Position numbers and translations under genes: made by a program
In this document: piece after piece, positions 1 to 64,000 of the stretch
How the letters are laid out: the number at the start of each line of letters is the position of its first letter
How positions within the stretch are numbered: the first letter of the stretch is position 1
NCBI GenBank assembly: GCA_030654015.1
Contig: JAURYI010000002.1
Coordinates: 1-64,000, forward strand
Origin: Methylococcales bacterium
GTDB lineage: Bacteria > Pseudomonadota > Gammaproteobacteria > Methylococcales > Methylomonadaceae
DNA length: 64,000 bases
Reading direction: 5' to 3'
Notes under the pieces: generated by a model
The model's database searches: none
What the model was told of the DNA's origin: nothing
Seen by the model: only the letters and a program-made list of their open reading frames with translations

Positions 1-111
1 CTATCGCTAACCCGACCTACGATTTAATTTACTAAACTAGAAAATTTTATGTCCATGACCGAAACCCTGTAGAGCAACATCCGCGCTCATATCGAATCGA
101 ATTACCCACTG

Positions 112-1551
112 TTGTATCTGGTTACGTTTGAAGAACAACAAGCCGATGCCCTGATTACCCGCCTTGCTGCCGAAGATAAACGCAAAATTTTTGAATGGAA
201 TCTGGCGCGGGGCGTGGTGAGTTTTGACCATAAACAACCCTTAATCGACTATCAAGAGTTAGCCAAAACGCTGGAAAATTGGTTGGACGATGAATTGACA
301 CAGCATTTTTTGATTATTAAAGATGCACACTTAGCCATGCGCGATAATCCGTTGGTGGTTGCGCGGTTAAAAGCCTTAGCCAATAAATTACTGCATGATA
401 CTGACACCAATGCCACGGTGATTTTGGTGTCTTCGCAAGCCTGTATTCCGCCTGAGTTGGAAAAGTTTATTACCCTGTTTGATTTGCCGTTGCCTGATGA
501 GGAAAAAATTCGCTCGGTGATTAATGACTTTGTTGGCAAGCTGGGCGAGAGCATTGATGATAAATCGTTAGCGGATTTAACGCTGGCGTTTCGGGGTTTG
601 AGTGAACATGAAATTACTCAATTACTGTATCGCGGTTATCAGCAAGACGGTGAAATTAACAGTGATGATGTGGCGTTGGTATTAAAAGAAAAAGAACAAA
701 TTATCAAAAAATCGGGCATTCTCGATATGGTGGCAACGGCTGAACAATTGGATAATGTTGGCGGTTTAGAACAGTTAAAAACATGGCTGGAACAAAAAGC
801 CCACGTTTTGCATAATTTAAATGATGCCTTAGATTTTGGTGTGGAAGCTCCCAAAGGTGTGATGATTGTTGGAATGCCCGGTTGTGGTAAATCATTAACC
901 GCCAAAGCTACTGCGTCCTTATTTAAACTGCCCTTATTACGTTTAGATGTTGGCTCGCTCATGGGTAAATATGTCGGTGAAAGTGAATCGAATATGCGCC
1001 GTGCGTTGCAACTTGCCGAGGCAGTTAGCCCGTGTGTGTTATGGGTCGATGAATTGGAAAAAGCCTTTGTCGGTATTGGCAGTGGTGGTGCTGGTTCAGA
1101 AGTTGCTACGCGGCTGTTTGGTTATTTTTTAACGTGGATGCAGGATAAGACGGGTGCGGTGTTTGTGTTGGCGACGGCGAATGATATTTCCGCGTTGCCG
1201 CCTGAGTTGTTGCGCAAAGGGCGATTTGATGAGATTTTTTATGTCACTTTTCCAAATGCAAGTGAACGGGAAAACATTTTTGCCATTCATCTAAAAAAAC
1301 GTAAGAAAAACACCAGCGCGATTGATGTGAAAAAATTAGCCGAAAAAACCGATGGCTTTTCAGGTGCAGATATTGAAGCGGTAGTAAAAGAAGCGATTGA
1401 AATGGCATTTGTGAATAATCGTACCGCATTAACTACCGAGGGATTGATTAAGGTTATCGACAACACCCACCCGCTGAAAGTGGTGATGAAAGATAAGGTG
1501 CAGGAATACGCGGATAAGTTTGCCAATCTGAAAATTAAACCTGCATCTTAA
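112..1551 (+). CDS. AAA+ ATPase, Ycf46-like
   Basis: A single-AAA+ ATPase related to the Ycf46/FtsH-like group; the cellular substrate is not known from sequence. The C-terminal half carries Walker A (GMPGCGKS), Walker B (VLWVDELEKAF), a sensor-1 region (ATAND) and an arginine-finger region (LRKGRFDE), followed by a helical lid. The N-terminal 200 residues are the variable domain typical of this group. Reading back in the same frame, an ATG at 49 is followed by seven sense codons, a TAG at 70-72, and then codons that read smoothly into this ORF (SNIRAHIESNYPL). The natural protein therefore probably starts at 49 and is interrupted by an amber codon. TTG at 112 is only the first standard start after the stop and has no good ribosome site. 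Family assignment is firm; the start and the functional state are uncertain. Confidence 0.8.
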   Translation: MYLVTFEEQQADALITRLAAEDKRKIFEWNLARGVVSFDHKQPLIDYQELAKTLENWLDDELTQHFLIIKDAHLAMRDNPLVVARLKALANKLLHDTDTNATVILVSSQACIPPELEKFITLFDLPLPDEEKIRSVINDFVGKLGESIDDKSLADLTLAFRGLSEHEITQLLYRGYQQDGEINSDDVALVLKEKEQIIKKSGILDMVATAEQLDNVGGLEQLKTWLEQKAHVLHNLNDALDFGVEAPKGVMIVGMPGCGKSLTAKATASLFKLPLLRLDVGSLMGKYVGESESNMRRALQLAEAVSPCVLWVDELEKAFVGIGSGGAGSEVATRLFGYFLTWMQDKTGAVFVLATANDISALPPELLRKGRFDEIFYVTFPNASERENIFAIHLKKRKKNTSAIDVKKLAEKTDGFSGADIEAVVKEAIEMAFVNNRTALTTEGLIKVIDNTHPLKVVMKDKVQEYADKFANLKIKPAS

Positions 1552-1635
1552 AGATAGTCAAGCGGACTCTACTATTAAATACACTGATTAACCGTTATAA
1601 TCGCCTGTTACTTTATTCATTCAGCGAGTTACAGA

Positions 1636-2892
1636 GTGGACATTCAAGATTATATGCACCGCCTTGGGGTTCAGGCAAAACAGGCAGGGCGTGAGATTAG
1701 CCGTGCCGATGCAAACAAAAAAAATCTGGCGTTGTTAAATATTGCGGAAGCGATTGAGGGTAATCGTGCGTTGCTTGGTAGCGAAAATCAAAAAGATTTA
1801 GTCGCAGGTGAGATAAATGGCTTGGATGCCGCGTCATTGGATCGCTTGGCATTAACGCCTGCGCGTATTGATGCGATGATTGAGGGCTTGAAACAAGTCG
1901 CGGCGTTGCCTGATCCTGTCGGTGAAATTACGGATTTAAAATATCAGCCCAGCGGTATTCAGGTTGGACAAATGCGTGTGCCATTGGGTGTTATCGGCAT
2001 TATTTATGAGTCGCGACCTAATGTGACGGTGGATGCGGCGGCGTTGTGTTTGAAGTCGGGCAATGCCTGTATTTTACGCGGCGGTTCAGAGGCGATTCAT
2101 TCTAATCGTGCGATTGCCAACTGTATTACTGAGGGTTTACAAGCCGCTGGTTTACCTGTTGCGGCAGTGCAGATTGTTGAAACGACTGACCGCGCGGCGG
2201 TTGGTGCGCTGATTACGCTTAATGATTATGTGGATGTTATCGTGCCACGCGGCGGCAAAAGTTTGATTGAGCGCATTTCTAAAGAAGCGACAATTCCTGT
2301 CATTAAGCATCTGGATGGTATTTGTCATGTGTATATTGATGACACGGCGGATATAGACAAAGCGGTTGCCATTGCGATGAATGCGAAAACTCACCGTTAT
2401 GGGGTGTGCAATGCAATGGAAACCTTATTAGTCGCAGAACATATTGCTACCAAAGTGCTGCCCATTTTGGCTGAGCAGTATCGCGCTAAAGAGGTGGAGT
2501 TGCGCGGTTGTGCAAAAACTTGTTCTTTGCTTCCCGATTGTCTTCGTGCCTCGGAAACCGATTGGCAAACCGAATACCTCGCGCCGATTTTGTCGATTAA
2601 AATCGTGACGGATATTGATGAAGCGATTGCGCATATCAATCAATACAGCTCTGCGCATACTGAATCTATTGTGACTGAAAATTACACCTTGGCGCGACGT
2701 TTTCTGCGTGAAGTCGATTCCAGTTCAGTCATGGTCAATGCGTCTACCCGTTTTGCCGATGGTTTTGAATACGGTTTAGGGGCAGAAATCGGTATCAGTA
2801 CCGATAAGCTCCATGCACGCGGCCCAGTTGGTTTAACGGGACTTACGTCATTAAAATATATCGTCTTGGGTGATGGGCATATTCGGCAGTGA
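1636..2892 (+). CDS. proA: Gamma-glutamyl phosphate reductase (glutamate-5-semialdehyde dehydrogenase)
   Basis: Catalyses the NADPH-dependent reduction of gamma-glutamyl phosphate to glutamate-5-semialdehyde, the second step of proline synthesis, in the cytoplasm. The 418 residues match the usual family length. The catalytic cysteine sits in the conserved context [13 protein letters not shown], and [13 protein letters not shown] is the family NADP-domain signature. The start codon is GTG at 1636. The gene overlaps nadD by four bases (GTGA), so the two are probably translationally coupled. proB is not next to it, so the first step of the pathway must be encoded elsewhere. Confidence 0.96.
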
Positions 2893-3512
2893 TAGGCATA
2901 TTCGGCGGCACATTCGACCCGATACATTACGGGCATTTGCGTTCCGCGTTAGAAGCACAAGAGATTTTTGGTTTAACGGAAGTACGTTTTATTCCCAGCG
3001 CGACTCCGCCGCACCGCGCGCAACCAGCGACCAGTGCAGAAATGCGCCGCGATATGGTCGCACTGGCGATACAAGCGCAAGCCAGTTTTATCTGTGATTC
3101 CAGAGAACTTGAGCGGGATGGCAAGTCGTATATGGTTGATACGCTGGCATCATTACGGCAGGATTTTCCCGACCAGCCACTGTTATTATTTATCGGTACG
3201 GATGCGTTTAATCAGTTGACCAGTTGGCATCAATGGCAACGACTGTTTGATTTTGCCCATGTGGTTGTTATGACAAGACCCAGCTTTACCCGCCAACCAC
3301 TCGATGATTTTTTTATCGCCCGCCATACGGAAGACCCGACAACATTGGCAAACACACGCGCAGGAAAATTATATTTTCAAGCCATTACCCAGCTGGACAT
3401 ATCGGCAACTGCGATACGTCAGTTGATTGCCCGACAGCGTAGTCCACGCTTTTTATTACCCGATGCGGTAGTAGATTACATTACACACAACCAGCTTTAC
3501 GAGACGAATTAG
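2889..3512 (+). CDS. nadD: Nicotinate-nucleotide adenylyltransferase
   Basis: Transfers AMP from ATP to nicotinate mononucleotide to form deamido-NAD in NAD synthesis. The N-terminus has the nucleotidyltransferase signature [14 protein letters not shown], and the C-terminal ISATAIR motif supplies the second nucleotide-binding segment. The length of 207 residues is normal. It starts with GTG inside the end of proA and is followed after 23 bases by rsfS. The nadD-rsfS order is common in proteobacteria, which supports both calls. Confidence 0.96.
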
Positions 3513-3535
3513 TCTCATTATTTATCAGGAAAACT

Positions 3536-3856
3536 ATGTACACAGAACAATTGTTGAAACTCGTCCAAGACGTTTTAGATGACCGTAAGGGTCAAGGCAT
3601 CGTCACTATGGACGTGCGCGATAAAACCAGCTTTACCGATTACATGGTGCTGGTCACAGGCACATCTGACCGTCATTTGAAATCGTTATGTTCTTATGTC
3701 GAAGAAAAAGCCAAAGAAGACGGATTTAAACCCTTAGGCACAGAAGGCGATTTAGGCTCGGATTGGATATTATTGGATTTGGGCGATGTGATTGTTCACG
3801 CCATGACTGCACAAGCGCGTGAGTATTATCAGCTTGAAAAGTTGTGGATGGTGTAA
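3536..3856 (+). CDS. rsfS: Ribosomal silencing factor RsfS
   Basis: RsfS (YbeB/Iojap) binds ribosomal protein L14 and blocks subunit joining when nutrients are short. The 106-residue protein contains the family core, including TSFTDYMVLVTGTSDRH and the C-terminal GDVIVHAMTAQAREYY segment. A ribosome site (AGGA) lies just ahead of the ATG. It is the third gene of the proA-nadD-rsfS run. The usual next gene, rlmH, is absent; a large palindrome follows instead. Confidence 0.95.
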   Translation: MYTEQLLKLVQDVLDDRKGQGIVTMDVRDKTSFTDYMVLVTGTSDRHLKSLCSYVEEKAKEDGFKPLGTEGDLGSDWILLDLGDVIVHAMTAQAREYYQLEKLWMV

Positions 3857-3862
3857 GTAATT

Positions 3863-3978
3863 GTAGGTCGGAATAAGAGCGTCCAAGCGATAGCGCAGGA
3901 CGGGCGTTTCCGACATCGCGCGAGTTTGTCGGAAACGTCTTATTTCGCTATCGCTCAATAAGGCTTATTCCGACTTAC
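3863..3978. repeat. Long palindromic intergenic element, family GGAATAAG/CTTATTCC
   Basis: The ends are complementary (GTAGGTCGGAATAAG at the left, CTTATTCCGACTTAC at the right). Inside are further complementary pairs, CAAGCGATAGCG against CGCTATCGCT and GTTTCCGACA against TGTCGGAAAC. A diverged copy of the same design lies at 54695-54815. It sits between the 3' ends of two convergent genes and may act as a bidirectional terminator. Confidence 0.8.
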
Positions 3979-4005
3979 ATGACTATCTTGTTGTTAGTAT
4001 TGTTG

Positions 4006-4842
4006 TTACGTTTTTAACGCAGTGAGTACAACGACAGCTATTTCTGGCGGCACTCTAAATCTAACTGGCAAAATGCTGGTGCCGATGCCTGTCGTAACGA
4101 ACATATTACCGCCGCCTTCTGATATATGCCCTATGGCGAATTTTTCGCCATACCGAGAAGGCACAATTAAGCGACCTAACACAGGTAAATTGACTTGCCC
4201 GCCATGCGTATGCCCTGCAAAAGTCAGTGCAATTCTATTAGGCAGCTCATAAAAAATATCTGGATTATGCGTAAAGGCAAGCACTGTGGCGGTATCGGGA
4301 ATAGGGCGTAAGGCTTTGTTTATATCATGTTGCCCCATCCAGTAATCGCCTATCCCTGCTAACCAAAAATCACAACTGCCGTTTTGAATGTTTATCGCCG
4401 CATTATCTAACAGTGGAATGCCTTCTTGTTTAAACGCCGCCTGTACACGAGGTGCGCTGTACCACCAATCGTGATTGCCCAATACGGCATACACACCTAA
4501 TTTTGCGGTTAAACTTTTCAGTTCATGCGCGATAGGCTCAGGTCTTACGAACGTGCCGCCCATGACTTCATGGATAACATAATCACCCGCTAATAAAATT
4601 AAATCAGGATGCAGAGCATTTGTCGCTTCAACAACTTTCACTAAGTTATTAAGGTTATTGTGCGGAGAACCGACGTGTAAATCAGACAGGATGACAATTT
4701 TTAAGCCATCACATTGTTGAGACCAATGGGGTAGTGTAATGTCTGTTTTTGTGGTGATAAAGCGGGAGGGTTCAAACCAAAAAGCCCATAACGCTAGTAT
4801 TAAGATGAGTGCTAATGATGAGAGTAGTAAGGTGATTTTCAT
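4006..4842 (-). CDS. Membrane-anchored metallophosphoesterase (YkuE-like)
   Basis: A calcineurin-like metallophosphoesterase with one N-terminal membrane segment (residues 4-22), so the catalytic domain probably faces the periplasm. The metal-binding motifs appear in order: DLHVGSPH, AGDYV, GNHDWW, an isolated histidine in FTHNPD, and GHTHGGQ. The 278 residues and this layout fit the YkuE/YaeI group, some members of which hydrolyse UDP-sugar lipids; the substrate here is unknown. It is transcribed alone, separated from btuM by a palindromic repeat. Confidence 0.88.
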   Translation of the reverse strand: MKITLLLSSLALILILALWAFWFEPSRFITTKTDITLPHWSQQCDGLKIVILSDLHVGSPHNNLNNLVKVVEATNALHPDLILLAGDYVIHEVMGGTFVRPEPIAHELKSLTAKLGVYAVLGNHDWWYSAPRVQAAFKQEGIPLLDNAAINIQNGSCDFWLAGIGDYWMGQHDINKALRPIPDTATVLAFTHNPDIFYELPNRIALTFAGHTHGGQVNLPVLGRLIVPSRYGEKFAIGHISEGGGNMFVTTGIGTSILPVRFRVPPEIAVVVLTALKT

Positions 4843-4863
4843 TATGTCTTATGAAGTAGCGGG

Positions 4864-4946
4864 GTAGGTTGGGTTGCCGTCTTTTTGGCAACCCAACATT
4901 TACCGTGTAATTCGTTGGGTTGCGAAAGAGCCGCAACCCAACCTAC
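4864..4946. repeat. GTAGGTTGGGTTGC palindromic repeat
   Basis: Four related segments alternate in orientation: GTAGGTTGGGTTGCC, GGCAACCCAAC, GTTGGGTTGC and GCAACCCAACCTAC. They can form one long stem or two short hairpins. The element fills the space between btuM and the phosphoesterase, both transcribed leftward. No open frame of interest crosses it. Confidence 0.8.
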
Positions 4947-4951
4947 ACACA

Positions 4952-5527
4952 CTAAACCGCTTTATGAGCCATCAAAGCAGGTAATGCTTTAACTAACTTA
5001 ATTACCAGCAAGCCGAACGCGCCATAACACAATGCGGCACTGACGTAAGGTGGATAGTATTGCAGTACACGCGAGCTGTATTGCGCCCATGAAGCATCAG
5101 GATAACGACCTGACAGCAGATAGAAACTGCCGTTAGAAATTAAAAATGCGGTTGACGTTGCCAATAGCATTACACCCATAGATAACAAAATTTCATTGGC
5201 AGTCAGGGTTTTGAATGTTGCGCAGAAGCTACCTGCAAACCATAAAACTGCGTAAGTTGGAATCAAAAATAGGTAGGCAGGTGACACGCAAAATGCACTG
5301 ACGCTAAAATGGGTAATCGCCACATAATCAATCACTGCCGCTTCCAGCATTAAAAATCCCAGTAACCACCAGCGACGTGCAAAAACCAAACCTGCTAAAA
5401 AGAATACGGCTAATGACGCATCGGGCAAGGAAAACGCATCACCAAAATGATGAAAGCGCGTTAATGCCATCAGGGCAATCAGCGGCAGAGTGAGCGTTTG
5501 CGCTGATAACCATTGTTTTGTATTCAT
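4952..5527 (-). CDS. btuM: BtuM-type cobalamin transporter
   Basis: A 191-residue hydrophobic protein with about six membrane segments. Near the N-terminus it has ALTRFHHF and DASLAVFFLAG, then DYVAITHFSVSAFCVSPAY. These match the proteobacterial solitary S-component BtuM, which carries vitamin B12 across the inner membrane and removes cyanide through a cysteine ligand (Cys80 in the Thiobacillus denitrificans protein). The cysteine here is also residue 80. It lies directly downstream of btuB and its cobalamin riboswitch, on the same strand, which supports the call. No ECF energising module or BtuCDF genes are nearby. Confidence 0.85.
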   Translation of the reverse strand: MNTKQWLSAQTLTLPLIALMALTRFHHFGDAFSLPDASLAVFFLAGLVFARRWWLLGFLMLEAAVIDYVAITHFSVSAFCVSPAYLFLIPTYAVLWFAGSFCATFKTLTANEILLSMGVMLLATSTAFLISNGSFYLLSGRYPDASWAQYSSRVLQYYPPYVSAALCYGAFGLLVIKLVKALPALMAHKAV

Positions 5528-5562
5528 AGGGGGGTCTCCAAAAAGTGTGGGATAACTATTTA

Positions 5563-5595
5563 ACGACTGCCAGTCCTTAAAGGATTGGCAGTCGT
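5563..5595. repeat. Hairpin repeat ACGACTGCCAG/CTGGCAGTCGT type
   Basis: A near-perfect hairpin (ACGACTGCCAGTCCTT paired with AAGGATTGGCAGTCGT) between btuB and btuM. A decayed relative (GACTGCCCGTTCTTGAAGG, then ATTGCCAGTC) is at about 35068-35106. Here it could stabilise the btuB transcript end or weaken read-through into btuM. Confidence 0.75.
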
Positions 5596-5607
5596 GATAG
5601 TAAAAAA

Positions 5608-7461
5608 TTAGTTATTAAAATGAACTGAAACAAAAAAGTTTCTCTCAGCGGTATTATAACCGCTCACGGTTTGATATTTGTTATCCAGTGCATTATTCAG
5701 CTTAACATCAAACTGCCAGTTTTTATTTAAGTGGTACGCCGTGCGTAAATCAACGGTGATATAACCGCCAACACGGGTTTTATTGGCAACATCATCATAA
5801 CGATAATCTTGTGCCACCACCTGAGTACCGACATCAAAATCGCCAAAACTTCGTGATAAATCAAAGCCTAAGGTTTGATTGGCGCGGCGTGGCAGACGTA
5901 AATTAGTGATGCGATTTTTCGGGCTTAATAAGCTCATGTTTAATTTAGCATTCCAACCCAGTATTTGGGTGCCGATTTCTGCTTCTAAGCCATCTAATTG
6001 CGCTTTACCGATATTTTCTGAGGTTAATGCAAAGGTTTTTGGATTGGTCACAACCGCGATTAAGTTATCAATATCAGTATGGTAGGCGCGTAATTCCCAT
6101 TGTACCGACTCGTGATCGCCTGCTAAACCGACTTCAACGGATTTAGAGGTTTCTGCTTGTAGATTAGGATTACCAAAGTTAGGAAAATACAATTGATTAA
6201 AGGTTGGGGCTTTAAAGGCATTACCGAAATTGGCAAACGTGCTGATGCTGTCATTGCCTTTGCCATAATGCCAGTTATCGCGCCAGCCGATACTGCCTGT
6301 CACGGCATTACCAAAGGCTTGATTTTTATCCCAACGAATCGAGGCATTTAAAAAATGGTCGTCCCAAAAACGGCTGTGCAATTCGGTAAATACGCCGACA
6401 TCATAACGCGAGCTTTCGTTGTATTGAGTCGTGCCGCTCACTTCATCCAAGCGGTAATCTGAACCGACCAGCACTTGATGTGCATCGGTTATCTGGAATT
6501 GATTCAACCAGCTGGCATTCCAGCGCGTGGTGTCAAAGCGGGAAGAAAACACACCTTTAGGGGTGAATTGATCACCCCAATCTAAACTTTGCCCTAACCG
6601 AACAGTGGAACGCCAATTATCCATTATATCGGTGGCGAGCGTTGTACCTGCAACCTGTTCGATAAATTCAGTTTTATTAACGGTATTACCGTCATATTCA
6701 TTTTTGCCCTGCGCACGGGTAAAAAAGGCTTCAATATCGGTGTTATGAGCATCAAAATGATGCCCGACTCGCGCATTGACCGCCGCGTTGGTATAACCAT
6801 CGCGGTCTGGCTGATTGATGCCGAATCGACCTGATGTCGGTTGCTGGACATTAAAGCCTTGCGAACCAAAGCCAGATGAACCGACGGTATACCAAGTATT
6901 ATCCACTTTGCCACTGACTGTACCTGACACGCGATAAGTATCATAAGAACCGCCACCTGCGTCTATGACGATACTGGGCTTCTCTTTTTGCTCGCCTTTA
7001 CGGGTAAAAATCTGAATCACACCGCCGATGGCTTCTGAACCGTATAAACTGGAATTTGGCCCACGGGTAATTTCCACGCGCTCAACTTGGTCTAAGGGAA
7101 TAAACTCAAACGGTGATGTGCCTGTGGTGGCTGAACCGACTTTAACGCCATCAATTAGCACTAAGATATGGTCGGAATTGGTGCCACGCATAAACACGCT
7201 GGAATTTTTACCGTAACCGCCTGTTTGCGTTATATCAATACCTGCACTGCCGCGTAATAATTCAGGCACGGTTCTGACTTGTAGACGGTCAATGTCTTTG
7301 CGGGTGTACACGGTGGAAGCAGTGGCTAATTGATTTCTAGCGGTTTCTGAACGTGTCGCGGTAACGACTACATCAGGTAAAGGTTCTACTGGGGTGTCTT
7401 GTGAAAATGCGGGGGTATTAAAACCCGCAAGCAATAAGGAACTGGCGATAATTTTTTGCAT
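5608..7461 (-). CDS. btuB: TonB-dependent vitamin B12 receptor
   Basis: An outer-membrane beta-barrel receptor for cobalamin. It has a signal peptide (residues 1-20, ending AFSQ), a TonB-box-like DVVVTAT, and a plug domain with MRGTNSDHILVLIDGVKVG and the ITRGPNSSLYGSEAIGGVIQI signature. A 22-strand barrel of about 480 residues follows, ending in the aromatic-rich NFFVSVHFNN that suits BAM recognition. The 617 residues are typical of BtuB. Expression is predicted to be switched off by B12 through the riboswitch upstream. It forms an uptake unit with btuM. Confidence 0.95.
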   Translation of the reverse strand: MQKIIASSLLLAGFNTPAFSQDTPVEPLPDVVVTATRSETARNQLATASTVYTRKDIDRLQVRTVPELLRGSAGIDITQTGGYGKNSSVFMRGTNSDHILVLIDGVKVGSATTGTSPFEFIPLDQVERVEITRGPNSSLYGSEAIGGVIQIFTRKGEQKEKPSIVIDAGGGSYDTYRVSGTVSGKVDNTWYTVGSSGFGSQGFNVQQPTSGRFGINQPDRDGYTNAAVNARVGHHFDAHNTDIEAFFTRAQGKNEYDGNTVNKTEFIEQVAGTTLATDIMDNWRSTVRLGQSLDWGDQFTPKGVFSSRFDTTRWNASWLNQFQITDAHQVLVGSDYRLDEVSGTTQYNESSRYDVGVFTELHSRFWDDHFLNASIRWDKNQAFGNAVTGSIGWRDNWHYGKGNDSISTFANFGNAFKAPTFNQLYFPNFGNPNLQAETSKSVEVGLAGDHESVQWELRAYHTDIDNLIAVVTNPKTFALTSENIGKAQLDGLEAEIGTQILGWNAKLNMSLLSPKNRITNLRLPRRANQTLGFDLSRSFGDFDVGTQVVAQDYRYDDVANKTRVGGYITVDLRTAYHLNKNWQFDVKLNNALDNKYQTVSGYNTAERNFFVSVHFNN

Positions 7462-7591
7462 GATTGTCCTCTGCGCCGCCCGCGCATGATGAGTAGGTAT
7501 TTGACAACGGAGGACGAGAAAACGAAAGCGGACAGAGAACAGCGGTCTAATTTCGATAGCACAGCCCTCCGCTGTCCCGAATGTACTTTTA

Positions 7592-7775
7592 GGCCGGTCT
7601 CCGGGCTGTTAAGTGGCTTGCGCCTGAATCATCACCTTCCCATGCGTAAACACAGTGGCATACTAATGACTCTTTACTTAATTACCGTTGCGGGGGCAGC
7701 GTCGGCTTATACCGACTTCCCGTTTAATCAATTGATGTGAACCATCGCTTGAACCTGAAAGCAAGCGGCGATTAT
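7592..7775 (-). promoter_or_regulatory. Cobalamin riboswitch
   Basis: Read on the minus strand, the leader of btuB contains the class I cobalamin aptamer landmarks in order: a GGGAAGTCGGT arm pairing with GCCGAC, CCCCCGCAACGG, GCCACTG, GGGAAGGTG, and the B12 box AGCCCGGAGACCGGCC. After the B12 box, ACAGCGG and CCGCTGT can pair, a possible expression platform before the GAGGA ribosome site of btuB. Ligand binding is expected to reduce btuB (and btuM) expression. The exact 5' limit is approximate. Confidence 0.95.
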
Positions 7776-7800
7776 AAGGATGTGTCGTAATAAAGCAACA

Positions 7801-8616
7801 TTATTTTTGACATTCGCAACAAAAAACCGTGGAGCGATTCGCCAAGCGCACCTCTTGTAGCGGCTGTTGACAGGTCACACATGGCAAGTTTTTACGCCCG
7901 TAAACGCGCAATTGCTGTTGAAAATAACCCGCCTTACCCGATTCGTTGACAAAATCACGCAAGGTTGTGCCGCCTTGTTCAATCGCGTTGCTTAACACCC
8001 TTTTGATGCACTCAATCAAGCGTTGGCAATCATCCAAATCCAACGTTCCCGCGTGGCGTGTAGGCAATAAGCCTGCCATGAATAACGCTTCATTGGCATA
8101 AATATTACCGACACCGACGACGATATGACTGTTCATGATGAACGATTTGACAGGCACTTTACGGTTACGCGACAGCTGAAACAGTAATTCGCCGTTACAC
8201 GCTTCCGATAACGGCTCAACGCCTAAACTTTTTAGTAATTTGTGTTCATTCGCGACTTCTTTCGTCCACAACACCGCGCCAAATCGTCGTGGATCGTTAT
8301 AACGCAACACCGTACCATCCGTAAAAAGTATATCAATGTGATCGTGTTTAGCCGCTTCCTGATCGGTAGTGACAAGTCGCAAACTGCCCGACATTCCCAA
8401 ATGCACCAGCAATGTGCCGCCGTTCGTCACCAATAACAGATACTTGGCGCGGCGTGTTACCGAACGAATCGTTAAGCCTGCTAAATCGACAGCCAAGGTT
8501 TTAGACACAGGCCAGCGCAATCTGGGCTGGCGCACCAGCACTTGGTTAATCGTTTGACCGATGATATGCGGCGCGATACCACGACAAATTGTTTCAACTT
8601 CGGGTAATTCAGGCAT
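7801..8616 (-). CDS. mutM: Formamidopyrimidine-DNA glycosylase
   Basis: Removes 8-oxoguanine and formamidopyrimidines from DNA and nicks the AP site. The N-terminus MPELPEVETI supplies the catalytic Pro2 and Glu3, which fixes the start codon. The conserved NIYANEALF helix and the C-terminal zinc finger (CVTC and CCEC) are present. The 271 residues match the family. It is transcribed on the same strand as the lipoprotein upstream but with an ordinary gap. Confidence 0.97.
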   Translation of the reverse strand: MPELPEVETICRGIAPHIIGQTINQVLVRQPRLRWPVSKTLAVDLAGLTIRSVTRRAKYLLLVTNGGTLLVHLGMSGSLRLVTTDQEAAKHDHIDILFTDGTVLRYNDPRRFGAVLWTKEVANEHKLLKSLGVEPLSEACNGELLFQLSRNRKVPVKSFIMNSHIVVGVGNIYANEALFMAGLLPTRHAGTLDLDDCQRLIECIKRVLSNAIEQGGTTLRDFVNESGKAGYFQQQLRVYGRKNLPCVTCQQPLQEVRLANRSTVFCCECQK

Positions 8617-8657
8617 GGCGATTTTAGGGTGTTAACGTTTACGAGTAGTGAGGTTGC

Positions 8658-9080
8658 TTATTTGGTTTTTACCGCATCTTCTGATTTTGAAATAACCACC
8701 GAATAACATTCCACTACACTTTCCATATAATTAGAATGCGCTTTAGCGAGTGCTTCGGGTGAACCAAAATCGGTGCGTAATTGCTCCATTACCGCCTTTT
8801 GATCGGTGGTTGATTTCGGGTCTTGCGGTGTTGCTAAACTTAACATTTTTGTATAGTTGCGATAAGCCGTTAAACGTGTCGGATCAAGTGCAAAAATGCC
8901 CGGCATTTTGTCGGATGTTTGTGCTACTACGCACTTCACCATATCTTCAGGGGCGATTTTATAATCCTTAATGTCTTGTTCTTTCTGCATTTGTTCTAAT
9001 ACAGCTTGTTCATATTGATTTTTATCCGCACACGCGGTGAGCAATAAGGCGCAGAGAATAATCAGTGATTTTTTTTTCAT
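8658..9080 (-). CDS. Small predicted lipoprotein, unknown function
   Basis: A 140-residue protein with a lipoprotein signal (MKKKSLIILCALLLTAC, lipobox LTAC, acylated Cys17). The mature part is mostly helical and has one cysteine pair (CVVAQ and ECYSV) that could form a disulfide in the periplasm. I do not recognise the family. It lies 41 bases upstream of mutM on the same strand, so the two may share a transcript. Confidence 0.75.
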   Translation of the reverse strand: MKKKSLIILCALLLTACADKNQYEQAVLEQMQKEQDIKDYKIAPEDMVKCVVAQTSDKMPGIFALDPTRLTAYRNYTKMLSLATPQDPKSTTDQKAVMEQLRTDFGSPEALAKAHSNYMESVVECYSVVISKSEDAVKTK

Positions 9081-9312
9081 GGTATGACCGTTGTTGGTTT
9101 AAAAAACATAGAGACGCTGCATTGCAACGTCTGGTTTGGGTCGATTGCATATAGTTCACAATCAATAAAATAATGGGTGGTTCTAAATACTGAGTGATGT
9201 TTATATTTTCGATAGCGAGGAGTTCAAACCTAGGTTTGTACTCCAATTACTCAATGTTCATCACTACCAGATTTTGAAATAGCGTTTAACACTAATGACC
9301 TGCTCCTCTTTT

Positions 9313-9936
9313 ATGAAAAAAACCTTGCTGTTTGTTTTAATTCTCCTATTAACCGCTTGCAGTAAATCAGAAAAGGTTTTTGACAAACTTCCCGCTGATA
9401 CAGTCATTCTGGCGTTTGGTGACAGCCTGACGTATGGCACGAATGTCAATGAAGAGCAGAGTTATCCGAGCGTTCTTGAGCAACTGAGTTTTCATCCTGT
9501 GATAAATTCTGGTGTGGCAGGCGAAATCAGTGCCGACGGTTTGAAGCGGTTGCCCGCTGTGCTGGACGAAGAAAAGCCGCAACTTTTGATTTTGATTCAT
9601 GGGGGTAATGATATTTTACGCAGAATCCCGCATGAACAAACGGTTGCCAATCTAACAGCAATGATTGCCGAGGCGAAAAAACGCAATATTAAAGTGGTGA
9701 TGTTGGGCGTACCCGCTCTGCAACTCTTTTCTGCGGTGGGGTTGTCTTCGTTAGAAAGCGACCCGCTTTATCAACAAGTGGCTGAGGCTGAAAACGTGCC
9801 GATTGATTTAACATCCTTGCCTGCTATTATCTCCAGCCGCGAGTTGAAATCAGACGACGTGCATCCTAACGCGCAAGGTTATCAACGTCTGGCGGACGCG
9901 GTGTTCACACTTTTAAAAAATACAGGGGCTTTGTGA
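9313..9936 (+). CDS. SGNH-family esterase/lysophospholipase, lipoprotein (TesA-like)
   Basis: Predicted arylesterase or lysophospholipase of the GDSL/SGNH family. Block I is ILAFGDSLTYG with the nucleophilic serine, block III is HGGND, and the catalytic Asp-His pair is DDVHPN near the C-terminus. ATG at 9313 is preferred over 9295 because it gives a clean lipoprotein signal (MKKTLLFVLILLLTAC) and has a better upstream context. In E. coli, TesA is periplasmic and soluble; here a lipid anchor is predicted. The natural substrate is unknown. Confidence 0.9.
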   Translation: MKKTLLFVLILLLTACSKSEKVFDKLPADTVILAFGDSLTYGTNVNEEQSYPSVLEQLSFHPVINSGVAGEISADGLKRLPAVLDEEKPQLLILIHGGNDILRRIPHEQTVANLTAMIAEAKKRNIKVVMLGVPALQLFSAVGLSSLESDPLYQQVAEAENVPIDLTSLPAIISSRELKSDDVHPNAQGYQRLADAVFTLLKNTGAL

Positions 9937-9976
9937 CAATGGGTTTTAACTATTTTGATGTAAATCGGAATATCTA

Positions 9977-10858
9977 ATGCGTATTGCTATAGCTTATATC
10001 AGTGTCATTTTGCTGTGGGCAACCACGCCACTGGCGATTAAATGGAGCATTGAAAGTGCGGGGTTTTTATTTGGTGTGACGGCGCGAATGGCTATCGGCA
10101 CATTGTGTGTGCTGTTGGTCTTGTTGTTATCAAAACAGCGTTTAGTCTGGCATGGTAAAGCGCAATTGACTTATGCGGCGGTGGCATTGCAAATTTATGG
10201 CTCAATGCTGGTTATTTATTGGGCGGCGCAGTTTATACCATCGGGCTGGATTTCGGTGATTGCAGGTTTAACGCCACTGATTACCGCTTTATTAGCCGCT
10301 ATCTGGTTACGCGAACAAAGTTTAACGCTGGGCAAGTTGTTGTCTTATCTTATGGGTATCGCTGGTTTGGTTATTCTGTTCGGCTCGGCATTTGACATGA
10401 ATTATGATGCGGTGCTGGGTATGGCGGGGGTGTTGTTGGGGGTATTTTTACAATCGTTTAGCGCGGTCTGGGTTAAACGTATTGATGCAAAATTGCCCGC
10501 GCTGGTGCAGGTTGCAGGCGGGTTGTTATTGGCATTACTGGCTTATGTATTGACGTGGCAGGTATTCGGCGGACAGTTGCCGACCGACATATCGTTCATC
10601 AGTTTAGCTTCTATTCTTTATTTAGGCGTAGTAGCAACCACGCTGGGTTTTGTACTCTATTATTATTTGCTCACGCAACTGGAAACCACGCAAGTCGCCT
10701 TGATAACGCTGATATGTCCTGTTATGTCGCTGCTCTTAGGGTACTCGGTTAATCATGAACTGCTCACGCAAAAAGTCATTCTCGGCACGGCTTTCATTCT
10801 CATCGCACTGTTCATTCATTTATTTTTTGATTGGTTTTTGAAATTGAGACGGCAATAA
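9977..10858 (+). CDS. EamA/DMT-family transporter
   Basis: A ten-helix inner-membrane protein of the drug/metabolite transporter superfamily with two tandem EamA repeats (about residues 4-135 and 145-285). Signs include the N-terminal ISVILLWATTPLAIKWS and WLREQ after the fourth helix of the first repeat. Such proteins export metabolites or amino acids; the substrate cannot be told. It follows the esterase by 40 bases on the same strand. Confidence 0.9.
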   Translation: MRIAIAYISVILLWATTPLAIKWSIESAGFLFGVTARMAIGTLCVLLVLLLSKQRLVWHGKAQLTYAAVALQIYGSMLVIYWAAQFIPSGWISVIAGLTPLITALLAAIWLREQSLTLGKLLSYLMGIAGLVILFGSAFDMNYDAVLGMAGVLLGVFLQSFSAVWVKRIDAKLPALVQVAGGLLLALLAYVLTWQVFGGQLPTDISFISLASILYLGVVATTLGFVLYYYLLTQLETTQVALITLICPVMSLLLGYSVNHELLTQKVILGTAFILIALFIHLFFDWFLKLRRQ

Positions 10859-10859
10859 G

Positions 10860-10997
10860 TTCGACGGTGTTTATGCACAAGGGAATAAAGAGTTTGATTG
10901 CGGTTTATCTAGTCCAATCAGCCCAGCGCAACCCTATCAAGGTAAATGCAAATCTGGCTGGGTCAGCGCACGCTGGATTAAACAGATAGCGGGCTAA
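10860..10997 (+). pseudogene. Possible 3' remnant of a lost gene
   Basis: Directly after the DMT gene, 45 codons stay open and end in TAA. The translation (FDGVYAQGNKEFDCGL and so on, finishing SGWVSARWIKQIAG) looks like the end of a secreted, disulfide-containing protein. It has no start codon or ribosome site of its own. I read it as a fragment left by a deletion, but chance openness cannot be excluded. Confidence 0.3.
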
Positions 10998-11089
10998 TAT
11001 TTGTCAGATGAGTTGCCGCTTTTTGGTAACCCAGCATAAAATACCACACTCCATTTGGACTGCTCACTACCATTTTCAGGATAATTATT

Positions 11090-11530
11090 ATGAGTATGAA
11101 TATGTTTTTTCGCGCGTTTACGCCACAGGAACTTGATAAAATGGATGCAGATCACCTCCTGATTGATCAATGGATTTGGGAAGATGAAACCTATTCACTG
11201 GCAACGGATGTGGAAACTGCATGGGATGTGTTGAATGTCATACTCGGTGGTGTCGGGTTTCCTGACTATCCATATCTTGATGATGTGCTGAGTAATGGAT
11301 GTGTGTTGATGTCAGCGGAGGTTGTCAAAGACCACGCGCAAAAATTATCCGATTGGACACGCGAACAAGTATTAGAGGGATTACGCAATTTGGATGCGGA
11401 CACGGATTTATATCATCTTGAAATATTTCAAGAGGATGAAGACTATTTGCTGGCGCAGTTCGATAGACTGGGGATTTTTTATCGGGAAGCGGCTGAAAAA
11501 GGATTAGGGGCAGTCTCTTATCCAGCATAG
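11090..11530 (+). CDS. DUF1877 (YfbM-like) family protein
   Basis: A 146-residue soluble acidic protein matching the YfbM/DUF1877 family: N-terminal MFFRAFTPQELDKM, a central aspartate-rich segment, a conserved WDVLNVIL near residue 48, and an amphipathic C-terminal half with LRNLDADTDLYHLEIF. The function of the family is unknown. It stands alone, with a plausible ribosome site (AGGATAAT) ahead of the ATG. Confidence 0.8.
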   Translation: MSMNMFFRAFTPQELDKMDADHLLIDQWIWEDETYSLATDVETAWDVLNVILGGVGFPDYPYLDDVLSNGCVLMSAEVVKDHAQKLSDWTREQVLEGLRNLDADTDLYHLEIFQEDEDYLLAQFDRLGIFYREAAEKGLGAVSYPA

Positions 11531-11953
11531 ATTTGGCAAGATAGGATGTACACAGGTTTCATCAAATTACTCAAACACGCAAGGTCTTAAAGACTTTGCA
11601 GGCAGGGGCAAATATCTCCGTCAATCAATCTGGAACAATTGAACTGTTAATTTCATGGGTGCCTCTTTTGATTTTCCTGCGGATATAGCGGCATTTGTGT
11701 TCAATGAGGCAGAAAATTTGGCAATCGTACGTCACAAGATTACATTGATAAGGGTGTAGTAATAAGTTTGCGTGTGTTTGGAGTGCAAGCTTCGCTTGCA
11801 AGTCAGGCAAAGCCTGACCTCCAGTGTTCAGAAATAGGTCTAAGAACTTAATCGCTAAGAATGGTTTGAATTGTTTATAGTGTGCCTCCTGTCTCGCTAC
11901 GTCCTGTGGTACTTTTTAACTCGGCTATTTGTTCATTAAAAGGAAACGTTATT
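11531..11953. other. Intergenic region with one copy of the 83-bp direct repeat
   Basis: No convincing gene in this 420-base stretch. It holds the 83-bp repeat at 11754-11836, which contains a 43-bp palindrome of the same design as those in the restriction-modification region. A ribosome site (AGGAAAC) for the following glutaredoxin gene lies at its right end. Short frames here lack ribosome sites and family signatures. Confidence 0.7.
11754..11836 (+). repeat. 83-bp direct repeat, copy 1, with embedded palindrome
   Basis: Identical to 12428-12510 at 81 of 83 positions. Its core (11780-11822, 43 bp) runs from GGAG to CTCC and comprises two small hairpins, TGCAAGC-TTC-GCTTGCA and GTCAGGC-AAA-GCCTGAC. 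The second hairpin is the same unit found repeatedly at 17.6-24.9 kb. Confidence 0.9.
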
Positions 11954-12355
11954 ATGAAATACTTATTGCTCATTTTCCTGATCTGTACAGGAACAGTGTC
12001 GGCCGATGTTTACAAATGGACTGACGCGGCAGGTCATACCCATTTTGGTGATAAAGGGCAAACGGTTGAAAAGGCGGAAAAAATCATCCTGAAAGTTGAT
12101 AAGCCCAAAACCACTGCCACTGCTTCGGTAAAGCAGGTGAAAATGTATGCAACCAGTTGGTGCGGCTATTGCAAAAAGGCGCGTGAATATTTTGTTAAAA
12201 ACAATATTCCTTATACCGAATATAATATAGAAACCGATGCAGATGCTAAACGTCAGTATGATTTATTTGGCGGCAAAGGCGTACCGGTAATATTTATCGG
12301 TCAGGAACGCATGGATGGCTTTAACGTTGCCGGTTTCAGTGACATATATCGTTGA
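11954..12355 (+). CDS. Periplasmic glutaredoxin-like protein with N-terminal DUF4124 domain
   Basis: A secreted thiol-disulfide protein. Residues 1-18 are a signal peptide (ending VSA), residues 19-50 are a DUF4124-type motif (DVYKWTDAAGHTHFGD), and residues 63-133 are a glutaredoxin fold with the active site CGYC and the cis-proline segment GVPVIF. Glutathione-type redox activity outside the cytoplasm is inferred, not shown. ATG at 11954 is chosen because the frame before it is not a signal peptide and AGGAAAC lies at the right distance. The gene is bracketed by two copies of an 83-bp direct repeat, a sign of mobility or of a gene that is easily lost. Confidence 0.87.
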   Translation: MKYLLLIFLICTGTVSADVYKWTDAAGHTHFGDKGQTVEKAEKIILKVDKPKTTATASVKQVKMYATSWCGYCKKAREYFVKNNIPYTEYNIETDADAKRQYDLFGGKGVPVIFIGQERMDGFNVAGFSDIYR

Positions 12356-12427
12356 TTGTGGTCAGCTTTGCCAGTATCAATATCTTATTAATTCGCTGGG
12401 TTTATATTAATCTCGGCTTCGATAAAT

Positions 12428-12510
12428 GTGTAGTAATAAGTTTGCGTGTGTTTGGAGTGCAAGCTTCGCTTGCAAGTCAGGCAAAGCCTGGCCTCCAGTA
12501 TTCAGAAATA
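12428..12510 (+). repeat. 83-bp direct repeat, copy 2, with embedded palindrome
   Basis: Second copy of the repeat at 11754-11836, same orientation, differing at two positions (one in the right arm of the palindrome, one after it). The 43-bp core is at 12454-12496. Together with copy 1 it brackets the glutaredoxin gene. Confidence 0.9.
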
Positions 12511-12552
12511 CATCCTGACTTATTGTTAAGAACTTACTAAATTAAATTGTCA

Positions 12553-13305
12553 ATGAACCAGCAATCTTGCCCTGTGTGCGCCTCAATGTCTACCGCGTTG
12601 GATGTGGTGGATTTTAATAAATGTTGTGAAGAAGCGAGGGAAAGTTATCTGGCACTGTCGGGTATGCCCATTTATTACTTTCTGTGTGATCACTGCGGAT
12701 TCTGTTTCGCGCCTGAAATATGCGCGTGGTCAATGGATGACTTTGCGACAAAAATTTATAACAGCGATTATGTAATGGTTGACCCCGACTATGTTGACAG
12801 TCGCCCCCGACAGAATGCGGACACTGTGGTGAATATGTTTGCTGACCAAAAAGCCGCGATCAGACATCTTGATTACGGCGGCGGTGAGGGAATGCTGAGC
12901 CGTTTATTGCGTGAACAAGGTTTTGATTCCACCTCGTATGATCCATTTGTTGATAAACAGCTAACTATTGAGGAGCTGGGGAAGTTCAACCTGATTACTG
13001 CGTTTGAAGTATTTGAACACGTTCCTTCGGTTGATGCGCTTACCGAACAATTGGTATCACTGCTCAGTGATGAGGGCATTATTTTATTCAGCACCATGTT
13101 ATCAGATGGACATATTAAACGTCATGAGCGATTAACGTGGTGGTATGCTGCACCTAGAAACGGGCATATCAGTTTGTATTCAAACAAAAGTCTTACCGTT
13201 ATCGCGCAGCAGGAGCAGCTGGCATTCGGCAGTTTCTCTGAAGGGTTTCATGCTTTTTGGCGTGCTGTTCCGACGTGGGCGCGTCATATTATAAACGTAT
13301 CATAG
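12553..13305 (+). CDS. Class I SAM-dependent methyltransferase with N-terminal zinc ribbon
   Basis: About 250 residues. The N-terminus has two CxxC knuckles (CPVC at residue 6 and CDHC near residue 45), then a Rossmann methyltransferase core with motif I DYGGGEGMLSRLL and a post-core FEVFEHV that is typical of methyltransf_23-like enzymes. The substrate is unknown; relatives act on sugar nucleotides or small molecules. ATG at 12553 is preferred to TTG at 12547. It lies alone between a repeat and the LeuA-like gene. Confidence 0.82.
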   Translation: MNQQSCPVCASMSTALDVVDFNKCCEEARESYLALSGMPIYYFLCDHCGFCFAPEICAWSMDDFATKIYNSDYVMVDPDYVDSRPRQNADTVVNMFADQKAAIRHLDYGGGEGMLSRLLREQGFDSTSYDPFVDKQLTIEELGKFNLITAFEVFEHVPSVDALTEQLVSLLSDEGIILFSTMLSDGHIKRHERLTWWYAAPRNGHISLYSNKSLTVIAQQEQLAFGSFSEGFHAFWRAVPTWARHIINVS

Positions 13306-13394
13306 TGCGGTTAGCCGCATAGCTCGTAGTTTGCAGGTAAATCCCAAACTAACACAATTAACAATCAACCCTAGAAAATGACAGGCATTAAATC

Positions 13395-14942
13395 ATGTCC
13401 ACCGCTTTAAGAACCATCCAACTGATGGACACCACCTTGCGTGACGGCGAACAAACGCAAGGCGTTTCTTTCACTCCCGCTGAAAAAGTCAATATTGCCA
13501 AGGCACTGTTGCAACACTTGCGCGTTGACCGTATTGAAGTCGCTTCGGCACGGGTGTCCGAGGGCGAAAAAGAGGCGGTTACCAATATCAATAACTGGGC
13601 AAATCAGGCGGGCTTTGCAGGTCGCGTGGAAGTGCTGGGTTTTGTTGACCACACCAGAAGCGTGGATTGGATAGTTGCCACAGGCGGACAGGTGATTAAT
13701 CTGCTTACTAAAGGCAGTGAAAAACATTGCCGTGAGCAACTGGGCAAAACGCTGGAACAGCACACCGCTGATATTTTACAAACCGTTGCCTATGCGCAGC
13801 AACAAGGCTTGCAGGTCAATGTCTATTTGGAAGACTGGTCAAACGGTTATGCCAACAGCCCAGATTACGTCTACGGCTTAATGGATAATTTGCGTCATGT
13901 CGGTATCGTGCATTTCATGTTGCCTGATACGCTGGGCGTATTGTCACCCGAAGAAGTATTCACCAGTTTCAGCGATATGTGTTCTCGTTATCCCGAAGCG
14001 CAGTTTGATTTTCATCCGCATAATGATTATGGACTGGCAACCGCTAACGTGATGGCGGCGGTACGCGCAGGGGTGAATTCCATTCACTGCACCATTAACT
14101 GCTTGGGTGAACGTGCGGGTAATGCGTCACTGGCAGAAGTCACCGTGGTATTGCGCGATAAAATGGGCATGGATTTGGCGATTGATGAGCATCATATTTT
14201 CCGCCTGAGCAACATGATTGAAACGTTTTCAGGCAAGCGCGTTGCCGCAAACGCCCCGATTATTGGCGCGGATGTGTTTACCCAAACCGCAGGGATTCAT
14301 GCCGATGGCGATTCAAAAGGCGGTTTGTATAAAACTAAACTCAGCCCCGAACGTTTTTCACGCATTCGTCATTATGCGTTAGGTAAAATGAGCGGCAAAG
14401 CCTCATTGAAGAAAAATCTGGAACAATTGGAACTGGAATTATCCGAAGAAAATCAGAAAAAAGTGCTGGCGCGTATCGTCAGTCTGGGCGATTCCAAACA
14501 AACTATCACCACCGATGACTTGCCGTTTATCATTGCTGACGTGCTGGAAAGCAAAGATTACGAACATATCAAATTACTGAACTGCTCGATTACCAGCGGT
14601 CTGGATTTAGACTCTACCGTCAGTATTCGCGTCAATGTCTACGGTGAAAAACACCTTGCCACAGGTGCAGGTAATGGCGGTTTTGATGCTTTTATTGATG
14701 CGATGAACAACGTGATGCAACTGCATAACTATAGCTTACCCAAACTTGCCGATTATGAAGTCAGAATTCCTAAAGGCGGGCATACCGACGCATTGACCGA
14801 ATGTGTGATTACTTGGGATTGTGACGGTGAATTGCGCAAAACGCGCGGCGTTCATGCCAATCAGGTATTTGCCGCCGTGTTAGCCGCACTGAAAATTATC
14901 AATATGCAGCTGCATGAGCTGAATGGAGTCTCAGTCGCTTAG
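13395..14942 (+). CDS. 2-isopropylmalate/citramalate synthase family enzyme
   Basis: Condenses acetyl-CoA with a 2-oxo acid, as in leucine (LeuA) or isoleucine (CimA) precursor synthesis. The DRE-TIM barrel N-terminus is LMDTTLRDGEQTQGVSF, and the metal-binding HPHNDYGLA and GERAGNA motifs follow. The C-terminal 120 residues form a LeuA-type allosteric domain (INVYGEKHLATGAGNGGFDA region). The 515 residues fit both LeuA and CimA. Substrate choice between pyruvate and 2-oxoisovalerate cannot be settled by eye. The next gene starts three bases after its stop, so the efflux genes may be co-transcribed with it. Confidence 0.85.
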   Translation: MSTALRTIQLMDTTLRDGEQTQGVSFTPAEKVNIAKALLQHLRVDRIEVASARVSEGEKEAVTNINNWANQAGFAGRVEVLGFVDHTRSVDWIVATGGQVINLLTKGSEKHCREQLGKTLEQHTADILQTVAYAQQQGLQVNVYLEDWSNGYANSPDYVYGLMDNLRHVGIVHFMLPDTLGVLSPEEVFTSFSDMCSRYPEAQFDFHPHNDYGLATANVMAAVRAGVNSIHCTINCLGERAGNASLAEVTVVLRDKMGMDLAIDEHHIFRLSNMIETFSGKRVAANAPIIGADVFTQTAGIHADGDSKGGLYKTKLSPERFSRIRHYALGKMSGKASLKKNLEQLELELSEENQKKVLARIVSLGDSKQTITTDDLPFIIADVLESKDYEHIKLLNCSITSGLDLDSTVSIRVNVYGEKHLATGAGNGGFDAFIDAMNNVMQLHNYSLPKLADYEVRIPKGGHTDALTECVITWDCDGELRKTRGVHANQVFAAVLAALKIINMQLHELNGVSVA

Positions 14943-14945
14943 GCG

Positions 14946-16475
14946 ATGTTTATGTTTAACATTAAAACGCGCGTGTTCCTCGTTCCCATGCTCTGCGTGG
15001 CAATGCCGCTACTATCCGCCTGTACGCTTGGCCCTGATTTTGTGCGTCCAGACAGTCCAGATACGCCAAACTACACCAGCGAAAAACTGCCAAAACCAGT
15101 GAACGGGCAAACCGTGTTAATGGGCAAAGAAATGCCCGCGCAGTGGTGGATGTTGTTTCGTTCCCCGCCATTAACTGCATTAATTGCCCAAGCATTAAAA
15201 CACAGCCCCGATTTACAAGCCGCGCAAGCTACTCTAACCCAAGCCGCAGAACTGGCAGAGGCGAAACAAGGTTCGTTATTTCCCGCATTGGATGCAGGCT
15301 ATTCGGCAAAACGGCAACAAATTTCGGGGGCGCAATTTGGTAATCCCAGCGCGTCAGGTTCGTTATTCAGTATTTACAATGCTTCGGTCAACGTGTCTTA
15401 TACGTTGGATGTATTCGGCAGTGTACAGCGACAAATTGAAGGCTTGATGGCGGAGGCGGATTATCAACGCTTTCAACTGGAAGGCGCGTTTTTAACGCTG
15501 TCCTCCAATATTGTCACTACAGTAATAGCAGAAGCGGCATTACGCGAGCAAATCAGCGTCATTGAAGAGCTGATTAAGTTGCGCGTTGAGCAACTGACGA
15601 TTATTAAACAACAAGTTGAGTTAGGCAGTGCGTCACAAGTCGATGTATTAGCGCAACAAACCGCGTTGGAACAGGAACGCGCCAATTTGCCGCCGTTGCA
15701 AAAACAGTTACAGCAAAATCGCCACCGATTATCGGTACTGGTCGGTGATTTGCCCAGCACTGCACCCGCCGCGCAATTTAAACTGGCTGATTTAAAACTG
15801 CCTGCACAATTACCCGTTAGCTTACCGTCTAAACTGGTGGCGCAACGTCCTGATATTCGCGGACAAGAAGCGTTGTTAAAAGCCGCTAATGCGCAAATTG
15901 GCGTGATTACTGCCAAGATGTTTCCTGATTTTACCCTCAGTGCCAGTGCCGCCAGTATTGCGACCAAAGTCGGTGATTTATTTGTGCCAGGCAGTGCGAT
16001 ATGGAATACAGGACTGAATTTATTACAGCCGATTTTCCACGGTGGTGAAAATATAAACGAGCGCAATGCCGCGATAGCCGCTTATGAAGCGGCGGCGGCA
16101 CGGTATCGCAGTACTGTATTGCTGGCGTTTCAAAATGTCGCCGATACCTTGACTGCGTTAGACAGTGATGCCAATGAGGTCAACATTCAAACCGCCGCTG
16201 AACGCGCCGCATTAGCGAGTTTAGAACTCAGCACTACCCAATATAAAGTCGGTGCGGTCAGTTATTTAACCTTGCTGACTGCGCAAAACGCCTATCAACA
16301 AACGCGCATTGCTCACATTAAAGCGCAAGCCACCCAACTTGCCGATACCGCCGCACTGTTTCAATCCTTGGGCGGCGGCTGGTGGCAACGCGCTGATTTA
16401 GGCAGGGAATTAGCCGCCCTGCACAAAAAACCTGAGACCTCATGGTTACCTTTTTTCGATTGGAATGTTAAATGA
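14946..16475 (+). CDS. RND efflux outer membrane channel (NodT/OprM type)
   Basis: Trimeric outer-membrane channel of a tripartite efflux pump. It has a lipoprotein signal (LLSACTLGPDF, acylated Cys) and two tandem OEP repeats, each with long coiled helices rich in Ala and Gln, and the LVAQRPDIRGQEALLKAANAQIG region typical of OprM relatives. Start could be 14946 or 14952; both retain the signal. Its stop overlaps the adaptor start (ATGA). The matching pump gene is now 7 kb downstream because of an insertion. Confidence 0.93.
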   Translation: MFMFNIKTRVFLVPMLCVAMPLLSACTLGPDFVRPDSPDTPNYTSEKLPKPVNGQTVLMGKEMPAQWWMLFRSPPLTALIAQALKHSPDLQAAQATLTQAAELAEAKQGSLFPALDAGYSAKRQQISGAQFGNPSASGSLFSIYNASVNVSYTLDVFGSVQRQIEGLMAEADYQRFQLEGAFLTLSSNIVTTVIAEAALREQISVIEELIKLRVEQLTIIKQQVELGSASQVDVLAQQTALEQERANLPPLQKQLQQNRHRLSVLVGDLPSTAPAAQFKLADLKLPAQLPVSLPSKLVAQRPDIRGQEALLKAANAQIGVITAKMFPDFTLSASAASIATKVGDLFVPGSAIWNTGLNLLQPIFHGGENINERNAAIAAYEAAAARYRSTVLLAFQNVADTLTALDSDANEVNIQTAAERAALASLELSTTQYKVGAVSYLTLLTAQNAYQQTRIAHIKAQATQLADTAALFQSLGGGWWQRADLGRELAALHKKPETSWLPFFDWNVK

Positions 16476-17587
16476 TAAAACGATTACTGATTATGCTGGT
16501 CATTGTGGGTTTGATATTTGGCGGCATTTTTGGCTTTATTAATTTTAAAACCAAAATGATTAAGCAATATATGGCGGGTATGGGCAACGCACCACAAACC
16601 GTATCCACCATGACCGCCAGTTATGCACAATGGTCGCCGAGTACCGAAACCATTGCCAGTTTAACCGCTGTGCGCGGTGCGGATTTAAGTGCCGAAGTAT
16701 CGGGCATGGTGACAGAAATTTTCTTTCAGCAAGGCGATGAAGTCGCCGCAGGTACGCCCTTAGTGCAGCTACGCGCTGATGATGATATTGCCAAATTAAA
16801 CGGTTTAAAAGCCGAACAGGAACTGGCGCGACTCACTTATCAACGTAATCAGGCGCAATTGGCAGCAAAAGCCGTCAGTCAGCAAACCATCGACAACGAT
16901 AAAGCAACACTGGCTAAATTAACTGCCAATGTTGCCGAACAGCAGTCCGTAGTGAATAAAAAACTGATTCGCGCACCGTTTACCGGACGCTTGGGTATCC
17001 GCTTGGTCGATACAGGGCAGTATTTGAATGCAGGTACGGCAATCGTCACCCTGCAAGCCTTGGATGCCTTGTATGTGGATTTTTATCTGCCGCAACAAAT
17101 GCTGGCTAAAGTGGCTATCGGGCAAATCGTGCATCTTAAAGTCGATGCCTATCCTGAGCAGGATTTTGTCGCGACTGTCGCAGTGATTAATCCTAAAGTC
17201 GATACCAGCACACGCAACGTGCAGATAAGAGCCAAGCTGGATAATGCCAAACATCAATTATTGTCGGGGATGTACGCGACGGTGAATCTTGCTACCGATG
17301 CCGCGCAACGCCTGTTGACCTTACCCAACACGGCGATTAGTTTTAACTCCTACGGTTCGACGGTATTTTTAATTGAAACCGACAAGGACAAAAAGCTGAC
17401 TGCTAAACAAGTGTTTGTCACCACAGGTGCGACACGCGGCGATCAAGTGAGTGTGATTAAAGGGCTGAAAGAAGGCGATACGGTAGTGACTTCGGGACAA
17501 ATCAAGTTACGCAATGGCTCACCTGTGATTATTAATAACACGGTGCAGCCTAACAATAACGTTGCGCCGCAGGTGACAGATCAATAA
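16472..17587 (+). CDS. RND efflux periplasmic adaptor (membrane fusion protein)
   Basis: 371-residue HlyD/MexA-type adaptor with one N-terminal membrane anchor (residues 3-24), a barrel-sandwich lipoyl half-motif (GMVTEIFFQQGDEVAAGTPLV), an alpha-hairpin of about 80 residues, the second lipoyl half (RAPFTGRLGIRLVDTGQYL), then beta-barrel and membrane-proximal domains. It links the inner-membrane pump to the channel encoded upstream. Immediately after its stop comes a 43-bp palindrome and the restriction-modification insert, not the pump. Confidence 0.93.
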   Translation: MIKRLLIMLVIVGLIFGGIFGFINFKTKMIKQYMAGMGNAPQTVSTMTASYAQWSPSTETIASLTAVRGADLSAEVSGMVTEIFFQQGDEVAAGTPLVQLRADDDIAKLNGLKAEQELARLTYQRNQAQLAAKAVSQQTIDNDKATLAKLTANVAEQQSVVNKKLIRAPFTGRLGIRLVDTGQYLNAGTAIVTLQALDALYVDFYLPQQMLAKVAIGQIVHLKVDAYPEQDFVATVAVINPKVDTSTRNVQIRAKLDNAKHQLLSGMYATVNLATDAAQRLLTLPNTAISFNSYGSTVFLIETDKDKKLTAKQVFVTTGATRGDQVSVIKGLKEGDTVVTSGQIKLRNGSPVIINNTVQPNNNVAPQVTDQ

Positions 17588-17592
17588 GTATT

Positions 17593-17635
17593 GGAGGTCA
17601 GGCTTTGCCTGACTGTCAGGCAAAGCCTGACCTCC
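17593..17635. repeat. 43-bp palindrome, left edge of the inserted module
   Basis: A perfect 21-bp inverted repeat around one central T. The left arm begins GGAGGTCAGGC and ends GCCTGAC; the right arm ends GCCTGACCTCC. Each arm is itself a small hairpin with a TTT or AAA loop. It starts five bases after the adaptor stop. GGAGG followed after seven bases by TTG offers a ribosome site and start codon for the next ORF. Confidence 0.95.
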
Positions 17636-20600
17636 AGTATAGCCGCACTGAATTGGCTAATATTGCCCGCGAATTCAACAAAATATTTCCGATGCCCGTG
17701 TTACTGCTGATAAAACATGGCGACCGTCTCACCCTCGCTATTGTCCATCGTCGTTTAAACAAACAAAATGCCGATAAAGACGTATTGGAAAAAGTCACCC
17801 TGATTAAAGACATTAGCATCGAAAATACACACCGAGCGCATATTGAAATCCTGCATGACTTAAGCCTAGCAAAACTACGCGACACGCACCATTTCACCAA
17901 TTTTGTTGAACTGCACAAAGCATGGCAAAAAACCTTAGACACTAACGCACTGAATAAACGCTTTTACAAAGAATTATCCAACTGGTATTTCTGGGCAAGC
18001 AAACACGTTTATTTTCCTGACGCTGAAGCCGAAGCCTTAAAAGGTGGCATTTTTGCTGATTCTGAAAAAGTCCACGAACACAATGCTAAAAACTTAATTC
18101 GTTTACTAACCCGCTTGCTGTTTGTTTGGTTTATCAAAGAAAAACACCTGATTCCCGATGAATTATTCAAAGAAAACTGGTTAAAAAATCAACTTAAACA
18201 CTTTAATCCACAAGCGACTACGCTAGCGACGCAAGGCAATGAAAGCCACTATTACCGCGCTGTGTTACAAAACCTGTTTTTTGCAACGCTGAATCAAACA
18301 CGCGGCAAACGCGAATTTCGTAAAGATGGACAACACCGCAACATCACCAATTTGCTACGCTATAAAAACTACTTTAACGACCCAGACGCATTCGTAAAGT
18401 TACTTGAAGCCGTTGTACCGTTTATGAATGGCGGCTTGTTTGAATGCTTGGATAAAGTCGTGCCTGATAAAAAAGGCAAACAAGGCGGCGATGTGATTGC
18501 CTACGAAGACGGTTTTTCTGACCGTGCCGACAACATCCTAAAAGTCCCTGATTTTATTTTTTTCGGCACACACAAACAGGTTGATTTAAGCGCGGAGTTA
18601 GGCAATAAAAGCAAATCGGTCGAAATCAAAGGGCTGATTGATTTATTACAATCGTATAAATTCACCATCAGTGAAAACACCCCGATTGAAGAAGACATAG
18701 CCCTAGACCCCGAATTATTAGGGCAAGTATTTGAAAACCTGCTTGCCAGTTACAATCCTGAAACAGGGGTAACAGCGCGTAAACAAACGGGCAGTTTTTA
18801 TACCCCGCGTGAAATCGTCAACTACATGATTGATGAATCCCTGTTAGCGTATTTTGGAGGTCAGGCTTTGCCTGACGGTCAAGCGGAGCTTGACCTCCCG
18901 CGTGATGGAGGTCAGGCTTTGCCTGACGGTCAAGCAAAGCTTGACCTCCTGCGGGATTTGTTGAGTTATAACAGCACGGGAAATCCTTTCAACCCCGCCG
19001 CAACGCAAGTATTAATTCACGCTATCGACAACTGCAAAATTTTAGACCCTGCTTGTGGTTCTGGCGCGTTTCCGATGGGCATATTGCATAAACTGGTACA
19101 TTGCTTACACAAACTCGACCCTGATAATAAACAATGGCAAGCGGTGCAACGGGCAAAAATACTGCACGATACCCAAACAGCGATGAGCATTGAGGACAAC
19201 AAAGAACTCAGCGACAAACTCAAAGAAATCAACAACGCCTTTGACAGTGCGGTCAATCATCCCGACTATGCGCGAAAATTATTTTTAATTGAAAACTGCA
19301 TTTACGGTATCGATATACAAGCCATTGCCATACAAATCAGCAAACTACGGTTTTTTATCTCCTTAGTCGTCGATCAAATCGTTAATTCTGATAAAGATAA
19401 TTTCGGTATTTTGCCACTGCCCAATTTAGAAACCAAGTTTGTCGCGGCGAATACCTTAATCGGCATTGAAAAACCCAAAGCGCAACGCAGTCTATTTGAT
19501 AACACCGACATTGAAGCTTTGGAAAATGAATTAAAAGACGTGCGGCATCGTTTATTCAGTGCCAAAACGCCCCGAACCAAACGGGAATTACGCGCTAAAG
19601 ATGAAGCCTTGCGTGAACAAATCGGTGCGTTATTGATTCAAGATGGTTGGCAAGCAGGCACGGCTAGCCAACTTGCGGGATGGAGTCCTTATGACCAAAA
19701 TGCCAGCAGCGGATTTTTTGATAGTGAATGGATGTTTGGATTTAAACACTTTGATATTGTCATTGGTAATCCGCCTTATGTTCAGGTTAAAAAAGGAATT
19801 TTCAGTGAGTCGCAATTTCCATATTCGGAAGGCAAAGACAAAGGTAAACAAAATTTATACAAAGTTTTCACTGAACAGTCGTTTAATTTAATTAAAAATG
19901 GTGGAGTTGCATCACTGATTGTACAAAGTTCTTTAATGGCTGACGTGTCATCACAATACACTCGTGAATTGTTATTAACAAAAACTAAAATTAGCTTTTT
20001 TATTGAATTCCCTAAAAAATCAAGTAATGCTGACGGACAAGTTTTTGAAAATGTTTTACAAGGAACTTGCGTATATTTGTTTAGAAAAGAACAGCCAGAT
20101 GAAAAAACATCGTTCAATGTATCAATAAACAATGACGTTACAACAATTAACGATCTGATTTTTGATAGTCTGAATCAAAGCGAACTTATCAAAATTTATC
20201 CAAATGGATTTTTTATCCCATTAGTAATGCCTAATGAGTTTAACCTTGCTCAAAACGTATTCAACAAATCGAAACCACTTTCTGAATTTATTACAGGTAT
20301 TAAAAAAGGCGATATAAGCTCAGACACAGATAAAAAATTATTTTTTGAAAAAGTAGAAGGTTACAAGTTAATCAGAGGAAATAATATTCAACGATATTTT
20401 TGTAAATCAGGTTTTGATTTTGTCCAAATCAATGACAAAACAGAATTAATGAAAAAAAAGAATCATGAACAGTCAATTATTGCATTTCAAAATATCACTG
20501 GAACGGTTGATTTACATAGAATTCATAGTTGCTTATTTGAAAAACAAGATGATTTGATTTTTTTAGATACGACAATAAAGGTTTATGTGAAAGAAAATGC

Positions 20601-20925
20601 AAATTCAAAATTTTTGCTTGCCTGTATTAATTCATCGTTAATGGATTGGTATTTTAGAAAAACAAGCACAAATAACCATGTTAACGGTTATGAAATTAAA
20701 GAGTTGCCCATTCCCAAAATCCCCCCCAACCAACAACAACCCTTCATCGATCTAGTGGATAAAATCCTTGCGGCTAAACAGTCTGGAGGTCAGGCTTTGC
20801 CTGACTGTCAGGCAAAGCCTGACCTCCATGCGTGGGAGCGTGAAATAGATTCCTTGGTTTATGCGTTGTATGGTTTGACCGATGCAGAAATAGCCATTGT
20901 GGAGGGGAGGTCAGGCTCTGCCTGA
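17605..20925 (+). CDS. Eco57I-type adenine DNA methyltransferase, probably 5' truncated
   Basis: A large N6-adenine DNA methyltransferase with target recognition region, from the type IIG/PglX-like group. It shows motif X (TGSFYTPREIVNYMID), the SAM-binding DPACGSG at residue 481 and the catalytic NPPY at residue 722, followed by a TaqI-C-like specificity domain. The C-terminal LVYALYGLTDAEIAIVE is a typical family ending. The open frame begins with TTG inside a palindromic repeat. The first conserved segment (YSRTELANIAREFNK) follows at once and reads like the middle of a domain, so the native N-terminus is probably missing. Palindromes are translated in frame at residues 418-451 (two units) and about 1061-1075, and a third, in another frame, supplies the stop. 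Activity is uncertain. Confidence 0.85.
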   Translation: MPDCQAKPDLQYSRTELANIAREFNKIFPMPVLLLIKHGDRLTLAIVHRRLNKQNADKDVLEKVTLIKDISIENTHRAHIEILHDLSLAKLRDTHHFTNFVELHKAWQKTLDTNALNKRFYKELSNWYFWASKHVYFPDAEAEALKGGIFADSEKVHEHNAKNLIRLLTRLLFVWFIKEKHLIPDELFKENWLKNQLKHFNPQATTLATQGNESHYYRAVLQNLFFATLNQTRGKREFRKDGQHRNITNLLRYKNYFNDPDAFVKLLEAVVPFMNGGLFECLDKVVPDKKGKQGGDVIAYEDGFSDRADNILKVPDFIFFGTHKQVDLSAELGNKSKSVEIKGLIDLLQSYKFTISENTPIEEDIALDPELLGQVFENLLASYNPETGVTARKQTGSFYTPREIVNYMIDESLLAYFGGQALPDGQAELDLPRDGGQALPDGQAKLDLLRDLLSYNSTGNPFNPAATQVLIHAIDNCKILDPACGSGAFPMGILHKLVHCLHKLDPDNKQWQAVQRAKILHDTQTAMSIEDNKELSDKLKEINNAFDSAVNHPDYARKLFLIENCIYGIDIQAIAIQISKLRFFISLVVDQIVNSDKDNFGILPLPNLETKFVAANTLIGIEKPKAQRSLFDNTDIEALENELKDVRHRLFSAKTPRTKRELRAKDEALREQIGALLIQDGWQAGTASQLAGWSPYDQNASSGFFDSEWMFGFKHFDIVIGNPPYVQVKKGIFSESQFPYSEGKDKGKQNLYKVFTEQSFNLIKNGGVASLIVQSSLMADVSSQYTRELLLTKTKISFFIEFPKKSSNADGQVFENVLQGTCVYLFRKEQPDEKTSFNVSINNDVTTINDLIFDSLNQSELIKIYPNGFFIPLVMPNEFNLAQNVFNKSKPLSEFITGIKKGDISSDTDKKLFFEKVEGYKLIRGNNIQRYFCKSGFDFVQINDKTELMKKKNHEQSIIAFQNITGTVDLHRIHSCLFEKQDDLIFLDTTIKVYVKENANSKFLLACINSSLMDWYFRKTSTNNHVNGYEIKELPIPKIPPNQQQPFIDLVDKILAAKQSGGQALPDCQAKPDLHAWEREIDSLVYALYGLTDAEIAIVEGRSGSA
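18856..18957. repeat. Two tandem palindrome units inside the methyltransferase gene
   Basis: Two 51-bp units, each a 43-bp palindrome (18856-18898 and 18907-18949) plus an 8-bp tail. The right arms carry the variant AAGC..GCTTGACCTCC. They are translated in frame as two 17-residue units, GGQALPDGQAELDLPRD and GGQALPDGQAKLDLLRD, placed between motif X and motif I of the methyltransferase. Confidence 0.95.
20785..20827. repeat. 43-bp palindrome inside the methyltransferase gene, near its end
   Basis: Identical in sequence to the copy at 17593-17635. It is translated in the same frame as the other internal copies (GGQALPDCQAKPDL) and lies just ahead of the conserved C-terminal WEREIDSLVYALYGL segment. 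Confidence 0.95.
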
Positions 20926-20950
20926 TAGGGTCAAGCAAAGCTTGACCTCC
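20906..20950. repeat. 45-bp palindrome variant ending the methyltransferase gene
   Basis: Begins GGAGGTCAGGCTCTGCCTGA and ends GCTTGACCTCC, with two extra central bases. It is entered in a different frame from the internal copies, and its TGA at 20923-20925 is the methyltransferase stop. The RAYT gene starts nine bases after it. Confidence 0.93.
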
Positions 20951-20958
20951 TGATTACT

Positions 20959-21492
20959 ATGCTGAAAAAACAAGCCCATCGACCCGCACATTTATTATTG
21001 GATCATAGCCCTTATTTTATTACTGCCAGCACCCATGAAAAACGCCCCTTATTAAATGACATAATAAAAATTCAATTATTAGCTATTCTGCGGCAAGAAT
21101 TTGAACGCTGTTTATGGCGGTTTGACCATTGGGTTATTTTAAATAATCATTATCATATTATGGTACACAGCCATAAAGGTGAAGACTTAGGCAAGATAAT
21201 AGGACGGGCGCATTATAAATCAGGGCAGATCATTCGAGAACGTCATGCTGAACTTCCTCATGTTTGGTGGAATTATTGGGATTATTGTCCACGCGATGAA
21301 AAGGATTATTTTATTCGGCTAAATTATTTATTTAATAATCCGATTAAACATGGTTATGTGAATAACTTACGCTATTATCCTTATTCCAGTTTTAATACGA
21401 TGCTAGAAAAACAGGGGCGTGAATTATTAGCCAAGCAATTTAAAGAATATGATGATTATAAAACATTGGTTTTGGATGAAGATGAATTTTAA
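20959..21492 (+). CDS. REP-associated tyrosine transposase (RAYT, IS200-like Y1 family)
   Basis: A 177-residue single-strand DNA transposase of the HUH superfamily. The metal-binding HYH motif is at residues 64-66 (NNHYHIMVHS), and the likely nucleophilic tyrosine is Tyr123 in LNYLFNNPIKHGY, the typical RAYT helix. Known RAYTs bind and process REP hairpins that flank their own gene. Here palindromes of the 43-bp family flank it at 20906-20950 and 21500-21583, so it is the natural candidate for spreading them. It lies between the methyltransferase and helicase genes of the inserted module. Confidence 0.9.
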   Translation: MLKKQAHRPAHLLLDHSPYFITASTHEKRPLLNDIIKIQLLAILRQEFERCLWRFDHWVILNNHYHIMVHSHKGEDLGKIIGRAHYKSGQIIRERHAELPHVWWNYWDYCPRDEKDYFIRLNYLFNNPIKHGYVNNLRYYPYSSFNTMLEKQGRELLAKQFKEYDDYKTLVLDEDEF

Positions 21493-21499
21493 TTACTCA

Positions 21500-21583
21500 G
21501 GAGGTCAGGTTTTGCCTGATTGTCATTTTTACTGTCAAGCAAAGCTTGACCTCCATGTTACTGTCAGGCAGAGCCTGACCTCC
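21500..21583. repeat. Palindrome and an extra half unit behind the RAYT gene
   Basis: A diverged full unit at 21500-21554 (left arm GGAGGTCAGGTTTTGCCTGA, longer AT-rich centre, right arm GTCAAGCAAAGCTTGACCTCC) is followed by a lone right arm at 21563-21583 (GTCAGGCAGAGCCTGACCTCC). It fills the space between RAYT and the helicase gene and probably serves as the right-hand RAYT-flanking repeat. Confidence 0.9.
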
Positions 21584-21603
21584 AATAACGGAGTCTGACT
21601 TCG

Positions 21604-24600
21604 ATGATACGCGATAATTATCAGCACGGTACGGTCGGTGAGTTTCTCAAGGATACCCTGTTGCCCGATTCTGAGGTGGCGATTGTGTCTGCCTATTTCA
21701 CTTTATATGCTTACCATGCGTTAAAAAACAGGCTGGATGGTATTGAGCATTTGCGGTTTTTATTTGGTGAGCCGACCTTTATTCATGCAAATGACAGCAA
21801 GTTACACTACCGTGATTTTAAAATCGAGGATGAACAGCTTGTTATCGCGCTGAAAGAGCGGTTAAGTCAACATCAGATTGCCAAGCAATGCGCGGACTGG
21901 TTACGCGCTAAGGCGGATATTCGTTCGATGGTGAAACCGAATTTTCTGCACGGTAAGCTGTATCACATCACTCAAGCCAGTGGCATAGAAAAGGCGATTG
22001 TCGGTAGTTCTAATTTTACCGTAAATGGTTTAGGACTGGGCGGTAGTAAGAATATTGAGTTGAATGTCATTATTGACAGTGACCGTGATAGAGCGGCATT
22101 GAAAGCATGGTTTGATAAGCTGTGGAATGATGAGACTGGCTTGGTACAGGATGTTAAGGCGGAGGTGTTGCGTTATTTGGAGCAGTTTTATCGGGATAAC
22201 AGTCCGCAATTTATTTATTTAAAAACGCTTTATCATTTGTTTGCCGATACCATTGCCGAGCAGGAAAATAATTTGGCGATTGCGGAAAAAATCGGTTTTT
22301 ATGACACACAAATCTGGCAATGTTTGTATGATTTTCAAAAAGATGGCGTTAAAGCGGCGATTAATAAAATCATTAAACACAACGGCTGTATTATTGCCGA
22401 TAGTGTGGGTTTAGGAAAAACCTTTGAAGCCTTGGCGGTGATTAAATACTTTGAATGTCGCGGTGATAGGGTGTTATTAATCTGCCCGAAAAATCTGAGT
22501 AACAATTGGACGCTGTATCAGGCACGGCAAAATCACGCGGCAAATTCTTTGAAAAAAGACCGTTTTGATTATACGGTGTTGCATCATACTGATTTAGGCA
22601 GAACGACAGGGAAATCCAGTGCTAATGGCATAGCGTTAAGTAATTTTCACTGGGGAGCTTATGATTTAGTGGTGATTGATGAATCGCATAATTTTCGCGG
22701 CAATCCTTTGGAAAAAACTACCGCTAATGGCGATAAGGTATTAAATCGAGCGAAATGGTTGTTGGATGAAATTATTAAATCGGGTGTGAAAACTAAGGTG
22801 TTATTGCTGTCCGCTACACCTGTTAATAATAATTTACGCGATTTAAGCAATCAGATTGCGTTAATTACCGAAGGCAAAGAAGACGCACTGAGTGATTTTC
22901 AGATTAAAAATATCACGCAAACCCTGAAAACTGCACAAAATCAATTTACTAATTGGGCAGATGCTAAAAAGAACCCGCAGCGAAATATGAAACAATTACT
23001 GGCTACGTTGGATGCTGGGTTTTTTACTATTTTAAATGAATTAACCATTGCTCGCTCACGCCGACATATTCAGCATTTTTATGATCTGGAAGCGGAGATT
23101 GGACAATTTCCAGAACGTAATAAACCGTTGTCTGTGTATGTCGATATTGATACAGAACACGGTTTTCCCAGTTATGAAGTATTGAATCAACAAATTCTCG
23201 GCTATAAACTGGCGATTTTTAATCCGTCTGCTTATTTAAAAGTAGAGCAACAAGCTAAATATCACGCTACGTTGGGTAAGCAGCGTGAGCATAATTTAGT
23301 CGGTATGATGCAGGTGAATTTTCTTAAACGACTGGAAAGTTCAATTGCGTCTTTTACGTTGTCTTTAAAGCGAACCATCGCCAAAATTGCTGATATAGAA
23401 CATAAAATTATAGCTTTTCAAGGAGGTCAGGCTTTGCCTGACAGTCAGGCAGAGCCTGACCTCCAGAATCAGGCAAAGCTTGACCTCCTGCTTGACGATG
23501 AATTAGACGAAGACTGGGTAGGTCAAAAATTAAAATTTAATCTGGCTGATCTTGAGTTGGATAATTGGCTGTTTGATTTACGGCAAGATCAATTGGCATT
23601 AAAGACTTTGCTTAAAAATGCGCTAACGATTACCCCAGAGCGTGATGCGAAACTGCATAAATTAAAATGTTTAATTAGTGAAAAAATCGCTCAGCCCATT
23701 AATGCCGATAATAAAAAAATTATTATTTTCACCGCGTTTGCAGATACGGCGATTTATCTGCATGAACACTTAAGTGCATGGTATGCCAGCGAATTTAATT
23801 TACATTGTGCGTTGATTTGTGGCAACAGTACCAAAACCAGTTATGGTAAAAATGATTACAACAGTATTTTGACGCATTTCTCACCACGCGCAAAACAACG
23901 CACTGGAATAGAAACGGCTGAAATTGACTTATTAATTGCGACTGATTGCATCAGCGAAGGGCAAAACTTACAAGACTGTGACTATTTAATTAATTACGAC
24001 ATTCATTGGAATCCAGTACGCATTATTCAACGCTTTGGACGTATAGACCGCTTAGGTAGTCAAAATACTTGCATTCAATTAGTTAATTTTTGGCCCACTA
24101 AAGAACTGGATAACTATATTAATTTAAAAGCGCGAGTCGAAGCGCGTATGGCGTTGGTTGATGCCAGTGCAACGGGTGAAGATAATTTACTGACTATCGA
24201 AGAAGAAATAGACAGTGAATTAAAATACCGTCATCAACAGTTGGAAAAATTGAAGCATGAAGTGTTAGACCTTGAAGATATGGATGAATCTTTATCACTG
24301 ACAGATTTTAACCTAGCCGATTTCAAGCATGAATTATTGAATCAGTTTGATAATCAGCGTCAGCAACTTCTCAACGCCCCGCTAGGTTTATACGCGCTGG
24401 TATCCGCTCAGAATGGAATGCCATCGGGTGTGATTTTTTGTTTACGACAAACAGCCCAACACGATAATAATCAAAAAATAAATCCTTTAACGCCGTATTT
24501 TCTGGTCTATATCGGTGACAATGGCACGGTGCATTATCACTACAGCCACGTTAAACAAATTTTAGAAATTTTTAAAACCTTGTGTGACGATAAAGAACAC

Positions 24601-24876
24601 GCTTGTGAAACCTTGTGCCAGTTATTTAATCAGCAAACCCAAAACGGTGCGGATATGAGTCATTACAGCGAGTTATTGAACCTAGCGGTCGCTGAATTAG
24701 TGACGGTGGTAAAAAATAAGGGTCAACAAAGTGTATTATCGGGACGCGGGGGCGTATTAATGCCAGAGAAAAAACAGGTCAATTCACTAGCGGATTTTGA
24801 GTTAATAACGTGGTTGATTATTCATGGAGGTCAGGCTTTGCCTGACAGTCAGGCAAAGCCTGACCTCCAACCGTAA
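21604..24876 (+). CDS. Phospholipase D-like nuclease fused to SNF2-type helicase
   Basis: A 1090-residue restriction-type protein. Residues 1-180 are a PLD-like nuclease domain with HGK (His116, Lys118) and GSSN (134-137). Residues 240-900 are an SF2/SNF2 helicase with Walker A ADSVGLGKT (265-273), DESH (359-362), motif III LLSATPVNN and motif VI QRFGRIDRLGSQN. It is likely the ATP-dependent nuclease partner of the methyltransferase upstream, resembling R.NgoAVII/R.CglI in domain order. A palindrome and a half unit are translated in frame from about residue 607 to 629, and another forms the last residues after DFELITWLII, replacing the native stop. The frame is otherwise intact. Confidence 0.88.
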   Translation: MIRDNYQHGTVGEFLKDTLLPDSEVAIVSAYFTLYAYHALKNRLDGIEHLRFLFGEPTFIHANDSKLHYRDFKIEDEQLVIALKERLSQHQIAKQCADWLRAKADIRSMVKPNFLHGKLYHITQASGIEKAIVGSSNFTVNGLGLGGSKNIELNVIIDSDRDRAALKAWFDKLWNDETGLVQDVKAEVLRYLEQFYRDNSPQFIYLKTLYHLFADTIAEQENNLAIAEKIGFYDTQIWQCLYDFQKDGVKAAINKIIKHNGCIIADSVGLGKTFEALAVIKYFECRGDRVLLICPKNLSNNWTLYQARQNHAANSLKKDRFDYTVLHHTDLGRTTGKSSANGIALSNFHWGAYDLVVIDESHNFRGNPLEKTTANGDKVLNRAKWLLDEIIKSGVKTKVLLLSATPVNNNLRDLSNQIALITEGKEDALSDFQIKNITQTLKTAQNQFTNWADAKKNPQRNMKQLLATLDAGFFTILNELTIARSRRHIQHFYDLEAEIGQFPERNKPLSVYVDIDTEHGFPSYEVLNQQILGYKLAIFNPSAYLKVEQQAKYHATLGKQREHNLVGMMQVNFLKRLESSIASFTLSLKRTIAKIADIEHKIIAFQGGQALPDSQAEPDLQNQAKLDLLLDDELDEDWVGQKLKFNLADLELDNWLFDLRQDQLALKTLLKNALTITPERDAKLHKLKCLISEKIAQPINADNKKIIIFTAFADTAIYLHEHLSAWYASEFNLHCALICGNSTKTSYGKNDYNSILTHFSPRAKQRTGIETAEIDLLIATDCISEGQNLQDCDYLINYDIHWNPVRIIQRFGRIDRLGSQNTCIQLVNFWPTKELDNYINLKARVEARMALVDASATGEDNLLTIEEEIDSELKYRHQQLEKLKHEVLDLEDMDESLSLTDFNLADFKHELLNQFDNQRQQLLNAPLGLYALVSAQNGMPSGVIFCLRQTAQHDNNQKINPLTPYFLVYIGDNGTVHYHYSHVKQILEIFKTLCDDKEHACETLCQLFNQQTQNGADMSHYSELLNLAVAELVTVVKNKGQQSVLSGRGGVLMPEKKQVNSLADFELITWLIIHGGQALPDSQAKPDLQP
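23422..23488. repeat. Palindrome plus half unit inside the helicase gene
   Basis: A full 43-bp unit (23422-23464) followed by a lone right arm ending at 23488. It is translated in the standard frame (GGQALPDSQAEPDL, then NQAKLDLLL) between two helical segments of the helicase, and is probably a surface loop. Confidence 0.93.
24826..24868. repeat. 43-bp palindrome, right edge of the inserted module
   Basis: Same as the left-edge copy except that the central base is A. It is translated as the C-terminal tail of the helicase (GGQALPDSQAKPDLQP and stop). The efflux pump gene begins 27 bases later. Confidence 0.95.
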
Positions 24877-24895
24877 AATATACAAAAGACATACC

Positions 24896-27800
24896 ATGAC
24901 ATTTACTGATATTTTCATACATAAGCCCGTTCTGGCAACCGTGGTTAGTCTGGTGCTGCTGGTGCTGGGCTTGCGGTCTTTAAGTGATTTACCCGTGTTG
25001 CAATACCCGCGCACCGAAAATGCGGTGGTTACGGTGTCTACCGCTTATTACGGCGCGGATGCAGAAGTGATTGCGGGTTTTATCACTACGCCCTTGGAAA
25101 ATGCGATTTCTCAGGCGAATGGCATTGATTACATGACTTCTACCAGTCATACAGGCATGAGTACCATCACGGCGAATTTACGTCTGAATGTCGATAGTAA
25201 TGATGCGCTGACGGAAATTACCGCTAAAGTAAATTCCGTACTGAATCAATTACCGCCTGAAGCACAAAATCCCGTTATCAATGTCAAAATCGGCGAAACC
25301 ACCGATGCCATGTATATCGGTTTTTCCAGTGATGTCCTGCCCGCCAACAATATCACCGATTATCTGACGCGCTCTGTACAGCCCAAATTGCAGTCGGTCA
25401 GCGGCATACAACTGGCAGAAATTCTGGGCGGCAAAAATTTTGCGTTACGCGCGTGGCTAGATCCGAACAAATTGGCAGCGTATTCATTGACTGCTACCGA
25501 TGTGAATGCAGCACTGGCAAAAAACGATTTTTTATCCAGTTTAGGCAATACCAAAGGCACGATGGTGCAGGTCAATTTAACGGCCTCGACTAATTTGCAC
25601 AGCGTTGAAGAATTTGAACAGCTGATTATTTATCAAAAAAACGGAGTACTGGTACGCCTGAAAGATGTTGCTAACGTGACCTTAGGGTCGGATGATTATG
25701 AATCCAACGTGGCGTTTGACGGCAATAAAGCGGTGTATATCGGCTTGCAAATCGCCCCCGATGCCAATTTGCTGGAAGTGATCGGGCGTGTGAAAGCGGT
25801 GCTTCCAGACATTCAGGCGCAATTGCCCACAGGTATAGACGCAAAAATTGTGTACGACACCACTGAGTTTGTTAAAAGCGCGGTTGATGGTGTGATTCAC
25901 ACGCTGGTTGAAGCGTTGTTGATTGTGGTTCTGGTCGTGTTTATTTTTCTGGGGTCGCCGCGTGAAATTCTGATTCCCGTCATCGCCATTCCGCTGTCGT
26001 TAATCGGCACGTTCAGCATGATGTTATGGCTGGGCTTTTCCATTAATTTGCTGACGCTGTTGGCGTTGGTGATTGCGATTGGTTTGGTGGTTGATGATGC
26101 GATTATTATTGTCGAAAACGTCAATCGTCATTTAAAACACGGCATGACTCCCGTGGCTGCGTCGTTATTGGCGGCGCGTGAGTTGGCAGGGCCGATTATT
26201 TCCATGACGGTGGTATTAATTGCGGTGTATGTGCCTGTGGGGTTTCAGGGCGGACTGACGGGCGCGTTGTTTTCTGAGTTTGCCTTTACCTTGGCAGGCG
26301 CGGTGACTATTTCCGCCGTGGTCGCGCTCACCTTATCACCGATGATGTGTTCAAAAATGCTCAAACCCCATGATGATAGCCGTCATGGGTGGGAAGAAAA
26401 AACCATTGAGTTCATTGACCGTAGTTTTGACAAGCTCAGCCATACCTATTCACGGATGCTGCATGGTTCGCTGAATTATTTGCCCGTTACAGTTCTGTTC
26501 GCGCTGATTATTCTGGTCAGCAGTTATTTTCTCTATCAAAGTGCTAAAAGTGAATTAGCTCCGCAAGAAGATCAGGGCATTGTGCTGGCATTTTCCACCA
26601 GCGCACCTAATGCAACGCTTGAACAGCGGTTAATGTATGCAGGGCAGGTGCTGAATATCTTTCAAAAACACGCCGAAACCGATCATGTGTTTCAGTTGGA
26701 TATGCCCGGTCAATCTATTGCAGGCATGGTGCTGAAACCGTGGGATAAGCGGGAGCTGAATTCTAACGCATTGCAGCCGATGATACAGCAAGAACTGAAT
26801 GCGATTGCAGGCAGTCGGGTGGCGGCGATTCAATTGCCGTCTTTGCCGGGTAGTAGCGGAATGCCGATACAATTTGTTATTAATTCCACTGAATCGCCGA
26901 CTAAAATGCTGGCGGTGTCCGAGCAGTTTATGCAGGAAGCGCAAAAAAGCGGAATGTTCATGTTTCTGAACAGTGATTTAAAAGTCGATCAACCGCAGTC
27001 GCGCGTTATGATTGACCGTAATAAAACCGCCTTGCTGGGTTTGACCATGCAGGATGTCGGCGCGTCATTAAGTGCGTTATTGGGCGGTAATTATGTCAAT
27101 TATTTCAGCGTGGCGGGACGCTCGTATCGCGTCATTCCCCAAGTACAGCAACAGGCGCGACTCAATGCGGATCAATTGCTTAATTATCAATTCCGTACTG
27201 CCAATGGCGCGTCATTGGCACTGTCCAGTATTGCCTCCATTGAAACTGAAACCGTGCCGCAGTCATTAAACCATTTTCAACAGCTGAATTCGGCGACCAT
27301 TTCAGGCGTACCGTTGCCCGATGTCGCCTTGGGTGACGCATTGCACAGCTTAAAAGAATTGGCGGATAAAACCCTGCCTGTGGGTTATTCAGTGGATTAT
27401 GGCGGGCAGGCGCGGCAAGTGATGCAGGAATCCAATTCCTTTATGTTCACCTTTTTATTCGCGCTGATTATTATTTTTCTTGCCTTGGCGGCGCAATTTG
27501 AGAGCTTTCGTGATCCGTTTATTATTTTGGTATCGGTGCCGATGTCGATTACAGGCGCATTGATTTTTGTCGCCTTAGGCATCGGCAACGCCACGCTGAA
27601 CATTTATACCGAAGTGGGCTTTGTCACCTTGATGGGTTTAATCAGTAAACATGGTATTTTAATCGTCGAGTTTGCCAATCAAAGCCAACTGGCAGGCAAA
27701 AGCAAACGTGAAGCCATTGAAATCGCCGCCAGTACCCGTTTGCGCCCTGTGTTAATGACTACCGCCGCGATGGTGTTAGGTGTATTGCCGCTGATTGTTG

Positions 27801-27937
27801 CTACAGGTGCAGGTGCGGCGGCGCGGTTTAATATGGGACTGGTGATTGCCTCAGGTTTGGCAATTGGTACACTGTTCACGTTATTTGTGGTACCAGCGGT
27901 GTATTTATTGCTGGGGCAAAATCACACGAACAAATAA
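24896..27937 (+). CDS. RND efflux pump, inner-membrane permease
   Basis: Proton-driven resistance-nodulation-division transporter of about 1013 residues, with twelve membrane segments and two large periplasmic loops. The proton-relay aspartates are in GLVVDDAIIIVENV, and the second half has GFVTLMGLISKHGILIVEFAN. ATG at 24896 gives the standard MTFTDIFIHKPVLATV start; the upstream TTG lies in the palindrome and is rejected. It belongs with the channel and adaptor at 14.9-17.6 kb. Its original ribosome site may have been altered by the insertion, as only AT-rich sequence and the palindrome precede it. Confidence 0.95.
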   Translation: MTFTDIFIHKPVLATVVSLVLLVLGLRSLSDLPVLQYPRTENAVVTVSTAYYGADAEVIAGFITTPLENAISQANGIDYMTSTSHTGMSTITANLRLNVDSNDALTEITAKVNSVLNQLPPEAQNPVINVKIGETTDAMYIGFSSDVLPANNITDYLTRSVQPKLQSVSGIQLAEILGGKNFALRAWLDPNKLAAYSLTATDVNAALAKNDFLSSLGNTKGTMVQVNLTASTNLHSVEEFEQLIIYQKNGVLVRLKDVANVTLGSDDYESNVAFDGNKAVYIGLQIAPDANLLEVIGRVKAVLPDIQAQLPTGIDAKIVYDTTEFVKSAVDGVIHTLVEALLIVVLVVFIFLGSPREILIPVIAIPLSLIGTFSMMLWLGFSINLLTLLALVIAIGLVVDDAIIIVENVNRHLKHGMTPVAASLLAARELAGPIISMTVVLIAVYVPVGFQGGLTGALFSEFAFTLAGAVTISAVVALTLSPMMCSKMLKPHDDSRHGWEEKTIEFIDRSFDKLSHTYSRMLHGSLNYLPVTVLFALIILVSSYFLYQSAKSELAPQEDQGIVLAFSTSAPNATLEQRLMYAGQVLNIFQKHAETDHVFQLDMPGQSIAGMVLKPWDKRELNSNALQPMIQQELNAIAGSRVAAIQLPSLPGSSGMPIQFVINSTESPTKMLAVSEQFMQEAQKSGMFMFLNSDLKVDQPQSRVMIDRNKTALLGLTMQDVGASLSALLGGNYVNYFSVAGRSYRVIPQVQQQARLNADQLLNYQFRTANGASLALSSIASIETETVPQSLNHFQQLNSATISGVPLPDVALGDALHSLKELADKTLPVGYSVDYGGQARQVMQESNSFMFTFLFALIIIFLALAAQFESFRDPFIILVSVPMSITGALIFVALGIGNATLNIYTEVGFVTLMGLISKHGILIVEFANQSQLAGKSKREAIEIAASTRLRPVLMTTAAMVLGVLPLIVATGAGAAARFNMGLVIASGLAIGTLFTLFVVPAVYLLLGQNHTNK

Positions 27938-27994
27938 TCATTATTTCCATGCTGGAGCGTGGAAACACTCACTTACTATTGGAAGCACAAACGA

Positions 27995-29332
27995 ATGTCA
28001 CGCAGAGCAAGAAAAAAACCCTTACCCACTACGCCGATTAAAGTCACTATTGAATCCTTAACCCATGACGGACGCGGTGTCGCTCATGTTGATGGTAAAG
28101 TGGTGTTTATTGATGAAGCCTTACCCACTGAAGAAGTCGAATTCCTCTACACCGAAATTCGCAAAGATTATGCCGAAGGCAGAACCGTCAAGGTACTGAC
28201 TCGCGCCGAAGACCGCGTGGATGCGTTATGCCCGCATTATGGTGTATGCGGCGGCTGTAGTTTTCAGCACGTTGAATCCAATGCACAAATCCGTATCAAA
28301 CAAGATTTACTCCTTGACCAGTTCAAACGCATCGGCAAAGTAGAAATCCCTGAATTATGGCAACCCTTGGAAAGTGCGCATTGGGGTTATCGCCGTAAAG
28401 CGCGGATGGGCGTTAAATTTGTCGCCAAGAAAAACAACCGCGTGCTGGTGGGTTTCAGAGAACGCCGCCATCCGTATCTGGCGGAAATTGACAGCTGTAT
28501 TGTGATGCACCCGATAGTCGGTACGCGCTTGATTGCCTTAGGCGAAATGATAGGTCAGTTGAGCATTCGCGATAAAATTCCGCAAATTGAAGTCGCCATC
28601 GGTGATGAGCTATGCGTGTTATCCATTCGCGTGTTAGAGCCGCCCACAGCCGAAGACATGGACATCATGAAAGCCTTTGAACGGGAACACCCGCTGACGC
28701 TGTGTCTGCAATCCAAAGGCCCTGATACCATCGTGCCGTTAGACGGCGAACCTGAGGTCATACCGACTTACGCACTACCCGATCACGGTATTGAATTCAA
28801 ATTCAGACCTGCTATGTTCACCCAAGTGAATTACGAGATTAATCGGCAAATGATTAACCGCGTGCTGGATATTTTGCAGTTAAACGAGAACGACAACGTG
28901 CTGGATTTATTCTGCGGCTTGGGTAATTTTACCCTGCCAATGGCGAAATATGCGGGTAGCGTGGTTGGTGTTGAAGGTGATGCACCGTTGATTAATCATG
29001 CGAAAGAAAATGCCCGCCACAATAACATCACTAACGTGGAATATTATGCGGCAGATTTAAGCAAAGACTTGAGCGATGCGCCGTGGGCAAATCGCAAATA
29101 CAATAAAATCATGCTCGACCCGTCCAGAGCAGGCGCGTCGGAAGTATTGCCGTATTTTAAAAAATGGCAGCCTGAACAGATTGTCTATGTATCTTGTAAC
29201 CCGTCTACGCTGGCGCGTGATGCTGGGATTTTGGTGAATGAATTGGGTTATACCTTGGTGAAAGCAGGCGTAATGGATATGTTTCCACAAACCGCTCATG
29301 TGGAATCCATGGCATTATTTCAAAAAAACTAA
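27995..29332 (+). CDS. rlmD: 23S rRNA (uracil-1939-C5)-methyltransferase
   Basis: Methylates U1939 of 23S rRNA. It begins with a TRAM domain (PIKVTIESLTHDGRGVAHVDGK), then the 4Fe-4S cluster cysteines in CPHYGVCGGCSFQH, a SAM site DLFCGLGNF, and the catalytic cysteine in VYVSCNPSTLARD. ATG at 27995 gives the usual MSRRARKK start; the longer frame from 27959 has no family similarity. 446 residues is normal for RlmD. Confidence 0.96.
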   Translation: MSRRARKKPLPTTPIKVTIESLTHDGRGVAHVDGKVVFIDEALPTEEVEFLYTEIRKDYAEGRTVKVLTRAEDRVDALCPHYGVCGGCSFQHVESNAQIRIKQDLLLDQFKRIGKVEIPELWQPLESAHWGYRRKARMGVKFVAKKNNRVLVGFRERRHPYLAEIDSCIVMHPIVGTRLIALGEMIGQLSIRDKIPQIEVAIGDELCVLSIRVLEPPTAEDMDIMKAFEREHPLTLCLQSKGPDTIVPLDGEPEVIPTYALPDHGIEFKFRPAMFTQVNYEINRQMINRVLDILQLNENDNVLDLFCGLGNFTLPMAKYAGSVVGVEGDAPLINHAKENARHNNITNVEYYAADLSKDLSDAPWANRKYNKIMLDPSRAGASEVLPYFKKWQPEQIVYVSCNPSTLARDAGILVNELGYTLVKAGVMDMFPQTAHVESMALFQKN

Positions 29333-29342
29333 TATAAATATC

Positions 29343-29410
29343 GTCCACGAAAAGCACGAAAGACACGAAACAAACACAGGTTTTTTCTGCTTTTCGTGTC
29401 TTTCGTGGAC
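29343..29410. repeat. GTCCACGAAA inverted repeat
   Basis: The ends are GTCCACGAAA and TTTCGTGGAC, with CACGAAAGACACGAAA repeated inside, so several alternative hairpins are possible. It lies just after the rlmD stop and may terminate it. A related inverted pair with the same TTTTCGTGG ending lies between mmoZ and mmoD. Confidence 0.75.
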
Positions 29411-29473
29411 AAAAACTAAAAACGATTGGTTTTTGCGTGGATGTGGTTTAACAAGCATGAGCCAATATTTTTA

Positions 29474-29501
29474 TTGACATATTGGTTGAACATTCTATAA
29501 T
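29474..29501 (+). promoter_or_regulatory. Sigma-70 promoter of tRNA-His
   Basis: A perfect -35 TTGACA (29474-29479) and a perfect -10 TATAAT (29496-29501), 16 bases apart. A GC-rich stretch (GCGGC) follows the -10 box, as in stringently controlled stable-RNA promoters. The predicted start is near 29508, about 57 bases before the tRNA. Confidence 0.85.
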
Positions 29502-29564
29502 AAGCGGCTGTTTCGGCTGATACCTAACAAGTATCAATCTTGCTGTATACAGTGTCTATATTGT

Positions 29565-29641
29565 GGTGAGCGTAGCTCAGTTGGTAGAGTCCCGGATTGT
29601 GATTCCGGTTGTCGCGGGTTCGAGCCCCGTCGTTCACCCCA
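29565..29641 (+). tRNA. tRNA-His (anticodon GTG)
   Basis: A 77-base cloverleaf. The acceptor stem GTGAGCG pairs with CGTTCAC, with the extra G-1 against C73 that marks tRNA-His. The D loop is AGCTCAGTTGGTAGAG, the anticodon stem CCGGA/TCCGG presents GTG, the T arm is CGGGTTCGAGCCCCG, and CCA is encoded. It has its own strong promoter. Confidence 0.97.
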
Positions 29642-29704
29642 CCTACAATAGTTGCAACAGGCATGGTTAATCCCGCCTTTTTTATCTGCTAAAAATACTC
29701 ACTA

Positions 29705-30136
29705 TTACCAGCCCTTGGTATGAAAGGCTTTTTTACTGATAATGGTCGGTTCTTCTGAAATAACTTCTTCATACTGTCCCCTGCGTTCGGCGACCCGCTT
29801 GTCATTTACCCGTTTAAATGCCTTTGCATAGTCGTGATTACAACGCGGATCATTATGCCAATTTCTGACCTTATATTCACACACGGCTATATAAGTGCCG
29901 ACCATCATTTTTCGGTTCAGTTTTTTAATCACCCGTTCAGCAACGGCATCAGGCACGATGTCCGCTAAAATATGATGATGCACGGCGCGTGTTTGCGTAT
30001 CTCTTTGCGTCAGCACTAAAATACTTTGGATTTTTCCCCGTTTACTAAACCAGCTGCCTTTTACCTCAGGATATAGAAAGTCTACTACATCGTGTTTTTT
30101 GGTTTTTGCAGACACTCTTTTCAGAATAATTATCAT
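29705..30136 (-). CDS. Conserved-looking hypothetical protein
   Basis: A 143-residue basic soluble protein that I do not recognise. It begins MIIILKRVSAKTKKHDVVDFLYP, has a central RAVHHHILADIVPDAVAERVIKKLN segment, and ends with a lysine- and arginine-rich region (RVNDKRVAERRGQYEEV). No signal peptide or membrane segment. The first third, with strands and a KG-W pattern, could be a small barrel, but no family can be named. It is transcribed toward the tRNA, in its own unit downstream of dabA. Confidence 0.6.
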   Translation of the reverse strand: MIIILKRVSAKTKKHDVVDFLYPEVKGSWFSKRGKIQSILVLTQRDTQTRAVHHHILADIVPDAVAERVIKKLNRKMMVGTYIAVCEYKVRNWHNDPRCNHDYAKAFKRVNDKRVAERRGQYEEVISEEPTIISKKAFHTKGW

Positions 30137-30242
30137 CCTGTTGACCTCAATATGGTTATACCCCTACATCATCTTATTGGTGCATTCGTCTGCCAATTAG
30201 TTTTTCTTAAATGGGTTACACCCAGAAAAAGGGTGTTATCCA

Positions 30243-33200
30243 CTAATAATAGTCGCTTTGTTTAATTAATGCAGGAGCGACAGGTTCGCTTTTATCTTTA
30301 TAACAATTCGGTGATTTTTCATAAGTCGGTAATTCGATGTTGTCCGCTTGCCAGAGAACAAAACCTGTACCGCGTTCAAATACATAAATATCGCTGTTAT
30401 CGGGGTCTTTGGCACTGAGATGCAACCAGCCGCCCGCTATCAGTTCACGCAAACTGTCTTGCCGTGCATAGATTTGTTCCAGCACGGAGGTTTTCGCTTC
30501 CACTAACAGCTGCAAACGCATAGCTTCATGAATTTCTACCATTTGTTGCGGTAAGCCTGTGCGTAAATCGCTGCTGGTGCCGTCCATGATACCGAAAAAA
30601 CCCGTCACATTATGGGGTACTTTTGTGCCACAGCCAAAGCGGTCATTATTAACGCTGGAAAAATAATATTCCAGATTGATACCCGCACCGACTGGGCCGA
30701 CGGCTAATAAAATGCCTTCGAGAATTTTTCCGTCGCTATCTTGGGTGGGATCGTAAGAAATTAAAAACACGCGGCGGTCAAAAAACGCACCTTGGGTTAA
30801 TGAACGTCGTCCAACGATGGCGGCGGCGTTGGTCGCGTGTCCTAGCTCAGGACGTGCCTGTGAAAAATCGGTGGCGCGTTCCTGAATGTGCTGCAAAGCG
30901 GCTTCAAAGCTGGGATTGCGTGGTGCCGAGGCTAAACGCCGACACCGTTCATGTGCGGATAAATACCGTGCGTGGTTTAAATCACCTTGCAGTTTGTTAA
31001 ATGCGGGTTGCAGGGCAGGGGGTAATTCGCTCAAATCATACCAATCAATATTTTCATTACAGGTATTGTGTTCTGCGCCGATAAACCAGCTATCAGCGGG
31101 AATGTGAATGCCGCGTTCTGCCAGTAGTTTACGAATCTCAGGACGATTCGCCATAGCGGCAAACACCCGCGCATTGGGGCCGCCGTGTCGTCCGCTGCAC
31201 GCGCCACAATCATACGCGGCACGGTGCGGATTATTCTGACTGATTGAGCCGTGTCCAAACAGCACCACTAAAGGCGCGAATACATTGGTTAAGCCCATGA
31301 CGCGCAGTAAATTAGTTACGCGGTCGGCTTGTTCGGTGTCGGTAAAGCCTAAATTAGGTTGTTTAGGTGTGTCTTCAGCGTCGAAAGTAAAATCCAGTTG
31401 CGTGGCAACGGGCGGCGATATTTTGTTGGCAATGTTTGAAATAAGCTGTTGCTGGGTTTTGGGGAACAGCGATTTTCCCAGTAAGCCGATGAGGGTAAGC
31501 GGTGCAAACAAGTCGATGACAGGATGTGATAACAGCGGGTTGCTGCGTGAACTTTGCAGTAATAAATTAGTGATACGGTGGTTGAGTTTGCGACCGCGAT
31601 TATGATGCTCCAAGGTGTCTTCCATCTCGGCAAGCGGTATTTCCTGCACCTGATGGGTGGGCGTGACTACCACAGGGCATAAGGCGGTGGTGGTGCTGTC
31701 ATCTAAGCCTTGATAATTCATCGCGACACCGAAAAATCCTGCCGCGCCCAGCGTTTCCAGCGCAGGATTATGTTCTTCCAAATGACGGCGGAAACTTTCT
31801 TCGCGCTCATCCATACAGAAAATAAGTTGCGCTTCGGGGCGCGTGTCGCGTGTTGCCCAGCGTCCGCGCTGATGATTGGCGGTGAGGGCGTTAAAAAACT
31901 GCTGCCGATAGTGGTACTCGTAAGCGGTCAGCCAGATTTTACTGCGTTCAGTGGCGGTAAATTCATCGAGTTGCGTTAAGAGCGCGTATAACTCGCTCGC
32001 GGGTAACTGCTCAATGTGATTGGCTTGTAAGCCTAAATGCTGACATAAGCGAAACAACCTCCAGCCGCTGTTAAATACCGAGTGGGTATTTTTGCTGTCT
32101 GCCATCGGGCTGAACTGCCACGTCCAGATAGCATCGGCTAATACCTGCCATTGTTCACGGTGACTGCGTTCTGAATTGACCTCCGTAGTAAGCGATTTGG
32201 CTTTGTGGCTGAGGTATTCGGGTAAATCGCCTTGATACAGATGGCGACGCACCATAAATTCCGATAAATTTTTGCGGAAATAATGTTGTAGGCTGGTTAA
32301 GTTGGCTTCCACTTTCCATATTTCGTGGCAGATTTGATTCAGCCACAGCCTGTCCAATGTCAGACGAATCGCCAGATAATCGGCGAGATGAATCGGGGTG
32401 TTGTGTTCGGTTTGATAATCGGGATGTTGTTCGCGCCAGTTAATCATGCCCGACCAGCCCGCCAGTTCCAAGGCGACGCGCTGTAAATATCCACCCCATT
32501 TTTCTTTGGGAATCTCCATTTCCGTCAGATGCAGGATGATGGTATCAATGGCATCTGTGGGCAGACTGGAGACAATCTGTTGCCAGTCGGGCAGTTCATG
32601 CAGAAACAGACTGATGTCATAATCGGTGCTGGCACGCCACGCAGCATACAATCCTAATTTTTCCGCATTAGGTGTATGCCACGCGGCGACCCCTTCATCC
32701 AGTACCGACGCGCAGATGCGTATTAATTTAGGGCGGACAAAATCCAGACTGTCTTTACCGCTTAATGCCAACACCAAACCGCGTAAACTCAGTTCGTCAC
32801 CGACTTGTGCCAGCAGTTCGTCAACTTCCAGCGCGACGTGTTGTCGGGTTTGTGCATGAATAGAGGCATCAGAATGACTGACGCTTAACCAGTCTTCGGT
32901 CTGTTCCAGCGATAAATCCAGCAGGGTTTCAGGATGATAAGCCGCCTGTTGTAAATCCAGTTTGAGTAAAATAGCTTCCCATAAGGCGCGGATATTTTGC
33001 GCGGTGTAGTTGTGGGCAATCGCCGCAGGAACATCCGCTTGTACGGAACTTAAGGCGTTTAATTCTTCCACTTGCCAGATAAATTGACTGACGTTGATAG
33101 CGGATAAATCCACCAACAGCGCGATGGATAAAATATCGTGATGTTTAATGTCTTTACCGTTAATTGTTATCGTAGGGTGGGGATTGCCCACTCTACGAGC

Positions 33201-33467
33201 TAACGCCGCGTTAATATCCGCGTTATTAATACGTCCCTCAGCATAAAACTGTCGATAACGCGCTTCGGAAAGATAGCCGTGTATGCCCGTTAAGGCGGCA
33301 TTATCTTCCAATGCCTGTTCAAAACTGAGATGTTGATAACCGTGCAGGGTATTGTGATGTACGAAATCTTGTAACGGTGCTTGTGCAGGTAAGACATGAT
33401 TGAGGTGTGCCAGTGCGGACAGGATGACTGCACGGTTATCGTCGGAGGTTAAAGCGGCGTGTGGCAT
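30243..33467 (-). CDS. dabA: Inorganic carbon transporter subunit DabA (DUF2309)
   Basis: The large cytoplasmic subunit of the DAB inorganic carbon accumulation complex, thought to act as a vectorial carbonic anhydrase driven by the partner membrane subunit. The 1074 residues fit the family. The zinc-site residues known from Halothiobacillus DabA have clear counterparts: Cys551 and Asp553 in FCMDERE, His739 in FGHGS and Cys754 in YDCGACSGRHGG. The membrane partner lies directly upstream on the same strand, nine bases away. In a methanotroph it would supply bicarbonate/CO2 for anaplerotic or RuBisCO-type fixation. Confidence 0.93.
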   Translation of the reverse strand: MPHAALTSDDNRAVILSALAHLNHVLPAQAPLQDFVHHNTLHGYQHLSFEQALEDNAALTGIHGYLSEARYRQFYAEGRINNADINAALARRVGNPHPTITINGKDIKHHDILSIALLVDLSAINVSQFIWQVEELNALSSVQADVPAAIAHNYTAQNIRALWEAILLKLDLQQAAYHPETLLDLSLEQTEDWLSVSHSDASIHAQTRQHVALEVDELLAQVGDELSLRGLVLALSGKDSLDFVRPKLIRICASVLDEGVAAWHTPNAEKLGLYAAWRASTDYDISLFLHELPDWQQIVSSLPTDAIDTIILHLTEMEIPKEKWGGYLQRVALELAGWSGMINWREQHPDYQTEHNTPIHLADYLAIRLTLDRLWLNQICHEIWKVEANLTSLQHYFRKNLSEFMVRRHLYQGDLPEYLSHKAKSLTTEVNSERSHREQWQVLADAIWTWQFSPMADSKNTHSVFNSGWRLFRLCQHLGLQANHIEQLPASELYALLTQLDEFTATERSKIWLTAYEYHYRQQFFNALTANHQRGRWATRDTRPEAQLIFCMDEREESFRRHLEEHNPALETLGAAGFFGVAMNYQGLDDSTTTALCPVVVTPTHQVQEIPLAEMEDTLEHHNRGRKLNHRITNLLLQSSRSNPLLSHPVIDLFAPLTLIGLLGKSLFPKTQQQLISNIANKISPPVATQLDFTFDAEDTPKQPNLGFTDTEQADRVTNLLRVMGLTNVFAPLVVLFGHGSISQNNPHRAAYDCGACSGRHGGPNARVFAAMANRPEIRKLLAERGIHIPADSWFIGAEHNTCNENIDWYDLSELPPALQPAFNKLQGDLNHARYLSAHERCRRLASAPRNPSFEAALQHIQERATDFSQARPELGHATNAAAIVGRRSLTQGAFFDRRVFLISYDPTQDSDGKILEGILLAVGPVGAGINLEYYFSSVNNDRFGCGTKVPHNVTGFFGIMDGTSSDLRTGLPQQMVEIHEAMRLQLLVEAKTSVLEQIYARQDSLRELIAGGWLHLSAKDPDNSDIYVFERGTGFVLWQADNIELPTYEKSPNCYKDKSEPVAPALIKQSDYY

Positions 33468-33475
33468 GATAAGTC

Positions 33476-34948
33476 CTATAAAAACCGTTTACTTTGCAGA
33501 ATGTTGATGTGTTTGAGCGTACTGGCAGATAAATCAATCAGTGGTGCGGGTAGTAAACCGAAGCCGATAATGCTGATGACCAGCACACTTGCCGCGAGTA
33601 TTTCGGGTAGGCGTAAATCGTCAATGTTCTGCATGGCAGGACTGCTATGCCCTGTAAATAACAAACCGATGGTGCGGATTGCGTAGGCGGCACTGATTAA
33701 TAAACTGATACTGAAAAACACCATCCAGTAGCCCCATTGTTGAAAACCGCCCATCAGGATTTGCAGTTCAGCAACAAACCCCACAGTGCTGGGCAGTCCC
33801 ATTGCCGCAAATAACGTGAAGCTCATAAACAACGCAAAGCGCGGCATCACTTGAATTAAGGAACGATAGTCCTGAATGTTGCGCGTGTGGGTGCGTTCAT
33901 ACAACAGCCCGACCAGCAAAAATAACGCGCCTGCAATCAAGCCGTGCGCGGTCATTTGCATGACCGCGCCTGTCATGCCTAACTCAGTTAAACTGGCGAT
34001 ACCCAATAATACCAGCCCCATGTGGCTGATAGAGGAATACGCAATCATGGCTTTTAAATCACTTTGCCGCCACGCTAACAAGCCGCCGTAAATCATACCG
34101 AACAGAGCTAAAAACAGTAACAGCGGTTGTAACACCTGCGCCGCTTCGGGCAGCATCACCACTGCGCGTAATAAGCCATACGCCCCCATTTTTAACAAAA
34201 TACCTGACAGTAAAATACTCACAGGGCTGGGAGCTTCAACGTGTGCCAACGGCAGCCAGCCATGTAACGGAAAAATCGGCATTTTTACTCCGAAACCGAT
34301 TAAAAAGCCCAATAGCACCAAAATTTGTTCCGTCAGCGGCATATCTTGAGCGATTTGATTCATGGAAGTCATTAATGACCCGCCCTGTTGCAGATCGTAC
34401 TGACTGACCGCCAATAAGCTAATCAGCATAAACACCGAGCCGCCCATGGTGTACAACACAAAATTAAGACTGGCAGAATGTCGCCGTTGTCCGCCCCAGC
34501 GGTCTATCAGGAAAAACAGCGGGATTAAAGTCACTTCCCAGAAAATATAAAATAATGCCCAATCTTGTGCCAAAAACACGCCTAACAGTCCGAATTCCAG
34601 CAACAGAATACAAATATGATAGCCCTTAATGCCATCGGTAATACTGAAAGAGGCAAGCAGGGCAATAGTTGTTAATAAGGTGGCTAATACCAGCATCGGC
34701 ATGGATAAACCATCCACGCCCAGCGCGTAAGCACTGCCCAAGTCAGGATTGAGGGGGAAATATTCACTGAATTGCAAACCGGCATTCGCCTGATCATACA
34801 GACCCAGCACCCAGCAACTGCCTAAAAAAGCCAGTACGGTAAACAGCAGACTGAGAGCGCGAATAATGCGCGTCTGTTGCTTGGGTATAAACGCTAAAAG
34901 CAAAACGCCTAAAGCGGGTGTCCAGAGTAGTAGGCTGAGTATTCCCAT
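33476..34948 (-). CDS. NuoM-like proton-conducting membrane subunit (DabB role)
   Basis: A 490-residue protein with about 14 membrane helices from the complex I antiporter-like family (PF00361). The conserved proton-path residues are visible in FWEVTLIPLFFLI (Glu) and in GFGVKMPIFPLHGWLPLAHVEAPSPVS (Lys and His). Its sequence is closest to the NuoM type. Because it directly precedes dabA, it most likely couples the proton gradient to DabA. No other nuo genes are present, so it is not part of a complex I operon. Confidence 0.88.
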   Translation of the reverse strand: MGILSLLLWTPALGVLLLAFIPKQQTRIIRALSLLFTVLAFLGSCWVLGLYDQANAGLQFSEYFPLNPDLGSAYALGVDGLSMPMLVLATLLTTIALLASFSITDGIKGYHICILLLEFGLLGVFLAQDWALFYIFWEVTLIPLFFLIDRWGGQRRHSASLNFVLYTMGGSVFMLISLLAVSQYDLQQGGSLMTSMNQIAQDMPLTEQILVLLGFLIGFGVKMPIFPLHGWLPLAHVEAPSPVSILLSGILLKMGAYGLLRAVVMLPEAAQVLQPLLLFLALFGMIYGGLLAWRQSDLKAMIAYSSISHMGLVLLGIASLTELGMTGAVMQMTAHGLIAGALFLLVGLLYERTHTRNIQDYRSLIQVMPRFALFMSFTLFAAMGLPSTVGFVAELQILMGGFQQWGYWMVFFSISLLISAAYAIRTIGLLFTGHSSPAMQNIDDLRLPEILAASVLVISIIGFGLLPAPLIDLSASTLKHINILQSKRFL

Positions 34949-35222
34949 AAGTTTTTATGTGGTTGATTAGCTATTTTGATGTGGGCAATTGTACGTTAAG
35001 GGTCAAATTTGGCAAAGGCTAACTGATACCCATGAAAAATACACAGGATAGGAAGTGTTTAGGGGCTGGTGCGTAATGACTGCCCGTTCTTGAAGGATTG
35101 CCAGTCAGGTCTCAACGTAAAAACATCCGATTTGAAAATCAACGCCTGATAACTAAACGTGTTTGTTTTGCCAACGCTACACCACTGGCTTTATACTTCA
35201 AAATTTTATATAGATTATCAAT

Positions 35223-35771
35223 ATGAAACATATCATTGCATTGTCAGGCGATATTGGCGGCGGTAAATCCTCGGTGGCTGCCGCACTGAAAGAAATAACA
35301 GGTTACGAAATCATCGGTACAGGTACGATACAACGCTCTATAGCACAACAGCGCGGCGTAACCACCTTGGAACTCAACAAAATCTCGCAAACCGACCGCA
35401 GTATTGATGATGAAATTGATAACTTCGTCATTAACTTAGGCAAAACAGGCGACAATTTAATTATTGATTCCCGACTGGCGTGGCATTTTATTCCCAGCGC
35501 GTTTAAAGTGTTTTTATCGGTAGACCCGCTGATAGGCGCGGAGCGCGTGTTTAGTGCTTCACGCAGTGATGAACATAATCCCTCCCTGCAAGCCACCCTA
35601 GAAAATAATGCCCAACGGCAAGCGATTGAAGATGACCGATTTCGTAAATTGTATAACATTCAATTCAGAGATCTCGGCAATTACGATTTAGTCGTGGGTA
35701 CTTCTGAGATTGCCCCTGAGCTAATTGCACAACAAATTAAAGTGCATTTTGAGCAATGGTTAAGCCGCTAA
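35223..35771 (+). CDS. P-loop kinase resembling cytidylate kinase
   Basis: A 182-residue nucleoside-monophosphate-kinase-like protein. The P-loop is SGDIGGGKSSV, and IIDSRLAWHFIP matches the substrate-binding segment of the CMP kinase/AAA_18 group. A lid region with SASRSDEHN follows. Which nucleotide it phosphorylates is not clear; the main cmk gene is usually elsewhere next to rpsA. It converges on atpC, with a 58-bp repeat between them. Confidence 0.75.
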   Translation: MKHIIALSGDIGGGKSSVAAALKEITGYEIIGTGTIQRSIAQQRGVTTLELNKISQTDRSIDDEIDNFVINLGKTGDNLIIDSRLAWHFIPSAFKVFLSVDPLIGAERVFSASRSDEHNPSLQATLENNAQRQAIEDDRFRKLYNIQFRDLGNYDLVVGTSEIAPELIAQQIKVHFEQWLSR

Positions 35772-35801
35772 TGCTTTATACTAGCCAGCTTATTCGCTGA
35801 C

Positions 35802-35859
35802 CTCTATTCGTCGGCGAGTATCACTCGACGGATGAGGTTGGGTGTGGATTGAAACATCG
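35802..35859 (+). repeat. 58-bp direct repeat, copy 1 (CRISPR-repeat-like right end)
   Basis: Shares 58 aligned positions with 52260-52317, with about six differences. It contains a short stem (CGTCG against CGACG) and ends GTGTGGATTGAAACATCG, which resembles the 3' end of many type I CRISPR repeats. It lies between two convergent 3' ends, five bases from the atpC stop. Confidence 0.85.
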
Positions 35860-35863
35860 GCAT

Positions 35864-37686
<1,823 letters not shown>

Positions 37687-37750
37687 TCATCACATCTCAA
37701 GTGCTGTGCTAATTCGAAGGTAATTTAAACCATCAGAAGCCCGGTCCAGC

Positions 37751-40700
37751 TTAACTTCGCCCCCAGACCCGCACCAACAATTTACGCAACTCCTCAACAA
37801 CAAGCACCGAGGCGGCAATGCCAACCGCCATCAGCCAATCCAGTTTTGTTAACGCCGTAGTATGGAATATTAACTGCGCAGGCGGCCAATGTATCACCAG
37901 TATTTGCAGCAGCACTACCCCGAATATAGCCAGCCAGAGCAAGCGGTTGGCGCAAAAATGCCGGTTGAAAGTCGTGCCTTTTTCCGCTCGGGCATTAAAT
38001 ACGTTGAACACCTGAAACAACACAAAGGTGGTGAACGCCAGGGTCGTCGCATGTCCAGCGCCCGTTCCCGACTGGCTTTCGCCGGTTTGCAGGTCGTAAT
38101 ACAGAATTCCCAGAGTGCCGATAGCCATGATCAGGCCATAGCTGAAAAGGTTGCCGAAACGCCGCAATGACAGTATTCGCGATTCAGGGTTGCGCGGCGC
38201 TTCGTCCATGCTGCCGGTGCGAACCGGATCGACGCCCAGCGACATCGCCGGCGGACCGTCCATGATGATGTTGATCCACAGCAATTGCACGGCGGTAAAC
38301 GGCAGGGGCAACCCTAGCAGCGGCGCTCCGGCTACGGTCAGGATGGCGCCGATATTGGTAGACAGCTGGAAGCGCACGAATTTGACCATGTTGTCGTATA
38401 TGCCCCGGCCCTCTTTGACCGCCTTGACGATGGTAGCGAAATTGTCATCGGTCAATATCATCGATGCGGCTTCCCTGGCGACATCGGTGCCGGTAATGCC
38501 CATAGCGATGCCAATATCGGCGCTCTTTAAGGCGGGCGCATCGTTGACGCCGTCGCCGGTCATCGCCACCACATGACCATCGATTTTCAAGGCTTTGACG
38601 ATCCGCACTTTCTGTTCCGGCGCAATGCGGGCAAAGACGGTAATGGCGTTGATACGTGCAGCAAGGGCTTCATCATCCAGTCCGGCCAATTCTTCGCCTT
38701 CGATCACTTCGCCTTCTAAACCCAGTTCCTGGGCAATCGCAAAGGCCGTTATTTTCTGGTCGCCGGTAATCATTTTCACGGCAATACCGGCCTGTTGGCA
38801 AAGCTTGATGGCCTCGCGGGCTTCGGCTCTGGGCGGATCCATCAGACCGACCAGCGCGACAAAGTTAAGCTCCTGGATGTACTGGAACAAGTCGTTATCT
38901 GCCTTGTCGCATTGGTTCCCTACCTCTTGCGACACTTCTGACCTCCAAGGATGGGGGGAATGCCGAGGACTGTCGGGAACAGTCTCGGCCGCCATCCCTG
39001 GCAGTCGAAAGTCGCCTGCGGGCAGGGTGCGCACCGCTACGCCCAACACGCGCAGACCTGTACCTGCCATGTCTTGGTTTTGAGCCAGCAGTTGCTCCTG
39101 TTTAAGCGGCAGCGAGTTGCCATTGTTATCAATGATCGACTGACTCAGTTTAAGCAAGACTTCCGGCGCGCCCTTGATAAATACCTTGATCTGGTCGCCC
39201 TGTTGATGAAAAGTCGCCATGAATTTATGCTCGGCATCGAAAGGGATCTCGGCGATGCGCGGTAGTTGCTGGATGGCCTGATCCTGGTCGATACCGCCTT
39301 TGGCGGCAAGCACTAATAATGCGCCTTCCATAGGATCGCCGACCACCTGTTTGCCCTGAAAATGACTGTTGTTGCACAGCGCTAAAGGCAGCAATAAATC
39401 CGCTAAATCATCCGCAGCACTACCTTGTTTTAATGGCAAAATATCGCCGGCAGTGTCATAACCTTCGCCGTTGACCTTATAGCGTTGGCCTTTATAAAAA
39501 ATCGACCGCGCAGTCATTTGGTTAACGGTCAAGGTGCCGGTCTTGTCCGTACAAATAACCGTGGTGCAACCCAAGGTTTCCACGGCGGACAGACGTTTGA
39601 CGATGGCGCGTTGCCGGGCCATGCGATGCATTCCCAAAGCCAGGGTTACCGTGACCACTGCCGGCAAGCCCTCGGGAATGGCCGCCACCGCCAGGGCAAT
39701 CGCGGTGAAGGCGGTCTGAATCAACGGCTCGCCGCGCCACAAGGCGGACATAAACAACACCCCGATGATTGCAACGGCTATCAAGGCCAGACGTTTGCCC
39801 AGACTGTCGAGCTGTATTTGCAACGGGGTATCGCCGTCTTTTTCCTCGGCCAACAGTCCCGCCAGCTTGCCGATCTCGGTGCTCATACCGGTAGCGGTCA
39901 CCAGCATTTCGGCACGACCACGGGTAACGGCATTATTCATATACAGCATGTTGCTGCGCTCGACAATCGGTAGCGTTATCGGCTCAATTGGCTGTTGGTG
40001 CTTGGCAACGGGTACCGACTCGCCGGTCAACGCGGACTCATCCACTTCCAATGTCTGACAGGAAATAATGCGGCCATCGGCGGGAATTTTGTCGCCGGGT
40101 TCCAGGATGACTATATCGCCCGGCACCAGTTGATCGGCAGACAGTTGAACAGTGCGACCATCACGGCGCACCTCGGCCTGCAACGCGAGCATATTCTTAA
40201 GCGCCGCCAGCGATTTTTCAGCCTGAAATTCCTGATAAAACCCCAGCAGCGCATTGATGGTTACAACGACTAAAATCACAATGCCGTCGGTTAAATCGCC
40301 GATCATGGCGGCCAAAATAGCCGCGACAATCAGCACCAGGATAAGGAAACTTTTGAACTGCGATAACAACAGGTGCCAGATCGGACGCGGCGGTTTTTCG
40401 TCCAGCCGGTTAGGGCCGTAACGATTCAAACGGTCTGCGGCGGCTGTTTGGCTCAAGCCAGTGACCGAATCGGAATTCTGTGCAGAAAGCGCTGCCTCGA
40501 CCGGCAGGGTATGCCAGTCCGACTGACCTTTCAAATCTGGGGCGGATGCCGATCCTGAGGTATCTTGTTCATGCTGTTGCAGCTTCAACCAGGCTTGCCA
40601 GACGGATAACAGCACGGCCAGAATCACCGGCCCTAAAAACAGGCCGACCATGCCGAAAGTCGTGAGTCCGCCAAGAACGCCGAACAACACCACCAAAAAA

Positions 40701-41623
40701 GGCACCCGGCTGGCACCGCTGATAACCAGGGGCCGGATAACATTATCCACGGTACTCACAACCAGAAAGCCCCAGAGCAACAAGCCTACACCTTGCCAAG
40801 ACTGTCCCGTCAATATCAGCATGATACCGATCGGCATCCACACCAGTGTGGCGCCCATCGGAACCAGCGCCAATAACGCGGTCACGGTACCCAACAGAAC
40901 AGGCGCCTGGACACCGGCAACAACGTAACCTAATCCGGCCAGCATGCCCTGCCCCAACGCTGCAAGCACCAGACCGTAAACGACGGCTCGGGTCGTGTGT
41001 CCGGCGGCTTGCAGATAAACATGCTGATATTTCCCCAGAAACCGTACCAGGCCTTGATGCAACTGCCTAACGCCCTCGTCGCCGTCACGGAAACAAAAGA
41101 ACACTGTCACCAGAATAACGCCCAATCTCATAATGTACTGGCCGATACCGCCAAGGAACTTGGCAAATTCGCCAGACCGCTGCTGTGCCCAGTCGGCAAA
41201 TTGCGCGACCACGCCGACTCGATCGTCAATCACCCTGTCTAACCAGTGTTGCGCGGTGTTACCCAACCACGGAATGCCCTTAATGAAATCGGGCAAACGG
41301 TAAGTGTCTGGGTTAAAGCCGCTGCTAAGGTTTTGATAGGCGGTTTTCAGCTCATCTTGCAACATCGCGGCTAGCCAGTAGACAATCAGTAAGATCACTG
41401 CCGCAATCATCGTCGTCATCAGCGCCGCACTGAGCGTGGCATTGCCGTTGAGTCGATGCCTTAAGAGCCGGTAAGACGGCCAGGCCACGTAGGCGATAAT
41501 CAGCGCCCAAGTCAGGGTGAGCAAAAACTCATGCAGCACCATAAAGCCCAACAATAAAAGTCCAGCCAGTAAAATACCGGGAATGAGCTGGCGTATCGGT
41601 GTATTTTTCGTAAAATCATTCAT
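37751..41623 (-). CDS. AI-2E family transporter fused to cation P-type ATPase
   Basis: A 1290-residue fusion. Residues 1-345 are an AI-2E/PerM-type membrane permease with about eight helices. Residues 375-1290 are a P2-type ATPase with TGES, the phosphorylated Asp693 in DKTGTLT, and TGDGVNDAPALKSAD. Its M4 segment AAIPEGLPAVVT and M6 NIIMDGPPAMSLG match calcium pumps. In M5 the glutamate of SERCA site I is replaced by alanine (STNIGAI), as in single-site calcium pumps. A palindrome is translated in frame around residues 870-905. Such P-type ATPases often sit next to N-ATPase operons, as here. The fusion has no internal stop or frameshift. Confidence 0.85.
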   Translation of the reverse strand: MNDFTKNTPIRQLIPGILLAGLLLLGFMVLHEFLLTLTWALIIAYVAWPSYRLLRHRLNGNATLSAALMTTMIAAVILLIVYWLAAMLQDELKTAYQNLSSGFNPDTYRLPDFIKGIPWLGNTAQHWLDRVIDDRVGVVAQFADWAQQRSGEFAKFLGGIGQYIMRLGVILVTVFFCFRDGDEGVRQLHQGLVRFLGKYQHVYLQAAGHTTRAVVYGLVLAALGQGMLAGLGYVVAGVQAPVLLGTVTALLALVPMGATLVWMPIGIMLILTGQSWQGVGLLLWGFLVVSTVDNVIRPLVISGASRVPFLVVLFGVLGGLTTFGMVGLFLGPVILAVLLSVWQAWLKLQQHEQDTSGSASAPDLKGQSDWHTLPVEAALSAQNSDSVTGLSQTAAADRLNRYGPNRLDEKPPRPIWHLLLSQFKSFLILVLIVAAILAAMIGDLTDGIVILVVVTINALLGFYQEFQAEKSLAALKNMLALQAEVRRDGRTVQLSADQLVPGDIVILEPGDKIPADGRIISCQTLEVDESALTGESVPVAKHQQPIEPITLPIVERSNMLYMNNAVTRGRAEMLVTATGMSTEIGKLAGLLAEEKDGDTPLQIQLDSLGKRLALIAVAIIGVLFMSALWRGEPLIQTAFTAIALAVAAIPEGLPAVVTVTLALGMHRMARQRAIVKRLSAVETLGCTTVICTDKTGTLTVNQMTARSIFYKGQRYKVNGEGYDTAGDILPLKQGSAADDLADLLLPLALCNNSHFQGKQVVGDPMEGALLVLAAKGGIDQDQAIQQLPRIAEIPFDAEHKFMATFHQQGDQIKVFIKGAPEVLLKLSQSIIDNNGNSLPLKQEQLLAQNQDMAGTGLRVLGVAVRTLPAGDFRLPGMAAETVPDSPRHSPHPWRSEVSQEVGNQCDKADNDLFQYIQELNFVALVGLMDPPRAEAREAIKLCQQAGIAVKMITGDQKITAFAIAQELGLEGEVIEGEELAGLDDEALAARINAITVFARIAPEQKVRIVKALKIDGHVVAMTGDGVNDAPALKSADIGIAMGITGTDVAREAASMILTDDNFATIVKAVKEGRGIYDNMVKFVRFQLSTNIGAILTVAGAPLLGLPLPFTAVQLLWINIIMDGPPAMSLGVDPVRTGSMDEAPRNPESRILSLRRFGNLFSYGLIMAIGTLGILYYDLQTGESQSGTGAGHATTLAFTTFVLFQVFNVFNARAEKGTTFNRHFCANRLLWLAIFGVVLLQILVIHWPPAQLIFHTTALTKLDWLMAVGIAASVLVVEELRKLLVRVWGRS
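38945..39001. repeat. Palindrome translated inside the P-type ATPase
   Basis: Outer arms CCAAGGATGG and CCATCCCTGG and inner arms GCCGAGGACTGT and ACAGTCTCGGC can form one long hairpin with a five-base loop and one bulge. In the ATPase frame it is read as PGMAAETVPDSPRHSPHPW, low-complexity and unlike P-type ATPases, just before the conserved VALVGLMDPPRAEA. Confidence 0.75.
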
Positions 41624-42036
41624 AGCTGCAATTCACCCCGACAAAATAATGTGCGAATTCGATATTTGTATTTTATTGTATGCTATAGCCGTTTAATCGC
41701 CCATATCTTTGCAGACTTCTTACTTAAGACGCATAGCTATCTACACAAGTTATTCGCTCTCTCGTGGCACTGCGATTAAGTTAGACTGAAAAGACAGTGA
41801 TGACTGAATAGTGTGGGCGCGAATTTATTCGCGCAGTGGCCGATAAATCCGCGCATAAATTTAACGACTAGCCCTTAACTCATAGCAATGACGCCACGGA
41901 CGAAGGAGGGCATGATTTTTTTGTTAAATGGATCATAGCGCCGGTGGAGAATAGCCGACATCACCTAACACCGGCTGTAAATTAGGTATAAAATGCACCC
42001 TCTCTATAAAATTCTATCCACTATCCGGTATCCGCA
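41624..42036. other. Intergenic region with repeat fragments
   Basis: This divergent space between the P-type ATPase and the diguanylate cyclase holds no gene that I can support. At 41729-41782 is a segment whose inverse occurs at about 54820-54875. At 41810-41850 is GTGTGGGCGCGAATTTATTCG, a hairpin-forming repeat that also occurs at about 54590-54670. Promoters for both neighbours should lie here, but I could not place one with confidence. Confidence 0.6.
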
Positions 42037-43233
42037 ATGACTCTCGACATCCGCACGATGATGGTGATGGTATCCGCGCTGAGCGTGCTATTTTCCGCCC
42101 TGCTGACACTGGCCGGATTACATGGCGGCAACACTCGTGGAGTTCAACACTGGGCAACAGGCAGTCTATGCATGGGACTAGGCCTAGGCTTTTCCTATAC
42201 CCATCTGGGACTCGACAGCGCTTGGGTTTTGTCATTTGGCGCCACCTTAATGGCGGCGGGAATAGGCTTGCAATTCAACGGAATTCAGGCATTCAAGACA
42301 GGGCTCTGTAACCGATATATTCCATGGTTGCTGGTCGGCGTGGTGTTTATTCAAAGCATTTGGTTCGTTGTTCTTCATCCCGATATTCATGCCCGCGTGA
42401 TCGCCAATTCGTTGGCGTTCTCCATCGGCAACGCAGCCTGCGCCCGTGCTTTGTTCATCCGCATAGAACAACCGTTACGGACTGCGTATTGGTTTACCGG
42501 CGCGTCGTTCGCTGTCGTTGCCACGATGTTTCTGGCCAGAGCGGTCATCGTTTTTCTCGCGCCGCCCGATACCTATAGCCTTTATGCGCAAACGCCCATC
42601 AATCCGGCAAGCTTTTTTATTGGTAGCATGGCGCAAATGTGCCTGGCCTTCGGAATGATATTGATGCTGAATTACCGACTTGCCACGGATCTGCAAAAAC
42701 TGGCCTCGACTGATATGCTGACCGGGGCGCTGAACCGTCGAAGCCTGGAACAGGAAGCCGTCCGTCTGTCAGCACGCTGTAACCGTACCGGCGATACCCT
42801 GGCAGTACTGATGATTGATGTCGATCACTTCAAGTCTATCAATGACCGCTACGGTCACCCGGTGGGAGATGAGGTATTGCGGCGTCTGGCGGCGGTGGCG
42901 CAAAAAACCATTCGTAGTGATGACTACTTCGCCCGCTATGGCGGCGAGGAATTTTGTATTCTACTGCCGTCTACTCTCGAAAAAGATGCCTGGATATTGG
43001 CGGATCGCCTGCGTCAAACCTATGCGGCAATGGTCATGGAATTCGGCGGCGAAGCGCTGAGCAGTACCATCAGCATCGGCGTATCTGACTCGACACATGC
43101 AGGCGTGGAATTCGCTTCACTGATAGCCGCCGCCGATCAGGCCATGTATCGCGCCAAGCAGGAAGGTCGTAATCGAGTAATCATGCATTCGACTCAAGTC
43201 GAATTATCCGTCGATGTTGTTGGTATAGGCTAA
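42037..43233 (+). CDS. Membrane-bound diguanylate cyclase
   Basis: A 398-residue enzyme that should make cyclic di-GMP from GTP. About six membrane helices occupy residues 5-205, then comes a GGDEF domain (about 220-390). The active site is GGEEF in FARYGGEEFCILLP, and a full product-inhibition site RSDD lies exactly five residues before it, so feedback control is predicted. The membrane part resembles unnamed sensor regions of other GGDEF proteins; the signal is unknown. It is transcribed alone, away from the P-type ATPase. Confidence 0.92.
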   Translation: MTLDIRTMMVMVSALSVLFSALLTLAGLHGGNTRGVQHWATGSLCMGLGLGFSYTHLGLDSAWVLSFGATLMAAGIGLQFNGIQAFKTGLCNRYIPWLLVGVVFIQSIWFVVLHPDIHARVIANSLAFSIGNAACARALFIRIEQPLRTAYWFTGASFAVVATMFLARAVIVFLAPPDTYSLYAQTPINPASFFIGSMAQMCLAFGMILMLNYRLATDLQKLASTDMLTGALNRRSLEQEAVRLSARCNRTGDTLAVLMIDVDHFKSINDRYGHPVGDEVLRRLAAVAQKTIRSDDYFARYGGEEFCILLPSTLEKDAWILADRLRQTYAAMVMEFGGEALSSTISIGVSDSTHAGVEFASLIAAADQAMYRAKQEGRNRVIMHSTQVELSVDVVGIG

Positions 43234-43261
43234 GCCATTGAAAGTGCGTCGATACAATATT

Positions 43262-43942
43262 TTACACCATGACTAATGACGAAATAACATCGAAATAGAC
43301 ATCAAGCAAAGCCGACAGGGTATTGTGATATAAAGCCTGTACCGTCGCGGAAGGCTGCGCCATCAACAAACTGAATAAATCTGCCAGCGCATAATAACTG
43401 CTAATTAACACCGCTTCCGCATCGTTGCTAAGTGAACCCAGATAACCGGTTACCGGCGCGAGCGCCGTCACCGTAAACTGTTCGGGACTGTCTATAAACA
43501 ATTGCCAATACCGCTCAGACTGCTCGGTGACTGCTGTCACATAACGCGTCACCGGCTCAAAGGTCGCTAGGGTCACCTGTTCTGGGTTTGCCCAAAAAGC
43601 CTGTAGAAACTGGGTTGTTTTTTCCTTGCCCGTGGTCACCTGAACTTGCCAGTGCTGATAAACCGGTGTCATAACCGTCTGAGCCTGGGCATAAACGGTA
43701 GCGCCGGTATAAACCGCCTGCTCATACCAAGCGGTCATTGTTGTAACCGGATGCTCGTAAACCTGTTTGGCAGTAGCAGACACAAGGTAATGAGCATCAA
43801 TCAATACGCTACGAATATCCTGATACAAGGCATTAAGCTGAAAACTCACTTGGTCATACAGCTTTGTTGTCGGCAAAATAAGCTTGTTTTCCAGATCAAG
43901 CTGGCGAATGGTAAAAAAATTCGGGTCATTAAACATGGACAT
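43262..43942 (-). CDS. Hypothetical protein with internal repeats, divergent from sMMO region
   Basis: A 226-residue protein rich in Val, Thr, Ala, Tyr and Gln with no membrane or signal segment. It contains imperfect helical repeats (QVYEHPVTTMTAWYEQAVY, TVMTPVYQHWQVQV, EQVTLATFEPVTRYV, EQFTVTALAPVTGYL), a pattern that recalls phasin-like amphipathic helices, but I cannot assign a family. AAGGAA precedes the ATG. The upstream region, on the sMMO side, carries a long palindrome (44018-44045) whose near twin lies ahead of mmoX, so shared regulation is possible. Confidence 0.65.
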   Translation of the reverse strand: MSMFNDPNFFTIRQLDLENKLILPTTKLYDQVSFQLNALYQDIRSVLIDAHYLVSATAKQVYEHPVTTMTAWYEQAVYTGATVYAQAQTVMTPVYQHWQVQVTTGKEKTTQFLQAFWANPEQVTLATFEPVTRYVTAVTEQSERYWQLFIDSPEQFTVTALAPVTGYLGSLSNDAEAVLISSYYALADLFSLLMAQPSATVQALYHNTLSALLDVYFDVISSLVMV

Positions 43943-44017
43943 ATTCCTTAATGAGTCTGTACAAAAATGCTAAATAATGACACTGGATTCTAGCTTGACC
44001 CAAGGAAATTAAACATG

Positions 44018-44045
44018 CGACATCTTGCCGCGCGACAAAGTGTCT
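44018..44045. promoter_or_regulatory. Candidate activator site, palindrome A
   Basis: The core TGCCGCGCGACA is flanked at three bases on each side by GACA and TGTC. It is the near twin of palindrome B at 44410-44437. It lies about 75 bases upstream of the start codon of the minus-strand hypothetical gene. This shape fits a dimeric regulator site; the protein that binds is not known. Confidence 0.55.
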
Positions 44046-44170
44046 CAATAATCGGGTGGCTTAGCGGTGATTCTCATGTTGAGCAGATTAACCGCATTAA
44101 ATCAATTAGCTGCTCTCAACTGTCTAAGATAGCGTCCTGTTAGGTAACTCGCAATAAATAAAATACCCCC

Positions 44171-44247
44171 GTAGGATATGCTGAACGCAGTGAAGCGCAT
44201 CGCTCAATCACGAATGATGCGCTTCACTGCCGTTCAGCACATCCTAC
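44171..44247. repeat. GTAGGAT/ATCCTAC hairpin repeat
   Basis: The outer arms are GTAGGATATGCTGAACG and CGTTCAGCACATCCTAC. Inner arms include CAGTGAAGCGCATC and GATGCGCTTCACTG, around a centre of about 15 bases. It has the form of a small non-autonomous palindromic element. No coding potential. Confidence 0.75.
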
Positions 44248-44409
44248 AAAAGTAGCGGTTTATTTTTGCGTCTTGCCTTATGAGTAGGCATAACGGCAGG
44301 CAAAAAAAATGCGGTCAAATTGACCGCATGAAAGACTCTAAAACCCTTTAGGAGGTAGTAATAAACAAGAGTGGGGCAATGTTAGCCCTCCCTGCCCCTC
44401 AGGTAAATA

Positions 44410-44437
44410 TGACATATTGTCGCGCGACAGGTTGTCA
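44410..44437. promoter_or_regulatory. Candidate activator site, palindrome B
   Basis: A 28-bp symmetric site: TGTCGCGCGACA in the centre, TGACA three bases to the left and TGTCA three bases to the right. It is about 220 bases upstream of the predicted sigma-54 start of mmoX, a plausible distance for an enhancer bound by an NtrC-family activator such as MmoR. Confidence 0.6.
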
Positions 44438-44511
44438 CAGGCAGATTATTTTGCAGTTTAAAAGGCATTAATCAATGCCGCTTAAGCTGTCATTGCAGAC
44501 TGTACGTTTAC

Positions 44512-44541
44512 TTATTGGACAGTGTTCAGTAATTGGACAGT
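44512..44541 (+). promoter_or_regulatory. Two TTGGACAGT boxes upstream of mmoX
   Basis: TTATTGGACAGT and TAATTGGACAGT occur 18 bases apart, on the same face of the helix to within a fraction of a turn. They lie 100-130 bases upstream of the predicted transcription start, the usual place for upstream activator sites of sigma-54 promoters. Either these or palindrome B could be the MmoR site. Confidence 0.5.
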
Positions 44542-44615
44542 TATCCAGCCCCCCATCATTACTGAAAATTTAAACCATCTATTTGTTTTTATTAGTATTT
44601 TTTATTAAATAAAAT

Positions 44616-44632
44616 TTGGCATGGTGTTTGCT
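44616..44632 (+). promoter_or_regulatory. Sigma-54 promoter of the sMMO operon
   Basis: TTGGCATGGTGTTTGCT fits the -24/-12 consensus, with GG at 44618-44619 and GC at 44630-44631 in the required spacing. The predicted transcription start is near 44643, giving a leader of about 120 bases before mmoX. Known sMMO operons use a sigma-54 promoter at this place. Confidence 0.88.
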
Positions 44633-44761
44633 TTAATTACTTCAGGTCATCGTTCATCCTGAGAATCCACATTAAGACGTGTCATGTTTCTTTAACTGCA
44701 TCATAACGATGGCCTTACTTAACTTAGTACTTAAAACAAAATACATTGAGGAGTACCCAGT

Positions 44762-46345
44762 ATGGCTATAAGTTCAGCTACAAAAGCAGCAACCGATGCC
44801 TTGGCCGTTAATCGCGCACCAGTCAGCGTAGGTGCACAAGAAGTTCACCGATGGTTACAAAGCTTCACTTGGGATTTTGAAAAAAATCGAACTAAATATT
44901 CGACCAAGTACAAAATGGCCAATGATACCAAAGAGCAGTTTAAGCTGATTGCTAAAGAATATGCGCGGATGGAATCCGTGAAAGACGAGCGTCAATTCGG
45001 TAGCTTACAAGACGTGTTGACACGCGTAGATGCTGGCAACCGTGTCCATCCAAAATGGAACGAGTCCATGAAAGTGATTTCTAACTTTTTGGAAGTTGGC
45101 GAATATAACGCGATTGCCGCAACCGGTATGTTATGGGATTCAGCGACCGCGCCAGAGCAAAAAAATGGTTATTTAGGTCAGGTGTTGGACGAGATTCGTC
45201 ATACCAACCAATGCGGCTATGTCAACTATTATTTCACTAAACACGGTCAAGACGCGGCAGGTCATAACGATGCTCGTCGTACTCGTGCTATCGGCCCCTT
45301 ATGGAAAGGCATGAAACGGGTATTCTCGGATGGTTTTATTTCCGGTGATGCGGTTGAGTGTTCCATTAACTTACAACTGGTCGGTGAGGCCTGTTTTACC
45401 AATCCGTTAATCGTTGCGGTGACTGAATGGGCATCGGCTAACGGCGATGAAATGACGCCAACGGTATTTTTGTCTATCGAAACTGACGAATTACGCCATA
45501 TGGCCAACGGTTATCAAACCATTGTCTCGATTGCTAACGATGAAGCCGCTTCAAAATATTTGAACACCGATTTAAACAATGCGTTTTGGACGCAACAAAA
45601 ATACTTTACACCGGTATTGGGCATGATGTTTGAGTACGGTAGTCATTTTAAAGTTGAGCCATGGGTTAAAACCTGGAATCGTTGGGTATACGAAGATTGG
45701 GGTGGTATTTGGATTGGTCGTTTAGGCAAATACGGTGTTGAATCGCCTGCCAGCTTACGCGATGCAAAAAAAGACGCTTACTGGGCACATCATGATTTAT
45801 TCATGATTGCTTATGCGTTATGGCCCACTGGTTTTTTCCGTTTGACTTTGCCCACGGCTGAAGAAGCGGAATGGTACGAAGCTAACTATCCTGGCTGGTA
45901 CGAGATGTACGGCAAAGTGTACGAAGAATGGCGTGCGCGTGGCTGTGAAGACCCCAACAGCGGCTTCTTGCCACTGCAATGGTTTGCCGAAAATAACCAC
46001 CCTATCTATATAGACCGCGTATCACAAGTGCCGTTCTGTCCAAGCTATTGCAAAGGTGCCAGCACCCTGCGTGTGCTTGAATTTAATGGCAAAAAACATT
46101 CTTTCAGTGACCAATGGGGTGAACGCATGTGGCTGTCTGAGCCAGAGCGTTATGAATGCCAAAATATCTTTGAACAGTATGAAGGCCGGGAATTATCAGA
46201 AGTGATTGCCGAGGGACATGGCGTGCGTAGCGATGGTTTTACCTTGATTGCCCAGCCCCATACCAGCAAAGACGGAAAACTCTGGACGCTAGATGACCTT
46301 AAAAAGATTGGCTGCGTATTTGCTGATCCGTTGAAATCACTGTAA
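44762..46345 (+). CDS. mmoX: Soluble methane monooxygenase hydroxylase, alpha subunit
   Basis: The catalytic subunit that oxidises methane to methanol in the cytoplasm at a di-iron centre. It is 527 residues, and the iron ligands fall at Glu114, Glu144, His147, Glu209, Glu243 and His246, the numbering of the Methylococcus capsulatus enzyme. Cys151 and Thr213 near the active site are also kept. GAGGAG precedes the ATG. It is the first gene of mmoXYBZDC behind a sigma-54 promoter, so expression should require MmoR and, by analogy with other methanotrophs, copper limitation. Confidence 0.99.
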   Translation: MAISSATKAATDALAVNRAPVSVGAQEVHRWLQSFTWDFEKNRTKYSTKYKMANDTKEQFKLIAKEYARMESVKDERQFGSLQDVLTRVDAGNRVHPKWNESMKVISNFLEVGEYNAIAATGMLWDSATAPEQKNGYLGQVLDEIRHTNQCGYVNYYFTKHGQDAAGHNDARRTRAIGPLWKGMKRVFSDGFISGDAVECSINLQLVGEACFTNPLIVAVTEWASANGDEMTPTVFLSIETDELRHMANGYQTIVSIANDEAASKYLNTDLNNAFWTQQKYFTPVLGMMFEYGSHFKVEPWVKTWNRWVYEDWGGIWIGRLGKYGVESPASLRDAKKDAYWAHHDLFMIAYALWPTGFFRLTLPTAEEAEWYEANYPGWYEMYGKVYEEWRARGCEDPNSGFLPLQWFAENNHPIYIDRVSQVPFCPSYCKGASTLRVLEFNGKKHSFSDQWGERMWLSEPERYECQNIFEQYEGRELSEVIAEGHGVRSDGFTLIAQPHTSKDGKLWTLDDLKKIGCVFADPLKSL

Positions 46346-46441
46346 TCATTCTTTAAAACAAGGCGTTGTTAGTTGGGTATAGCAAGTTTAATCCCGACCG
46401 AATTAACGATGCCCTTCACTAAATTATAAAGGAGTTAACCT

Positions 46442-47620
46442 ATGTCAATTGTAGTTGCTGGTGGTAGACGCGGTCTAACCGACCCAGAAATTGCCGCCGT
46501 CATTTTAGCCGCCATTCCTGATAAGCCGTTAGAAACCAACCGTAAAATGAATTATTTCGTTGAACCTCGCGGTCGTCGTTTAAACGAATATGAAGTGTTA
46601 TGTTGCTATACACAACCCACGCCAGACTGGATCCCCGGTGGTTTGGATTGGGGTGATTGGACGCAAAAATTCCACGGTGGTCGTCCGTCCTGGAGTAATG
46701 AATCAACTGAAATGCACAGCTCAGACTGGCACAAACACCGTGATCCCGCATTTCGCTGGCACGCACTGTATGTGAAAGACAAAGCCGAAGAATGGCGTTA
46801 TACCGACCGTTTTTTGAAAGCCTATTCTGCTGATGGTCATGTGCGCTCAATTGATCCGATTTGGCGTGATGAAGTGCTAGGTGATTATTTAGGCGCCTTT
46901 GGTTTCAGTGAATATGGCTTGTTCAACGCTCATTCTTCTGTGGTGCGTGATTGCCTGGGCGACACCCTGCGTATGAGTAGTGCCATGATCGGCCTGGATA
47001 AGGTTGATAACGCACAAATGATTCAAGCAGAAAGAACCTTTCTGGCAAAATTAGTCCCTGGTTTTGACGAGTCTACCGATGTACCTAAAAATGAATGGAC
47101 GAAAGGTTCCATCTATAAAGGCGCAAGGGAAACGGTTGAAGAAATTTGGCAAGGCACTTATGACTGGAACGAAATATTGTTCTCAGGTCACATGATTTAT
47201 GACCCTTTATTCGGTCAGTTTGTGCGTAGAGAATTCTTCTTAAGATTGTCGGCTTACTACGGCGACAACTTAACCCCGTTCTTTATCAATCAAATGCAGT
47301 TGTATCATTCGCAAACTAAAGGCATTACCACTGACATGTTCCACACTTGTCTCAGTGCTGATCCGACCTTTGGTGAATACAATGATCGTTTGATGCGGGC
47401 ATGGAGCGATAAATGGTTGCCTAGAACCGTCAACGCGTTGAAAGACTTCATGGGTATTTTTGCAAAAATTCCTGAAATTAAAGGCGTCACCAGTAAAGAT
47501 GCAATCGAAGCCGCTTTAGAACGGGTGTTTGATGATTGGCAACGTGATTATGCTGATCCAATCGGCTATAAAGTCGATACAAGCGCATTCATTAAAACCG
47601 TGTTAACGGGTCTTAAATAA
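46442..47620 (+). CDS. mmoY: Soluble methane monooxygenase hydroxylase, beta subunit
   Basis: The 392-residue beta subunit of the dimeric (alpha-beta-gamma)2 hydroxylase. It has the fold of the alpha subunit but lacks the iron-ligand set and serves a structural role. Family features include the N-terminal RRGLTDPEIAAVILAAIPDKP and the central FSEYGLFNAHSSVVRDCLGD. A strong ribosome site (AAGGAG) lies ahead of the ATG. It follows mmoX after 96 bases and precedes mmoB by nine. Confidence 0.98.
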   Translation: MSIVVAGGRRGLTDPEIAAVILAAIPDKPLETNRKMNYFVEPRGRRLNEYEVLCCYTQPTPDWIPGGLDWGDWTQKFHGGRPSWSNESTEMHSSDWHKHRDPAFRWHALYVKDKAEEWRYTDRFLKAYSADGHVRSIDPIWRDEVLGDYLGAFGFSEYGLFNAHSSVVRDCLGDTLRMSSAMIGLDKVDNAQMIQAERTFLAKLVPGFDESTDVPKNEWTKGSIYKGARETVEEIWQGTYDWNEILFSGHMIYDPLFGQFVRREFFLRLSAYYGDNLTPFFINQMQLYHSQTKGITTDMFHTCLSADPTFGEYNDRLMRAWSDKWLPRTVNALKDFMGIFAKIPEIKGVTSKDAIEAALERVFDDWQRDYADPIGYKVDTSAFIKTVLTGLK

Positions 47621-47629
47621 GGAATTATT

Positions 47630-48055
47630 ATGTCTACAAGTTCAAATGCGTACGGCGCCGGTATTATGGCAAAGACGGGCAAAGCCTTTGCTGACGAATA
47701 CTTTTCTGAAGAAAACCAAGTCGTTCATGAAAGTAACGAAGTGGTTTTAGTCTTGAAAAAATCCGATGAAATGAACTCAGTGGTTGAGGAAATTTTATTA
47801 GGTGATCGCAAAGCGGATAATCCAACCTTGATTGTGGAAGACCGTGCCGGTTACTGGTGGCTGAAAGCGACCGGAAAAATTGAAGTGGATTGCAATGAAG
47901 TCGCCGAACTGCTTGGTAAGAGCTTCAGTGTCTATGATTTTTTAGTGGATGTGTCTTCAACCATTGGTCGCGCTTATACCTTGGGTGAAACCTTTACTAT
48001 CACGTCAGAATTGATGGGTCTTGATGTCAAACTGAAAGACTTGGAAAAAGCATAG
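47630..48055 (+). CDS. mmoB: Soluble methane monooxygenase regulatory protein B
   Basis: The cofactor-less effector protein that binds the hydroxylase near the alpha-subunit active site and controls gating and oxygen reactivity. It is 141 residues, the same length as the Methylococcus protein. The flexible N-terminal tail is present (SSNAYGAGIMAKTGKAFADEYF), followed by the core with EDRAGYWWLKATGKIEVD. AAGGAA precedes the ATG. Confidence 0.98.
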   Translation: MSTSSNAYGAGIMAKTGKAFADEYFSEENQVVHESNEVVLVLKKSDEMNSVVEEILLGDRKADNPTLIVEDRAGYWWLKATGKIEVDCNEVAELLGKSFSVYDFLVDVSSTIGRAYTLGETFTITSELMGLDVKLKDLEKA

Positions 48056-48064
48056 GAGATAACA

Positions 48065-48562
48065 ATGGCTAAAATTCATGATAACCCTAACCGTGATGAA
48101 TGGGTTAAAAAAATCGCAGGTCTGACCACATTGGCAGCAGGCGTTGCGTTGTTAACCGATTTTCGTGTTAAACACTTGAGTCCGTTTAAAACTGATTTTT
48201 CTTTGGAACTGGACGGTCAATGGATTGAATGCAAAATCGAAGAAAAAGTGGCGCTGTTAAAACACCAGGAATTTAACGACAAGCAATTTTTGAATAATTG
48301 CACCTGTGGCACTGAGGCTCAGAAAATCGCCGATAAAGTGGTTGCTGAAATGGATGCGTGTACGGATCAATACGTTGCGGAAAAAATCCATGTCAACTTC
48401 AGATTGGCTAACAAGCCGCCTATCATGCCGGTCAATATCTTCCTGGATACTGATCGTCTGTTAGGCAATAAGTTAATGGAACTTAGAAATACGGATTACT
48501 ACGCTTTGCCTTTAGAGGAATTACGTAAAGTGCGTGGCGTAAAAGTCATCACCTTACAGTAG
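48065..48562 (+). CDS. mmoZ: Soluble methane monooxygenase hydroxylase, gamma subunit
   Basis: The small all-helical gamma subunit, 165 residues, which packs on the alpha and beta subunits. It begins AKIHDNPNRDEWVKKIAGL and ends LEELRKVRGVKVITLQ, both typical. AGGAGATAAC precedes the ATG. After it comes the one sizeable gap of the operon, which contains an inverted repeat and a T-tract. Confidence 0.97.
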   Translation: MAKIHDNPNRDEWVKKIAGLTTLAAGVALLTDFRVKHLSPFKTDFSLELDGQWIECKIEEKVALLKHQEFNDKQFLNNCTCGTEAQKIADKVVAEMDACTDQYVAEKIHVNFRLANKPPIMPVNIFLDTDRLLGNKLMELRNTDYYALPLEELRKVRGVKVITLQ

Positions 48563-48604
48563 TGATTTTTCTTTGAATCCATAAACCTAAAAACGGCTAT
48601 TTAT

Positions 48605-48707
48605 CCATGAAAATCACCAAAGACAACCAATAAATCAAGCTGCAATAGTTAGACAGCACTTTGACTATTTTTGTGTTTTTAGTGATTTTCGTGGGCGTCT
48701 TTTTTTT
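48605..48707. repeat. Inverted repeat with T-tract between mmoZ and mmoD
   Basis: The arms CCATGAAAATCACCAAA (48605-48621) and TTTAGTGATTTTCGTGG (48678-48694) pair at 15 of 17 positions and are followed by eight T residues (48700-48707). This could be a partial terminator or an mRNA-stabilising stem that lowers mmoDC expression relative to the hydroxylase. It ends in the same TTTTCGTGG motif as the element at 29343-29410. Confidence 0.65.
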
Positions 48708-48731
48708 CCAGGAAAAATAATACGGTGAACC

Positions 48732-49001
48732 ATGATAGAAACACTAGATTCAGTATCCCATCCACAAAACCAGGACATGCATAATCCCAATTCCGACTTA
48801 ACTGTTCTCTATGATACACAACCCTACACGGCCTACACAGAAGATCTGGAGTTTATGTGGCGGTGGACTATCTATAGAGACCATACACTGATCCAAGAAG
48901 GATGTTCGTTGACCTTAGACGCGTCAAAACGTTCGGTGAAACAGGTGATGGCGTTTTTTAACATGAAAAGCCAGAACAACAAGGCAGAACAGGAGCTGTA
49001 G
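48732..49001 (+). CDS. mmoD: MmoD, sMMO assembly/regulatory protein
   Basis: The small protein (89 residues; formerly OrfY) encoded between mmoZ and mmoC in all sMMO operons. It binds the hydroxylase and is implicated in copper-switch regulation or assembly. The conserved MWRWTIYRDHTLIQEGCSLTL core is present. It is separated from mmoC by three bases and is likely co-translated with it. Confidence 0.93.
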   Translation: MIETLDSVSHPQNQDMHNPNSDLTVLYDTQPYTAYTEDLEFMWRWTIYRDHTLIQEGCSLTLDASKRSVKQVMAFFNMKSQNNKAEQEL

Positions 49002-49004
49002 TTA

Positions 49005-50042
49005 ATGGTCAATACACATCAAGTAAAAATCATTACCCAGGATGACGAATCGGTAACATTCGAATGCCGTTCGGATGAAGATGTCATCAGCGCAGGGTTG
49101 AGGCAAGATATTTATTTAATGGCCTCTTGCCGTGAGGGTGGCTGTGCCACTTGCAAAGGCTATTGTTCGAAAGGTGATTATGAATTAGGTAAAGTGAGTT
49201 CCCAAGCCTTGCCTTATGAGGAGGAAGAGGCAGGTGAAGTGTTACTTTGCCGGACTTATCCCACCACCGATATTGAAGTGGAAGTTCCCTATACCTATGA
49301 GCGGATTTCATTTTCACCCGAAGGCTTATCATTTGCCGCCGAAATCATTGAGCTGTCACAGATTTCTATCAACGTGATGAAAATGCAACTACGCCGCACA
49401 GGTGATGATAAAACCATTAAATTTGATGCGGGGCAATTTTTTGATCTGGAAATTCCAGGCACCACCACCACGCGCTCTTATTCACCGGCAAACACGGCTA
49501 ATAAAGACGGTGAACTGGAATTTTTAATTCGAATAGTCGATGACGGTAAGTTTTCAACGTATTTAAAAAGTGACGCCCACATCGGGCAAAAAATACAGGT
49601 CAAAGGCCCATCAGGCATTTTCGGTTTAAAAGAAAATGGCTTTACACCGCGCTATTTCATTGCTGGCGGCACCGGACTTGCGCCCATATTGTCTATGGTC
49701 AGGCACATGCATGAATGGCAAGAACCGCAAAAATGCGTGATCTATTTTGGTGTCAATACGGAGGCCGAGATTTTTCATCTGGACGAACTCGATCAGCTAG
49801 CGGCCAAAATGCCAACGCTGGAGCTTCGAAACTGCGTGTGGAAATGCTCAGATGATTGGCACTGTGAACAAGGCAGTGTGGTCGATATTTTACGCCGTGA
49901 TTTGCAAGAAACCGGTGTCCAACCCGACATTTATTTGTGCGGACCTCCCGGCATGGTCGATGCTACTTTCGCGGTCTGTGAACAACAGGGTATTCCGAAA
50001 GAACGCATTTACCTGGAAAAGTTTTTGCCTAGCGGCTCCTAG
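49005..50042 (+). CDS. mmoC: Soluble methane monooxygenase reductase
   Basis: Transfers electrons from NADH to the hydroxylase. Residues 1-95 are a plant-type 2Fe-2S ferredoxin with cysteines in CREGGCATC and a fourth in VLLCRTYP. Residues 100-200 are an FAD domain with TRSYSPAN. Residues 205-345 are the NADH domain with AGGTGLAPILSMVR and CGPPGMVDA. Its 345 residues are near the 348 of the Methylococcus protein. It is the last structural gene of the enzyme. Confidence 0.98.
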   Translation: MVNTHQVKIITQDDESVTFECRSDEDVISAGLRQDIYLMASCREGGCATCKGYCSKGDYELGKVSSQALPYEEEEAGEVLLCRTYPTTDIEVEVPYTYERISFSPEGLSFAAEIIELSQISINVMKMQLRRTGDDKTIKFDAGQFFDLEIPGTTTTRSYSPANTANKDGELEFLIRIVDDGKFSTYLKSDAHIGQKIQVKGPSGIFGLKENGFTPRYFIAGGTGLAPILSMVRHMHEWQEPQKCVIYFGVNTEAEIFHLDELDQLAAKMPTLELRNCVWKCSDDWHCEQGSVVDILRRDLQETGVQPDIYLCGPPGMVDATFAVCEQQGIPKERIYLEKFLPSGS

Positions 50043-50064
50043 TCGGTAGTCCCAAGGAGGCAAT

Positions 50065-50355
50065 GTGAAGCAAGCGGATCAGGAATTTCTTCACAACATG
50101 GCCACTCAGCTGGATGAAACCATCAAAAAATTGGTTATCGAAGAAAAAGCCGTCGCCCATAAAATAGGCGACGGTCGCGTCGAGGAGTTAACAGAGTATT
50201 GGCGGCAGGCATTATCAGAGGAGGAAGAAAAACGCTTCACATTAACACTGGATTACTGGGACAAAATACTGCTTCGCATTTGGGCGCGCTCTAAACGCGC
50301 TCATCTTACTCGGGCGCAAGTCGGCCAGGCATTGATGAAATCGAATTCTAATTAG
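50065..50355 (+). CDS. Small helical protein between mmoC and mmoG
   Basis: A 96-residue charged, all-helical protein with no recognised domain; it starts KQADQEFLHNMATQLDET and has a coiled-coil-like centre (ELTEYWRQALSEEEEKRF). The start is GTG at 50065, supported by a perfect AAGGAGG six bases upstream; the overlapping ATG reads straight into TGA. Its place, 22 bases after mmoC and 19 before mmoG, implies a role in sMMO assembly or regulation. This is inferred from position only. Confidence 0.75.
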   Translation: MKQADQEFLHNMATQLDETIKKLVIEEKAVAHKIGDGRVEELTEYWRQALSEEEEKRFTLTLDYWDKILLRIWARSKRAHLTRAQVGQALMKSNSN

Positions 50356-50374
50356 AAGCACAGGTAAAAAAACC

Positions 50375-52060
50375 ATGAGCAAACAGATTATTTATAACCC
50401 CGAGGCCCATTTAAAAATGATGCATGGCATTAATAGTGTTGCCCGTGCTGCCATTGTGACTATGGGTAATGCAGGCCCTGCCGTGATGATCCAACACCGC
50501 ACTGACGGTATCATGCCGGTGTTTACCCGTGATGGCGTGACGGTTGCCAGATCGATTAACTTTGATGACCGTATTACCGATTTAGGTGGGCGGATGTTGC
50601 GCGATGTTGCCGGCGCAGTCTCCCGGCAAGTGGGCGATGGCACCACCACGGCGATTGTCCTGGCGCAAAAGCTTGCTCAGGAAAGCTTAAAAAGTGTCGC
50701 AGCAGGCTTTCATCCTTTGCAATTGAAAAAAGGCTTAGATTTGGCACTGACATTAGTGGAAAAACATTTATTGGATACTGCCGTCACCGGCGTGACCGCA
50801 GACTGGATTGAAAAAATTGCCGCCGTTGCCACGAAGGATGAACCCGGAGTTGGGCGCTTGTTAGCCAAAGCGCTGGAAGCGTTGGGTAGCGAAGGCCAGC
50901 TGACCTTTCAATTGGGCAATGGTCGCAATGATGAACTCGATATTGTTGAGGGCATTCACTATGAACAAGGTTATTTATCACCTTATTTTGTCACCGATAC
51001 AACCCGTGCAGAGGCGGTACTCGACAATCCCTACATCCTGTTATATGACCGTGAAATTCATGACATGATGGATTTGATTCCCATTTTGGAAGAGGTGAAA
51101 GCCCAAGGTCGTTCCTTGCTGGTTATTGCTGATAATGTGGTCGAAAAGGCGCTGACCGGATTATTGCTGAATCATGTACGTGGCATTTTTAAGGTGGCTG
51201 CCGTTAAACCCTCAGGCTTTGGCGACAAGCGTATTGACCGGCTTAAGGATTTGGCATTGTTGACCGGCGGCAAGGCTATCTTGGATGATTACAGCAGTCC
51301 GAAACTTGAATACGTTACGCTGGAGATGCTGGGCCAGGCCCAACGGGTCGTCGTTACCGAAGGTACGACGACCATCATCGGTGCCAAGGGTGATATGCAT
51401 GCAGCAAAACAGTTGATTAAAACTTTGCGAGCCCAGGCTGACCTTATTCTGGCGAAAAAACCAGGTCAGGGTTCAGCAACCGGCAATAGACACGATTTTG
51501 GAGAATTAGAGGAACGCATTGCACTACTATCTGGAAAAACCGGTGTTTTCAGCGTCGGCGGCATGGCCGATTTTGAAATCAAGGAGCGTTTGGTGCGGAT
51601 AGAAAATGCTTATATGTCAGCCAAAGCGGCGCTTGAAGAGGGTGTTTTACCCGGCGGTGGTACAGCTTTGTATCGCTGCATAAAAATAATCGATACGGTA
51701 ATAGCCGAAAATACCGAGCAACAACAAGGTATTACCATCATGAAACTGGCGCTGGCAGCCCCACTGAAAAACTTAACGCGCAATGCCGGGTTAAACCCGG
51801 AAGCCGTTATTGCCAAGCTAAATGCTGAAAATGACGATCATGTAACGGTCGATATGCAGAGCCATCGTTATGGCAATTTTTTGGAAATAGGCATCATTGA
51901 TCCGGTTAAAGTCATGCGCTTAGCACTACGCAATGCAGTCAGCGTGGTAACAACACTGATTACCACAGAAACCGTCATCATGGATGTACCGGATTTATCG
52001 ATTATGGACGGCTATTCCCCTGAGTGGGCTGCTGCAACCCGCGAAGATCCCAGGTCATAA
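50375..52060 (+). CDS. mmoG: MmoG, GroEL-like chaperonin of the sMMO cluster
   Basis: A 561-residue chaperonin paralogue required, in other methanotrophs, for sMMO expression, perhaps by folding the hydroxylase or MmoR. It keeps the ATP site GDGTTTAIVLAQ and the GGGTALYR region but is diverged from housekeeping GroEL and lacks the C-terminal GGM repeat. There is no groES partner here. Two hairpins with T-tracts follow it, so it ends the transcript. Confidence 0.95.
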   Translation: MSKQIIYNPEAHLKMMHGINSVARAAIVTMGNAGPAVMIQHRTDGIMPVFTRDGVTVARSINFDDRITDLGGRMLRDVAGAVSRQVGDGTTTAIVLAQKLAQESLKSVAAGFHPLQLKKGLDLALTLVEKHLLDTAVTGVTADWIEKIAAVATKDEPGVGRLLAKALEALGSEGQLTFQLGNGRNDELDIVEGIHYEQGYLSPYFVTDTTRAEAVLDNPYILLYDREIHDMMDLIPILEEVKAQGRSLLVIADNVVEKALTGLLLNHVRGIFKVAAVKPSGFGDKRIDRLKDLALLTGGKAILDDYSSPKLEYVTLEMLGQAQRVVVTEGTTTIIGAKGDMHAAKQLIKTLRAQADLILAKKPGQGSATGNRHDFGELEERIALLSGKTGVFSVGGMADFEIKERLVRIENAYMSAKAALEEGVLPGGGTALYRCIKIIDTVIAENTEQQQGITIMKLALAAPLKNLTRNAGLNPEAVIAKLNAENDDHVTVDMQSHRYGNFLEIGIIDPVKVMRLALRNAVSVVTTLITTETVIMDVPDLSIMDGYSPEWAAATREDPRS

Positions 52061-52191
52061 GCCGCTATTACCTCCAGGTAATCCCGTCGGCATACTTAAT
52101 CGTAAACAACATGCCTGGGCTTTCTCCAGCTTTCATCAAATTTTTTCGCTGGTCTAAAACCTCCCCCTTCAGGGGATTATTTGAGTTTGAC

Positions 52192-52219
52192 AACGATGCA
52201 TTGGCATCGTTATCTTTTT
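52192..52219 (+). terminator. Rho-independent terminator after mmoG
   Basis: The stem AACGATGC/GCATCGTT with an ATTG loop is followed by ATCTTTTT. It stands 130 bases after the mmoG stop. Confidence 0.75.
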
Positions 52220-52259
52220 GGGTCACTTCCTTGTTCACCGGGAGGAACAATCCACCGAT

Positions 52260-52317
52260 CTCTATCCGTCGGCTGTTGTCACTCGACGGATGAGGTCGGG
52301 TGTGGATTGAAACATCG
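52260..52317 (+). repeat. 58-bp direct repeat, copy 2 (CRISPR-repeat-like right end)
   Basis: Same orientation as copy 1 at 35802-35859, about 90 percent identical. TCCGTCG and CGACGGA form a stem. The last 36 bases before ACATCG begin GTCACTC and end GTGGATTGAAAC, the size and ending of a CRISPR repeat. There is only one copy and no spacer array. Confidence 0.85.
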
Positions 52318-52375
52318 CGCCTCATATCTACCTATCCCTGTAACCAGGGACCTTCCTTATTCCTCCGTGGAATAG

Positions 52376-52413
52376 AGGCAATGCGACAGTATGTCACATT
52401 GCCTATTTTTTTT
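52376..52413 (+). terminator. Second hairpin with T-tract after mmoG
   Basis: AGGCAATGCGACA pairs with TGTCACATTGCCT around a GTA loop, with one mismatch, and is followed by eight T residues after one A. A strong intrinsic terminator shape that isolates mmoR from the operon. Confidence 0.75.
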
Positions 52414-52662
52414 ATGTTGTTATCTTAATCACATGATGTTTAAAAATTTAAAGTCTGCTACGTAACTGACATTCAGCCCACCCCTTAGCATCTCATTGAG
52501 ATTAAATCATATTGTTCTTTGCTAAATAGCAACATGATTTTCATTTAATTGATTTTTAATGCTTGTTTTTCAAGGGTGCGGAATGGTGGTACGTAACTAT
52601 TGTGCTTTGGATTTTCGAGTTAAATTGACATCCTTTTGTGTCAAAAAAACCAATAAGATTAA

Positions 52663-54447
52663 ATGGATATAGATCTGAAGATGCCACACAAAGTTAAGAT
52701 AGTCCATGAATCCTTGTTACTCAGACATACCGTTGCGTTTCAAGTAGACCGCCCGGTGCAAGCCTGGCAATGGATGAATCAGACGCGCTCTGTTCCTGAT
52801 CAAAACGATTGGGTTCGGCCTGAAGTCACTGATGCCTGGAGCCGTTGTCTTGATGATTATGATTTACCTTTGGGTAATTACGCCAATTGGGACAGCTATC
52901 CCGTTATTGACTCCACCGTTAGAAAGACGCCTCCAACCACACATATTGAAAAGCTGATTAAACAACTTAGTCACAATTTTCATGTTTTTTTGAAAGAAGC
53001 CGGGGTGATGATGGTGTTGACGGAGGCGGCTGGCAGGTTGCTATACGTGGCAGGTGAACAGCAGTTCCCCAGTTCATTTATGACCCGCATGCATGCCACT
53101 GGAACCCATTGGAGTGAGTCAGTTTTAGGCAATAATGGCATAGGTTCCACGGCAGTCCTGAAAAAACCGGTGGCGTTTCAGGGCATGGAGCATTTTCTCA
53201 GTGCACTACATCCATTTACGACTGTCGGCTATCCCTTGCTTGATGATGCCGGTGAATTGTTGGCCGTCATTGGTTTAATCAGCGATCACCAAGAAAGCAT
53301 GAACTCCCTGTTTGCTTTTTTGCATTTGATTTGTGTGCTAGTGAATACCGACTTGCCTTTGGCTAAAAATCCTTCTGCACAAGAGCGGGTATTGGAGAAA
53401 ATTCGCTTTAATCCAGCAAGAAAAGCACAATATCCATTCAATAATTCGTCGGTTTCCGGCGAGTTAGAGACACTCATACAAAAGTCCGTTAAGCTACAAA
53501 ATCATAAAGTCCCCATTCTTATTACCGGTGAATCAGGGGTAGGCAAGGATCATTTTGTGAACTTGCTAAAAAATGCCGGTCCTAGGAAAGATGGGCCGCT
53601 GATAGCCATTAACTGCGCCTCTATCCCTCATGATTTGATTGAAAGCGAGCTGTTTGGTTATGAGACAGGAAGCTTTACCGGCGCAAAGTCCGGCGGCAAA
53701 CCAGGAAAATTTATGCTGGCAGACAAAGGCATCTTATTTCTTGATGAAATCGGCGATATGAGCTTTGATTTGCAATCAACTTTACTTCGGGTACTGGAAA
53801 CATCCGAGTTCACTCCAGTGGGAGGATGTAAGCCAATTCGGGTTGATGTGCAAGTGGTTGCCGCAACCAATGTACGCTTATTGGAAGCTGTCGAGGCTGG
53901 GCGTTTTCGCCGCGATCTTTATTACCGCCTGAATGGCGCACAAATTCATTTACAGCCATTACGTGACAGACCGGATAAAAAATCCATTATTCAGTCTATT
54001 TTGCAGAGAGAGCTAAATGCTCTTGCAGCTGATGATCAAATTCAAATTTGTCCAGAAGTACTCAAGTTAATCGAACAGCATCCGTGGCCGGGCAATATTC
54101 GTCAATTGATTAACGTCATTAGAGCAACCCTTTATACTGCCATCGGCCCTATTATTACTTTGCAAGATTTACCGGTTGATTTTGTCGCCGAACTTAAGCA
54201 ATTTAGTGTTAATGATAGCCGTGCGGCTAATTCAACTTTAATTGAGACGCTGATGGATAATTCGCCGGTCATGAGTTTGATGGACTGGGAATTGTGCGGC
54301 ATAAAAACAGCGCTTAAAGACTGTGACGGTAATATTTCCATTGCGGCAAAAAAGCTTGGCATCACTCGCACTACGCTTTATAAAAAAATTGAGCGTTTTG
54401 GTTTAAATAAAAGGGGAAATGATAGCTTGCTATACGTAGCCACTTGA
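52663..54447 (+). CDS. mmoR: MmoR, sigma-54-dependent activator of the sMMO operon
   Basis: A 594-residue NtrC-family regulator. Residues 1-255 form a sensory region of the AcoR-like type with a GAF-like part (WSESVLGNNGIGSTAVLKKP). Residues 265-500 are the AAA+ domain with Walker A GESGVGKD at 289, FLDEIGDM, and the sigma-54 contact loop GSFTGA (336-341), where serine replaces the usual alanine. Residues 550-590 are a Fis-type helix-turn-helix (NISIAAKKLGITRTTLYKKI). In other methanotrophs MmoR with sigma-54 and MmoG is needed for mmoX transcription. The mmoQ/mmoS sensor pair found in some clusters is not present. Confidence 0.95.
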   Translation: MDIDLKMPHKVKIVHESLLLRHTVAFQVDRPVQAWQWMNQTRSVPDQNDWVRPEVTDAWSRCLDDYDLPLGNYANWDSYPVIDSTVRKTPPTTHIEKLIKQLSHNFHVFLKEAGVMMVLTEAAGRLLYVAGEQQFPSSFMTRMHATGTHWSESVLGNNGIGSTAVLKKPVAFQGMEHFLSALHPFTTVGYPLLDDAGELLAVIGLISDHQESMNSLFAFLHLICVLVNTDLPLAKNPSAQERVLEKIRFNPARKAQYPFNNSSVSGELETLIQKSVKLQNHKVPILITGESGVGKDHFVNLLKNAGPRKDGPLIAINCASIPHDLIESELFGYETGSFTGAKSGGKPGKFMLADKGILFLDEIGDMSFDLQSTLLRVLETSEFTPVGGCKPIRVDVQVVAATNVRLLEAVEAGRFRRDLYYRLNGAQIHLQPLRDRPDKKSIIQSILQRELNALAADDQIQICPEVLKLIEQHPWPGNIRQLINVIRATLYTAIGPIITLQDLPVDFVAELKQFSVNDSRAANSTLIETLMDNSPVMSLMDWELCGIKTALKDCDGNISIAAKKLGITRTTLYKKIERFGLNKRGNDSLLYVAT

Positions 54448-54694
54448 CATTCTCCCCCAGCTAAAGCGATAGCTATCGACACAAGTTACTGTATCTTGAC
54501 TGGACTGCCTGCCCATGCACCAATATTAAAAAAGCATGTTCTCGTTCCCTCGCGGGTGACATTACCAGCATTAGATTAAGGGCTTGATTAGTGTGGGCGC
54601 GAATTTATTCGCGCAGTGATTCGCGCAGTGACAGCAAAATGCGCGAATAAATTCGCGCCCACACTGTTCAATCATCACTAGACATTACAGCTAC

Positions 54695-54815
54695 GTAGGC
54701 ATGTAGCCAGGAATAAGCCGGTTCAAGCGATAGCGATAACCGGTGTTTCCGGCGCTCCGAAATGTGCCGAAAACGCTACCACGCGCTACGCTTGAGCAGT
54801 CTTATTCCTGCCTAC
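54695..54815. repeat. Second copy of the GGAATAAG/CTTATTCC palindrome
   Basis: The ends are GTAGGC..GGAATAAG and CTTATTCCTGCCTAC, with TTCAAGCGATAGCG inside. It has the same design as 3863-3978 but its inner arms are diverged. Confidence 0.75.
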
Positions 54816-54915
54816 TTTTCAGCCTAACTTAATGACAGTGCCACGGGAGAGCCAATAAGTTGTGTAGCGACTTATGCCCTGAACGGCGGGGTTTTACGCT
54901 ACTTATCGATAAAGC

Positions 54916-54945
54916 ATCAAATCAAATCAAATCAAATCAAATCAA
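54916..54945. repeat. ATCAA microsatellite, six copies
   Basis: Six perfect tandem copies of ATCAA, directly adjoining the gluQRS stop codon. Copy-number change would alter only the 3' untranslated part. Confidence 0.95.
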
Positions 54946-55839
54946 CTAAACGACAGGGGTATTTTTTAACAACAGCGGATGCCAATGCTCAATCGCCCAG
55001 TTAAGCAACTCGGTGACCGAGGCTTGTTGTAGCTCAATCGGCGGATTCTGCTTTAATAAGACTAGCAACTGAAAGATGACCCCATGAGGCGCTGTTAAAT
55101 CGACGGCCGTCGCCTGCGTCTGCTTACTGAGTTTATAGCCTTGTTCGTCAACAATAATCGGGACATGCATATAGCCCGGAGTAGCAAACCCCAGCAACTG
55201 TTGCAGATAAATTTGTTTAGGCGTTACATTAAGCAAATCAAAGCCGCGAACGATATGGTTCACGTGTTGCAAGTTATCATCAATGACCACGGCAAATTGA
55301 TAAGCAATAACCCGGTCTTTGCGTTGCACGATAAAATCGCCATCTTGCTCGGCGATATTATGGGAAACCAGGCCTTGCAGCTCATCCCGAAAGGCAATAA
55401 CGCGGTTATCGGTTTTAATGCGCCATGCATAAAGGCCGTCAGGCGGCATTTGTCGGGCTCGGCAAATGCCGGGGTAAATATCGAGCGGCGCTTTCTTTCT
55501 AGCGTTAGCCGTCAGCTTTTTTCTGCTGCAGGTGCACGCATAGATAAGCCGGTTTCTTTGCAAGTCGCTGAGAATATCGTTATAAATATCGATATGTCGG
55601 CTTTGGTAATAAATCTCATCATCCCAATGCAGGCCAAAGCCCTCCAGGGTTTTTAAGATAGTATCGGCGGCGCCTTTTATGTTTCTTGGCGTGTCGAGAT
55701 CGTCAATGCGCAGTAGCCAGCGGCCTTGTTGTGAGCGGGCTTGAAGAAAACCGGCCAGAGCCGTGTACAGGGAACCGAGATGTAAAGGGCCGGTGGGCGA
55801 AGGTGCAAACCGGCCGATAGGGGGTTGTTTATCCAGAAT
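54946..55839 (-). CDS. gluQRS: Glutamyl-Q tRNA(Asp) synthetase, non-standard start codon
   Basis: A truncated GluRS paralogue that attaches glutamate to queuosine in the anticodon of tRNA-Asp. The frame is continuous from the dksA stop. The HIGH-type segment is IGRFAPSPTGPLHLGS, followed by LLRIDDLDTPR, the YACTCSRKKL zinc-type cysteines, and a KLSKQTQA motif in place of KMSKS. 297 residues is the normal length. The first ATG in frame, at 55563, would remove the whole catalytic N-terminus. Upstream of IGRF there is no ATG, GTG or TTG before a stop, only ATT (55839-55837, sharing one base with the dksA stop) and CTG (55836-55834). Initiation at one of these, coupled to dksA, is inferred. The dksA-gluQ order also occurs in E. 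coli. Confidence 0.88.
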   Translation of the reverse strand: MLDKQPPIGRFAPSPTGPLHLGSLYTALAGFLQARSQQGRWLLRIDDLDTPRNIKGAADTILKTLEGFGLHWDDEIYYQSRHIDIYNDILSDLQRNRLIYACTCSRKKLTANARKKAPLDIYPGICRARQMPPDGLYAWRIKTDNRVIAFRDELQGLVSHNIAEQDGDFIVQRKDRVIAYQFAVVIDDNLQHVNHIVRGFDLLNVTPKQIYLQQLLGFATPGYMHVPIIVDEQGYKLSKQTQATAVDLTAPHGVIFQLLVLLKQNPPIELQQASVTELLNWAIEHWHPLLLKNTPVV

Positions 55840-56273
55840 TAACCCATTTGTTTTTCACGAATTTCATCGAGTGTTTTGCAGTCGATACACAGACTGGCAG
55901 TGGGTCTGGCTTCCAAACGGCGTACGCCAATTTCAATACCGCAAGACTCACAAAAACCATAATCCCCCGCTTCAATTTCTTTAAGGGATTCATCAATTTT
56001 CTTGATCAATCGACGTTCACGATCACGGGTTCTTAATTCCAGACTGAACTCCGATTCCTGAGACGCTCGGTCATTAGGATCAGGAAAATTAGAGGCATCA
56101 TCCTGCATGTGGTGCACAGTGCGATCCACTTCGTGCATTAATTCGCCTTTCCAGTTTCTAAGAATGCTCTCAAAATGTTGTAATTGAGCGCTATTCATAT
56201 ACTCTTCGCCTTCTTTTGCTTGATAAGGCTTAAAACTGAAAGGTGAGTCGCCAGTTTTAGTACTATCGGTCAT
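55839..56273 (-). CDS. dksA: RNA polymerase-binding transcription factor DksA
   Basis: Works with ppGpp at the RNA polymerase secondary channel to adjust stable-RNA and amino acid promoters. It is 144 residues: a long coiled coil, then the C4 zinc finger CESCG..CIDC near the C-terminus. The coiled-coil tip is DPNDRASQE, which keeps the acidic pair of DksA. It directly precedes gluQRS and shares one base with its proposed start codon. Confidence 0.96.
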
Positions 56274-56385
56274 CCATTAACTCCTAAGACAAGATTAATT
56301 AAAACCGCGCATTTTTAGCAGAATAGCAACCGGATAGCAAGGTTTATTGCTATGATTCTAGGCTTTTGTGATAAGTGGCAAAATT

Positions 56386-57552
56386 ATGGACGTACGACTG
56401 GCAAAGCGAACACAGGAAATCTCACCCTTCTATGTGATGGAGTTACTGCGACGCGCCAAACAGCTGGAAGCGCTGGGTAAAGACATCATTCACATGGAAA
56501 TCGGCGAACCCGATTTTACAACGCCTCCGGCCATTATGGAGGCTGGTATTCGACAGCTTAAAACCGGCGAAGTGAAATATACCCCAGCTGCCGGTTTGCC
56601 TGAACTGCGTGAAAAAATAGCCGAGTTCTATCGGCAGCGCTATGCGGTGACTGTGGACAAGAAGCGTATTTTTGTCACGCCAGGCGCCTCTGGGGCATTT
56701 TTATTGGCTTTGGGCGTTACGCTTAACCCAGAGGAAGAACTGCTTATGGCTGATCCCTGTTATCCCTGTAACAGCAACTTTATCCGGCTATTCGACGGCA
56801 AAGCCAGAACCGTTCCGGTCGATGCTACCAGCCGCTACCAACTGACCGCCGCGCAGATCAAACAGCATTGGACTAAAAACACCAAAGGCGTATTGATTGC
56901 ATCGCCATCGAATCCTACCGGAACCCTTGTCACTGCGGAGCAATTAAAGCAGGCGGTTCACACGGTGAATGCATTGGGCGGCTGCTTTTATTCCGACGAG
57001 ATTTATCATGGACTGGTTTATGACGATAAGGCGACCACGGCGCTGGAATTTAGCGACAATGTGTTTGTGATCAACAGTTTTTCCAAATATTTCGGCATGA
57101 CTGGCTGGCGGGTCGGCTGGTTGATCGTGCCGGAGGCGTTTATCGATGCCACCGAGAAGCTGGCGCAAAATATATTTATCGCCACGGCTACCCATTCGCA
57201 ATATGCCGCATTAGCCGCATTTAACTCGCACACGCTGACTGAGCTTGAACATAGACGCGCCGAATTTGAACGACGGCGTGATTTTCTTTATGACGCCTTA
57301 TTGAATCTGGGCTTTGAAATACCGATTAAACCGGACGGCGCGTTTTATATTTATGCCAACTGTTCAAAGTTTACCGATGACAGTTTTCAATTCGCGCTGG
57401 ATTTATTGGAAGCTGAAGGCGTTGCCGTAACGCCCGGAAAGGATTTTGGCATCAATGAGGCCAATCACTACATCCGCTTTGCTTATACCACGTCGATAGA
57501 TAGAATGATTGTCGCCATGCAACGTTTAGATCGCTTTATTAACAAAGGATAA
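56386..57552 (+). CDS. PLP-dependent class I/II aminotransferase
   Basis: A 388-residue fold-type I aminotransferase of the AspC-like group. Motifs include MEIGEPDFTTPPAIMEA, the YTPAAGLPELREKIAEFY substrate segment, SPSNPTGT, and the PLP-lysine in NSFSKYFGMTGWRVGW. The amino donor and acceptor are not clear; aspartate or alanine specificity is usual. ATG at 56386 is preferred because the upstream GTG at 56368 only adds residues without similarity. A rhodanese gene follows after two bases. Confidence 0.9.
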   Translation: MDVRLAKRTQEISPFYVMELLRRAKQLEALGKDIIHMEIGEPDFTTPPAIMEAGIRQLKTGEVKYTPAAGLPELREKIAEFYRQRYAVTVDKKRIFVTPGASGAFLLALGVTLNPEEELLMADPCYPCNSNFIRLFDGKARTVPVDATSRYQLTAAQIKQHWTKNTKGVLIASPSNPTGTLVTAEQLKQAVHTVNALGGCFYSDEIYHGLVYDDKATTALEFSDNVFVINSFSKYFGMTGWRVGWLIVPEAFIDATEKLAQNIFIATATHSQYAALAAFNSHTLTELEHRRAEFERRRDFLYDALLNLGFEIPIKPDGAFYIYANCSKFTDDSFQFALDLLEAEGVAVTPGKDFGINEANHYIRFAYTTSIDRMIVAMQRLDRFINKG

Positions 57553-57554
57553 CC

Positions 57555-57878
57555 ATGACCGTCACACAACTATCAGCATCCGCATTAAAAACCAGAATTC
57601 AACATGAACCGCATTTATTTTTGTTGGATGTGCGCGAACCCCATGAGTTTGCCTTCGCCCGCATTGAAAACAGCGTATTGATTCCGCTGAATCAAATCCC
57701 GCAAAGACTGGGTGAGCTGAATCCGCAACAGGAAATCGTAGTGATTTGCCATCATGGCGTGCGCAGTTTGCAAGCCTGCCAGTATCTGGTTAATTCAGGA
57801 TTTAAACAGGTGGTCAATTTAACCGGAGGCATTGATGCCTGGTCTTGCGCTTGCGATAGCTCGGTACCGCGATATTAA
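57555..57878 (+). CDS. Rhodanese-like sulfurtransferase domain protein
   Basis: A single-domain rhodanese of 107 residues. It begins with the LLDVREPHEFAFARIENSVLIPL signature and has the active-site loop CHHGVRS with the catalytic cysteine. Probable cytoplasmic sulfur carrier or phosphatase-like protein; the partner is unknown. It is translationally close to the aminotransferase (two-base gap). A GGCGCATCAG hairpin follows and may terminate the pair. Confidence 0.92.
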   Translation: MTVTQLSASALKTRIQHEPHLFLLDVREPHEFAFARIENSVLIPLNQIPQRLGELNPQQEIVVICHHGVRSLQACQYLVNSGFKQVVNLTGGIDAWSCACDSSVPRY

Positions 57879-57886
57879 AAACAGCG

Positions 57887-57919
57887 GCGCATCAGACGGC
57901 AAAACCGCCTGATGCGCCT
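57887..57919. terminator. Hairpin between rhodanese and small membrane protein genes
   Basis: GGCGCATCAGACGG and CCGCCTGATGCGCC form a strong stem with a short loop. No T-tract follows, so it is either a factor-assisted terminator or a copy of a dispersed repeat. It lies between convergent genes. Confidence 0.6.
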
Positions 57920-57925
57920 ACAAGC

Positions 57926-58060
57926 TTATTTAAAGCCGTCTTGTTTAAATTTTTCCAGCCGCTTATTAAAACCTTTCCGGTCAAACAGGTAGTATAAAAA
58001 CACCAGTAAAAACGGCCACAGCAAAAAAGCCAGCAGTTTAAATGCAGTTCCAATTTCCAT
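57926..58060 (-). CDS. Small single-span membrane protein, 44 residues
   Basis: Begins MEIGTAFKLLAFLLWPFLLV and ends with a basic cytoplasmic tail (DRKGFNKRLEKFKQDGFK). One membrane helix, residues 6-25. A strong ribosome site, GAGGAGGTAAC, lies directly upstream of the ATG, which makes translation likely. No family recognised. It follows lpxB on the same strand by about 105 bases and may share its transcript. Confidence 0.7.
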   Translation of the reverse strand: MEIGTAFKLLAFLLWPFLLVFLYYLFDRKGFNKRLEKFKQDGFK

Positions 58061-58165
58061 CGTTACCTCCTCATTTGGCAAATTTATAAATCTGGATTGA
58101 CCTGCCGGTAGACAGTAACAGAAAAGCTTACCCGATTGCCTGGTTTTTTCGCAGCCACAATACGG

Positions 58166-59305
58166 CTAAGTCGACAGCATCTCCAATGCCAGCTGCGCCA
58201 TGTTTTTGGAACCGCCGCCCTGCCCCAACTGCCGCTTAACCTGACTCAGGTTTTGGCGCATGTCATCGGCGTAGGCCTGATCAGTCAAAATCCGGGTAAT
58301 TTCTTCGGACAGATTTTCGGCTGTCGCATCCTGCTGAATCAGTTCCTTGATGATACTTTTGCCCAGCACGATATTCGGCAAGCCGATAAACGGCGTTTTT
58401 ACCAGCCATTTCCCCAGCCAATAGGTGAGCGGCGACAGCTTGTAGGCAATCACCATCGGTACGGTTAACAAGGCGATTTCCAAGGTCGCTGTGCCTGAGG
58501 TGGTCATCACCGCGTCGCAGCATTGAATCACGTCGTAAGGCTGGCTTTTGATGACGGTAACGCTTAACGGCGACTGACGCAGGCAGTCGTCAAGCAATGC
58601 GTCGCCGATCGAATCGGCTTGCGGTAAAACAAACTGACACTGGCTCAGCTTGGCCTGCACTTTTTCTGCTGCAGCCAACATCACCGGCAACAGGCGCTTG
58701 ATTTCGTTGGCACGACTGCCGGGCAGCAAGCCGACTATCGGCTTGCTTTTATCCAGACCGAAACGGCTTAAATCCTCATCTTTGCTGTACCGGGCGTGGA
58801 CCTTATCTACCGAAGGATGGCCTACATAGCGTACCGGCACTTTTTCGGCATCGTAATAAGCGGTCTCAAACGGGAAGATCACCGCCATCATGTCGATGAC
58901 CTTGCCGTAGGACACAACCCTGCCCGGCCGCCATGCCCATACTTGAGGACTGACGTAAAACAACACCTTAATGCCCTGCTGTTTGGCGTAACGCGCTAGC
59001 TTAAAGTTGAATTCCTTGTAGTCTACGCAAACCAGCAAGTCGGGGCGCTCGGTCGCTACCAGTTCCTGCATCAACGTTAACGCACGGCGGATTTCGGCAT
59101 AATGCTTGATGACTTCAACCACGCCGATGACCGCGATATTGGTCGAATCGTAACGGATATCGATGCCCGCGTGAGCCATTTTTGCGCCGCCCATGCCGAG
59201 GCCTTTAATGTCCGGTTGCTGTTTTTTCAGCTCCAGAAACATATTGGCGGCGTGTTGGTCGCCGGATGATTCTCCGGCGCTGAATAGGATTTTTAAAGGA
59301 TTCAA
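58166..59305 (-). CDS. lpxB: Lipid-A-disaccharide synthase
   Basis: A peripheral inner-membrane glycosyltransferase (GT19) that joins UDP-diacylglucosamine and lipid X to give the lipid A disaccharide. Family signatures are FSAGESSGDQHAAN at the N-terminus, MGGAKM, and LPGSRANEIKRLLP; TTSGTATLEIAL is the UDP-binding segment. 379 residues is normal. It lies downstream of gnnA and gnnB, whose products alter the lipid A sugar, on the same strand. Confidence 0.96.
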   Translation of the reverse strand: MNPLKILFSAGESSGDQHAANMFLELKKQQPDIKGLGMGGAKMAHAGIDIRYDSTNIAVIGVVEVIKHYAEIRRALTLMQELVATERPDLLVCVDYKEFNFKLARYAKQQGIKVLFYVSPQVWAWRPGRVVSYGKVIDMMAVIFPFETAYYDAEKVPVRYVGHPSVDKVHARYSKDEDLSRFGLDKSKPIVGLLPGSRANEIKRLLPVMLAAAEKVQAKLSQCQFVLPQADSIGDALLDDCLRQSPLSVTVIKSQPYDVIQCCDAVMTTSGTATLEIALLTVPMVIAYKLSPLTYWLGKWLVKTPFIGLPNIVLGKSIIKELIQQDATAENLSEEITRILTDQAYADDMRQNLSQVKRQLGQGGGSKNMAQLALEMLST

Positions 59306-59378
59306 GGTAAAAGACGAAAGGCGAAAGGCGAAGATGAGAAGTCGTTAACGGCTACCAGCACTTTTAGCATTGCGTAAA

Positions 59379-60476
59379 TCATGCTGTCAAAACATCCCGA
59401 ATAACCGCCACGATCTCCCGGATTGAATGACCCTCAAGGAACGGACAAATCGGCAATGACAGGCAGTTGGCCGCGACAGATTCGGTCACCGGCAAGCTGA
59501 CGGCTGCATATTCCTGTTTAAACACGTTTTGCCGATGCAAGGGTACCGGATAATACACGGCGCAGGCGATTTGCTTGTCCTGCAAGGCTTTCAGCAGCTC
59601 GTCTCGGCGCTCGCATAACACCGTGTACTGGTGATAAACGTGCTCGCCCAAACCATCTTCAAACGGTGTGGTCAGCGGCAAATCGATCAGCAATTCCGAA
59701 TAATAATGCGCGACGCGACGACGGTCTTTATTGTATTGGTCGATACGTTTCAACTTGGCCCGTAATATCACCGCCTGCATGTCATCAAGGCGACTGTTAT
59801 AGCCGATCACGTCATGGTAATAACGGACATCCGAACCATGATTGTGCAACATTTTAAGTTTTGCCGCCGTCTCGTCGGAATTGGTGACGACCAGACCGCC
59901 ATCGCCGAACGCGCCCAGATTCTTGCTCGGAAAAAAACTATAGCCGGCGGAATCACCGATAGCACCGGTTTGTTTACCGTTGATGCTCGCGCCAAACGAC
60001 TGGCAGCAATCTTCAATCAGTTTTAGCTTATGCTGGTCGCATAATTGCTTAATAGCGGTCATGTCGGCCGGTTGACCGAATAAATGCACCGGCATGACGG
60101 CTTTGGTTTTTGGCGTGATCGCTTTGGCTATGGCTTCCGGCGAAATATTAAACGTCTTGGGATCTATATCGACGAAAACCGGAATCGCACCGACATATTT
60201 AATCGCTTCCGCCGTCGCGATAAAGGTGAACGCGGTGGTAATCACCTCATCGCCGGCGCCGATGCCTTCGGCAATCAAGGCCAGATGCAGCGCATCGGTT
60301 CCCGAAGCCACGGCAATGGCGTGTTTTACCCCCAAATAATCGGCCGTTTCTTGTTCAAAAGCCTGCACATTGGGGCCTAATATAAACGAACAATTTTCGA
60401 TTGTTTCAGCCAGTCCACGCTCAATTTCATCTTTAATTCCAACGTATTGAGCCTTCAGGTTTACCATGGGTATCAT
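59379..60476 (-). CDS. gnnB: DegT/DnrJ aminotransferase, probably GnnB
   Basis: A PLP-dependent sugar aminotransferase of 365 residues. It has the DegT signatures: VASGTDALHLAL, DCCQSFGA, and the PLP-lysine in YSFFPSKNLGAFGDGG. Together with the oxidoreductase upstream and lpxB downstream it matches the gnnA-gnnB arrangement of Acidithiobacillus ferrooxidans. There the pair converts UDP-GlcNAc to UDP-GlcNAc3N for amide-linked lipid A. A role in surface polysaccharide (WbpE-like) remains possible. Confidence 0.85.
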   Translation of the reverse strand: MIPMVNLKAQYVGIKDEIERGLAETIENCSFILGPNVQAFEQETADYLGVKHAIAVASGTDALHLALIAEGIGAGDEVITTAFTFIATAEAIKYVGAIPVFVDIDPKTFNISPEAIAKAITPKTKAVMPVHLFGQPADMTAIKQLCDQHKLKLIEDCCQSFGASINGKQTGAIGDSAGYSFFPSKNLGAFGDGGLVVTNSDETAAKLKMLHNHGSDVRYYHDVIGYNSRLDDMQAVILRAKLKRIDQYNKDRRRVAHYYSELLIDLPLTTPFEDGLGEHVYHQYTVLCERRDELLKALQDKQIACAVYYPVPLHRQNVFKQEYAAVSLPVTESVAANCLSLPICPFLEGHSIREIVAVIRDVLTA

Positions 60477-60573
60477 GTTGTTATTGCCTATTATTTAGTT
60501 GAATGACGCTAATCGGATTAGCGGTTTTATCGCGTAACCCGACAAACCAATGCCGCACCCGGTATTTACCCGG

Positions 60574-61509
60574 TTATTTATCGCCCAATAACCGGGTAAT
60601 TTGTATCGCCGTTTCCAGTGCCCGCCTTCCCGCTACGCCGGAAACCAACGGGTTGTCACCGGTATGGATACAGTTAACGAAATGCTTGATTTCCTCCAGC
60701 AGCGCATCGCCGCTTTCAAAAATGGATTCTTCGGTTTCTATTTCCGGAATGCCGGGAAACATTTCCTTGTTGCCGGTGCAATGTTTGGTCAAGATGCGGT
60801 TCTGGAAATCCACAGAGACGTAGGAGCTCGGCCTGAACATGCGCATTTTGCGCTCCATCTTCATGCTGATCCGGCTGGCCGTCACATTAGCCACGCAACC
60901 GTTTTTAAATTTCAACCGGGCATTGGCAATATCGGTGCCTTGCGTTAACACTGCGGTACCGCTGGCGTCGATACGTTCCACCTCGGAATCGACCAAGGCT
61001 AGAATAATATCAATGTCGTGGATCATTAAATCCAGGACGACGCTGACATCATTGGCGCGAGGATTAAACGGCGACAAGCGGTGCGATTCAATAAACAGCG
61101 GTTTTTCTTCTTTGTCCAGACCCAATATCGCCGGGTTAAAGCGTTCCAAATGCCCGACCTGCAAAATCAGCTTCTTTTCCTTGGCGACAGCGATCAACTC
61201 ATCGGCCTCCGCAACCGTTACGGTAATCGGTTTTTCAACCAACACATGCGCACCGGCATTGAGAAAATCCATGGATACCTGATGATGCAAGGTCGTAGGC
61301 ACCACAATACTCACGGCATCGACTTCGCCTAACAAGGATTGATAATCTGTCAGCGCTATGGCGCCGTGTTTTTTAGCGACTTCATAAGCTGCCGCCTCAT
61401 TGATATCGACGACGGCGACCAGTTCGCAGTCCGGCAGTGACGCATATTTTTCAGCATGGAACTTGCCCAAATAACCGGTACCGATAACAGCGCATTTCAA
61501 TTTTTTCAT
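60574..61509 (-). CDS. gnnA: Gfo/Idh/MocA oxidoreductase, probably GnnA
   Basis: A 311-residue NAD(P)-dependent dehydrogenase. The Rossmann motif is VIGTGYLGKFHAEKY, and HVLVEKPIT carries the catalytic lysine. A DLMIHDIDIIL segment with the conserved HD pair follows. It would oxidise the 3-hydroxyl of UDP-GlcNAc before transamination by GnnB. It is the first gene of gnnA-gnnB-lpxB. lpxA, often adjacent, is not in the window on this side. Confidence 0.85.
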   Translation of the reverse strand: MKKLKCAVIGTGYLGKFHAEKYASLPDCELVAVVDINEAAAYEVAKKHGAIALTDYQSLLGEVDAVSIVVPTTLHHQVSMDFLNAGAHVLVEKPITVTVAEADELIAVAKEKKLILQVGHLERFNPAILGLDKEEKPLFIESHRLSPFNPRANDVSVVLDLMIHDIDIILALVDSEVERIDASGTAVLTQGTDIANARLKFKNGCVANVTASRISMKMERKMRMFRPSSYVSVDFQNRILTKHCTGNKEMFPGIPEIETEESIFESGDALLEEIKHFVNCIHTGDNPLVSGVAGRRALETAIQITRLLGDK

Positions 61510-61873
61510 CTGATTGTTTTACATCCTGTTTACTTGCGCCCCAGCAGCAGGAGCGATCTGACTTGTCGCTATTGTAAACTATCACTATGTATTCAGAAAA
61601 TTTTGTCCCCGGCAAATCACCCGGACTGTTTTTTGATGTTCTGATGAAATCAACATTCGCTGAGTGTTCTCCTCGCCTATTAAAATCAACCGGCATTATC
61701 CCTATAAAAACTGAACGGTTTAGTTTACTATCTCACTTTATTTAATAATTTAATTATCCCAATCTCAAATGACTTCAGAGCCTACCCACTCAAAACGGCA
61801 AGCCATTATCGAAGACGCCATACCTATGGCTCTAAAGTACGGTTTCCATAAATACTCAAAAGGAACCTGCAGA

Positions 61874-62968
61874 ATGGGCAAAGCGACAACGGTTCTATCG
61901 TACAACCGCAGTTTACAGATAAAACGCTCTATTTCTGCACTAGCCGTTACCCTGCTGTTAACGGCCTGCGGAAATAATAACGCGGAATCCGAACAAGAAA
62001 TCATCCGCACCGTGCGCGTCGAAACGATAGCGGCAAGCAAAATTCTGGCGCAACGGCGTTTCGTCGGGCGCGTCGAGGCTCTCAGCACAGTCGATATGTC
62101 GTTTCAGGTCGGCGGACGCTTGAAAGAGTTATCGGTGCAACAAGGCGTAGTGGTCCCTAAAGGCGGATTGATCGCCGCGCTGGACAGCGCTGATTTCATT
62201 TTGGCTGAACGGGAAATGCAAGCACACTATCAATTCGCCCAACTCGACGTTACCCGTAAACGTAACCTGGCTGCGTCGAACACCATTGCGAAAGTCATGC
62301 TGGACGAAGCCGAAACCGCCTATAAACTGCGCCGGATCGCGCTGGACAATGCCCGCCGCAACCTGTCTTACACCCGAATTACCGCGCCTTTCGATGCGCT
62401 GATCACGCGTCGCCTTACCGACAACCACACCCAAGTGTCACCAAACCAAGCCGTGGTTAGGGTTCAGGATGTTAGCACGCTAAAAATCAGCATCAATGTG
62501 CCGGAAAGCTTAATCAAGCTGGTCAAACGCGCCGATCAATTGGCGATAGAAGCCATTTTCCCAGGCAAGCCCGAAAAACGTTTGTCGCTGCACTACGTGG
62601 AACATGCCACCGAAGCCGATGCGGTCGCGCAAACCTACGAAGTTGTTTTAGCGTTCAACAAGCTAGGCGATATAACGGTGTTGCCGGGCATGACCGTCAA
62701 CGTCGAGATTGCCAGCCCATTCTCGAACGGCACCAGCGAAATTACGATGCCGATATCGGGCATCGACACCGATGAACAAGGCAATACCCGCGCGTGGATT
62801 TTTGATCCACAATCCGCAACGGTCTCGCCCAGAGCCATCACCGTTGGTCCTGCTACCTCTGAACGCGTTAGCGTGTTGTCCGGCTTGATTGGCGGCGAAC
62901 AGATCGTCTCCGCTGGCGGTCATTTATTGCACGACGGCATGAAAGTTCGCCGTTTCACCGGATTCTAA
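61874..62968 (+). CDS. RND efflux periplasmic adaptor lipoprotein
   Basis: A membrane fusion protein of about 364 residues. The lipoprotein signal ends LLLTACGNN. The lipoyl half-motifs are VGGRLKELSVQQGVVVPKGGLI and ITAPFDALITRRLTDNHTQV. ATG at 61874 is chosen because AAAAGGAACC lies before it and it precedes the signal peptide. The frame stays open to ATG at 61769, and those extra 35 residues (HSKRQAIIEDAIPMALKYGF) resemble the first helix of a TetR regulator and look like a relic. The pump gene begins 12 bases after its stop. Confidence 0.85.
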   Translation: MGKATTVLSYNRSLQIKRSISALAVTLLLTACGNNNAESEQEIIRTVRVETIAASKILAQRRFVGRVEALSTVDMSFQVGGRLKELSVQQGVVVPKGGLIAALDSADFILAEREMQAHYQFAQLDVTRKRNLAASNTIAKVMLDEAETAYKLRRIALDNARRNLSYTRITAPFDALITRRLTDNHTQVSPNQAVVRVQDVSTLKISINVPESLIKLVKRADQLAIEAIFPGKPEKRLSLHYVEHATEADAVAQTYEVVLAFNKLGDITVLPGMTVNVEIASPFSNGTSEITMPISGIDTDEQGNTRAWIFDPQSATVSPRAITVGPATSERVSVLSGLIGGEQIVSAGGHLLHDGMKVRRFTGF

Positions 62969-62979
62969 GGACAACAGCG

Positions 62980-64000
62980 ATGAATATTGAAATCGCCCGC
63001 GCGGCCATTGAGCGCCCGGTTAATACCTGGCTAATTATTTTGACTTGCCTGATCGGCGGACTTTGGGGACTGTCAACAGTTGGCCGCCTGGAAGACCCCG
63101 CCTTTACCATAAAGCAAGCTCTGGTTATCACACCGTATCCCGGCGCGACGGCGCTAGAAGTCGAACAGGAAGTCACCGAGCCGTTGGAATCGGCGATACA
63201 ACAATTGCCGCAAATCAAAAAAATCACCTCGAAATCCAAATCCGGGGTATCCGAAATCGAAGTCGAGATCAAGGACACCTACGACAGCCGCACGCTGCCA
63301 CAGGTCTGGGACGAACTGCGCCGCAAAGTCGGCGATGCGCAAAAACAGCTTCCGAACGGCGTCAATCCGTCGACCGTCAACGACGATTTCAGCGACGTCT
63401 ACGGAATTTTTTACGCCGTGACTGCACCCGGCTTTTCTGAACACGACATTCTGGATCTGGCCAAGTTTCTGCGCCGCGAACTGCTGACCGTGCCCAATGT
63501 CGGCAAAGTCGAAACCACCGGTATGCGCACCGAAACCATCTATGTCGACATATCGAATGCCCGTCTGGCGCGTTTCGGTCTGCCGATGGCGCAGGTTTTG
63601 AACACAATTGCCTCGGAAAATGCCGTTGCCGACGCAGGCGCAGTCACCATCGACGGACGGCGCATCCGCATCGCGACCGGTTCGGGTTTCGATTCGGTCG
63701 CAGCCATCGAGGCCTTGCGTATCGGTCGCCCCGGAACCACCGAGCAAATCAGCTTGCTAGATATTGCCGATATTCGCCGCGAAGCCGACGAAATCCCTAA
63801 ACACCTGATTCATTTCAACGGCACTCCCGCATTCACACTGGCGGTCGCCGCAGTCGCCGAGGCCAATATCGTCAACGTCGGACAAGCGGTCGAAGCGCGA
63901 CTTGCAGAACTGGCGCCGCGCATTCCGCTAGGCATCGAAATTCATCCGATCTACGAACAGCACAAAGTTGTCGACCAGGCGATTGAGGATTTTATCGTCA
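62980..64000 (+). CDS. RND efflux pump, inner-membrane permease (5' part, runs off window)
   Basis: The first 340 residues of an AcrB-type pump, with no stop in the window. The N-terminus is MNIEIARAAIERPVNTWLIIL with the first membrane helix, followed by EDPAFTIKQALVITPYPGA and the porter-domain segment VEQEVTEPLESAIQQL. It pairs with the adaptor directly upstream and is of the same class as the MexK/VmeI-like pumps whose adaptors are lipoproteins. The outer membrane component is not seen. Confidence 0.93.
   Translation, partial: MNIEIARAAIERPVNTWLIILTCLIGGLWGLSTVGRLEDPAFTIKQALVITPYPGATALEVEQEVTEPLESAIQQLPQIKKITSKSKSGVSEIEVEIKDTYDSRTLPQVWDELRRKVGDAQKQLPNGVNPSTVNDDFSDVYGIFYAVTAPGFSEHDILDLAKFLRRELLTVPNVGKVETTGMRTETIYVDISNARLARFGLPMAQVLNTIASENAVADAGAVTIDGRRIRIATGSGFDSVAAIEALRIGRPGTTEQISLLDIADIRREADEIPKHLIHFNGTPAFTLAVAAVAEANIVNVGQAVEARLAELAPRIPLGIEIHPIYEQHKVVDQAIEDFIV

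Follow-up and report, generated by a model that had tools for sequence, protein, structure and literature searches.

The 43-bp palindromes in and around two restriction-type genes of the window (the whole 64-kb stretch of DNA analysed here) are REPINs, i.e., a REP followed by an inverted REP, because each 21-bp arm is itself one REP, with a GGAG foot and a GTCAGGC-TTT-GCCTGAC hairpin. We hold it about 80% probable that they were spread by the resident RAYT (REP-associated tyrosine transposase), landed near it, were tolerated in protein linkers, and now mark the breakpoints of the restriction module. As non-autonomous mobile hairpins, they would most likely be moved by the RAYT, whose gene stands between the two restriction genes. 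This HUH nuclease, acting on single strands like E. coli TnpAREP, would cut at the GGAG foot and rejoin there. Because this gene lies inside the module, many copies would have landed nearby; the clustering is observed, and a local preference would account for it. Intragenic copies were probably kept by selection where their translation adds about 14 flexible residues and no stop, in linkers already variable in the alignments. The same REPINs sit where the methylase has lost its N-terminus, where the gene order has changed, and where the module enters an efflux operon, and may have caused these breaks. The elements are of a known kind in an unusual and instructive place.

Features of the restriction module, its neighbours and its REPINs in the window
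Feature	Position	Strand	Remarks
Hybrid REPIN	11780..11822	-	one GGAG-family arm and one GTGCAAGC-family arm; outside listed open frames
Second hybrid REPIN	12454..12496	-	outside listed open frames
Left neighbour gene	16472..17587	+	in three relatives the pump gene adjoins it
REPIN 1	17593..17635	.	left border of module; frame 1 into methylase; residue position matches that of an internal REPIN in the G095 homologue
M, type IIG / Eco57I-like adenine methyltransferase frame	17605..20925	+	true start uncertain
REPIN 2	18856..18898	.	frame 1; methylase linker, FYTPREIV to DPACGSG; recurrent site
REPIN 3	18907..18949	.	frame 1; in tandem with REPIN 2
REPIN 4	20785..20827	.	frame 1; linker close to methylase C-terminus
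REPIN 5 (variant)	20906..20950	.	frame 3; methylase stop codon; upstream flank of RAYT
RAYT (Y1_Tnp; HYH motif, Y---NP motif)	20959..21492	+	between M and S
REPIN 6 (variant, longer spacer)	21500..21554	.	downstream flank of RAYT
Single REP arm	21563..21583	-	between RAYT and helicase gene
S, PLD (HKD) and SNF2 helicase protein	21604..24876	+	best PADLOC model C3a139 "HKD+Snf2"
REPIN 7	23422..23464	.	frame 1; variable acidic linker of helicase protein, between SNF2 and Helicase_C matches; recurrent site
Extra single REP arm	23468..23488	-	translated together with REPIN 7
REPIN 8	24826..24868	.	frame 1; forms the C-terminal tail of S; module's right border; position equivalent to that of the G095 REPIN following S
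Right neighbour gene	24896..27937	+	follows module

The consensus 43-mer is matched with 0–2 mismatches by REPINs 1, 3, 4, 7, and 8, and a relaxed pattern finds REPIN 2; the highest consensus count in 100 shuffled controls was 0. The palindromes thus lie where the initial annotation had put them, as do the variants at 20906 and 21500, although it did not mention the RAYT gene between these two; what it described as a palindrome with 21-bp arms is a pair of smaller hairpins. Nineteen single arms (≤3 mismatches) occur in the window against a mean of 0.00 in shuffles. Folded as single-stranded DNA, 8/8 elements are stabler than their shuffles (z of −4.1 to −11.3), with 1 of 200 shuffles folding as well as the 20906 element. 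The elements have what is expected of REPs and REPINs (a short hairpin with a 5′ tetranucleotide foot, repetition in the genome, and inverted doublets), except that the foot is GGAG rather than GTAG or GTGG.

The assignment of the RAYT rests on a score of 88.9 bits against the REP_Tyr_transpos model NF047646 (cut-off 80) and on a search of solved structures at E ≤ 1, in which E. coli TnpAREP (4er8, E = 5e-9) was the sole match. It also carries the HUH and Y---NP motifs; all 31 aligned RAYTs have Y plus NP, and 30 of them have HYH. Its dN/dS, measured against the RAYT of G095, a relative from another genus, is 0.07, which, like the values given below for the methylase part and mfd, points to constraint. 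REPINs of the GGAG 43-mer family flank the gene in the window, in G095 (RAYT 75% identical), and in G286 (73%). At E ≤ 1e-10 the genome holds two RAYT matches, the second 60% identical and beside hairpins of another core, so that one RAYT gene per REP type, flanked by that REP, is the arrangement found. An IS200/IS605 insertion sequence (class 1 Y---Q, the whole element in multiple copies) was considered and rejected: the protein has Y---NP, is single copy, and its next best match is 60% identical.

The foot is shared well beyond this locus. GGAG stands directly before a stem of ≥6 within 200 bp of the gene at 25 of 30 RAYT loci, where GTAG and GTGG each score 2 and where control stretches give 2 for GGAG; GAGT, also at 25, is the same foot shifted by one base, and 5/30 loci have no GGAG hairpin in this test. 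By comparison, the 66 families behind the search rules of PMC6006769 have, in its available text, GTAG or GTGG feet, and four REP sequences there deviated from the rules. As CGTC (PMC3733652) and CnGA (PMC6006769, class 3) feet also appear in the available text of these papers, we treat the foot as a subgroup trait. The E. coli foot-contact residues W94-Q95-E100-H101-R104 are replaced by W-W-D-Y-R in the window RAYT, and the GGAG foot together with these altered residues makes a testable specificity switch. In other respects, REPIN/RAYT (TnpAREP) systems of Pseudomonas and enterobacteria, as portrayed in the available portions of PMC3116915 and PMC6006769, are alike: hairpins with a 5′ tetranucleotide foot, inverted doublets, a REP-flanked RAYT of class 2 (Y---NP), and patchy distribution. 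For a GGAG-foot REP/RAYT group in Methylococcaceae, no description was found in the open PMC literature, as far as its accessible text goes. The RAYTs adjoining restriction genes do not form one clade (4 changes; 144 of 500 shuffles as low), and we therefore make no claim of one ancestral capture.

The 3.66-Mb genome has 61 arms (≤3 mismatches; 0 for a reversed control pattern), 17 of them within 7.3 kb around the RAYT, where 0.12 would be expected if uniform, and 44 elsewhere. The clustering could alternatively be explained if the entire module was imported together with its REPINs: horizontal transfer would have brought it in with the elements inside, none would have moved in this genome since, and clustering would be ancestry. 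We rate this as a tentative alternative, somewhat improbable but to be taken seriously, for G095 has REPINs at two methylase sites and after the helicase gene, with all five of its arms (≤2 mismatches) within the RAYT/restriction locus, and three relatives have the efflux genes side by side and no module separating them. It fits poorly with copies 20785 and 23422, which occupy sites empty in G095, with the second tandem copy at 18907, with the 44 arms outside the module locus, and with a REPIN in the repair gene mfd of the same genome. There, a 97%-identical relative has a QPNDDESSA linker in the place of GGQASPDAASGACSP; the element is absent from 5/5 aligned same-genus relatives, and mfd itself has a dN/dS of 0.05 (vs. 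G002). The two restriction-type genes, which the initial annotation had taken as the setting of the elements, are accordingly not their sole target.

In the family, the arm is present in 27 of 237 genomes, the present one included; the strict 43-mer was found in none of 40 relatives, but given the 27/237 of the looser single-arm search this zero is no measure of absence. A relaxed 43-mer retrieved 13 stretches from a genome contig collection, all titled Methylococcaceae, and none from viral contigs; in plasmids, 95 records gave a match, in no case extending over 80% of the query, and the 8 among them that were listed match helicase or methylase stretches. RAYT matches at E ≤ 1e-10 occur in 11 of the 27 arm-bearing genomes vs. 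58 of the 210 others, in a set with many drafts and many hybrid copies. The 16/27 without such a match, among them G151 (23 arms, mostly hybrids) and G271 (27 arms), count against strict pairing. Many copies in the genome sit within longer repeats (types B and C), so there may be several routes of mobility.

Translation proceeds as first described. The copies at 18856, 18907, 20785, 23422, and 24826 are read in the frame GGA GGT CAG..., giving GGQALPDxQAKPDL and variants, and the 17593 copy is open in the same frame into the methylase. Frame 2 is open as well (EVRLCLTxRQSLTS), as had been noted, and frame 3 has a TGA; the 20906 copy, in frame 3, gives the methylase its stop at the natural C-terminus. 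A scan for intragenic elements, blind to gene-disrupting copies and to those close to gene ends, placed 10 of 133 in frames that stay open for 50 codons on the upstream side and 30 on the downstream side, of which 7 were accepted as intragenic; the other 123 have no frame open on both sides, and the elements are thus mainly extragenic, as REPs and REPINs are. Not accepted were L136 (frame 2), L204, and L174 (both frame 1). L136 and L204 are short open frames with similar contexts, and L174 lies in an apparent upstream extension of a transporter frame.

These copies outside open frames bear on the likeness to Rickettsia palindromic elements drawn in the initial annotation, which is a fair analogy of outcome: both are palindromes translated in frame within genes (available text of PMC10969869 and PMC3733652). 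That the palindromes are elements of the Rickettsia type, or ordinary protein repeats, with no REP/RAYT connection, has a negligible chance of being right, even with in-frame translation as in Rickettsia (PMC10969869, same text) on its side. Rickettsia elements have a CGTC end and, as far as the text of PMC10969869 goes, a length of about 150 bp, compared with 43 bp and GGAG ends here; both candidates were rejected on size, ends, copies outside open frames, and a RAYT flanked by the same palindromes.

Frame 1 is used by 4/4 internal copies in the window, both methylase copies of G095, the helicase linkers of G127 and G006, the methylase linker of G127, and mfd. Such constancy might suggest that the insertion chemistry itself sets the reading frame, which we think very improbable: the independent insertion events are few and were counted post hoc, the copy at 20906, at a gene end, takes frame 3, L136, if coding, would be a counter-example in frame 2, and the REPIN-like element of another family in the G006 methylase linker is read in a different frame, its own frame 1 containing a stop. 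As frame 3 is closed and this G006 element uses another frame, no frame-setting mechanism is needed, and of the two causes first offered, selection or mechanism, it is selection on the outcome that stands. The preference for frame 1 over the open frame 2 at every accepted internal copy is a weak, post hoc bias, explained most simply by selection for a soluble flexible peptide.

Two target linkers recur, one in the methylase and one in the helicase, where relatives hold other palindrome families or nothing; as the initial annotation had suggested checking, aligned homologues without the palindrome lack the peptide. Neither observation it named as refuting was made: the peptide was not seen in palindrome-free homologues, and the motif extends beyond this locus. 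Among 12 distinct readable homologues, 7 have a palindrome in the methylase linker and 5 have it unfilled, with the near-identical inserts of G208, G162, and G213 possibly reflecting one event. These linkers were sorted by resemblance to REP sequence, as inverted-repeat length fails to separate filled (window 8, G095 7) from unfilled (G198 8, G010 7); G010, scored unfilled, may hold a decayed copy. Across the class, the methylase was found in 6 of 369 genomes, the present one included, which added one readable linker, L264, also unfilled. The helicase linker holds a REPIN in 3 of 16 readable cases (of 30 loci) and is unfilled in 13. The insert cores of G006 are similar to hairpins next to RAYTs of other genomes.

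Refilling by unrelated palindrome families across several genera, and the single frame of the accepted internal GGAG-family copies, could be taken to mean that REPINs have been put to use, either as interchangeable linkers tuning the restriction enzyme or as mRNA/DNA hairpins regulating the operon. We consider this improbable, given the many unfilled linkers in readable homologues and filling peptides that are wholly different in sequence; tolerance explains this pattern too. Among the closest known cases are the intragenic GTAG/CGTC REPs of PMC3733652, which, in the part of that paper available, lie wholly inside ORFs, are translated, and are often in DNA repair genes; linkers or loops are proposed there as tolerant sites, and two Xanthomonas species have recB struck at nearly the same position. 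Translated REPs are thus already known (same text), and the mfd copy is consistent with this picture. What differs from those REPs, so far as described, is the foot and the filling of the same linker by different palindrome families across genera; several window copies are also intragenic, unlike the Pseudomonas and enterobacterial REPINs compared, as covered in the accessible text. The word "restriction" is absent from the main text of PMC3733652, whose target-gene list is in an additional file, and no description of REPINs in restriction genes or of repeated refilling of restriction-gene linkers was found in the accessible text of the open PMC literature. REPIN movement is rarely visible; since two linkers are filled by different families across genera, with unfilled controls, insertion, tolerance, and foot–RAYT coevolution can be read here at one locus.

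The module separates two efflux genes that in three relatives (gap examined in G003, G006, and G007) stand side by side, and a REPIN sits at each of its borders; we take the left neighbour to be the membrane-fusion adaptor of the efflux operon and the right one to be its RND-type pump gene. The module's domain content is that of the PADLOC models for a type IIG methylase and an HKD+Snf2 helicase, and, like their counterparts in the 8 stretches of relatives that have both, the two genes are neighbours. The order is M-RAYT-S, however, whereas S precedes M in 8/8 of those stretches, and M is truncated, unlike the type IIG methylase of the PADLOC comparison.

It could be that a REPIN-bordered cassette moved: the RAYT would have treated the outer REPINs as the ends of one large element, like the hairpin use of IS200/IS605, cut exactly at the REPIN within the methylase gene, reshuffled the REPIN-bounded pieces M, RAYT, and S, and put them into the efflux operon. 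This seems to us unlikely, and according to the available text of PMC6006769 REPtrons do not seem to transpose as whole units; were it true, RAYTs would mobilise defence genes, and should REPINs serve as module ends too, RAYTs would offer a route for defence-gene rearrangement. A REPIN-bordered, reordered restriction module was not found described in the accessible text of the open PMC literature.

The methylase frame, starting at the 17593 palindrome, lacks about 110 N-terminal residues relative to homologues but retains FYTPREIV and DPACGSG, which we assume to be its motif X-like and motif I sequences. Because the N-terminal part is missing, restriction activity may have been lost. The corresponding 110 residues of the G095 protein have no match elsewhere in the genome, a weak null since the search had no positive control. 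The dN/dS of the methylase part is 0.12 (window vs. G095).

Eight REPIN-like palindromes lie between 17593 and 24868 of the window (contig C17; the draft genome measures 3.66 Mb), in agreement with the initial annotation, which had placed palindromes in two restriction-type genes. These genes are a type IIG-like methylase (M) and a PLD+SNF2 helicase protein (S); the gene separating them is a RAYT, flanked by the two palindromes earlier listed as variants. The 43-mer is formed by two REPs (arms) head to head: a GGAG foot, a GTCAGGC-TTT-GCCTGAC hairpin and one centre base, and then the inverse. Folded as single-stranded DNA, six of the eight elements form a single long hairpin, and those at 18856 and 20906 two small hairpins each.

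Coordinates of genes and elements in the window and in other contigs
Feature	Location	Remark
Methylase (M) frame	17605-20925	window
RAYT	20959-21492	window
Helicase (S) frame	21604-24876	window
Second RAYT of this genome	L078, C43:44452-44985	60% identical
Naked 43-mers beyond the module	C19:16411; C119:32351; starts of C97 and C109	
Hybrid REPIN in mfd	L059 3020-3063; C127:24019	translated in frame 1
Two RAYT copies flanking a methylase-like gene	C148:17598-22552	genome G086; one RAYT copy with stops

The kind of element is already known. In the sections of PMC3733652 consulted, REPs occur inside genes, many of them repair genes, linkers or loops are proposed as the tolerated sites, and recB of two Xanthomonas species carries a REP at the same site; the consulted part of PMC3116915 describes REPINs as replicating doublets, with excision reads, and the Rickettsia elements are treated in PMC10969869, likewise seen in part. 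In the open PMC papers retrieved by our searches we saw no description of the GGAG REP/RAYT group, of a REPIN-bordered module or, with the target-gene list of PMC3733652 outside our coverage, of refilled restriction-gene linkers.

Alignment of M and S with eight homologues each bears on whether the palindromes were inserted, as had been proposed. The methylase linker, between FYTPREIV and DPACGSG, lacks a palindrome in the linkers compared from four genomes (G020, G226, G198, G562), is unfilled in the protein alignment of G176, and holds at most a decayed remnant in G010. We count it as filled in 7 of the 12 distinct readable cases (45 loci scanned), and by different families: besides the window, a decayed REPIN in G095, a member of UBA6146, another genus; the GGAGTGCAAGC family in G127, whose hairpins also adjoin its RAYT; a REPIN-like element of another family in G006; and in G208, G162 and G213 (L084, L090, L091) a translated C-rich multi-hairpin palindrome, CCCCCTTTGAAGGGGG, that has no GGAG foot. 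The helicase linker, between the SNF2 and Helicase_C matches, is filled in 3 of 16 readable cases (30 loci), namely the window, G006 (again another family) and G127 (a hybrid REPIN), always with GGAG in codon phase 1. G095 M also has an in-frame REPIN at the position of the window's copy at 17593. The S match and the M match of G127 (L114) both contain an in-frame stop, a sign that the system is possibly decaying in this genome.

The constant reading frame had been taken to suggest selection or a mechanism. The stretches that we scanned for reading frame came from 18 genomes and held 133 elements, a subset of those genomes' copies; 10 lay in frames open on both sides, and the seven intragenic rows accepted (eight copies) were all in frame 1, whose peptide is rich in G, P, Q and D. 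Frame 2 gives more hydrophobic residues and a cysteine, and frame 3 of the 43-mer contains a stop. Given free choice of two open frames at about six separate sites of the 43-mer's family, the chance would be ~0.5^6, a post hoc estimate, the pattern having been noticed before testing, and with fewer independent events because the window and G095 copies share ancestry. Selection on the outcome is enough to explain the constant frame; a mechanism is unneeded, and the element in the G006 methylase linker, which has a stop in frame 1, is read in another frame.

The motif is not confined to this locus. This genome holds 61 arms (up to three mismatches), 17 of them in the 7.3-kb module M-RAYT-S, and the arm occurs in 27 of 237 family genomes and 8 of 29 genera (up to two mismatches); a relaxed 43-mer search of genome_contigs, from which records near the window's genome were possibly left out, returned 13 stretches, all with Methylococcaceae titles. 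Copies are naked 43-mers, 43-mers within a longer TGAGTGAT...ATCACTCA palindrome, or hybrids whose second arm is of the GTGCAAGC type, mostly embedded in a longer conserved sequence. The latter two (L049-L075) are larger repeat families with a REPIN as core, which suggests nested mobile elements. The contig-start copies of C97 and C109 (L066, L058) have a flank in common and possibly represent a single site; since contigs probably end at REPINs in this assembly, the true copy numbers may be higher.

In the surroundings of 30 RAYT homologues the hairpin cores vary widely, with the GGAG foot at 25. At E. coli foot-contact positions the aligned RAYT has Q95 to W, E100 to D and H101 to Y and retains W94 and R104; no fewer than 29 of the 31 RAYTs share this pattern, which may determine GGAG specificity. 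At three loci the 43-mer's REP is clearly paired with a RAYT of the window's type; over the draft genomes the pairing is weak, since RAYT matches (E<=1e-10, some distant or fragmentary) occur in just 11 of 27 arm-bearing genomes (G000, G006, G218, G022, G127, G154, G242, G286, G287, G095, G248) and none at that threshold in the other 16. The second RAYT of this genome adjoins hairpins with another core (GGAGTCCAAAAC...). S or M adjoins the RAYT at 4 of 30 loci (window, G095, G127, G200) and, judged by coordinates, in G294 and G086; a tree including the RAYTs of five of these six genomes leaves the restriction-adjacent ones ungrouped.

The efflux adaptor and pump genes bordering the module are adjacent in G003, G006 and G007 (stop-to-start spacing 2 bp as printed); in G002 (98-99% identical; L269) they are separated by ~290 bp with GGAG/CTCC hairpins of another family, and in the window by the restriction module, both of whose borders carry a REPIN. 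Compared with relatives, M lacks its N-terminal part, the break being a REPIN edge. In stretches from 10 relatives, S precedes M in all eight with both genes, with a RAYT between them in two (G095, where REPINs lie on both sides of it, and G127); the window order is M-RAYT-S. The borders and the order are observed directly; they may reflect transfer of the whole module as a cassette, or REPINs recombining with one another.

In mfd (transcription-repair coupling factor) of this genome, a hybrid REPIN absent from all five same-genus relatives aligned (G002, with a 97% identical protein, G001, G003, G006, G007) replaces a short variable linker.
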